DNA of 33,381 bases from Opitutus sp. GAS368. GTDB lineage: Bacteria > Verrucomicrobiota > Verrucomicrobiia > Opitutales > Opitutaceae. Of this stretch, positions 1-33,381 are shown one piece after another. The notes beneath the pieces were generated by a model. That model was not told where the DNA came from and did not search any database. It saw only the letters and a program-made list of their open reading frames with translations. The stretch lies in NCBI GenBank assembly GCA_945903545.1, contig CAMDOO010000036.1, positions 1 to 33,381 on the forward strand. Reading direction: 5' to 3'. Position numbers and translations under genes: made by a program. Positions within the stretch are counted from its first letter, which is position 1, and each line of letters starts with the position of its first letter.

Positions 1-966
1 GAGCACGGCGGCGAGGTGGCTGCGGGCGGTGCGGAACTTCTCGATCATCTCGGAGAGCGGCGAGGTGAGCTTGAAGCGCACGATGGGCCGGATCAGCGGG
101 GCGAAGGGTGCGTCGCCGCCGAGGGCCTGGATCTGCCAGAGCCATTCGCGGACGAGGAGGACGCCCCTGAGATTGTCGAGCGTGCCCTCGCAGACCGGAA
201 AGCGGCTGTGGCCGGAGGTCTGGGCGATGCGGAGATTGTCAGCCGCCGGGCGGTCGAGCCAGAGGGCGCCCACCTGGTCGCGCGGGCGCATGATCATACG
301 CGCGGTGGTGCCCCGCACGCGGAGCGACTGGACCATGAGCTTGTTGATCAGGGCATCGCCGGGATGGCTGTGGCGGGCGTGGCTGAAGACATATTCCAGC
401 TCCTCAGAACTGAAGGCGTGCTCGTCCTCGGAGGCCGGCCCGAGCCCGGCCCAGCGCAGGAAGCGGTTGGCGGTGCCGTTGAGCAGCCAGATGAACGGGA
501 AGAACAGGTAGTAAAACACCATCAGCGGCCCGGCGATCCAGAGGGTGACGGCCTTGGCGCGCTGGATGGCGAGGGACTTTGGGGCGAGTTCGCCAAAGAC
601 GATGTGCAGGAAGGTGATGGTGAAAAACGCGACGATGAATGACACCCGGTGCACGGTGTCGGAATCACCGAAGCCCCAGCCGGTCAGCAAGGGCTCAAGC
701 CGTTCGGCGATGTAGGGCTCTCCGACCCAGCCGAGACCGAGGCTGGCGAGCGTGATGCCGAGCTGGGTGGCGGAGAGTGCGGAGTCGAGATGGTCCGTGG
801 CCCAGAGGGCGAGGCGGACGCGCCAGCCGCCGGTCTTCGCGAGGGGACGGAGCTGGCTGCCGCGGACCTTGACGAGGGCGAACTCGGCCGCGACGAAGAA
901 ACCATTGGCGGCGACCAAGGCCAGGATGACCAGGGACTCGAGGGCGATGCCAAACGCGTTCGTCAT
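1..966 (-). CDS. CorC/CNNM-family membrane transporter, partial
   Basis: The frame is open from an ATG at 966 down to base 1, giving 322 residues without a stop, so the 3' end is outside the window. The N-terminus is a CNNM (DUF21) membrane domain: a hydrophobic segment at about residues 5-25 ending in AAEFALVKVR, then the family motif SATQLGITLASLGLGW, a segment containing FGELAPKSLAIQ, and another hydrophobic stretch (about 160-185). A cytoplasmic CBS domain begins near residue 215 (LMVQSLRVRG, then MRPRDQV) and the second CBS half starts with SPLSEMIEKFRTARSHLAAVL at the edge. Family members are linked to Mg/Co efflux or hemolysin-like annotations; substrate cannot be told here. The family is certain, the exact role is not. 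Confidence 0.9.
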   Translation of the reverse strand, partial: MTNAFGIALESLVILALVAANGFFVAAEFALVKVRGSQLRPLAKTGGWRVRLALWATDHLDSALSATQLGITLASLGLGWVGEPYIAERLEPLLTGWGFGDSDTVHRVSFIVAFFTITFLHIVFGELAPKSLAIQRAKAVTLWIAGPLMVFYYLFFPFIWLLNGTANRFLRWAGLGPASEDEHAFSSEELEYVFSHARHSHPGDALINKLMVQSLRVRGTTARMIMRPRDQVGALWLDRPAADNLRIAQTSGHSRFPVCEGTLDNLRGVLLVREWLWQIQALGGDAPFAPLIRPIVRFKLTSPLSEMIEKFRTARSHLAAVL

Positions 967-1032
967 GGATGGCCTGAACGATAGGGCATCGGCGCCGCGG
1001 CGCCAGTGTTAGATTTTTGGAGAGTCTGCGTG

Positions 1033-1085
1033 CCGGGGCTTTGCCCAGCTGTCACGCATTCCGTGACTTGCTGGGCAAGGCCCGG
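1033..1085. repeat. Long imperfect palindrome
   Basis: Outer arms CCGGGGCTTTGCCCAGC (from 1033) and GCTGGGCAAGGCCCGG (to 1085) pair, and an inner stem GTCACG/CGTGAC continues the same hairpin. It lies between the copper ATPase end (1189) and the CorC start (966). No T-run follows on either strand, so it is better read as a REP-like repeat or mRNA-stabilising hairpin than an intrinsic terminator. Confidence 0.6.
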
Positions 1086-1188
1086 TGGGATGCGTGAGGT
1101 GCTCTTTGTAGATTCCGAAGTGGAACCTGCTGGCCGACCGCCTAGAGAGCGTCCGCGTCGGACCAAGGCATCGCCTGCAAGCTGACTG

Positions 1189-3255
<2,067 letters not shown>

Positions 3256-3337
3256 GCCAAGGGAGACGGAGCCGACGGGTGGATCTTACACTGTGGGGGA
3301 AGAGCTAAGCAACCAGCTGCGGGACCTGGGCCTGCCC

Positions 3338-3378
3338 GGAAAATAAAAACGGCAGGGGCGCCAACGCGCACCCCGCCG
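3338..3378 (-). terminator. Rho-independent terminator
   Basis: Read on the minus strand, a GC stem (GGCGGGG / CCCCTGCC with inner GC pairs, plus-strand 3351-3377) is followed by GTTTTTATTTT (plus-strand 3338-3350). It sits 25 nt after the stop of the lipoprotein gene at 3403 and would end transcripts from that gene before copA. Confidence 0.75.
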
Positions 3379-3402
3379 GGCTGGAGACGAGCCTCGTTGC
3401 GG

Positions 3403-3858
3403 TCAGGAAGAGTTATCCCGGGCTTGCTCGATGGTGGACACGGCCCCGTCGCGGAAGGTGATCCGGATCTGTTCCTCCTTCTGCTGGCTGTAGACCGGAC
3501 CGTAGGCCGGGGTGTAGTAGACGCGATAGATGCGGGCGACCGGATCGAAGTACACGTTGCGGTAGTAACCCACGCGCCGGATGCCCTCCATGCGGTCGTA
3601 GTAGGAGTTGTAGATCCAGACCTCCGTGCGGCCATCGAGGTCGCGCCGGGTGCGTTTCTCGTCGGGCGTGCCCAAGGCGATATAGACCATGTCGGGCGTG
3701 AATCCCGGTTCGATGACGCCTTGGTCGATCTTCTCTCGGGTGTCGGCCTCGAGCGAGTAATAGACCGAGGACTTTTCCTGGATGCGGGAATTAACCGTGC
3801 TACAGCCCGCGAGGGCGAAGACGGCCAAGCAGGTGAGAATGAGTTTGGTCGTTTTCAT
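3403..3858 (-). CDS. BamE/SmpA-like lipoprotein
   Basis: A 151-aa exported lipoprotein. The start at 3858 gives a clean signal peptide (KTTKLILTCLAVFALAGC) with lipobox LAGC and lipidated Cys19; an in-frame upstream ATG at 3903 would put a charged leader before it and is rejected. After residue 45 the pattern GFTPDMVYIALGTPDEKR resembles the SmpA/OmlA (BamE) fold, which is known from outer-membrane assembly factors and many envelope proteins of unknown role. The rest is Tyr- and Arg-rich (YYDRMEGIRRVGYYRN). It lies 75 bp after the ECF sigma gene on the same strand and has its own GGATATA-type upstream box and its own terminator. Function is unknown; the fold assignment is by pattern only. Confidence 0.75.
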   Translation of the reverse strand: MKTTKLILTCLAVFALAGCSTVNSRIQEKSSVYYSLEADTREKIDQGVIEPGFTPDMVYIALGTPDEKRTRRDLDGRTEVWIYNSYYDRMEGIRRVGYYRNVYFDPVARIYRVYYTPAYGPVYSQQKEEQIRITFRDGAVSTIEQARDNSS

Positions 3859-3865
3859 GACCAAA

Positions 3866-3891
3866 GTATATCCAGCCCGGCCGGATTTTCC
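3866..3891 (-). promoter_or_regulatory. GGATATA-type upstream box (variant copy)
   Basis: Read on the minus strand this holds GGA, an A/T run, CCGG, then GGATATAC ending 7 nt before the lipoprotein ATG. It resembles the paired boxes at 10984-11009 and 11180-11205 but with a 1-nt spacing shift, so it is a weaker member of the same set. Promoter function is inferred. Confidence 0.35.
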
Positions 3892-3933
3892 AGTGGGGTG
3901 CAAACCCGATTCCGCTGCGTCGCAGGGAATTGC

Positions 3934-4470
3934 TCAAGCCGGTGGGGGCGGGCAATCGCAGTCGAGGCAGGACTCCTCCGCGCAAGCACCGCAGGTCTCC
4001 TCGACCTTGGCGCGGAGCGCGGCCCGGGCCCGGTGCAGCGAGACCGAGGCGTTATTGGCCGAGATGGCGAGGACCCGGGCGACGTCGGCTACTGGCCGGC
4101 CCTCCAGCTCCACGAGGCGCAGCAACTCTGCCTGGGTGGACGGGAGGGTGGAGAGGAGCGGCTCGAAGCACCGGCACAACGTGCGGTCCCCCGCGGGGGC
4201 CGGGGCCAGGGCGGGATCGCCGGCCCAGGCCTCGTCGCGCGCGGCGGCGGCCCGGCGACTGCGGACGTGGTCGATGAGGGCGTGGCGCAGGACCTGGTAA
4301 AACCAGGCATTCAATTTGGCCGGATCACGCACCTCGTTGAGGCGCTGCCAAGCCTTGAGCAGGCTTTCCTGGAGGACGTCCTCCGCCTCGGCCTCGCTGC
4401 CGAGGCGCGCCGCGAGGAAGGCCTTGAAGCGGGCGCGTTGCGCCAGGAGTTCATCGGTGGGCGGTGGCAT
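3934..4470 (-). CDS. CorE-like ECF sigma factor with Cys-rich tail
   Basis: A 178-aa sigma-70 family factor. Region 2 runs over about residues 8-72 (EAEAEDVLQESLLKAWQRL, AWFYQVLRHALIDHVR) and region 4 over about 105-155 (LPSTQAELLRLVELEG, then a helix-turn-helix ending SLHRARAALR). Unlike ordinary ECF factors it has a CXC (C99, C101) in the linker and a C-terminal tail with C160, C163, C168, C171 and C173. As I recall it, this layout is that of the CorE/ECF44 group, in which copper bound directly to the sigma factor switches it on or off without an anti-sigma. No anti-sigma gene adjoins it. It starts 12 nt after the DUF1272 gene and the copper ATPase is 0.7 kb downstream, so a copper-responsive role is likely but inferred. 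Confidence 0.85.
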   Translation of the reverse strand: MPPPTDELLAQRARFKAFLAARLGSEAEAEDVLQESLLKAWQRLNEVRDPAKLNAWFYQVLRHALIDHVRSRRAAAARDEAWAGDPALAPAPAGDRTLCRCFEPLLSTLPSTQAELLRLVELEGRPVADVARVLAISANNASVSLHRARAALRAKVEETCGACAEESCLDCDCPPPPA

Positions 4471-4482
4471 GGGGCGCGGGGC

Positions 4483-4860
4483 TCAGCGCTTTTCCGGCGG
4501 GAGCGGGCGGATCTCCGCCGAGAAGGCGGCGTGGATCGCGGGGTTCACGGGTTTGTGCTTTCGGAGCGTGCGGGCCGGGAACGCACCGAGATAATTGCCG
4601 TTCCGCCAGTTTCGCGCCGGGCGGACGGGGCGGGGGACAAAGCCGCCGCCGCAGTTCGGGCAGACGTTCCCGATGACGCGCTCGACGCAGTCCGCGCAGA
4701 AGGTGCACTCGAACGAGCAGATGCGGGCCTCGGGTGCATCGGGCGGCAGCGCCTTGTCGCAGTGCTCGCAGGTCGGCCGCAGGGCGAGGGCGTCGATGAC
4801 GTCGAACTCCTCGTCGGTGAGGTTATACTTCGCGCGGATGTCTTCCTTGGAGGTGGACAT
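4483..4860 (-). CDS. DUF1272 domain protein
   Basis: A 125-aa protein whose residues 25-80 match the DUF1272 pattern very closely: LRPTCEHCDKALPPDAPEAR, then CSFECTFCADCVERVIGNVC and PNCGGGFVPRPVRP. Eight cysteines (31, 34, 48, 52, 55, 58, 67, 70) in CxxC-type pairs suggest two metal (probably zinc) sites. It is longer than the usual stand-alone domain, with about 24 extra residues before and 45 after. The biochemical role of DUF1272 is not known to me. It is the first gene of a probable operon with the CorE-like sigma factor (12 nt gap), which links it to metal response by context only. Confidence 0.85.
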   Translation of the reverse strand: MSTSKEDIRAKYNLTDEEFDVIDALALRPTCEHCDKALPPDAPEARICSFECTFCADCVERVIGNVCPNCGGGFVPRPVRPARNWRNGNYLGAFPARTLRKHKPVNPAIHAAFSAEIRPLPPEKR

Positions 4861-4882
4861 GGTGAGTCGGATGAACGCGCAG

Positions 4883-5113
4883 GGTTTTTAACCGCCGATG
4901 GACGCTAGTTCACGCGAATGAAAACGGGGAAAACGGAGGGAGAAACCACGGATTTCACGGATGACACGGATAGAAAACTCGGACCATTCGGATTTGTTTT
5001 CACAGGAGGATGCAGAAGAAAGGGAATCTGCTTCGGGGTTGTTCTCCATGTGCTGCCCAGCCTCCTGTGAAACTGCCGTGGATCGGGTTCTAATCCGTGG
5101 TCAAAAACTGCCG
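4883..5113. repeat. MITE-like inverted repeat, degenerate copy
   Basis: The ends are inverted relatives: GGTTTTTAACCG on the left and, on the right, CCGTGGTCAAAAACTGCC. Inside is the periodic stretch CCACGGATTTCACGGATGAC (from about 4945). The same end sequence and the same CGGATT-type periodicity recur at 11014-11166. No transposase is present. An open frame across it on the minus strand (4905-5123) is low-complexity (SVSSVKSVVSPS) and not credible as a gene. Confidence 0.55.
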
Positions 5114-5119
5114 GGCCGC

Positions 5120-5386
5120 TCAACCCTTCTTTTCAAACGCCCGAAAGAGCTCCGTCACCAGCACGCCGTTGATTTTCATGCCGGTGAGGTTGCAGTCCTC
5201 GAACTCGACCTTGGTGAGGTTGATGTTGCTGAACTTCGCCTCGCTTAAGTTGACGTCGGTGAACTCCGCCTCCGCCAGGTTCACATCCTCAAACCGCGCC
5301 TCGTGCAGGTCGACGTTGGAGAACTGGGAGCCCGAGAGGTAGGTGTTCGTGGCGATGAGGGTATCGCGGGTGTTGGTGAGGTGCAT
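5120..5386 (-). CDS. Pentapeptide repeat protein
   Basis: An 88-aa protein made almost wholly of pentapeptide repeats with a central Leu or Phe every five residues: FSNVDLHEARFEDVNLAEAE, then FTDVNL, SEAKF, SNINL, TKVEF, EDCNL (about residues 20-70). Such repeats form a right-handed quadrilateral beta-helix. With roughly ten repeats this is a small member. Known roles range from gyrase protection to scaffolding, and nothing here chooses among them; the distant parE/parC genes are not evidence of a link. Cytoplasmic, as no signal peptide is seen. It is separated from the DUF1272 operon by the repeat at 4883-5113. Confidence 0.8.
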   Translation of the reverse strand: MHLTNTRDTLIATNTYLSGSQFSNVDLHEARFEDVNLAEAEFTDVNLSEAKFSNINLTKVEFEDCNLTGMKINGVLVTELFRAFEKKG

Positions 5387-5599
5387 GGGGGATCTGCTTG
5401 GAAGGTGTTGCCGACTCGATTGGTCAGATGGGGCACTTCAAGTGCGCCAAGTTGGGGTTTTGATATCAGCCCGGTGGAGCATGACCAGTGCGGACTGAAC
5501 TTCTGGCGAGGGGCGGAATTGGAATCCGGTCTTCATCTGCGGAATCAGCGGTCAAATTTCGGGATCGACCGAAAAAATCGGGGTCCGCGTACGATTTAG
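5387..5599. other. Intergenic region, no gene seen
   Basis: No convincing gene. It holds a short palindrome GCACTTCAAGTGC (near 5428) in the leader side of the pentapeptide gene and an A-tract (GACCGAAAAAATC, ending 5579) 20 nt before the bipartite motif at 5600. A comparable A-tract stands at the same distance before the copy at 14323. Confidence 0.4.
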
Positions 5600-5628
5600 T
5601 GAAAGATTGGGTCCGAAAGCTACGTTCT
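5600..5628 (+). promoter_or_regulatory. Bipartite motif, copy 1
   Basis: TGAAAGATTGGG, 8 nt, CTACGTTCT, followed by ACCGGGTGTT and an ATG at 5639. The same halves with exactly 8 nt between recur at 14323-14351 (plus) and 32308-32336 (minus). Position just before ATG codons and the upstream A/T tract suggest a promoter, perhaps ECF-type (GAAAG about 17 nt before CGTTCT). Function is inferred. Confidence 0.5.
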
Positions 5629-5725
5629 ACCGGGTGTTATGCCAAACTACGCCTACTACAAATTCACTCCGTTCCCTCCGGAACTCGAGTTAGCCAAGAG
5701 AAGGTCGCCGGTTAAGGCCGCACCC

Positions 5726-5917
5726 ATGAAGGAAAGCGTCGCCCAGCTGTTCCCCGCTTTTGAGGCACTTCCGCCGAAGGAGCAGCAGGTTTTCTTTCGT
5801 GAGCTCTTGCGCCGGTTGTCGGTCGTGGATCTGCGGGAGCGCGGCATCGATGCCGCGGAAGCGTCGGACTTGCGCGCCCGTCTGGACTCCTTCGCCGAGG
5901 ACTGGAACCGCGGTTAA
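5726..5917 (+). CDS. Small antitoxin-like protein
   Basis: A 63-aa acidic, helical protein. The first half (FPAFEALPPKEQQVFFRELL) recalls addiction-module antitoxin helices, and the end (LRARLDSFAEDWNRG) recalls the RLASFAEDW motif near the C-terminus of VapB/MazE-like antitoxins, though it stops soon after. AAGG at 5714-5717 is placed 8 nt before the ATG at 5726. The frame is also open from an ATG at 5639 that lies 10 nt after the bipartite motif; that longer form (92 aa) begins MPNYAYYKFTPFPPELELAK, which looks unrelated, but it would be the leaderless product if the motif is a promoter. No toxin gene follows. Identity is tentative. Confidence 0.5.
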   Translation: MKESVAQLFPAFEALPPKEQQVFFRELLRRLSVVDLRERGIDAAEASDLRARLDSFAEDWNRG

Positions 5918-5930
5918 AGACGGATCTGAA

Positions 5931-5955
5931 TCGCGGCGTAAAGCCGCTCCTACAG
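5931..5955. repeat. REP-like repeat, family A (single)
   Basis: Contains GGCGTAAAGCC in TCGCGGCGTAAAGCCGCT followed by CCTACAG. The same unit occurs as inverted pairs at 10502-10570 and 13479-13543. It lies just before the cusA stop codon, in the tail-to-tail space with the small plus-strand gene. Confidence 0.75.
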
Positions 5956-5956
5956 G

Positions 5957-8900
5957 TCAGGACTTCAGCTGCCGTTCGCGGAGCCAGGCAAAGATGACGG
6001 GTGTCACGATCAGAATATGCACCAGCGACGACAGCATGCCGCCGACGACCGGGGCGGCGAGGGGGCGCATGACCTCGACGCCGGTGCGGGTGCTCCAGAA
6101 GATCGGCAGCAGGCCGGCCACGGCAGTCGCGACGGTCATCACCTTCGGGCGCAGGCGCAGGCGGGCGCCTTCCTTGATCGCAGCGATGAGGTCAGCGTGG
6201 GCGAACGGGCGGCTGGGAACAGCCGCCCCTACCTCGGTCATCCGCCGCTTCACGGCATCCTCGAGGTACACGACCATCACCACGCCGGTCTGGATGGCGG
6301 TGCCGAAGAGCGCGATGTAGCCGACCCAGACGGCCACGCTGAAATTGTAGCCGAGGGCCCCCTGCAGCAGCACGCCGCCGGTGAGGGCGAACGGCACGGC
6401 GAGGATGACGTGCGCGGCCTCGGCGGCCGAGTGGAAGGTCAGGCAGAGGATCAGGAAGATGATGACCAGCACCACCGGCATGATGAGCTGCAGTGTGGCC
6501 CGGGCCCGGAGCTGGTTCTCGTACTGGCCGGAGTACTCGAGGGTCATGCCGGGATCGAGTTTGACCTCCCGGGTGACGGCGGCGCGCACGTCCTCCACGA
6601 AACTCCCCAGGTCGCGGCCCGTCACATTGGCCTGTACGAAGGCGCGGAGCCGGCCGTTCTCGCTCGCGATCTCGTTCGGCCCGAGCACGCGCTGGATCGT
6701 GGCGACCTGCTGCAGCGGCACATAGGCGCCGGAGGGAAGCGGGACCGGGAGCGCGCCGAGTCGGTCGAGGTCCTCGCGGTCGGACTTCTCGAGGCGGACC
6801 TGCACCGGCCAGCGCTCACGGCCCTGGATTGTGGTGGTCGCCGTGCGTCCGCCCAGGCCGGTCTCGGCGATGGCGAGGACATCGGCAGCGCTGAGCCCCT
6901 GGCGGGTGAGCGCCTCGCGATCGACAGTGATCTCGAGGTAGGGCTTGCCCTGCACGCGCGAGGGCGAGACGCCGGCGGCACCGGGGATCCGGCTGACGAT
7001 GGCCTCGATCTCGAAGGCCTTGCGCTGGAGGGCATCGAGGTCGTCGCCGAAAATCTTGAGCCCGAGCTGGGCGCGGATGCCCGTCGAGAGCATCAACACG
7101 CGGTTCTCGATCGGCTGGAGAAAGCCGGCGGCGTAACCGGGGACCTGCGTGAGCTTTTCCGAGAGGTCGGCGATGAGCATCTCCATCGTCATGCCCGGCC
7201 GCCAGGCGGAGGTCGGCTTGAGCGTGATGGTGGTCTCAATCATCTCGGCCGGCGCCGGGTCGGTGGCGGTGTCGAAGCGGCCGAGCTTGCCGGCGACGGA
7301 GGCGACCTCGGGCGTGGCGGCGATGACCTGGTCCTGCCAGGCCATGATGCGCTTGATCTCGGTGAGCGAGGTGCTCGGCACGAGCACGGGCATGAAGAGG
7401 AGGCTGCCTTCCTGCAGGGTGGGCATGAATTCGCTGCCAAATCCGGCGGCGAGGCGGGAGGCGGAAGGCGGGAGGCGGGAGGCGATGGACCGCGGCAGGC
7501 CGAAGGCGAGCAGGGTGCACGCGGCCAGGAGCGTGGCGGCGAGGCTGAGAACGGTTTTGCGGTGCTCCAGGGCCCAGTTCAGGACGGGATCGTAGATCGC
7601 CAGCAGGAAGCGCATCAGCCAGTTGCGGTCCTCGGAGTGGAACGGCCCACGCACGAGGTAGGTGCAGAGCACGGGCACGAGCGTCACGGCGAGCACGGTG
7701 GCGCCGAGCATCGCGAAGCTCTTGGTCCAGGCCAGCGGGTGGAAGAGCTTTCCCTCCTGCCCGGTCAGCGTGAACACCGGCACGAACGCCAGGATGATGA
7801 TCGCCATCGCGAGGAAGATGGGGCGACCTACCTGCTGCGAGGCCTCGAGCGTGACCTGCCAGGTTTCGGCGGCGGTCAGGCGGGCACGGTTCGCGGGTAG
7901 GGCTGGGTCGACGACCCGGCCGGGAACGTCGGATGATCGCGGCTGACTCACCGAGTCAGCCCTACCCTCGGCCGGGCGGGCGGCCTTGGCGGCCTCGGCC
8001 TGCTCGCAGTGGCGGATGACGTTCTCGGTCATCACGATTGCGGCGTCGACGAGCACGCCGACCGCGATCGCGATGCCGGTCAGCGACATGATGTGCGACT
8101 GGATGCCGAACTCCTTCATCAGGATGAACGCGATCAGGATCGAGGCGGGGAGCGGCAGCGTGACGATCAGGATGCTGCGAAAGTGGAAGAGGAAGAGGAC
8201 GTGCATCAGCGTCACGAGGATGACCGCCTCCCAGAGCGTGTGCTTGAGCGTGTCGATCGCGCGACCGATCAGGTCGCTGCGGTCGTAGAACGGTTCGATC
8301 GTCACGCCCGCGGGCAGTCCCGGTGCGATCTGGGCGAGTTTGGCTTTCACGTCCTGGATGACCTGCCAGGCGTTTTCCCCTGAGCGCATCACGACCGTGC
8401 CGCCGACCACCTCGTGGCCGTCGACGTCCAGCGCCCCGCGGCGGTAGTCGCCGCCGATCTGGACCGTGGCGACGTCGGCCAGGCGGACGGGAACCTTGTT
8501 GCGCACGTCGAGGGCGATGCCCTCGAGGTCGGCCGCCGTCTTGATCAGGCCGACGCCGCGGACGATGAACTCCATGCCGTTTTCCTCGAGGGTGCGGCCG
8601 CCGACGTTGAGATTGTTCTTCGCGATGGTTTCCAGGACCTGGTCGAGCGTGAGCCCGAGGGCGCGGAGCTTGACGGACGAGACCTCGACCTGCCACTGGC
8701 GCACAAAGCCGCCGATACCGGCGACCTCGGCCACGCCGGGCACGGAGGCGAGCTGGAAGCGGATGAAGTAATCCTGCAGCGCGCGGAGCGAGCCGAGGTC
8801 CTGTTTTCCGGAAGTGTCCTTGAGGTAATACTGATAAACCCAGCCCAGGCCGGTGGCATCGGGCCCGAGGCGCGGGGTGACGCCGGTCGGGAGCAGGTTG

Positions 8901-9253
8901 CCCAAGTAGTTCAGTCGCTCGAGCACGCGGGTGCGGGCGAAGTAGTTGTCGATCTTGTCGTCGAAAATGACGGTGAGCAGCGAGAACCCGAACATCGAGT
9001 TGGCGCGCACGCTGCGCACGCCAGCGAGGCCCTGCAGGTTGACGGAGAGCGGATAGGTGACCTGGTCCTCGATCTCCTGCGGGCTGCGGCCCTCCCAGTC
9101 GGCGAAGACGATGACCTGGTTTTCGCTCAGGTCCGGAATCGCGTCGATCGGCACGCGGCGGATCGCGAACAAGCCCCAGCCGAAGAGGAGCAGCGTGGCT
9201 CCGAGAACCAGCAGGCGGTTCTCCATCGACCAGCGGATGAGGCGGTTGATCAT
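5957..9253 (-). CDS. cusA: CusA-type heavy-metal RND efflux pump
   Basis: A 1098-aa HME-RND transporter, the inner-membrane proton-driven pump of a tripartite Cu/Ag efflux system. Family marks: N-terminal helix then VPIDAIPDLSENQVIVFADW, the stretch PDATGLGWVYQYYL, the proton-relay helix VGVLVDAAIVMTENV, and the porter-domain NRVLMLSTGI that carries one of the CusA metal-binding methionines. The ATG at 9253 overlaps the cusB stop (ATGA), so translation is coupled. It is about 50 residues longer than typical CusA. The excess maps to three spots where REP-like or simple repeats are read in frame: 6207-6232, 7451-7484 and 7895-7967. All should lie in loops, so the protein may still work. Cu/Ag specificity rests on CusB and neighbours. 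Confidence 0.95.
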   Translation of the reverse strand: MINRLIRWSMENRLLVLGATLLLFGWGLFAIRRVPIDAIPDLSENQVIVFADWEGRSPQEIEDQVTYPLSVNLQGLAGVRSVRANSMFGFSLLTVIFDDKIDNYFARTRVLERLNYLGNLLPTGVTPRLGPDATGLGWVYQYYLKDTSGKQDLGSLRALQDYFIRFQLASVPGVAEVAGIGGFVRQWQVEVSSVKLRALGLTLDQVLETIAKNNLNVGGRTLEENGMEFIVRGVGLIKTAADLEGIALDVRNKVPVRLADVATVQIGGDYRRGALDVDGHEVVGGTVVMRSGENAWQVIQDVKAKLAQIAPGLPAGVTIEPFYDRSDLIGRAIDTLKHTLWEAVILVTLMHVLFLFHFRSILIVTLPLPASILIAFILMKEFGIQSHIMSLTGIAIAVGVLVDAAIVMTENVIRHCEQAEAAKAARPAEGRADSVSQPRSSDVPGRVVDPALPANRARLTAAETWQVTLEASQQVGRPIFLAMAIIILAFVPVFTLTGQEGKLFHPLAWTKSFAMLGATVLAVTLVPVLCTYLVRGPFHSEDRNWLMRFLLAIYDPVLNWALEHRKTVLSLAATLLAACTLLAFGLPRSIASRLPPSASRLAAGFGSEFMPTLQEGSLLFMPVLVPSTSLTEIKRIMAWQDQVIAATPEVASVAGKLGRFDTATDPAPAEMIETTITLKPTSAWRPGMTMEMLIADLSEKLTQVPGYAAGFLQPIENRVLMLSTGIRAQLGLKIFGDDLDALQRKAFEIEAIVSRIPGAAGVSPSRVQGKPYLEITVDREALTRQGLSAADVLAIAETGLGGRTATTTIQGRERWPVQVRLEKSDREDLDRLGALPVPLPSGAYVPLQQVATIQRVLGPNEIASENGRLRAFVQANVTGRDLGSFVEDVRAAVTREVKLDPGMTLEYSGQYENQLRARATLQLIMPVVLVIIFLILCLTFHSAAEAAHVILAVPFALTGGVLLQGALGYNFSVAVWVGYIALFGTAIQTGVVMVVYLEDAVKRRMTEVGAAVPSRPFAHADLIAAIKEGARLRLRPKVMTVATAVAGLLPIFWSTRTGVEVMRPLAAPVVGGMLSSLVHILIVTPVIFAWLRERQLKS
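6207..6232. repeat. REP-like hairpin inside cusA (C-terminal loop)
   Basis: Perfect stem GGGCGGCTG/CAGCCGCCC with loop GGAA, followed by CTAC, that is, the GTAGG end typical of the REP units in this window. It is translated as part of EVGAAVPSRPFAH in a loop between late membrane helices of CusA. Confidence 0.65.
7451..7484. repeat. GGAGGCG simple repeat inside cusA
   Basis: Near-tandem units of GGCGGGA/GGCGGAA. It encodes SIASRLPPSASRLAAG, residues with no counterpart in E. coli CusA just before the conserved GSEFMPTL. Similar CCTCCGCC-type low-complexity sequence lies at about 32480-32512. Confidence 0.55.
7895..7967. repeat. REP pair (family C) inside cusA
   Basis: Outer arms GGGTAGGGCTG (7895-7905) and CAGCCCTACCC (7957-7967) are perfect inverse copies. 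Within are two hairpins, GGGTC/GACCC and CTGACTC/GAGTCAG. It is read in frame as about 24 residues (RADSVSQPRSSDVPGRVVD and flanks) in the cytoplasmic loop after the proton-relay helix. A single unit of the same family lies at 31052-31082 between genes. Confidence 0.75.
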
Positions 9254-10473
9254 TGGGTTTTCGTTGCCACGACCGGCGCCTCGAACTGCGCCTGGGCGTC
9301 GAGCAGCAGTGCGGCGCGGGTCACGACCTTGTCGCCGGACGCGAGGCCGGTGATGACCTCGACGAGTTCGTCGCCGCGGCGCCCGAGGAGGAGCTTGCGC
9401 CGCTCGTAGCCGCCGCCGCCGAGTTCGACGTAGGCGACCGGGCCGGAGCCGGAGTCGAGGATGGCGGACTTGGGAATGGCGAGCACCACGGGTGCGGGCA
9501 GCCTGACCCGGCCGGTCGCGACCACGCGGTGCGGCATGTAGAGGTGCTGGTCGTCGACCTGGAAATGAACGTCGTTGAGGTTGACGCGGGCCTTGGTTGA
9601 GCGGGTGGCCTCGTTGAAGTTCGGGTCGATGAAGGCGATCGGCTCGGAGATCGTCTCGCCCGGGATCGCGTCGGTCGTCACGTCCACCATCTGCCCGATC
9701 TGGAGCAGTGCGATGTCGGTCTCGTAGACATCGAACATGAACCACATCTTGGTGAAATCGCCGATCTCGACGATCCGGTCGCCGGCGGCGAGGTACTGGC
9801 CCTCGTAGGCAAAGCGGTCGATCACGGTGCCCTCGGCGGGGGAGCGCACGACGACGGTGGCCGAGGGCTGGCGGCTCTTCTCGAGGTCGGCGATGTCCTC
9901 GGCCGTCAGCCCGAGCACGAGCAGCTTCTCGCGGACCCCGGCAAGCTCGGAGGCGGGGAACACGCGGCCGGCGCCAAGGTGTTCGACGTAAGTGCGCTGG
10001 GCGGTGAGCATCTCGGCGCTGTAGATCGTGGCGACGGGCTCGCCCTTCACGACGGCTTGGCCGGTGTAGTTGATGTTGAGCTTCTCGACCCGGCCCGGCA
10101 CACGGGCGGCGAGCACCTTGTGGCGGGTGATGTCGTCCTCGACGCGGCCCGAAACCCGCAGGGTGCGCACCAGCGGCTGGCGGGTAACCTCGGTGGTGGC
10201 GACGCCGATGGTGGTGATCTGCGACGGGCTGAGCGCGATGGTGCCGGCGGGCAGGGAGGCGGCGTCGGTGGCGCTGCGCGCGACGAGGCTCATGCCGCAG
10301 ATCGTGCACTTGGCGGGTTGGTCCGACTTGATCCACGGGTGCATCGGGCAGACGAAGACCTTCGCTGTCGCCTCGGCGGCGTGATCGTGGGCGGCGGGGC
10401 GCAGCGCGAGATAGGCGGTGCCGCCGAGGGCGGCCGCGGCGAAGAGGGCGACAGCGAGGACGGGAGTTTTCAT
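9250..10473 (-). CDS. cusB: CusB-type periplasmic adaptor with metal-binding domain
   Basis: A 407-aa membrane fusion protein linking CusA to an outer-membrane channel. Residues 4-24 form a signal/anchor helix. Next is a heavy-metal-binding domain with CPMHP (42-46) and CTICGM (56-61), common in CusB homologues outside E. coli. Then come the lipoyl/barrel halves (GRVEKLNINYTGQAVVKGEP near 120-145; AEGTVIDRFAYEGQYLAAGD near 215-235), with a helical hairpin between them. The start at 10473 is chosen because it yields the signal helix; upstream codons run through a repeat into the previous gene. Its stop overlaps the cusA start. A REP pair fills the 116 nt to the upstream lipoprotein gene, which probably belongs to the same transcript. 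Confidence 0.93.
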   Translation of the reverse strand: MKTPVLAVALFAAAALGGTAYLALRPAAHDHAAEATAKVFVCPMHPWIKSDQPAKCTICGMSLVARSATDAASLPAGTIALSPSQITTIGVATTEVTRQPLVRTLRVSGRVEDDITRHKVLAARVPGRVEKLNINYTGQAVVKGEPVATIYSAEMLTAQRTYVEHLGAGRVFPASELAGVREKLLVLGLTAEDIADLEKSRQPSATVVVRSPAEGTVIDRFAYEGQYLAAGDRIVEIGDFTKMWFMFDVYETDIALLQIGQMVDVTTDAIPGETISEPIAFIDPNFNEATRSTKARVNLNDVHFQVDDQHLYMPHRVVATGRVRLPAPVVLAIPKSAILDSGSGPVAYVELGGGGYERRKLLLGRRGDELVEVITGLASGDKVVTRAALLLDAQAQFEAPVVATKTQ

Positions 10474-10501
10474 GGGCGGTATAATGGATGGGCGATTGGC
10501 C

Positions 10502-10570
10502 GTAGGAGCGGCTTTACGCCGCGATCTTCCGGTCGCTCGGGTCAGTCGCGGCGTAAAGCCGCTCCTACAG
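10502..10570. repeat. REP pair, family A, within the cus operon
   Basis: GTAGGAGCGGCTTTACGCCG (from 10502) and its inverse (10546-10570) enclose about 21 nt. The pair sits between the cysteine-rich lipoprotein gene and cusB, on the presumed polycistronic mRNA, where such hairpins can change mRNA half-life or relative expression. Confidence 0.8.
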
Positions 10571-10589
10571 CTAATAAACCGGCCGGCGA

Positions 10590-10961
10590 TTACTTCTTCG
10601 CTTTCGCGGCGTCGATCATCGCGAGGAATTTGGCCGGGTCCTTCTTGAAGTCGGGGAGGCAGTCGCTGCAGCAGAAGCGGACCAGGCGGTCGGGCTGGCC
10701 GGCGACGCGCCACACATGGTCCAGCGTTGGCCCCATCGAGCCACCGAGCTTGTCGGAGGAGACGACGCAGGTCTGCATCGGGTAGGCGGCGATCTCCTTG
10801 GCGAGCCATTCAGGAGCAGCGGCGGTCTTGGCGACGAGGAGTTCGCCGGCCGCGGCGACGGTCGCGGTGGTCTTGGCAGGGGCGACTTCCGACTTGGAGC
10901 AGCCGACGACGGTGAGAAGAGCGGCGGCGAGGGCGAGGGGGAGCAGGGAGCGAAGGTTCAT
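10590..10961 (-). CDS. Cys-rich YHS/TRASH-like metal-binding lipoprotein
   Basis: A 123-aa lipoprotein. Residues 1-21 form a signal peptide with lipobox VVGC (Cys21). After an Ala/Thr-rich spacer comes a small cysteine domain: AAYPMQTCVVSSDKLGG (C65), then VRFCCSDCLPDFKKDPAKFL (C97, C98, C101) and a Lys-rich end. This resembles YHS/TRASH-like domains in which Cys residues bind soft metals. It is the first gene before cusB and cusA on the same strand, so I infer a periplasmic copper-binding protein feeding or buffering for the efflux pump. The divergent promoter box at 10984-11009 lies 22 nt before its ATG. Confidence 0.8.
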   Translation of the reverse strand: MNLRSLLPLALAAALLTVVGCSKSEVAPAKTTATVAAAGELLVAKTAAAPEWLAKEIAAYPMQTCVVSSDKLGGSMGPTLDHVWRVAGQPDRLVRFCCSDCLPDFKKDPAKFLAMIDAAKAKK

Positions 10962-10983
10962 GATTATGATGGGTGGTTGCAGG

Positions 10984-11009
10984 GATATATCCCGCTCCCG
11001 GTTAAATCC
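10984..11009 (-). promoter_or_regulatory. 26-nt divergent promoter box, cus side
   Basis: Read on the minus strand: GGATTT, 2 nt, CCGG, 3 nt, CGGGATATATC. It matches the plus-strand box at 11180-11205 at 21 of 26 positions, each pointing into its own operon (Cys-rich lipoprotein-cusBA here). Shared divergent elements of this kind fit a common sigma factor, most simply the ECF factor encoded at 11942. This is inference from position and similarity. Confidence 0.6.
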
Positions 11010-11013
11010 CTCG

Positions 11014-11166
11014 GACTATTTGACCGCGGATTTAACGGATTACGCGGATTTGGGAGGAGATGGGCTGCTTGAGGTACGATTCGGGGATGACTCGGCCGAG
11101 GCCTAGTCCCAGGGGATCATGGCTGAATCCGTGTAATCCGTGAAATCCGCGGTTAAAAACTGCCCT
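11014..11166. repeat. MITE-like inverted repeat
   Basis: Left part TTGACCGCGGATTTAACGG (from about 11019) and right part CCGTGAAATCCGCGGTTAAA (about 11137-11156) are inverse copies; the interior is unique. The right end GGTTAAAAACTGCC matches that of the element at 4883-5113. It separates the two divergent metal operons and leaves both promoter boxes just outside it. No coding capacity is seen. Confidence 0.65.
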
Positions 11167-11179
11167 GAGATTTTTTGCG

Positions 11180-11205
11180 GGATTTTGCCGGTGCCGGGAT
11201 ATATC
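11180..11205 (+). promoter_or_regulatory. 26-nt divergent promoter box, sigma-operon side
   Basis: GGATTT, 2 nt, CCGG, 3 nt, CGGGATATATC, ending 6 nt before the ATG at 11212. If GATATAT acts as the -10 region, transcription would begin at or very near that ATG, giving a leaderless or near-leaderless message. It is the partner of the box at 10984-11009. Confidence 0.6.
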
Positions 11206-11211
11206 AGGGTA

Positions 11212-11526
11212 ATGAAGACGAACATGAATGCCCCTGAATCGGATGGTGCTCTCTCGCAGGCCATGCAGGCGTGGGAGGTCGCGCCCCGCCGCGATCCCGG
11301 CTTCCGCGCCGCGGTGCGGGCCCGGCTGGCGGCGCCCGGTGGAGTGAGTTGGATGGAGTATCTGCGGCTTCATGCCGCGCCAGTGGCGGCCGCATGCGGA
11401 CTGGCGCTCGTCGCGGGCGGCTGGATCGGGCACAAGGAGGCAACGGCGCGGACCGCGGCCGACCGCGAGCAGCTGGCCGAGGGTTATGTGCGGGCACTTG
11501 ATGCGCGGACGATGCCGATGCCATGA
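11212..11526 (+). CDS. CnrY-like one-TM anti-sigma protein
   Basis: A 104-aa membrane protein. The cytoplasmic part (1-50) has the pattern LSQAMQAWEVAPRRDPGFRA, then VRARL, typical of short anti-sigma domains in which a W-x-V-x-P segment precedes an amphipathic helix. One membrane helix follows (HAAPVAAACGLALVAGGWIG, about 51-70), then a short periplasmic tail ending YVRALDARTMPMP. ATG at 11212 lies just after the 26-nt box; an ATG at 11224 is an alternative, and the in-frame ATG at 11140 lies inside the repeat. It overlaps the sensor gene by ATGA. Order and sizes match cnrY-cnrX-cnrH, where CnrY tethers and blocks the sigma factor. The assignment rests on context and pattern. Confidence 0.7.
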   Translation: MKTNMNAPESDGALSQAMQAWEVAPRRDPGFRAAVRARLAAPGGVSWMEYLRLHAAPVAAACGLALVAGGWIGHKEATARTAADREQLAEGYVRALDARTMPMP

Positions 11527-11945
11527 GGAACCTGCTCTACACGGCGATCCTGGCCCTGGTCATCGGCGCGGCGGCGACGGCGGGTTTCTATTTCTCGCAG
11601 CGCGATCCCGAGTTGAGCCGCGCGGCGCGAGCGCAGGACGCGATGACGTGGCTGCGGTTGGAGTTTCACCTTACGCCCGCGCAGGAGACCGCGATCACGA
11701 AACTGCAGAGCGAGTACGCGGTGGTGTGCACGGAGCATTGCCTGGCCATTCTTGACGCCCGCAAGCGTGCGGCCCCGGAACTCGCGGCGCTGGAGCAGAC
11801 CTGCACCGACTCGATGCGCAAGCATTTCACCCAGGTCGCAGCACTGATGTCGCCGGGCGAGGGCGAGCGTTACCTCAAGGAAGTCCTGCCGCGGATCGAC
11901 CGATTCGCGCACGCCGCCTCGCCCAACGTGGGGGTGACGAATTGA
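11523..11945 (+). CDS. CnrX-like periplasmic heavy-metal sensor
   Basis: A 140-aa protein with an N-terminal membrane anchor (residues 4-24) and a helical periplasmic domain of the Spy/ZraP/CnrX class: WLRLEFHLTPAQETAITKLQ, then a second helix with C69-x2-H72-C73, and a third with C94-x3-M98-x2-H101, followed by M109 in ALMSPGEGERYL. CnrX itself senses Ni/Co with His, Glu and Met; the added cysteines here fit a soft metal such as Cu(I). Start ATG overlaps the upstream stop and its TGA overlaps the TTG start of the sigma gene, so the three are translationally coupled. Family membership is fairly sure; the metal is inferred from residues and from the divergent cusBA genes. Confidence 0.85.
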   Translation: MRNLLYTAILALVIGAAATAGFYFSQRDPELSRAARAQDAMTWLRLEFHLTPAQETAITKLQSEYAVVCTEHCLAILDARKRAAPELAALEQTCTDSMRKHFTQVAALMSPGEGERYLKEVLPRIDRFAHAASPNVGVTN

Positions 11946-12493
11946 GCGAGGACGCCGAACTCATGCGCCGGGTGCAGGCCGGCGACGAGGCGGCGTTCGG
12001 GCAGTTGATGGAGCGCTGGGAGCTGCCCGTGAAGGGCCTGCTCGCGCGGCTGCTGCAGAACGTGTCGGAGGCGGAGGAGCTGGCGCAGGATACCTTTGTG
12101 CGCGTGTGGCAGCAGCGGGGGAAATTCCGCGCCGGCGCGGAGTTTCGTCCGTGGGTGTTTGCCATCGCGGTTAACCTCGCACGCCACCGCCTGCGCTGGT
12201 GGCGTCGCCGCCCGGTGGTGTCGCTCGACGCGTGGACCGAGACCGGTCGCGACGTCGCCAGCGGGGGACTTGCCCAGGGCCCGGCCCTGGAGCGCTCCGA
12301 ACGGGCTGAGTCCGTGCGGCGCGCCATCGCGGACCTGCCCGTGGACCTGCGCGAGGCGCTGGTGTTGTCGGAGTACGAGCAGCTCTCGCATTTGGAGATT
12401 GCCGCCGCGACCGGCGGCACCGCGAAGGCCGTGGAATCGCGGCTCTACCGCGCCCGGGCGTTGCTGCGGAAGAGCCTCGCGGGACGGATCTGA
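11942..12493 (+). CDS. ECF sigma factor (CnrH-like position)
   Basis: A 183-aa sigma-70 family factor: region 2 at about residues 1-80 (ELMRRVQAGDEAAFGQLMER, ELAQDTFVRVWQQR, RPWVFAIAVNLARHRLRWWR) and region 4 at about 120-178 (IADLPVDLREALVLSEYEQL, KAVESRLYRARALLRK). The linker is 35-40 residues. The start is TTG at 11942 in the overlap TTGA; an ATG at 11964 would cut the first helix and is less likely. With the anti-sigma-like and sensor genes upstream it forms a cnrYXH-type module: metal binding to the sensor would free this factor to transcribe its own operon and, through the shared box, the divergent cus operon. The last step is inference. Confidence 0.9.
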   Translation: MSEDAELMRRVQAGDEAAFGQLMERWELPVKGLLARLLQNVSEAEELAQDTFVRVWQQRGKFRAGAEFRPWVFAIAVNLARHRLRWWRRRPVVSLDAWTETGRDVASGGLAQGPALERSERAESVRRAIADLPVDLREALVLSEYEQLSHLEIAAATGGTAKAVESRLYRARALLRKSLAGRI

Positions 12494-12512
12494 AATTTAT
12501 TTATCCGATGCC

Positions 12513-12869
12513 GTGATCCACGCCCTCGATCATCTCCAGATCGCGATTGCGGCGGGCCGGGAGGAGGAGTCGCGGAGGTTTTACCGCGACGTGCTTGGGC
12601 TGCCTGAGGTGCCGGTGCCGGCGGAGGTGGCTCATTTGGCGACGGCGTGGTTCGCCTGCGGCAACCTGCAAGTTCACCTCGGGGTGGATCCGGATTTTCG
12701 TCCGTCGAAGAAGGGACACCCGGCGTTTCTTGTCGCCGACCTCGCTCCGATGGCCCGGCGCCTGGAGCGCGCCGGCGTGCCAATCACGGCCGCCCCGCCG
12801 CTCGGAAACTTCAAGCGATGCTTTGTCAGCGATCCCTGCGGGAACCGGCTGGAGCTGATCGAGGGCTAA
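12513..12869 (+). CDS. VOC/glyoxalase-fold protein
   Basis: A 118-aa single-module pair of the vicinal oxygen chelate fold. It opens IHALDHLQIAIAAGREEESR with the first metal-ligand His, has RFYRDVLGLPEV, a central GHPAFLVADLAPMARRLERA and closes CFVSDPCGNRLELIEG with the usual DP-x-GN-x-LE motif and final Glu ligand. Start is GTG at 12513; the ATG at 12508 is out of frame. It begins 19 nt after the sigma gene on the same strand and might be co-transcribed. Substrate unknown (lyase, dioxygenase or thiol-transferase types share this fold). Confidence 0.85.
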   Translation: MIHALDHLQIAIAAGREEESRRFYRDVLGLPEVPVPAEVAHLATAWFACGNLQVHLGVDPDFRPSKKGHPAFLVADLAPMARRLERAGVPITAAPPLGNFKRCFVSDPCGNRLELIEG

Positions 12870-12896
12870 CTTCACGCCTCGGGGAACAAACGCTCC

Positions 12897-13382
12897 TCAG
12901 CGCAGCAGGCCCGGATTCCGCTGCCAGACGGCGTAGGTCAGGGCGGAGGCGAAGGAGACCCAAGCGAGGTAGGGCAGCAAGAGGGCGGCGGCGAGCGGGC
13001 GCACCTTGCGGAAGGTCGCGATGGTCGCGGCGATCAGCACCCAGAGCAGCAGCACCTCGGCGAAGGCGAGCGCGCCGCGTTTCCAGACGAAGAACAGCCA
13101 GGACCAGAGCGCGTTGGCGACGAGCTGCGTGAGGAACAGGGTCAGCGGCAGGGCGGCCGCGCGGAAACCCCGCTCGCGCCAGACCAGCCATGCGGCGAAA
13201 CCCATCATCAGGTAGAGGCAGGTCCAGACCGGCCCGAACAGCGCGGCGGGCGGGGCCCAGTCGGGTTTGACGAGCGCGGCGTAGAAATCGGCCGCGTTGA
13301 CCGAGGCAAAGGCGCCGAACGTCGCCGCGACAAAACTCACGCCGAGCCAGCCGCCGAGTCCGAGCAGTTTGGGTGCTTCCAT
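12897..13382 (-). CDS. tspO: TspO/MBR family protein
   Basis: A 161-aa membrane protein with five hydrophobic helices and the family's Trp- and Pro-rich first loop (ALVKPDWAPPAALFGPVWTC then LYLMMGFAAW). Further marks are LFLTQLVANALWSWLFFVWK and LPYLAWVSFASALTYAVWQRN near the end. Length equals the usual 150-165 aa. TspO proteins bind porphyrins and cholesterol-like ligands and act in stress or tetrapyrrole control. It converges on the VOC gene with 27 nt between stops and is preceded by a REP pair. Confidence 0.93.
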   Translation of the reverse strand: MEAPKLLGLGGWLGVSFVAATFGAFASVNAADFYAALVKPDWAPPAALFGPVWTCLYLMMGFAAWLVWRERGFRAAALPLTLFLTQLVANALWSWLFFVWKRGALAFAEVLLLWVLIAATIATFRKVRPLAAALLLPYLAWVSFASALTYAVWQRNPGLLR

Positions 13383-13478
13383 GGATCGGAAGGTGGGCCG
13401 CCTGCCGTCCGACGCAATGCCAGCTGCAGGTTGTGGATGGACCCGGGATGGGGAGGCATGCCGATCCTATGCGGTTGC

Positions 13479-13543
13479 CTGTAGGAGCGGCTTTACGCCG
13501 CGATCTCTGACGATCCTTTCGCGGGATAAACCCGCTCCTACAG
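13479..13543. repeat. REP pair, family A
   Basis: GTAGGAGCGGCTTTACGCCG (from 13481) faces a variant inverse unit, TCGCGGGATAAACCCGCTCC (13519-13538) plus TACAG. The second arm has GGGATAAACCC instead of GGCGTAAAGCC with pairing kept, as expected if hairpin structure is conserved. Confidence 0.8.
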
Positions 13544-13613
13544 GGAAGAGCGTCACGGTTGCGGACACTGCGCACTCGCCCGGGGCCGGACCGTTGGCCA
13601 GGTTGGACGTCGC

Positions 13614-14006
13614 ATGAAACAGCATCTCGCGCTGGTGGCGTTGGTGGTCCGGGACTACGACGAGGCGATCGCGTGGTACACGGGGAAGCTGGGCTTCATA
13701 CTCGTCGAGGACACCCCGCGCGGGGAGGGCAAGCGCTGGGTCGTGATTGCGCCGCCGGGCGCCAGTGAGTGCCGGCTGTTGCTGGCGCAGGCACGAAAAC
13801 CCGCGGAGCTGGCGGCGATCGGGCACCAAGGAGGCGGGCGCGTTTTTCTCTTCCTGCACACCGACGACTTTCACCGCGATCACCGGGAATACACGTGTCG
13901 CGGCGTGAAGTTCTGCGAGCCGCCGCGCGAAGAAGCGTATGGTATCGTGGCGGTCTTCGAGGACCTGTACGGCAATCGCTGGGATCTGCTGCAGCTGCGG
14001 GGATAG
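13614..14006 (+). CDS. VOC/glyoxalase-fold protein
   Basis: A 130-aa VOC-fold protein: LALVALVVRDYDEAIAWYTG then KLGFILVED in the first half, GGGRVFLFLHTDDFHRDH and FEDLYGNRWDLLQLRG in the second. The usual first His ligand is absent at the LALVALVV position and the last acidic ligand appears as Asp, so metal binding may differ from classic glyoxalase I. ATG at 13614; no strong ribosome-binding site is visible. It lies alone between two repeat-bearing spacers. Substrate unknown. Confidence 0.85.
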   Translation: MKQHLALVALVVRDYDEAIAWYTGKLGFILVEDTPRGEGKRWVVIAPPGASECRLLLAQARKPAELAAIGHQGGGRVFLFLHTDDFHRDHREYTCRGVKFCEPPREEAYGIVAVFEDLYGNRWDLLQLRG

Positions 14007-14150
14007 ATGTCGGGGCTGGGTGTGGTGTGGCCCAGGCAAAATGCCGGGCACTGTCCTGATTTGAAATCTTGGACCCACGGGTGACGTGGACTGCGGTCTT
14101 CGCCCAGCTTACGGCCCGACAAGCCGCTCCGCGCCTGGTTGAGATCAGAT

Positions 14151-14208
14151 GTAGGCCGGGTGCCCTCACCCGGCGATGATCCCATCGGGGTGAGGGCACC
14201 CCGACTAC
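14151..14208. repeat. REP pair, family B
   Basis: GTAGGCCGGGTGCCCTCACC (14151) with its hairpin faces CGGGGTGAGGGCACCCCGAC (14186) plus TAC. It is preceded by GTTGAGATCAGATGTAG, nearly the same as the GTTGAGATCATGATGTAG at 28790-28807 in the other family-B pair, so the two copies share more than the hairpins. It occupies the spacer (14007-14360) before the secreted-protein operon; nothing else is seen in that spacer except the bipartite motif. Confidence 0.75.
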
Positions 14209-14322
14209 ATTTCGACGGAAAGCGGAGGCGTCGACCTACCAAATCAGAACACGACCAAAGGCGGCTGGCGTTTGAGCAGAAGCGAGGGACCGCGAAAAAA
14301 ATCACATTGTGAATAAGTTTTC

Positions 14323-14351
14323 TGAAAGATTGGGGTGATTTTCTACGTTCT
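14323..14351 (+). promoter_or_regulatory. Bipartite motif, copy 2
   Basis: TGAAAGATTGGG, 8 nt, CTACGTTCT, then GGGGGGTGT and the ATG at 14361, which is clearly the true start of an exported protein. An A-tract (CGCGAAAAAAATC, ending 14303) stands 19 nt upstream. Because no other promoter-like sequence is seen, this is the best candidate promoter of the three-gene secreted operon, giving a very short leader. Confidence 0.55.
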
Positions 14352-14360
14352 GGGGGGTGT

Positions 14361-16568
14361 ATGCGCACCTCATGCTCACTCGGGTCGGTTCGGCGGTGGT
14401 TCTGGTTGGCGTTGCTCTTCGCGGTGATGCCGCTTTCGGCGCAGGTGGCGCGGGTCACCCACGCGCCGGAGATCGACGGCCGGGTGGAAGGCTCGATCCA
14501 GCAGCTGGCTGCGGACGATGTGACTCTTGAGGGCCCGGCCACGATCACGGGCGATCTGCTGGTGCCGGGTTCACCGACGGTGCGGGTCCATCGGCAGGCG
14601 CAGCTCGGGTCGACCGTGGCCGGGACGGGGGCGGCGGCGCCGTCGCGTTACACCGTCACGCTCAACGCCGGGGCCCAGTTGGGACGGCTGCGACCACGCA
14701 CCGATCCGGTGCCGTTGTCCGCGGTGACACCACCGCCGCGTCCGACTGGCCGGCGCGAGGTCACGCTCATCCGGGCCCGGCAAAGTGCGGGCGACTTTGC
14801 CACGCTGCGCGACTTGGAGATCAAGGGTGGGGTGGGCGACATCGCGGTGCCTCCGGGCGTCTACGGCGAATTCAAGGTGCACGGGCGCAATGCGCTGGTG
14901 CTCGGCGTGGCGGGGAGCAGGACGCCCGTGAAGTATGCGTTTCAAAAGCTGGAGCTGAAATCGAACGCGGACCTGCGCGTGATCGGCCCGATCATCCTGA
15001 CCCTGGATGATGGATGGGAAATCGACGATGCGATGGTGGGAGTGGCGGCGCATCCCGAGTGGCTGGAGATCCGGTTCGCCTCCGGAGGACTCGGGCTCAA
15101 GGAGGGGGCCCGCGTGTACGCCGAGATTCTTGTCCCCAAGGGCAGGGTCGAGATTGGCAATCGCGCTGAGTTCACGGGCGGGATTGAGGCGGCGCGCCTG
15201 ACCGTTCGGCGCAACGGGGTCCTGCGGCTGCAGGCGCCACCGGTCGTGAGGCCGCCGGCGGAACCGGCGCGGTTGCCTTACGCGACGAACTTCGAGGCTA
15301 GCCAGGGTTATGCCATGGGTCCCTTGCCCGGGCAGCAGGGCTGGGAGGCAACGCGAGGCTCGGCGACGATTGTCGCGGCCGGGCCGGCCGCCGATGGCCT
15401 GTGGTCCGTGGAAATCGGGGCAGGAGCGGAGGTGCGGCGGCAGCTCAAGGCGCCGACGCCACAGCCGGAAATCCTCTTCGCCGACCTGTATGTCCAGCCG
15501 ATGGCTGGCGCGACGGCGGAGGCAGGCAGTCTGGTTTCCATCGGTGGCGCGAAAGTAGGTATGCTTCGCGCGGGCACGGAAGCGCGGGTGGTCGGGTTGA
15601 TCCCGGAAGGCGCGGGCACGGCGTGGGAACCGGTGGGGCCCAGCTTGCCGGTGGATGACGTTGGCCGGGTGGGTCGCTGGGTGCGGCTGACCGCCCGCTT
15701 GGATTTTCCGCAGGGTCTCTGGGACCTGTGGGTGGATGGAAACTTGGTCGGCGCGGATCTGGCGCTGACCCTGATAGCGGGGATGCCGCCGGCTCCGGGA
15801 GCCCTTGTGGTCACGGGGCCGGCGGCTAACTCCGCTCGGCTGGATTCGGTCTATGTCGGCGCGGAGAATCCGCTTTATGCCGATACTGACCATGACGGGA
15901 TGAACGATGCGTGGGAGACGGCCAACGGGCTTGACCTCGCGAAGGACGATCGCGACGGGGACCGGGATGGCGATGGACTCAGCAATCTCCGCGAGTACCG
16001 GCTCGGGCTCCGTGCCGACCGACGCGACAGTGACGGGGACGGGATGTCGGACGACTGGGAACTGGCGCACGGGCTGGATCCCAGGGTGGCGAATTCACTT
16101 GAGGCCGATGCGGACCGGGACGGCGTGCCGGACGCCGATGAGTTCCTGATTGGCACCGATCCCGCGAAGGCGGACACCGATGGCGACGGCCTGCCTGACT
16201 TTTGGGAGGCGGTGAACAAACTGGCTCCCTTGTCGCCGATGGGTGCGGAGGAGGATCTCGACGGTGACGGGCTCACCAACCGGCAGGAGTTTGCGGCCGG
16301 CAGCGATCCGCGCGATTTCTACAACGGCGTGGAGCCGGTCACGGCGGCACTCGGCGGAGGTGCCACGAGCACCGACGACACCCTGACGATGAAGGTGACG
16401 CGTCCCGACGGATCGCCGTGGGCGAATGCGCCGGTGGAGTTCCAGGTCACCGACGGAGGCCGGCGGATCTCGGCGACGCGGGGCGGGCCGAGCTTTGGAT
16501 TTTTTGCGGAAGTGCGCGCGGACTCGAACGGGAACGCGCGGGTGTATCTCGAACCCTTGGTCCCATGA
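14361..16568 (+). CDS. Secreted protein with calcium-binding type-3 repeats
   Basis: A 735-aa exported protein. Residues 1-28 are a signal peptide (RRWFWLALLFAVMPLSAQ). Residues 30-300 are beta-rich and bactofilin-like in texture (PEIDGRVEGSIQQLAADDVT, ATITGDLLVPGSPTVRV). A concanavalin-like segment may span 305-500. About 507-650 carry repeated D-x-D-x-D-G loops (DTDHDGMNDAWE, DGDRDGDGLSNLREYRLG, DSDGDGMSDDWELAHGLDP, DTDGDGLPDFWEAVN), that is, thrombospondin type-3-like Ca sites. The last 80 residues look like a bacterial Ig-like domain (KVTRPDGSPWANAPVEFQVT). Its stop overlaps the next start (ATGA). I infer a cell-surface or secreted structural partner; similar proteins often stand before Rhs/YD-repeat genes, but none is present here. 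Confidence 0.8.
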   Translation: MRTSCSLGSVRRWFWLALLFAVMPLSAQVARVTHAPEIDGRVEGSIQQLAADDVTLEGPATITGDLLVPGSPTVRVHRQAQLGSTVAGTGAAAPSRYTVTLNAGAQLGRLRPRTDPVPLSAVTPPPRPTGRREVTLIRARQSAGDFATLRDLEIKGGVGDIAVPPGVYGEFKVHGRNALVLGVAGSRTPVKYAFQKLELKSNADLRVIGPIILTLDDGWEIDDAMVGVAAHPEWLEIRFASGGLGLKEGARVYAEILVPKGRVEIGNRAEFTGGIEAARLTVRRNGVLRLQAPPVVRPPAEPARLPYATNFEASQGYAMGPLPGQQGWEATRGSATIVAAGPAADGLWSVEIGAGAEVRRQLKAPTPQPEILFADLYVQPMAGATAEAGSLVSIGGAKVGMLRAGTEARVVGLIPEGAGTAWEPVGPSLPVDDVGRVGRWVRLTARLDFPQGLWDLWVDGNLVGADLALTLIAGMPPAPGALVVTGPAANSARLDSVYVGAENPLYADTDHDGMNDAWETANGLDLAKDDRDGDRDGDGLSNLREYRLGLRADRRDSDGDGMSDDWELAHGLDPRVANSLEADADRDGVPDADEFLIGTDPAKADTDGDGLPDFWEAVNKLAPLSPMGAEEDLDGDGLTNRQEFAAGSDPRDFYNGVEPVTAALGGGATSTDDTLTMKVTRPDGSPWANAPVEFQVTDGGRRISATRGGPSFGFFAEVRADSNGNARVYLEPLVP

Positions 16569-19500
16569 AAAATTCTAGACTCGGACTCATCCTGACGTTG
16601 GCGGGGGCGCTAGTGATGCTGGCGGTGCCGGTTCAGGCCGGCATCGGCGCGGCCCTCGGACGGGCGCGAAACCGGATCGAACGGTTTCTCATGCCCGACC
16701 ACATCCCGGGCACGGCACCCAGCCCGACGCAGGATGCAGGTATCGCGCTGCCCGCCGCGCCGGAAAACCTTCACGTGGTCGAGCGCGACGGAACCAAGCT
16801 CAAGCTGGCGTGGGACGCGGTGGTGCCGGCTCCGGGACGCACGATTGCGCGCTATGAAGTGCGGCGCAACGGCGGGGGGATCGCGGGGCCGGTGACCCCG
16901 GCGGCGGAGGTGAAGATCAATCCGACCGGAGCCGCGTTGGAGTCGTTTACGGTCGTGGCCGTGGACGACTTGGGGCGGGTTTCACCGGCCAGCACGGCGG
17001 TCGTGGCCTTACGCGGGCAGGATGTCCCCTTTGAGTTTCAACGGCGCATCGCGTTTGCGCGCGAGGAGGGTTATCTTGTCAGCGATGAGGGGGAGTTGGT
17101 GCGGACCATGTCGGACGGGCAAATGACCGCGTCCACGGAGGCGGCACTGGTGGTGGCGACCGCGCAACTTCCGAACCTGGAGTGGGGCGGGGCGTTTGGG
17201 CGCGAGCGGGATGACACGTTTTTATTTTCCCCGATGGGCGGGGCCATGGCGACCCGCCTCTACACCGGAGATGGCGGGGACCACTCCGCGCAGGTGCTTT
17301 CCCAGGGAGAATATCGCATCCGGATCGCACGATCGACGGGTGAGCTGCCCGGTCCCGGCTTCCAGCTTGGACCCAGGGGGGATCCCAACGCCGAGATGCC
17401 GGAGGGGGCGACCGTGCCCGTGAGATGGGCGGAGGTGTTGCAGCCGTTCGAGGAGAGCGAGCCGGTGGTGCTCGCCATGCGCAGCGAGGAATTGGAGATC
17501 ACGGAGGAGGGTGCGACTGGTCGGGTGCATTTTGTACCGGTGCCAGCCCAGGCGGGAATGGTGATGCCGCAATTACTGCCGAGCTTCGGTGAATTTCGGG
17601 CGAGGCCGACAGCGGCGAATCAAACGCCGGTGACGGCACCGGATGTGCTTTCGGTTGGGCAGACATCGGAGATCGAGCTCTTTGACCCGGTTGGCACGGA
17701 CTACCTGTCAGGATGGATCGGCGATTCCCTGGTGGTGACGGTAGAGGGCGCGCCGGGGGTGGTGCGGATCGTGGCGATCGATCCGGAGGTGGAGCGTGAA
17801 CACGGGTTGGACGCGGCCATGGCCGACGGGATCGAGGTTCCCCCGGGTGAGGACTTCAGGTCGTACCGTGCGGCCGATGGGCGCAGCATGGCGGGCCGGC
17901 GGCTGTGGGTGGTCGGAGGTGTCCCCGGGATCGCGAAGGTGACCCTGAATTTTTGGAACACGCCCGGTTTGTCCGTCGCGCGGACGATCACGGTCCTGCC
18001 GCGGATCGAGCTGGCGGTGGATGCGGACCGGGACGGCGTGTTGGCGCTGGGGCGTGAGAATGCCTCGGATCAGGTTTCGGCCGGCGAGCCCTACCGGTTC
18101 TGGGTCAACGACGACGACGATGAGGGTGAGACGGGAGGCGACGACATTCCCTTGGGGGCGCTGGAGAGCGCAAATTTCCAGAACGAGGTCGTGGATGGCG
18201 CGCGGGACCTCGTGGATTTCTTCCCGGTGTTTGTGGAGGTGGGCGAGGCGCTGCAGGTGTTGCACGACGATCCGTCCGTGACGGTGCGCCTGCGGCAGGC
18301 GGAGGGCGCGGTGAACTTCGCCTACACCAGCATGAGTCGGGATCACGCGACGGCGCATTGGAAGGAACTGCGGAAGTCAGGATTCGGCGATGCCTTCAAC
18401 CGGCCGCCGGGCGAGGCGGAAACGCACCGGGTCACGGCGGACGGAGTGGCGCTTTCGGCCGCGTTCCTCGAGGGCGTGCGGAATTCGGGCTGGGGCGTGC
18501 TCTTGATCGAGGGACGTTCGCCGACGCTGGCGCCGCTGGTCGTGGAGGTGAGGCGGAACGACGCGGTGCTGGCGGGAGCACGGCTCCCCCTGCGCCTGAA
18601 CAATGTGGAGGAGATGTTCCGGCACGTGGATCTGACTCAGGTGCCACGGGAGTACGGCGAGACGAATGCCGTGCCGGCACTGCCGGAACCGGTGCCGCCC
18701 GAGCGACGGAACGATCCCGGAGATGCTTGGCCGGATCAGCTGACGAACGGAAAGTACTTTGTCTTTGTACACGGTTACAACGTGGACGGCCTGCGAGCGC
18801 GCGGCTGGCAAAGCGAGGTCTTCAAGCGCCTGCACGTGCTCGGCAGCCGGTCGCGCTTTGTCGGGGTGACCTGGCACGGGGCGACGGGTCTGCGGGTCGG
18901 AGACGGCTACCTCGATTACCACAAAGCGGTTTTCAATGCGTTGCAGACCGGGGATGCGCTGAACACCGCTCTTAAGCTGCCGGAAGGAGCCGAAGTGACT
19001 GTCGCCGGCCACAGTCTGGGAAATGGAGTGGTTAGTCAGGCGATCCAGTTCGGCGGTTTTCGCCCGCAGCACTACATCATGATCAATGCGGCGTTGCCGG
19101 TGGAGGCATTGTCACCGGGAGACGTCTCGACAAACGAGACGACCGACATGGTCGAATGGCAGTGGGGCGCGTATGAGCCACGACTACAGGCTGCGCATTG
19201 GTTCGAACTCTTCCCGGATTCGGATGCGCGGAGCAAACTGACGTGGCAGGGGAGGTTTCAGCAGCTCAGTATTCGGACGGATCTCCACCATATGTATTCT
19301 TCGGGGGAGGATGTCTTGGCCAACTTACCTGGAATCCGTGATGCGTCGGTGTTTGATTGGCTGAGTCGAGATCAACCCGGCTTCGCGGTTGGCTCGTGGA
19401 AAATGCAGGAACTGGTGAAGGGAGTGGATTGGAGCCGTTCACTCGGGAGCCTGGTGCTGGCGCGGGGACAGGCTGGCTGGAGTTTTTCCTCTTATTGGCA

Positions 19501-19924
19501 GGTCTCCATGTCAGGTGCCCGGAGTACCGGAGTGGCGCCGCGAAACCGAACGCGGGATGAAGCGACCGAGGACTTGGTGCCTACTTCAGCGCTGCATACC
19601 CAACCGTTTTTTGGACGATTCAAGGAAACGGACTTGGTGGCTAATAATGCGATTATTGCGTCGGCCAAAGCGGCCGAGCCTTTGGTGGCTTACGATCTGC
19701 TGGCCCGCGCGATTCCTGCCAAGTCATACGCGGCGGCATCAAATCCTATGATAGCTCTTGGTGTGGCGAAGAACTACGATATGAACGTTGATGGCAGGAT
19801 AGTTGGAGTTCCCATGTTGCCGACCAAGAGTGGCCGCTGGGGTCACAGCGACATCCGGGAGCTGTCTCTTCCGTTAACCTTTTCAGTCTATGCAAAACTG
19901 CTTCTCGAAGGAGGTCTGAGATGA
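16565..19924 (+). CDS. Secreted FnIII plus alpha/beta-hydrolase protein
   Basis: A 1119-aa exported protein. Signal peptide at about 1-25 (LILTLAGALVMLAVPVQAG). A fibronectin type III-like domain lies near 60-150 (PENLHVVERDGTKLKLAWDA). A long beta-rich middle includes VDADRDGVLALGREN and acidic NDDDDEGETGGDD, a likely Ca site. From about 730 an alpha/beta-hydrolase fold appears: VFVHGYN (733-739) as oxyanion segment and GHSLG (815-819) with nucleophile S817; later His/Asp candidates are in RTDLHHMYSSGEDVL. So a lipase or esterase activity on an extracellular substrate is likely. ATG at 16565 overlaps the previous stop, and its own stop overlaps the third gene. G+C falls visibly in the last 400 nt. 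Confidence 0.8.
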   Translation: MKNSRLGLILTLAGALVMLAVPVQAGIGAALGRARNRIERFLMPDHIPGTAPSPTQDAGIALPAAPENLHVVERDGTKLKLAWDAVVPAPGRTIARYEVRRNGGGIAGPVTPAAEVKINPTGAALESFTVVAVDDLGRVSPASTAVVALRGQDVPFEFQRRIAFAREEGYLVSDEGELVRTMSDGQMTASTEAALVVATAQLPNLEWGGAFGRERDDTFLFSPMGGAMATRLYTGDGGDHSAQVLSQGEYRIRIARSTGELPGPGFQLGPRGDPNAEMPEGATVPVRWAEVLQPFEESEPVVLAMRSEELEITEEGATGRVHFVPVPAQAGMVMPQLLPSFGEFRARPTAANQTPVTAPDVLSVGQTSEIELFDPVGTDYLSGWIGDSLVVTVEGAPGVVRIVAIDPEVEREHGLDAAMADGIEVPPGEDFRSYRAADGRSMAGRRLWVVGGVPGIAKVTLNFWNTPGLSVARTITVLPRIELAVDADRDGVLALGRENASDQVSAGEPYRFWVNDDDDEGETGGDDIPLGALESANFQNEVVDGARDLVDFFPVFVEVGEALQVLHDDPSVTVRLRQAEGAVNFAYTSMSRDHATAHWKELRKSGFGDAFNRPPGEAETHRVTADGVALSAAFLEGVRNSGWGVLLIEGRSPTLAPLVVEVRRNDAVLAGARLPLRLNNVEEMFRHVDLTQVPREYGETNAVPALPEPVPPERRNDPGDAWPDQLTNGKYFVFVHGYNVDGLRARGWQSEVFKRLHVLGSRSRFVGVTWHGATGLRVGDGYLDYHKAVFNALQTGDALNTALKLPEGAEVTVAGHSLGNGVVSQAIQFGGFRPQHYIMINAALPVEALSPGDVSTNETTDMVEWQWGAYEPRLQAAHWFELFPDSDARSKLTWQGRFQQLSIRTDLHHMYSSGEDVLANLPGIRDASVFDWLSRDQPGFAVGSWKMQELVKGVDWSRSLGSLVLARGQAGWSFSSYWQVSMSGARSTGVAPRNRTRDEATEDLVPTSALHTQPFFGRFKETDLVANNAIIASAKAAEPLVAYDLLARAIPAKSYAAASNPMIALGVAKNYDMNVDGRIVGVPMLPTKSGRWGHSDIRELSLPLTFSVYAKLLLEGGLR

Positions 19925-20928
19925 ACCCCAAAAGATTTGGCTTTTTAGCGGCACTGTTTTTTTCCCGCGCTCTGATGGCAAACACGGTGAACCTGAATGT
20001 CGTTGATGCTGATGAGAAAAAGATTGGCGGAGCGGAAACGAACGTAACTTTTCAATCCAGTGCGGCAGGCAGGTGGCCTGTAGTCACGAGAGTGACCAAT
20101 GAGCAGGGTTTCACGCGTTCTGAAGGAACTACTGCAACAGGGTTTGATGTTCGGGCATCCAAAGCCGGGCACTATTCGGCTGAGTGGATCAATATCCCAG
20201 CGACGAACTCGGTCGAAAAGACGATCGTCTTGCCGTCGAAAAAAGCGCCGATCCCACTTTTTGCTCGGCGCGTTGGGTACCAGAGCGGTATCGATGAAAT
20301 GCTCCCCGCCGAAAACCAATGGCTCGGGTATGACTTTGAAGTGGGGGACTGGATCGCGCCCTACGGAAAGGGAGCAACGGTTGATATCCGCTTTCGATAT
20401 AGGCATGAGTTTAGTGGCTACTGGTTGTCAGGCGCGAAACTCGAAGAAGAGATTGTTATCAACAAGGAGATCGCCGCTCGCGATAAACGGGGGTGGACCG
20501 AAGAAGGTTTTAAACTGGCAGCTGGCAAATGGGCCGGCGACTTGGAGATATCATTCCCCGGCCCCCAGGAAGGCTTGATCGAAGTGGTCGATCGCTTTCT
20601 CCCTTACAGCCAGTTGAAGATGCCGCATGAGGCGCCGACGGAGGGGTATGGTCCGGGCTGGAAGTACTCCGTGACCAATTTCTCGCCGATGGGGTGGAGG
20701 GACAATGCCGGCTTTTTCCTTCGCACCCGAGTGAAGCTTGATGAGCGCGGCAATCTGGTGTCGGCCCATTATGCCAAGGTCATTGGGGACTTCCGATTCA
20801 GTCCGCAGGGGCGCTTGGCCTTTACCTATTACTTCAACCCGACGCCGAACGACCGGAATCTGGAGTTCGATCTGGACCGGAATCTCTTCCCAAAGGGGCC
20901 GGCCGGGACCGAGATCCGCGACCCCTGA
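19921..20928 (+). CDS. Exported protein of unknown function
   Basis: A 335-aa protein that I do not recognise. It has a signal peptide (FGFLAALFFSRALMA, residues 6-20), a first domain of about 90 residues that looks like a carboxypeptidase-regulatory/Ig-type beta sandwich (VNLNVVDADEKKIGGAETNV, then GFTRSEGTTATGFDVRASKA), and a second beta-rich domain rich in aromatic residues (FRYRHEFSGYWLSGAKLEEE, MPHEAPTEGYGPGWKYSVTN). ATG overlaps the stop of the hydrolase gene (ATGA). Coding G+C is lower than in the neighbours. Context suggests a partner, inhibitor or co-secreted factor of the hydrolase; no direct evidence chooses among these. Confidence 0.75.
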   Translation: MNPKRFGFLAALFFSRALMANTVNLNVVDADEKKIGGAETNVTFQSSAAGRWPVVTRVTNEQGFTRSEGTTATGFDVRASKAGHYSAEWINIPATNSVEKTIVLPSKKAPIPLFARRVGYQSGIDEMLPAENQWLGYDFEVGDWIAPYGKGATVDIRFRYRHEFSGYWLSGAKLEEEIVINKEIAARDKRGWTEEGFKLAAGKWAGDLEISFPGPQEGLIEVVDRFLPYSQLKMPHEAPTEGYGPGWKYSVTNFSPMGWRDNAGFFLRTRVKLDERGNLVSAHYAKVIGDFRFSPQGRLAFTYYFNPTPNDRNLEFDLDRNLFPKGPAGTEIRDP

Positions 20929-20942
20929 TTGTGAAACGGCAC

Positions 20943-20992
20943 AAAAAAACCGCCCCGGGGAGCTGTCTCCCCGGGGCGGCGTTGTTTTCTTG
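20943..20992. terminator. Strong bidirectional terminator
   Basis: Stem CCGCCCCGGGGAG / CTCCCCGGGGCGG (20950-20979, short loop) with an A7 run on its left and GTTGTTTTCTTG on its right. Reading rightward it ends the secreted-protein operon; reading leftward the A-run becomes T7 and ends the small membrane-peptide gene that converges on it. Confidence 0.9.
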
Positions 20993-20993
20993 C

Positions 20994-21077
20994 TTAATCA
21001 GTCATGTAATCCCGGCCAGCGATGAAATAAATCACCGAAACCGCGACCCACATAACAGTGAAGGCGATGGTCGTCAT
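20994..21077 (-). CDS. Small membrane peptide (27 aa, maybe 40 aa)
   Basis: A 27-residue frame (stop TAA at 20994) with one transmembrane helix, AFTVMWVAVSVIYFIAG, and a charged end RDYMTD. The ATG at 21077 is preceded by AAGGAGA at good spacing (9 nt after GGAG). An in-frame ATG at 21116 is itself preceded by GGGGAGG and would add 13 Lys/Arg-rich residues. Each start has a small hairpin just before or over its ribosome-binding site (CCCGC/GCGGG at 21098-21112; CCCC/GGGG at 21131-21142). It points into the strong terminator. Size and layout recall single-helix accessory subunits or regulators of membrane complexes (CydX- or KdpF-sized), but no partner adjoins it. Confidence 0.6.
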   Translation of the reverse strand: MTTIAFTVMWVAVSVIYFIAGRDYMTD

Positions 21078-21116
21078 AGACTTCGTCTCCTTTCTGTCCC
21101 GCTTTTGGCGGGCCAT

Positions 21117-21586
21117 TTTAATGCTCGCCTCCCCAAACGGGGAATTGAGCGGTTGTTTATCAATTAACCTGACCTGCAGAGGCTGAACCTGCGCCCAACC
21201 TCATCGGACAAGACGAGAATGGATACCGGTCGGTAACGCAAGAACTGAACGGCATTTCTTCGGGATTCCTAATACCTTATACAGCAGTGACTAAACTATT
21301 ATTTTTCGTCGATTTACGGCTTCGTTGCTCCTTCGTGACCCCATGAGCACCATCACCGCTAAACTTTCGCAAATAACTGATATGCAATGTTCTAAGCTTA
21401 ATCCGTGCTCCGTCGTGCCGATGGACCGGCCCTTGGCGTTGTCTCAGGGCGACTGCCTTCGGACCTCCAATGGGCCCTTTGCTTTTCGGATCTACCCTTC
21501 ACTTCCTGCTCTCCGACCCGTCTTTGTGTTGCCCCAGTTCCTCTTCTGACCGCCAATCCCACACCCCAATCTCGGTCCGCCCACCC
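21117..21586. other. Intergenic region, no gene seen
   Basis: About 470 nt with lower G+C and no credible gene. The side near 21117-21300 is probably the leader and promoter of the small membrane peptide; a TATAAG-like hexamer reading leftward lies near 21280 but no clear -35 partner was found. The side near 21400-21586 precedes the spermidine-synthase-like gene. The open frame reading rightward from 21470 is only an upstream extension of that gene, with a Ser/Pro-rich non-conserved start. Confidence 0.4.
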
Positions 21587-23869
21587 ATGCTTTCGTTTGC
21601 CCTGACGATCTTTTCCGGAGCGTTTCTCCTCTTCCAAGTCCAGCCCCTGATCGGGAAGTACATCCTCCCATGGTTCGGCGGCAGCCCGAATGTCTGGACG
21701 ACCTGCATGCTGTTTTTTCAGACCCTGCTGCTGGCGGGCTATGCCTACGCGCATTTCTCCACGACCCGGCTCAAACCCAAGACGCAGGCCCTGCTGCACA
21801 TCGTCCTGCTGGTGGTGGCCCTGTTGCTGATGCCCATCACCCCCTCGGAGAGCTGGAAGGAGCATCTGGACGGCAACCCGACGGTGCGCGTGCTCCTGCT
21901 GCTCACCGCGAGCGTCGGCCTGCCCTATCTGGTGCTCTCCGCCACGGGCCCGCTCCTCCAGAGCTGGTTCGGCCAGGTGCGCCCCGGGGTTTCCCCCTAC
22001 CGGCTCTACGCGCTGTCGAATGTCGGGTCGCTCCTCGCCCTGCTGTCCTTTCCGATCTACTTCGAACCCAATTTCACCCGGAAGACCATGGCGCTGCTCT
22101 GGATGGCGGGCTTGGCAGTCTTCGCCGTGGCCTGCTCGTGGTGCGCCCTGAAAATTTTCCGTCTGGCCTCGGCGGCCCCGGCCAGCCCGGGTGCGACTCC
22201 GGCGGACACGACCACGACCGCCCCGGTCCCCGAGCCGGAGCGGGAGGTCACCTGGGCGGACAAGTCCCTCTGGATCGGCCTCCCGGCCGTGGCCTCGATC
22301 CTCCTCGTTGCCACCACCAACAAGCTGACCCAGGAGGTGGCGGTGATCCCGTTCCTCTGGGTGCTGCCGCTGGCGCTCTACCTCATGAGCTTCATCGTGA
22401 GCTTTGACCACGAGCGCTGGTATGAGCGCGTGCCGTACTTTGGCATGACCATGCTCGGGGCCGGCGTCGTGGCGGAGCTGCTCATCGCCGGCGTGAACGC
22501 GCCGATCGTCCAGCAGGTGGCCGGTTACGGCGGGGCGATGTTCCTCGCCTGCATGCTTTGCCACGGCGAGCTCTTCCGCCTGCGGCCGGGCCCAAGGCAC
22601 CTCACGGCCTACTACCTTTATATCGCGGCCGGCGGTGCGCTCGGCAGCTTTCTCGTGGCGATCGTGGCGCCCGCGGTCTTCAGCGACTACCGCGAGATCC
22701 AGATCGGCTGGTGGCTGGTGTCGGTCATGATCGTGATCCTCGCCGTGCGTGACAAGAGTGTCGGCGGCGTGGTCGCCTCCGGCCTGGCGATCCTTTCCCT
22801 CGCGGTCATCGTGCCCTGGCTGCGCTCGACCCAGAACCACGGGCTCCTGTTCAGCGACGAACTCGGCATCTACCTCAAGGATTTCTGGGTGCCGGCGGTC
22901 TTCCTCGCCGTGGTCCTCGTCGCGATGTTCTTCAATTTCAGCGAGCGCCGCTTCCGCTGGCGCTGGGCGATGATCATGGGCGGTTACCTCGGCGTGCTCG
23001 TGCTCGGCCTCGGCACGGTGCTCGTCTGGCAGATGACCAACTGGGACCGCGCCACCGCGATCCAGTCGTCGCGCAACTTCTACGGCGTGCTCAAGATCTA
23101 CGACTACAACCCCTCGGAGCCGGCCAATCACTACAAGCTGCTCGTCAATGGCATCACCACCCACGGACTCCAGTTCATGTCCCCGACCCAGGCCCTCTGG
23201 CACACGACCTATTACGGGCCGAACAGCGGCATCGGCCGCGCCATCGACGTAGCCCCGGCCAACCGCGGCCGCCGCCTCGGGTTTGTCGGGCTCGGCGCGG
23301 GCACGCTCGCCTCCTTCGGCCGCGAGGGCGACAAGGTCCGCTTCTATGACATCAACCCGGCGGTCATCGACCTCGCGAAGTCGGTGTTCAGCTACGTGAC
23401 GCGCACCCCGGCGAAGGTCGACATCATCCTCGGCGATGCGCGCCTCTCGATGGAGCGCGAGCTGGCCGCCGGAGAGCCCCAGCATTTCGACGTCCTCGCG
23501 CTCGACGCGTTCAGCAGCGATGCCATCCCCGTCCATCTCCTGACCCGCGAGGCCTTCGCCATTTATCTCAAGCACCTCGATCCCGACGGCATCATCGCCG
23601 TCCATATTTCCAACCGCTACCTCAACCTCCGCCCGGTGGTCGAGGGCCTCGCCCGCGAACTGGGCCTCGGCACCGTCACCGTCTCCGAGGACAATCTCAA
23701 GGAGGGCGAATGGTGGGTCTATCGCTCGACCTGGGTCCTGGTCTCGCGCAACCACACGCTGCTGACCAATCCGCGGGTGTTCGATGCGGCGGACACCGCC
23801 GATGAGGACGGCACGCGGGAGATCGTCTGGACCGACGACCACGCCAGCGTGTTCGAGATCCTGAAGTGA
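21587..23869 (+). CDS. Membrane-bound spermidine-synthase-like protein
   Basis: A 760-aa fusion. Residues 1-530 hold many hydrophobic helices (LTIFSGAFLLFQVQPLIGKY at the start, which is the family's hallmark opening). Residues 555-720 form a spermidine/spermine-synthase-like Rossmann domain: GFVGLGAGTLASFG (about 565), VRFYDINPAVIDLA, then ILGDARLSMERELA, and DVLALDAFSSDAIPVHLLT holding the catalytic-type Asp. The ATG at 21587 is chosen because the conserved helix starts at once; 39 upstream residues of open frame are not conserved in character. Such fusions are common but their substrate is unclear; polyamine synthesis is possible rather than shown. No obvious operon partner. Confidence 0.9.
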   Translation: MLSFALTIFSGAFLLFQVQPLIGKYILPWFGGSPNVWTTCMLFFQTLLLAGYAYAHFSTTRLKPKTQALLHIVLLVVALLLMPITPSESWKEHLDGNPTVRVLLLLTASVGLPYLVLSATGPLLQSWFGQVRPGVSPYRLYALSNVGSLLALLSFPIYFEPNFTRKTMALLWMAGLAVFAVACSWCALKIFRLASAAPASPGATPADTTTTAPVPEPEREVTWADKSLWIGLPAVASILLVATTNKLTQEVAVIPFLWVLPLALYLMSFIVSFDHERWYERVPYFGMTMLGAGVVAELLIAGVNAPIVQQVAGYGGAMFLACMLCHGELFRLRPGPRHLTAYYLYIAAGGALGSFLVAIVAPAVFSDYREIQIGWWLVSVMIVILAVRDKSVGGVVASGLAILSLAVIVPWLRSTQNHGLLFSDELGIYLKDFWVPAVFLAVVLVAMFFNFSERRFRWRWAMIMGGYLGVLVLGLGTVLVWQMTNWDRATAIQSSRNFYGVLKIYDYNPSEPANHYKLLVNGITTHGLQFMSPTQALWHTTYYGPNSGIGRAIDVAPANRGRRLGFVGLGAGTLASFGREGDKVRFYDINPAVIDLAKSVFSYVTRTPAKVDIILGDARLSMERELAAGEPQHFDVLALDAFSSDAIPVHLLTREAFAIYLKHLDPDGIIAVHISNRYLNLRPVVEGLARELGLGTVTVSEDNLKEGEWWVYRSTWVLVSRNHTLLTNPRVFDAADTADEDGTREIVWTDDHASVFEILK

Positions 23870-23905
23870 GCCCGCCAGCAGGCTCCGTTATTCGATCCGC
23901 CGCCT

Positions 23906-24514
23906 TCAGCGCCCCGCCACCGCGGCCTCGATCACCGCGCTCTCGGCCAGCGAGCGGATCCGGGCCACGCTCGGGGACTTGATCGGGATCTCGACCGTGG
24001 TCTCCCCGCGGGTGTCGGTGCCGGCCTGGTCGAGAGCGACCACCGCCAGCAGGGGCAGGGAATAATCGATATTGGAGCCGGCCTCGGTGACGCTGACGCG
24101 GATGTTCCAAAGCTCCTCGCCGCGCCCGCCGCGCACAAAATCGCGGGCGGACAGGCTGAGGAATTTTTCCTGGATCGGGCCGGAGTAGGCCTGCTGGATC
24201 GAGTTACCGATGCCATAGTCGACTTCGACGACATATTGGGGATCGGTGCGCTCCGGGGCCAGGAACTGACCCTTGCTCTCGAGGGCGGCGGTCACGGACG
24301 CGAGCGCGCGGGTGTGCGTGTTCGCCTCCTTGATCAGCGCGGGATTACGCACGGCGAGGATGAAGGAGGAACCGCGGGCGACGGACTTGGTGCTGGCGAT
24401 GGCGTCGACGCGCACCGACTGCTTTACCGTGAACGCGGAACATCCGGCAAGCAGGGCGGCCAGCGGAATGACCGCGACGGCGACGAGCAGGGGGGGAATG
24501 AATCCTCGGTTCAT
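23906..24514 (-). CDS. Putative lipoprotein
   Basis: A 202-aa lipoprotein. Start at 24514 gives a signal peptide with lipobox LAGC (Cys25); the frame is open further upstream (ATG-type start at 24607) but those 31 residues would precede the signal. The body has SFILAVRNPALIKEANTHTR and QYVVEVDYGIGNSIQQAY, then RVSVTEAGSNIDYSLPLLAV and a helical end. It loosely resembles DUF4136-like envelope proteins. It converges on the spermidine-synthase-like gene (36 nt) and diverges from the small secreted protein. Function unknown. Confidence 0.7.
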   Translation of the reverse strand: MNRGFIPPLLVAVAVIPLAALLAGCSAFTVKQSVRVDAIASTKSVARGSSFILAVRNPALIKEANTHTRALASVTAALESKGQFLAPERTDPQYVVEVDYGIGNSIQQAYSGPIQEKFLSLSARDFVRGGRGEELWNIRVSVTEAGSNIDYSLPLLAVVALDQAGTDTRGETTVEIPIKSPSVARIRSLAESAVIEAAVAGR

Positions 24515-24666
24515 GACAATGCTGTAACAGACGCAAGGGTACCCCTTTGAGATTTGCTTTGTCACGCCCCCAAGTGTTTCGATCTCGCAATAGTTGGCTG
24601 CAGTCATGACCGACTCTCCTTAACTGCACCCCCCAGGCAGCCCGCTAAGAACTCCCCGAAAAACCA

Positions 24667-25158
24667 ATGAAATCCCTACGCAATTGTTTCGCGGCCTTTG
24701 CCGCTGTTAGCATCATGACGGCTTCCGTCCTCGCGGCTGCTGCTGCCAATCCGACCGGCTCCTGGTCCTTCCAGGTCGCCGCGGGTGGCCGTGGTGGCGC
24801 CGACGGTGCGCCTCCGCCGATGCAGGACATCACCATCTCGCTCAAGCTGGATGCCGGCAAGCTCACTGGCACGCAGACCTCTCCCGGTCGCGGCGGCGGC
24901 GAGCCGGTCACCGTTGATATCGCGAATGCGAAGATCGAGGGCGACGTCGTTTCCTTCGATATCGCTCAGGCGGCCGGCCGTGGTGGTCGTGGTGGTGGCG
25001 ACCCCGCCGCTGCTCCGGCGACCCCGCCTCCCCCGACCTACATCAAGTTCACCGGGAAGCTCTCGGCTGACGGCAAGACGATCACCGGCACGCGCACGCC
25101 TCCGGGCCGCGGCGGCGCCGAGCCCGTCTCGACTCCGTGGGTTGCGACCAAGAAATAA
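24667..25158 (+). CDS. Small secreted Gly/Pro-rich beta protein
   Basis: A 163-aa exported protein. Signal peptide at about 1-27 (FAAFAAVSIMTASVLAAAAA). Two related halves each have a beta stretch and a Gly-Arg-rich loop: SWSFQVAAGGRGGADGAPPP, LDAGKLTGTQTSPGRGGGEP; then FDIAQAAGRGGRGGGDPAAA, FTGKLSADGKTITGTRTPPG. The pattern L-x-x-G-K-(L/I)-TGT is that of small lipocalin-like or glycoside-binding accessory domains in Verrucomicrobiota and Acidobacteria. Function unknown. It has its own terminator 25 nt downstream. Confidence 0.75.
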   Translation: MKSLRNCFAAFAAVSIMTASVLAAAAANPTGSWSFQVAAGGRGGADGAPPPMQDITISLKLDAGKLTGTQTSPGRGGGEPVTVDIANAKIEGDVVSFDIAQAAGRGGRGGGDPAAAPATPPPPTYIKFTGKLSADGKTITGTRTPPGRGGAEPVSTPWVATKK

Positions 25159-25183
25159 GCTGATTCCCAGCTGATTCGAATTC

Positions 25184-25213
25184 AAAGCCGGAGGGATTTC
25201 CCTCCGGCTTTTT
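25184..25213. terminator. Rho-independent terminator
   Basis: Stem AAAGCCGGAGGG / CCCTCCGGCTTT with loop ATTT, then TT. It follows the small secreted protein (stop at 25158) and ends 10 nt before the stop of the convergent DsbA-fold gene. The A-run on the left makes it plausible in both directions. Confidence 0.88.
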
Positions 25214-25222
25214 CGTGCCCCT

Positions 25223-25879
25223 TCAGGCCGCGGGTGGCTTGCCGTGGTGCGTGGCGTAGGACGCATACGCCGCCGTGTCGGCCAGCATGGCGTCGATCAT
25301 GGCGGCAAGCGGCGCGGTGCTCACCAAGCCGGAGACCACCGCCTTGTCGCCGATCGCATCCTCAAGGATGAACGCCGGGCGCTGGTTGATGCGGTGGGCA
25401 TGAAACTCGGCGGTACTGGCGGCCAACCGATCCTTCACCTGGGGGCTGCCGGCGAGTTCGCGCAGTGCCTTGGAATCGAGTTTGCCGGCGGCCGCGGCCA
25501 CGGCGACCGCCTCGTCCAGGCGGGCCACCTTCCGGCCCTCGCGCATCGCGGCGTGGGCCAGCGCGTACCGGACCTCGTCGCCCGTGGCGCCCAGCTCCCG
25601 GGCGGCCTCGGCCACCAGGTTCGGCGTGCGGTAGACCTCGCGCGACCCGCTCTCGACCCAGCTCGACGAAAGCATGAAAGGGGAGCGCATCACCGTGCCG
25701 CTCCGCCGGTAAAACCAGTCGCACTGTTCCGGGGTTTCCGGGAAATCGCCCGGATTCATGAGCGCAATCTTCCAGTCGAAGGCCACGCGGCCCGTGTATC
25801 TCTGCTTCAGCTCCGCCCAGGCCGGCTCGGCCCAATAGCACCAGGAGGAAAAGATCTCGACGTAGTAGGTAACGCGCAT
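25223..25879 (-). CDS. DsbA-family (FrnE/HCCA isomerase-like) thioredoxin-fold protein
   Basis: A 218-aa protein with a thioredoxin-type first strand and active-site region TYYVEIFSSWCYWAEPAW, in which C14 is followed by YWA rather than a second Cys. A long helical insert follows (LVAEAARELGATGDEVRYAL, AREGRKVARLDE-type helices) and the typical cis-Pro segment INQRPAFIL comes near residue 165. No signal peptide, so it is cytoplasmic and belongs with the FrnE/2-hydroxychromene-2-carboxylate isomerase-like DsbA group. With one active-site Cys it may act as a glutathione-dependent isomerase or reductase rather than a disulfide oxidase. Starts 4 nt before the AsmA-like gene's end. Confidence 0.85.
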   Translation of the reverse strand: MRVTYYVEIFSSWCYWAEPAWAELKQRYTGRVAFDWKIALMNPGDFPETPEQCDWFYRRSGTVMRSPFMLSSSWVESGSREVYRTPNLVAEAARELGATGDEVRYALAHAAMREGRKVARLDEAVAVAAAAGKLDSKALRELAGSPQVKDRLAASTAEFHAHRINQRPAFILEDAIGDKAVVSGLVSTAPLAAMIDAMLADTAAYASYATHHGKPPAA

Positions 25880-25883
25880 GGGG

Positions 25884-26626
25884 CTACTTCTTCTTGTCGA
25901 ACAGCCCCTTCACCGCCTCGCCAGCCTTCATCACGGCGTTGCCCGCGGCGGCCCCGGCGGTGGCGCCGGCCTGGCCGATCGCCTTGGTCGAGGCGGACAC
26001 GATGGAGGAGGTGACATTCTTCATCACGACGAAGACCAGCTGGTCGGGCGTGATGCCGCCCTCCTTGGTGCCGAGGTCGGTGAGCACGAGGGGGGTAGTG
26101 GCATACTCAGGGCGGCGGCACCCACCCCGAGGGTCACTTTGCCGTTGCGCAGGGTGAACTTCTTCACCTCGAACTTCACCGGCTGGCCGCTCTGCGTGGT
26201 CGGCTGGGCGGCCTTGTCCTTGGAGCCGGTGGCATTCTCGATATTCTTCAGGAGGTCTCCGATGTTGCTGGCGACAATCTTGGTCTCATAGACGAACTCC
26301 GGCTGATCGATGATGACTTCCTCGATGACGATGCGATCCCCGAGGATCGAGAAGGGGGCAACATCGACGTGCACCTTGCCGAGGTAAAAGGCCTTTTCCG
26401 AGCTCCAGCCCGCCGGATTGCCCACGGTCAGGCCCGTGAGGGTGCCCGCGCCAGTCAGGGGGGAGATGCTGGCGCTCTCGAGCGTGACCTTGGTCCCCGT
26501 GACCTTCGGAGCAAAATTGTTGACCGCCGTCTTCACGATCGACCCGAGGAAAAGCTGGAGGACGAAGAAGGCGACGAGGGCAAGGGCGGCGAGCACACTG
26601 CCCGCGATAAGAAGTTTCTTTTTCAT
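25884..26626 (-). pseudogene. AsmA-like membrane protein gene with a frameshift
   Basis: Two frames together make one protein. From ATG 26626 it reads an N-terminal helix (LLIAGSVLAALALVAFFVLQ), then AsmA/DUF748-like text (VTLESASISPLTGAGTLTGL, PFSILGDRIVIEEVIIDQPE, FTLRNGKVTLGV). At 26090-26095, a run of six G (C on the coding strand), the frame breaks. One extra base would restore LPPLVLTDLGTKEGGITPDQ and run to the stop at 25884 (KAGEAVKGLFDKKK), making 247 aa. The downstream text is clearly the natural continuation. So this is a one-base deletion, a sequencing error in a homopolymer, or a slippage site. Role would be envelope-related; none specific is known. It is 4 nt upstream of the DsbA-fold gene. 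Confidence 0.75.
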
Positions 26627-26747
26627 GGGGACCTAGGCTGTCGGGACCCGCAGGCTACGCCACTCCCGCCGTCCGGCAAGTGCGCGTCGCGTGCCATTTT
26701 GCTTGTCACGCCGCGCGCGGGAATGACGCTGGCGCGCAAACCGACCC

Positions 26748-28595
26748 ATGGCGTCAAACTATACCGAAGCCAGCATCAAGACGCTGTCCTCGACGGAACA
26801 CATCCGGCTCCGCCCGGGCATGTACATCGGCCGCCTCGGCAACGGGGCCCACGCCGAGGACGGCATCTACGTCCTCCTCAAGGAGACCATCGATAACTCG
26901 ATCGACGAGTTCATGATGGGCACCGGCAAGAAGATCGAGATCGAGCTCCAGGAGCGCACCGTGCGCGTGCGCGACTACGGCCGGGGCATCCCGCTCGGCA
27001 AGCTCCTCGAGTGCGTCTCGATCATCAACACGGGCGCGAAGTACGACAGTGAGACCTTCCAGAAGGCGGTCGGCCTCAATGGCGTCGGCCAGAAGGCCGT
27101 CAACGCCCTCTCCAGTGAGTATCAGGCGCAGTCGGTCCGCGAGAACCAGACGAAGCTCGTCGAGTTCGGCCAGGGGAAGCTGAAGAAGGACCACAAGGTC
27201 GCCAAGTCCGAGGAGCGGAACGGCACGATCATCGCCTTCACTCCCGACGAGGTGCTCTTCGGGAAGGATTTCCGCTACCGCCCCGAGTTCATCGAGGACA
27301 TGTTGTGGAACTACGCTTTCCTCAACCGGGGACTGACGCTCACGCTCAATGGCAAGCCCTTCAAGTCGGAGAACGGCCTGAAGGATCTCCTGCAGAAGAA
27401 CCTCACCGGTGAGACGCTCTATCCGATCATTCACCTCGAAGGTGAGGACATCGAGATCGCGCTGACCCACGGGTCCCACTATGGCGAGGAGTACTACTCG
27501 TTCGTCAACGGCCAGCACACCACGATGGGCGGCACGCACCAGGCGGCCTTCCGCGAGGCGGTCGTCGAGACCCTGCGCAATTTCTACAAGAAGGACTTTG
27601 ACGCCGCCGACGTCCGCCAGTCGATCGTCGCCGCCGTCGCGATCCGCGTGCAGGAGCCGGTCTTCGAGTCGCAGACCAAGACCAAGCTCGGGTCGTCCGA
27701 TGTCGGCCCCAAGGGCCCCTCGGTCAAGGACTTCATCGGCACCTTCGTGCAGCAGAGCCTCGACGTCTACCTGCACAAGAACCCCGAGACCGCCGACGCC
27801 CTCCTGCGCCGGATCCAGGAGAGCGAGCACGAGCGCAAGGAACTCGCCGGCATTCGCAGCATCGCCCGCGAGCGCGCCAAGAAGGCCTCCCTCCACAACC
27901 GCAAGCTGCGCGACTGCCGCCTGCACCTCGGCGACAAGAACGAGCGCGCCGAGGTCTCCAGCCTCTTCATCGTCGAGGGCGACTCCGCCGCCGGCTCGCT
28001 GACCGCCTGCCGCGATGTGCAGACCCAGGCCGTCTTCGCCCTGAAGGGCAAACCGCTCAACACCTACGGGCTCTCGAAGAAGGTCATCTACGAGAACGAG
28101 GAATTCCACCTCCTCCAGTCCGCCCTCAACATCGAGGACGGCCTCGACGGCCTCCGCTACGGCAAGGTCGTCATCGCCACCGACGCCGATGTCGACGGCA
28201 TGCACATCCGGCTCCTGCTGATCTCGTTCTTCCTGCAGTTCTTCCCCGACCTCATCGCCCGCGGCCACCTCCACATCCTCGACACGCCGCTCTTCCGCGT
28301 CCGCAACAAGAAGAAGACGATCTATTGCTACTCCGAGGCGGAGAAGCAGGCCGCCATCGGCGAGCTCGGCGCCAGCCATGAGATCACCCGCTTCAAGGGC
28401 CTCGGCGAGATCTCCGCCGGCGAGTTCAAGGACTTCATCGGCGAGAACATCCGCCTCGAACCCGTCTCGCTCAACCACCTGCACAACACCGACGAGCTGC
28501 TCGCCTTCTTCATGGGCAAGAACACACCCGAGCGGCAGGACTTCATCATCGACAACCTGAAGGTCGAAAAGGACCTGGTCGACACCAGCGCATGA
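26748..28595 (+). CDS. parE: DNA topoisomerase IV subunit B (type IIA, ATPase)
   Basis: A 615-aa GyrB/ParE protein. The GHKL ATPase domain has [21 protein letters not shown] (N50), DYGRGIPLG (76-84) and [13 protein letters not shown] (109-121). The TOPRIM domain has [11 protein letters not shown] with catalytic E410 and [13 protein letters not shown] with D479, D481 and D483. The length, 615 rather than about 800, lacks the GyrB-specific insert, so ParE-like. A second topoisomerase gene follows 251 nt later. Together they decatenate or relax DNA by double-strand passage. It diverges from the AsmA-like gene. ParE rather than GyrB is inferred from length and from the pairing. Confidence 0.93.
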
Positions 28596-28617
28596 AAACT
28601 GCCCGTTGTCCTTCATT

Positions 28618-28750
28618 CGGTAGGGCGGCGACCCCGCGACCGGCTCGGGGTCCTGAGCTTGCCGAATGGACTCCGCTCGCCGCCGGGCAGTCCACCGGCA
28701 CTGACTCAACCCGTGGCAGGCACGGCGCGGACGGAGTCCTCGCCCTGCCG
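28618..28750. repeat. Nested inverted repeat between parE and parC
   Basis: Outer arms CGGTAGGGCG (28618-28627) and CGCCCTGCCG (28741-28750) enclose further inverse pairs: GACCCC/GGGGTC near 28631-28652 and GGACTCCG (28669) with CGGAGTCC (about 28732). This is a multi-hairpin REP cluster immediately before the family-B pair, so most of the 251-nt parE-parC spacer is repeat DNA. Confidence 0.55.
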
Positions 28751-28763
28751 AAAACCGACCGAT

Positions 28764-28826
28764 CGCCGGGTGAGGTCACCCGGCCTACAGTTGAGATCAT
28801 GATGTAGTCCGGGTGCCCCCACCCGG
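28764..28826. repeat. REP pair, family B
   Basis: CGCCGGGTGAGGTCACCCGG (28764) then CCTAC, a short spacer containing GTTGAGATCATGATGTAG, and a second hairpin GTCCGGGTGCCCCCACCCGG (to 28826). Same family as 14151-14208. It ends 20 nt before the parC ATG, so it would be in the parC leader if parE and parC are co-transcribed. Confidence 0.75.
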
Positions 28827-28846
28827 AATTTCTCCCTCTTTCGCGA

Positions 28847-30988
28847 ATGGCCAAGAAGAACACCCCGAAGAACTCCGACCAACCCGAGCTCCCGCTCGGC
28901 GATACCGGCGCGGACACCCCGGCCAAGGCCGCCAAGCCCGCGGAGCGCCCCGTGCCGAAGTGGGCCACGGCTCCCGCCGCCGAATCCGCCCTCCCGCCAC
29001 CTCCCGCGGCGCCCAAGTCCAAGGGTAAGATCGGCCAGGATGAGGCGCCGCTCGCGAAGGCCTACCGCGGCTGGTTCCTCGAGTACGCCAGCTACGTCAT
29101 TCTCGACCGCGCCGTCCCGCATCTCGACGACGGCCTCAAGCCCGTCCAGCGCCGCATTCTCCACACGCTGTGGGAAATGGACGACGGCCGCTTCCACAAG
29201 GTCGCCAACGTCGTCGGCGCCGCGATGCGCTACCACCCGCACGGCGACGCCTCGATCGGCGCCGCGCTCGTCGGCATGGGCCAGCGCGGTTTCCTCGTCG
29301 AGCCGCAGGGCAACTTCGGCAACCTCTATACCGGCGACGAGGCGGCCGCGCCCCGTTACATCGAGGCGCGCCTGACGCCGTTTGCGCGCGACGTCCTCTT
29401 CAACCCGAAGACCACCGTCTGGCAGCTCAGCTACGACGGCCGCAACCGCGAGCCCGTCACCCTCCCCGCCAAGTTCCCGCTCGTGCTGCTCGACGGCGCC
29501 GAGGGCATCGCGGTCGGCCTCTCGACCAAGATCCTCCCGCACAACTTCAACGACCTCTGCCGCGCCTCGATCAACCACCTCCAGGGAAAAACCTTCCGGA
29601 TCTACCCGGATTTTCCGACGGCCGGCATCGCCGACTTCTCCGAGTACAACGACGGCGAGCGCGGCGGGAAGGTGAAGATCCGCGCCAAGATCGAGGTCCG
29701 CTCCAAGCAGATCCTCGCCATCACCGAGCTGCCCTTCGGCACCAACACCGAGACGCTGATCGAGTCGATCCTCGGCGCCAACGCCAAGGGCAAGATCAAG
29801 GTCAAGCACGTCGACGATAACACCGCCGACCAGGTCGAGATCCTCGTCCACCTTCCCGCGGGCGCCGACCCGGAGCAGATCATCCAGCAGCTCTACGTCT
29901 TCACCGGCTGCCAGCAGAACCTCTCGCCCGCGGCGTGCGTGATCGTGCGCGACACCAAGACCGGCCTCGACAAGCCGGAGTTCCTTGGCGTCCGCGAGAT
30001 CCTCAAGCGCAGCGCCGACCGCACGGTCGCGCTCCTCAAGCAGGAGCTCGAGATCCGCCTCGGCGAGCTCGACCAGCAGTGGCATTGGGACTCGCTCGAG
30101 CGGATCTTCATCGAGGAGCGGATCTACCGGAACATCGAGAAATCGAAGACGTGGGAAAGCGTCCTGGCCGAGATCCATGCCGGGCTGAAACCCTTCCTCA
30201 AGCAGCTCCGCCGCGCCGTGACGGACGAGGATGTCGTCCGGCTCACCGAAATCCGCATCAAGCGCATCTCCGCCTACAATCGTTTCCAGGCCGAGGAGGC
30301 CATGAAGAAGATCGACGCCGAGATGAAGGAGGTGAAGGCGAACCTCAAAAACCTCACCGCCTACGCCATCCAGTGGTTCGAGACCCTCGCCGAAAAGTAC
30401 GGCAAGGGCCACAAGCGCCGCACGACCTACGACGAGATCGAGCAGATCAACGCGTCGGAGGTGATCTCCGCCAACCAGCGCCTCTACGTCAACCGCGAGG
30501 AAGGCTTCATCGGCCTCAACTGGCGCCAGCACGAGTTTGTCACCGAGTGCACCATCCTCGACAGCGTGATGTGCCTCATGGCCGACGGCTCGCTCAAGGT
30601 CTCGAAGGTGGCCGACAAGAGTTTCATGGGGCGAGACATACTCCATTGCGCGGTCTTCCCGAAGGACGGCGACATCCACTTCTACACGATGGTCTACCAG
30701 GACGGGGAAAGCGGAAAGGCGTTCGCCAAGCGCTTCCAGATCGGCGGCCTCTCGCGCGACAAACTCTACCCGCTCGCGAAGGCCGAGGGCTCGCGCGTCG
30801 TCTTCCTCGAGGTCAGCAAGACCGAGAAGGAAATGCCGAAGAAGCTCTTCATCGCAATCGACGGCCGCAGCGGCGCCCGCGTCCGCGAACTTGAGTTCGA
30901 CCTCACGCCCGTGCCCGTCAGCTCCCGCAGCGCGAAGGGCCTCACCGTGACCAAGTGGCCGGTGAAGGAAGTGAAGCGGGTGGATTGA
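28847..30988 (+). CDS. parC: DNA topoisomerase IV subunit A (type IIA, DNA cleavage)
   Basis: A 713-aa GyrA/ParC protein. After a disordered Pro/Ala/Lys-rich N-terminal tail of about 65 residues comes the breakage-reunion core: LEYASYVILDRAVPHLDDGL, KPVQRRILHTLWEMDDGRFH, NVVGAAMRYHPHGDASIGAA and EAAAPRYIEARLTPFARD, in which Y171 is the DNA-linking tyrosine. The coiled-coil and tower region (about 380-500) and a short beta-rich C-terminal domain follow, without a GyrA-box repeat set, so ParC-like. The tail before residue 65 is an unusual extension. It works with ParE upstream. The ATG at 28847 follows the REP pair with no clear Shine-Dalgarno. Confidence 0.93.
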   Translation: MAKKNTPKNSDQPELPLGDTGADTPAKAAKPAERPVPKWATAPAAESALPPPPAAPKSKGKIGQDEAPLAKAYRGWFLEYASYVILDRAVPHLDDGLKPVQRRILHTLWEMDDGRFHKVANVVGAAMRYHPHGDASIGAALVGMGQRGFLVEPQGNFGNLYTGDEAAAPRYIEARLTPFARDVLFNPKTTVWQLSYDGRNREPVTLPAKFPLVLLDGAEGIAVGLSTKILPHNFNDLCRASINHLQGKTFRIYPDFPTAGIADFSEYNDGERGGKVKIRAKIEVRSKQILAITELPFGTNTETLIESILGANAKGKIKVKHVDDNTADQVEILVHLPAGADPEQIIQQLYVFTGCQQNLSPAACVIVRDTKTGLDKPEFLGVREILKRSADRTVALLKQELEIRLGELDQQWHWDSLERIFIEERIYRNIEKSKTWESVLAEIHAGLKPFLKQLRRAVTDEDVVRLTEIRIKRISAYNRFQAEEAMKKIDAEMKEVKANLKNLTAYAIQWFETLAEKYGKGHKRRTTYDEIEQINASEVISANQRLYVNREEGFIGLNWRQHEFVTECTILDSVMCLMADGSLKVSKVADKSFMGRDILHCAVFPKDGDIHFYTMVYQDGESGKAFAKRFQIGGLSRDKLYPLAKAEGSRVVFLEVSKTEKEMPKKLFIAIDGRSGARVRELEFDLTPVPVSSRSAKGLTVTKWPVKEVKRVD

Positions 30989-30993
30989 TTCAT

Positions 30994-31030
30994 CCACCGT
31001 GGACGGTGGACAGTAGACGGTGGACGGACG
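30994..31030. repeat. Short GTGGACGG-type tandem repeat
   Basis: Near-tandem units of about 11-14 nt built on GTGGACGGTGGACAGTAGAC immediately after the parC stop. It leads into a REP-like unit at 31052. No gene is seen in 30989-31148. Confidence 0.6.
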
Positions 31031-31051
31031 GCAGGTATCGCGCGACGGCGC

Positions 31052-31082
31052 GGGTAGGGCTGGCCCGCCGGGCCGGCCGCGA
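31052..31082. repeat. REP-like repeat, family C (single)
   Basis: GGGTAGGGCTGGCCCGCC then GGGCCGGCC: the same GGGTAGGGCTG head as the pair inside cusA, with a GGCCC/GGGCC hairpin. It lies in the spacer between parC and the HEPN gene. Confidence 0.6.
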
Positions 31083-31123
31083 TTAAAAGGTCCGGCCGAA
31101 CGAGCTGGAGTTGAAGTAGGTCC

Positions 31124-31146
31124 CCGCCCGATCAGGCGGCCCTCAT
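31124..31146. repeat. 23-nt direct repeat, left copy
   Basis: Perfect match to 32585-32607, starting CCGCCCGATCAGGCGG, itself a small hairpin (CCGCC/GGCGG). The two copies flank the HEPN/MNT pair. The right copy lies in the vsr remnant, so this copy could be a duplicated target, a recombination scar or just a further REP-like unit. Confidence 0.7.
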
Positions 31147-31148
31147 GC

Positions 31149-31598
31149 TTACTTCTTCCACGGGGATAGGTTCGGATGTTTCTCGTCCAGCCAGGCCGCC
31201 ACGATTTCGCGGAGCTGGAGGGCGAATCCACGCAGTTCCCTTGCGTCCTTGGGGCTGACCTTTCCAGCGGCATCGTACTCCAGGCCGTTGCGCTTGGCGC
31301 GGCAGGCATCGAGGTAGTCGGCGTCATCCTGGCGTTCCCGGCCCAGGATCAGAGGCAGGGCGGAGATGGTCCGGTGGTGGGCGTTGAGCTTGTCGGGTTT
31401 CCATCCCTCCGCGAGCAGGGCAATGGCGCAGAGCTGCAAGGCCGCGTTGTAGGCGATGTTGAACTGGCCGTCGGGCGACAGGCTGCGCTTCGAATCCTCA
31501 AGGTCGCGGTCCACGACGCCGAAGATCCCCGCGATCTGGGTGCGCGTCGGAACGTGCGCCTTGAGCCACCCGCCCTTGGACCAATCGAGCAAGCTCAT
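31149..31598 (-). CDS. HEPN-domain protein (toxin-like partner)
   Basis: A 149-aa all-helical protein. Residues 45-145 fit a HEPN four-helix domain: FNIAYNAALQLCAIALLAEG, then HHRTISALPLILG and the basic helix LDACRAKRNGLEYD (R100, R103, N104, Y108), the position of the HEPN RNase-type motif, with Asn/Tyr in place of the usual His. GGGAGGT stands just before the ATG at 31598, so this start is well supported. It overlaps the end of the nucleotidyltransferase gene by 101 nt on the same strand. HEPN plus MNT pairs are known toxin-antitoxin modules in which the transferase modifies and silences the HEPN RNase. That function is inferred here. Confidence 0.8.
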   Translation of the reverse strand: MSLLDWSKGGWLKAHVPTRTQIAGIFGVVDRDLEDSKRSLSPDGQFNIAYNAALQLCAIALLAEGWKPDKLNAHHRTISALPLILGRERQDDADYLDACRAKRNGLEYDAAGKVSPKDARELRGFALQLREIVAAWLDEKHPNLSPWKK

Positions 31599-32157
31599 CG
31601 GGACCTCCCTTCACGAAGAGCTTCGGTTTGGCGAGCATGTCCACGAGGAGCGGGTTTTTCGCGCGGCCCTTGCTGAACTCGATGGAGGTCATGGTCACCG
31701 GGTTGATCTCCCGGCCAAGGACCTGCCCGGCTGCGCGCAGGGCGGGCGCCAGCGTTCGCAGGCCGGCCTCGCCGATGACGAGCAGGTCCACGTCGCTCAC
31801 CGCCTTGCCGGAACCGGATGCCAGGGAGCCGAAGACGAGCGCGAGATCGATCCCCTTCACCCCGGCCAGGGCGTCCGCCAGCACGTCGCGCAGGCCGGCG
31901 GTCTTGAGCACCAGCTGCTGGAGATCGACAAAGAGCGGGTGGCTGGCGTTGGCCCGGTAGTAGCGCCGGTTGCCGTCGCGCCGGCTCGTGACAAGATCGG
32001 CCGCGGAGAGCTTCTCCAGCTCCCCCTGCACCGTGCCCAGGCTCATCCGGCTCTGGCGCGTGAGATCGCGCAGATGCAGTTCGCGCGCCGGATCGGCAAA
32101 CAGCAGGCGCAGCACCTCGGCGCGGACTTGGGGAAGGAGCACGGATAACAGGCTCAT
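31498..32157 (-). CDS. HTH plus nucleotidyltransferase (MNT antitoxin-like) protein
   Basis: A 219-aa two-domain protein. Residues 1-70 are an ArsR/MarR-type winged helix (VRAEVLRLLFADPARELHLR, MSLGTVQGELEKLSAADLV, NRRYYRAN). Residues 85-190 are a minimal nucleotidyltransferase with LALVFGSLASGSGKAVSDVD: G110-S111 and D122-x-D124 are the metal/NTP-binding residues. The last 30 residues (after GGPDELARLVQG) read through the start of the HEPN gene and are Arg/Asp-rich, probably not conserved. In HEPN/MNT systems this partner is the antitoxin; the HTH suggests it also represses the operon. ATG at 32157; no strong ribosome-binding site. Confidence 0.85.
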   Translation of the reverse strand: MSLLSVLLPQVRAEVLRLLFADPARELHLRDLTRQSRMSLGTVQGELEKLSAADLVTSRRDGNRRYYRANASHPLFVDLQQLVLKTAGLRDVLADALAGVKGIDLALVFGSLASGSGKAVSDVDLLVIGEAGLRTLAPALRAAGQVLGREINPVTMTSIEFSKGRAKNPLLVDMLAKPKLFVKGGPDELARLVQGRVAQGARSDAHPDRGDLRRRGPRP

Positions 32158-32517
32158 GATGTATGCTTAAACCATACGAACGACCGGTTAATCCTGTCAA
32201 TCGTGCGCCGGGGCGGCAGTGCGCGAACCTCATGCCGGCAGGCATGCGGCCGGATCCTTTGGCGTCTCGAGTGCTGGCCTTGGGACATGAGGGGTGCATC
32301 AACCGGTAGAACGCAAAATTCACCCCCGATCTTTCACCCAATCGCCCATTGGGCCAAAATTTCCCGGATCGGTTGCACGCAGGGACCGCAGAGGCGGGAA
32401 CGCTGATTTTCGCTAATCCATGCTGATCCGGAGTTTTCGCCCGCACCCATCTCCGATCTTCCATCTGCCAAAACAGTCCGCCCTCGGCCCTCCGCCCTCC
32501 GCCATCCGCCCTCTTCG
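32158..32517. other. Intergenic region, no gene seen
   Basis: About 360 nt without a credible gene. It holds the minus-strand bipartite motif at 32308-32336, 150 nt upstream of the nucleotidyltransferase start, and CCTCCGCC-type low-complexity DNA at about 32480-32512 like that found inside cusA. TATGGTTTAAGCATA near the gene start (32160-32176 read leftward) may include a -10 element and operator, but this is only suggestive. Confidence 0.4.
32308..32336 (-). promoter_or_regulatory. Bipartite motif, copy 3
   Basis: Read on the minus strand: TGAAAGATCGGG, 8 nt, TTGCGTTCT, then ACCGGTTG and ATGC. An A/T tract (AAATTTT) lies 19 nt upstream, as in the other two copies. The ATG here opens no recognisable protein. 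It may be a promoter for a leader transcript reaching the HTH-nucleotidyltransferase gene at 32157. Confidence 0.45.
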
Positions 32518-32566
32518 CCTGACGCGTGCGTCAGGACGAACCAGCCATAGGCTCGGCGAAGGCTGG
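32518..32566. repeat. Two adjacent palindromes
   Basis: CCTGACGCGTGCGTCAGG (32518-32535) is a perfect 8-bp-arm palindrome, followed by CCAGCC/GGCTGG arms (32541-32566). They cover the 3' end of the vsr remnant and belong to the REP-like clutter of this spacer. Confidence 0.6.
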
Positions 32567-32780
32567 CCCGATCACCCGCCGCAGCCGCCCGATCAGGCGG
32601 CCCTCATTCCTCCGCCCCAGCTCATGCTCCCAGATCCTGAGCACCCGCCCCCCCGGGCCCGGAGCAACCGGCTTGCCCTGCGAAGCTTTCGAACGAAGCA
32701 GGGTCGCGCTCCCGGTTTCGGCCGATCTTCCTCCGCCAGAACGCGGCATTGGTCTTCGGCTGCGTGGCGTGCTTGGGGCG
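32531..32780 (-). pseudogene. vsr-like mismatch endonuclease remnant
   Basis: Read leftward from 32780, one frame gives RPKHATQPKTNAAFWRRKIG then RNRERD, and after a break another frame gives GGRVLRIWEHELGRRNEGRL then IGRLRRVIG, ending at 32531. Both are clear parts of Vsr-family very-short-patch repair endonucleases (PKTN-x-FW, then WRVLRIWEHEL). The N-terminal 60 or so residues, including the catalytic Asp, are missing. Between the two parts the 55-nt stretch 32648-32702 replaces about 36-39 nt and contains a C7 run and a CCCTGC/GCAGGG palindrome. It follows the HNH endonuclease gene by 20 nt, as expected for a decayed restriction-modification-vsr locus. Confidence 0.7.
32585..32607. repeat. 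23-nt direct repeat, right copy
   Basis: Identical to 31124-31146. Here it is part of the vsr remnant, encoding NEGRLIGR on the minus strand, so the copy at 31124 may derive from this one. Confidence 0.7.
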
Positions 32781-32799
32781 ATCTTGATCGGAATCTAGG

Positions 32800-33381
32800 C
32801 TACGAGTCTTGGGCTTCGAGGAACGCCTTGTATCGGTGGTCGAGCAAAGAGCGGTCGGGCTGATGGCGACGTTCGCTCGGCAAATCGATCCTTTGTCCTT
32901 CGAGAGGACGCAGTACTTTTTCAAGTAGCGGACCGTCTTTTGTAGAACGCAGGAGAGAGCCCATGTGTACCCTGCATTCGGGATCAATTCCCATGAGGTT
33001 GGCGTCGAATGCCGCGTGATGGAACACGGACATGCAGATACCGTTGTTGACGGTGGGCACACCCTTTGCGTCCGCATCTGGCACGATATGGGCCGCGTGC
33101 AAAAGGCTTCCAATGGGCAAGCCACTCAAAGCGCAGCGGTAAGAGTAAGCTTCCAACACATTCGCTCTGAATCTCGCCTGATGAAGTCGAACTTTGGTGG
33201 AGCGAACCTCGTACTCTCGCTCTGGGTCGGACCCAAAACGTACTGGCGCCGCTAGATCGACCGCGTCTGGTGGTTGAAAGCCAAGAAGGGCTTCAAGTTT
33301 TGTTCGGTCAATACCCTCAACGTAGACCGGGAAGAAAACCTGGTAGGTCGCGTCGGAGACACCCGAAAAGTAGATTAGAGG
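32800..33381 (-). CDS. HNH restriction-type endonuclease, partial
   Basis: The frame is open from the window end to the stop at 32800 (194 residues shown; the 5' end is missing). A GTG at 33159 is not the real start, since upstream residues are conserved in style (YEVRSTKVRLHQARFRANVL). The C-terminal HNH_2-type nuclease core is complete: YSYRCALSGLPIGSLLHAAH, IVPDADAKGVPTVNNGICMS and VFHHAAFDANLMGIDPECRV with the H-N-H ligands, then RPLEGQRIDLPSERRHQPDR. The upstream part (SGVSDATYQVFFPVYVEGID) is the usual N-terminal region of such proteins. These enzymes usually accompany a DNA methylase; none is visible, but one could lie beyond 33381. G+C is lower than in the parC region, fitting horizontal transfer. 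Confidence 0.88.
   Translation of the reverse strand, partial: PLIYFSGVSDATYQVFFPVYVEGIDRTKLEALLGFQPPDAVDLAAPVRFGSDPEREYEVRSTKVRLHQARFRANVLEAYSYRCALSGLPIGSLLHAAHIVPDADAKGVPTVNNGICMSVFHHAAFDANLMGIDPECRVHMGSLLRSTKDGPLLEKVLRPLEGQRIDLPSERRHQPDRSLLDHRYKAFLEAQDS

Follow-up and report, generated by a model that had tools for sequence, protein, structure and literature searches.

A predicted CnrYXH-like sigma switch with a cysteine-triad sensor beside a Cu/Ag efflux operon in Opitutus sp. GAS368

Opitutus sp. GAS368 (Opitutaceae; genome of 3.08 Mb) probably possesses a CnrYXH-like transenvelope sigma switch, with matched predicted promoters for the operon that encodes the switch and for a Cu/Ag efflux operon. 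CnrYXH is the standard example of periplasmic metal sensing relayed via a sigma factor; the methionine ligand of its sensor, CnrX, has been argued to be better suited to the periplasm than cysteine (PMC7689651). The window analyzed here is a 33,381-nt stretch of contig CAMDOO010000036.1, and contains the following features.

1189 to 3255, minus strand: Cu-type P1B ATPase (TIGR01511, 564 bits) with a CPC motif and a His-rich N-terminus
5957 to 9253, minus strand: CusA-type RND pump (TIGR00914, 1028 bits)
9250 to 10473, minus strand: CusB-type adaptor with an N-terminal heavy-metal-binding domain (HMBD; CPMHP...CTICGM)
10590 to 10961, minus strand: Cys-rich lipoprotein with a TCVVSSDKLG...FCCSDC motif, weakly YHS-like
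10984 to 11010, minus strand: predicted ECF promoter of lipoprotein-cusB-cusA, GGGATTT-N14-TATATC, predicted start ~10979
11179 to 11205, plus strand: predicted ECF promoter of the three-gene block, GGGATTT-N14-TATATC, predicted start 11210
11212 to 11526, plus strand: anti-sigma-like protein, 104 aa (alternative start ATG at 11224)
11523 to 11945, plus strand: membrane-anchored periplasmic sensor, 140 aa, predicted CnrX-like fold, C69/C73/C94 triad plus H101
11942 to 12493, plus strand: ECF sigma factor, 183 aa, TTG start, 33% identity to CnrH

A sequence-only reading of this DNA had described a cnrYXH-like order of three genes coupled by overlapping start and stop codons. Both overlaps are present (ATGA at 11523–11526 and TTGA at 11942–11945), and the order was confirmed as anti-sigma-like protein, sensor and ECF sigma factor. 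The interval that it delimited, 10590–12493, begins at the coordinate of the divergent lipoprotein and thus spans the lipoprotein gene, the intergenic region and the block. The sensor was sought in 131 other Opitutales genomes, yielding 9 carriers, and by profile search in 388 Verrucomicrobiota genomes, 66 of which are carriers; 72 loci drawn from these searches and from two contigs were read. In 71 of the 72, an anti-sigma-like open reading frame immediately precedes the sensor gene, usually overlapping it by the same 4 bases, and most have a sigma gene downstream. The recurrence of the same order in 71/72 loci places the arrangement far beyond chance.

The lipoprotein-cusB-cusA operon runs on the minus strand, divergent from the block, and cusC is absent from it. 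The adaptor matches PF16576 (E 4e-53) and CusB in the PDB (E 9e-25), and the CPMHP motif previously noted in the divergent CusBA system does lie in its HMBD (PF19335, E 1e-7). Alignment to E. coli CusA showed that the equivalents of all three metal-path methionines (M573, M623 and M672) are retained, which indicates a pump of the monovalent Cu/Ag type and bears out the earlier assignment as a Cu/Ag efflux pump. The lipoprotein (10590–10961) is probably a periplasmic copper-handling protein; its homologues adjoin the block in L020, L023, L029 and other loci (our locus numbers), and Cu-type P1B ATPase genes are co-located in several homologous loci. A hairpin repeat, GTAGGAGCGGCTTTACGCCGCGA, sits between the lipoprotein gene and cusB (10495–10575) and may affect co-transcription of the lipoprotein with cusBA. 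It recurs in the window at 5931–5953 and 13481–13541 and has 73 copies in the genome at ≤3 mismatches. The interval that separates the Cu ATPase gene from the cus operon contains a second ECF sigma gene, SigZ-like, adjoining one for a DUF1272 cysteine-rich protein (3934–4860).

The matched predicted promoters give good evidence that the sigma factor would drive both its own block and the Cu/Ag pump operon. The motif was first spotted by eye and the tests were applied afterwards. GGGATTT-N14-TAT has exactly two matches in the 3.08-Mb genome, one upstream of each divergent unit, and no matches in a reversed-genome control. Allowing one mismatch adds 44 matches elsewhere in the genome, versus 7 in the control. 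When 22 of these one-mismatch sites were scored by matrix, two exceeded a score of 14; neither precedes a convincing gene start, and they were rejected as further targets. The motif has no match upstream of the P1B ATPase gene (1189–3255) in the window genome.

The pairing of promoters was followed through the homologous loci, which are related and so are not independent observations. On the block side, the motif recurs upstream of most homologous blocks, and nearly all the close ones have it with its fixed 14-base gap. On the divergent side, leave-one-out matrices scored the predicted promoter of the window at 14.7 (p 0.003, the floor of the 300 shuffles used throughout this test). Of the 12 Opitutaceae loci linked to efflux or lipoprotein genes, eight reached the same p of 0.003, three more gave 0.010, 0.013 and 0.033, and the remaining one, L029, was not significant. 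None of the 17 control loci scored ≥14; four nevertheless had p <0.05. A looser motif, searched genome-wide in two other genera, placed 2/2 of its matches in the block-efflux intergenic region of one genome (G013) and 2/3 in that of the other (G035). It is thus very improbable that the genes are coincidental neighbors, with the sigma block controlling itself alone and the efflux operon controlled otherwise: a related clade does carry the block without a pump, but the paired identical motifs occur nowhere else in the genome and are repeated in other genera. Promoters were also sought between the sigma gene and same-strand cusBA genes downstream of it in other families, and none was convincing except in L108.

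The start of the block transcript predicted from the cnr spacing (11210) lies 2 nt before the ATG at 11212. In several homologous blocks, the predicted start falls on or next to the anti-sigma ATG, and in L021, L024, L025, L097–L099, L103 and L104 too the −10 element is close enough for a start no more than ~2 nt from that codon. Because of this proximity, the anti-sigma mRNA may be leaderless, and leaderless or near-leaderless transcripts are probable for the window and these homologues. A 32-nt inverted repeat (11019–11050 and 11126–11157, 91% complementary) lies between the two predicted promoters; with 55 genome occurrences of its core at ≤3 mismatches, it is a dispersed repeat rather than a locus-specific element.

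The sigma factor is of the ECF type (Pfam Sigma70_r2, E 1e-13; r4_2, E 2e-13) and shares 33% identity with CnrH (E 1e-18). To relate the promoters to those of CnrH, pMOL28 of Cupriavidus metallidurans was scanned with a matrix whose training set consisted solely of Verrucomicrobiota loci. The top-scoring sites ahead of cnrY and cnrC place the starts at 53286 and 54660 of the pMOL28 record, in agreement to the base with the published start sites (PMC9045368). Both scores are low (4.4 and 2.5, respectively) because the −35 letters differ, yet each is the best in its region. The exact placement of both starts argues that promoter class and wiring match those of CnrH. The kinship with cnrYXH proposed from sequence alone extends to the promoters: block and efflux operon alike are preceded by the CnrH-type GGG-N14-TAT architecture.

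The sensor gave nothing significant against Pfam and NCBIfam and by itself falls below the cut-off for PF13801 (Metal_resist), which a relative, L026, passes (35.3 versus 29.2 bits). Profile-profile comparison with CnrX gave a probability of 96% (E 4.7e-9). By this comparison the sensor is a remote CnrX homologue and a member of the CnrX (PF13801) superfamily, which upholds its earlier description as a Spy/CnrX-class periplasmic sensor, of the CnrX type. An AlphaFold model of the sensor (pLDDT 75), built from three sequences with L022–L030 and L091–L150 left out, consists of a membrane helix and four further helices. A second look at structure placed CnrX chains at the top (Z 7.5 over 86 residues, rmsd 2.3–2.4), a Z score of a size that is common for helical bundles; a Foldseek search with the model returned no significant match. 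A PDB sequence search with the sensor alone gave no clear match, and profile matches in the PDB to ZraP (E 0.04) and NccX (E 0.4) were rejected as too weak to identify it, a bicaudal-D coiled coil having scored better. The sensor resembles the Spy/ZraP/CpxP (LTXXQ) proteins in its LT/LSxxQ motif and helical hairpin, with weak profile matches to ZraP and LTXXQ, but differs in being membrane-anchored and encoded between anti-sigma and sigma genes. No relatives of the sensor were found on plasmids.

All six sensor residues listed in the sequence-only reading (C69, H72, C73, C94, M98 and H101) are present, but the conserved core is C69, C73 and C94 with H101, whereas H72 and M98 vary. The three cysteines occur together in 39/72 loci. 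In the CnrX register, H101 corresponds to H119, the only one of the five CnrX Ni ligands to be retained; M41, R45, Q62 and V105 replace H42, H46, E63 and M123. The sensor thus carries a separate Cys triad instead of a CnrX site with changed residues. In the antiparallel register that the alignment implies, C69 and C94 would lie opposite each other, at a distance of one to two turns from the site used in CnrX. A Cys3(His) site would also suit Cd, Hg or Pb, and some blocks in other families adjoin CnrA-like pumps. These observations would fit the sensing of another thiophilic or borderline metal (Cd, Zn, Pb, Hg, Ni or Co) with a pump broader than Cu/Ag. We consider this quite unlikely in the window, where the CusA methionines, the HMBD and the CPC ATPase all point to monovalent Cu/Ag.

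In the sensor tree, CnrX and those Verrucomicrobiota sensors that have the H-H-E-H-M ligands form one clade (support 100/99), from which the Cys type is excluded. By this phylogeny the Cys-type sensors make up a separate branch that extends across Verrucomicrobiota, apart from true CnrX. The window's own clade has 15 members (support 96/86), and in 14 of them an RND pump, Cu ATPase or lipoprotein lies within 10 kb. A related Opitutaceae clade of eight also has the Cys triad, yet efflux genes are absent within 10 kb; possession of the triad therefore does not strictly go with a metal pump. The expectation that the block would be found next to cusA across Verrucomicrobiota therefore held for many homologous blocks and failed for this clade (L021, L024, L025, L030, L098, L099, L103 and L104), some members of which sit beside htpG, ppk or aldehyde dehydrogenase genes. 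A paralogous Opitutaceae sensor branch of 12 loci (L119, L122, L124, L125, L127–L129, L131–L134 and L136) keeps the three-gene layout, lacks the Cys triad and has no efflux genes nearby.

The neighbors of the Cys-triad homologues without efflux genes raise the alternative that the cysteines form a thiol/redox or envelope-stress sensor, responding by disulfide formation, with the pump as just one of the targets in a wider response to oxidative stress or to thiol stress caused by copper. Periplasmic cysteines are prone to oxidation. A redox sensor nevertheless appears unlikely: the protein belongs to the CnrX metal-sensor superfamily, 14/15 members of the window clade lie near Cu/Ag efflux, Cu-ATPase or lipoprotein genes, and the window genome has the promoter motif nowhere but in the intergenic region next to the efflux operon.

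The first protein of the block has a conserved N-terminal segment (LxxxLxxWxxxPxxxPxFRxxVWxRI), one TM segment and a short periplasmic YVRxxD tail; the LxxxLxxW...P.F..VW.RI segment, the TM helix and a Y..xxD tail are kept across its family. It matched neither of the CnrY/NccY models (PF17524 and NF033790), which CnrY of pMOL28 does match as a positive control, and Pfam and NCBIfam held nothing significant. Profile comparison of the family with CnrY gave a probability of only 13%. The small TM protein consequently falls outside the CnrY families. A low-confidence AlphaFold model (pLDDT 61) has helices at residues 8–21, 31–39 and 47–99, and the two short helices before the TM helix recall those of CnrY bound to CnrH (PMC7406223). 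Proteins of the CnrY-like class have a pair of short cytoplasmic helices ahead of a single TM segment, by which they bind sigma2 and sigma4. From its position and anatomy, we infer an anti-sigma role for this protein.

In CnrYXH, CnrX with bound Co or Ni loosens CnrY and so frees CnrH (PMC7689651). For the preferred reading of the window, a metal-sensing sigma switch, we propose a comparable sequence of events. At rest, the one-TM protein would keep the ECF sigma factor at the inner membrane, with the sensor maintaining this hold. A thiophilic metal, with Cu(I) and Ag(I) the likeliest candidates, would bind to the periplasmic four-helix domain of the sensor via C69, C73, C94 and probably H101, whereupon the anti-sigma protein would release the sigma factor. 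The freed sigma factor would then act at the matched pair of promoters between its own operon and that of lipoprotein-CusB-CusA, and the latter would export the metal. The release step is proposed by analogy with CnrX, and the signal, Cu(I)/Ag(I) or else thiol redox, is inferred.

Compared with CnrYXH of C. metallidurans (Ni/Co; with NccYXH), the window shares gene order, overlapping starts, the sensor profile, the H119 equivalent, promoter architecture and start position, and an adjacent RND efflux operon. It differs in that four of the five Ni ligands give way to the Cys triad, the anti-sigma protein lies outside PF17524/NF033790, and the efflux operon encodes a Cu/Ag-type pump and runs divergently, not downstream of the block. 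Known copper-responsive ECF sigma factors are of the CorE type and work by a different mechanism (PMC3107203, PMC10141476). The copper- or Cd/Zn-dependent CorE and CorE2 of Myxococcus are likewise ECF sigma factors for metal homeostasis, but in CorE a Cys-rich C-terminal extension of the sigma factor itself does the sensing, and there is neither an anti-sigma factor nor a periplasmic sensor (PMC3107203, PMC10141476). The window sigma factor has no such Cys-rich tail and ends after region 4. The block had also been suggested to act in place of CusRS or CueR. No protein in the window genome passes the NCBI cut-offs for CueR or CusS/SilS, which were set on other phyla, and the replacement is a suggestion only.

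A wider proposal is plausible, and we hold it tentatively: a phylum-wide, CnrYXH-like branch in Verrucomicrobiota may sense Cu(I)/Ag(I) via a three-Cys site on a CnrX-type hairpin, with an anti-sigma family outside current models and often leaderless or near-leaderless mRNA. If true, ECF sigma factors would here be controlled through metal sensing by thiolates. The occurrence in another phylum of a conserved Cys-triad variant next to Cu/Ag pumps would offer a natural test of how ligand choice sets metal specificity, and the concrete promoter code would allow the regulon to be predicted in genomes whose copper regulation has received little study. In mainly open-access literature, we found no paper on a Cys-type block in Verrucomicrobiota.

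The wiring of CnrYXH to copper genes is not in itself new. CnrX-type modules on sphingomonad and Caulobacter plasmids have the same three-gene order and lie beside copAB, copCD or Cu ATPases; unlike the window sensor, theirs keep H42, H46, E63, H119 and M123 and have no Cys triad. CnrX ligands may serve a copper circuit in these modules. The term "rewired" in the sequence-only reading is misleading, because the Cys type is a separate branch and CnrYXH modules adjoin copper genes in sphingomonads as well. The plasmid-borne CnrX-type YXH blocks by copper genes are those of L151, L152, L153, L154 and L156, and in some of these similar motifs occur on both the block and the copC sides.
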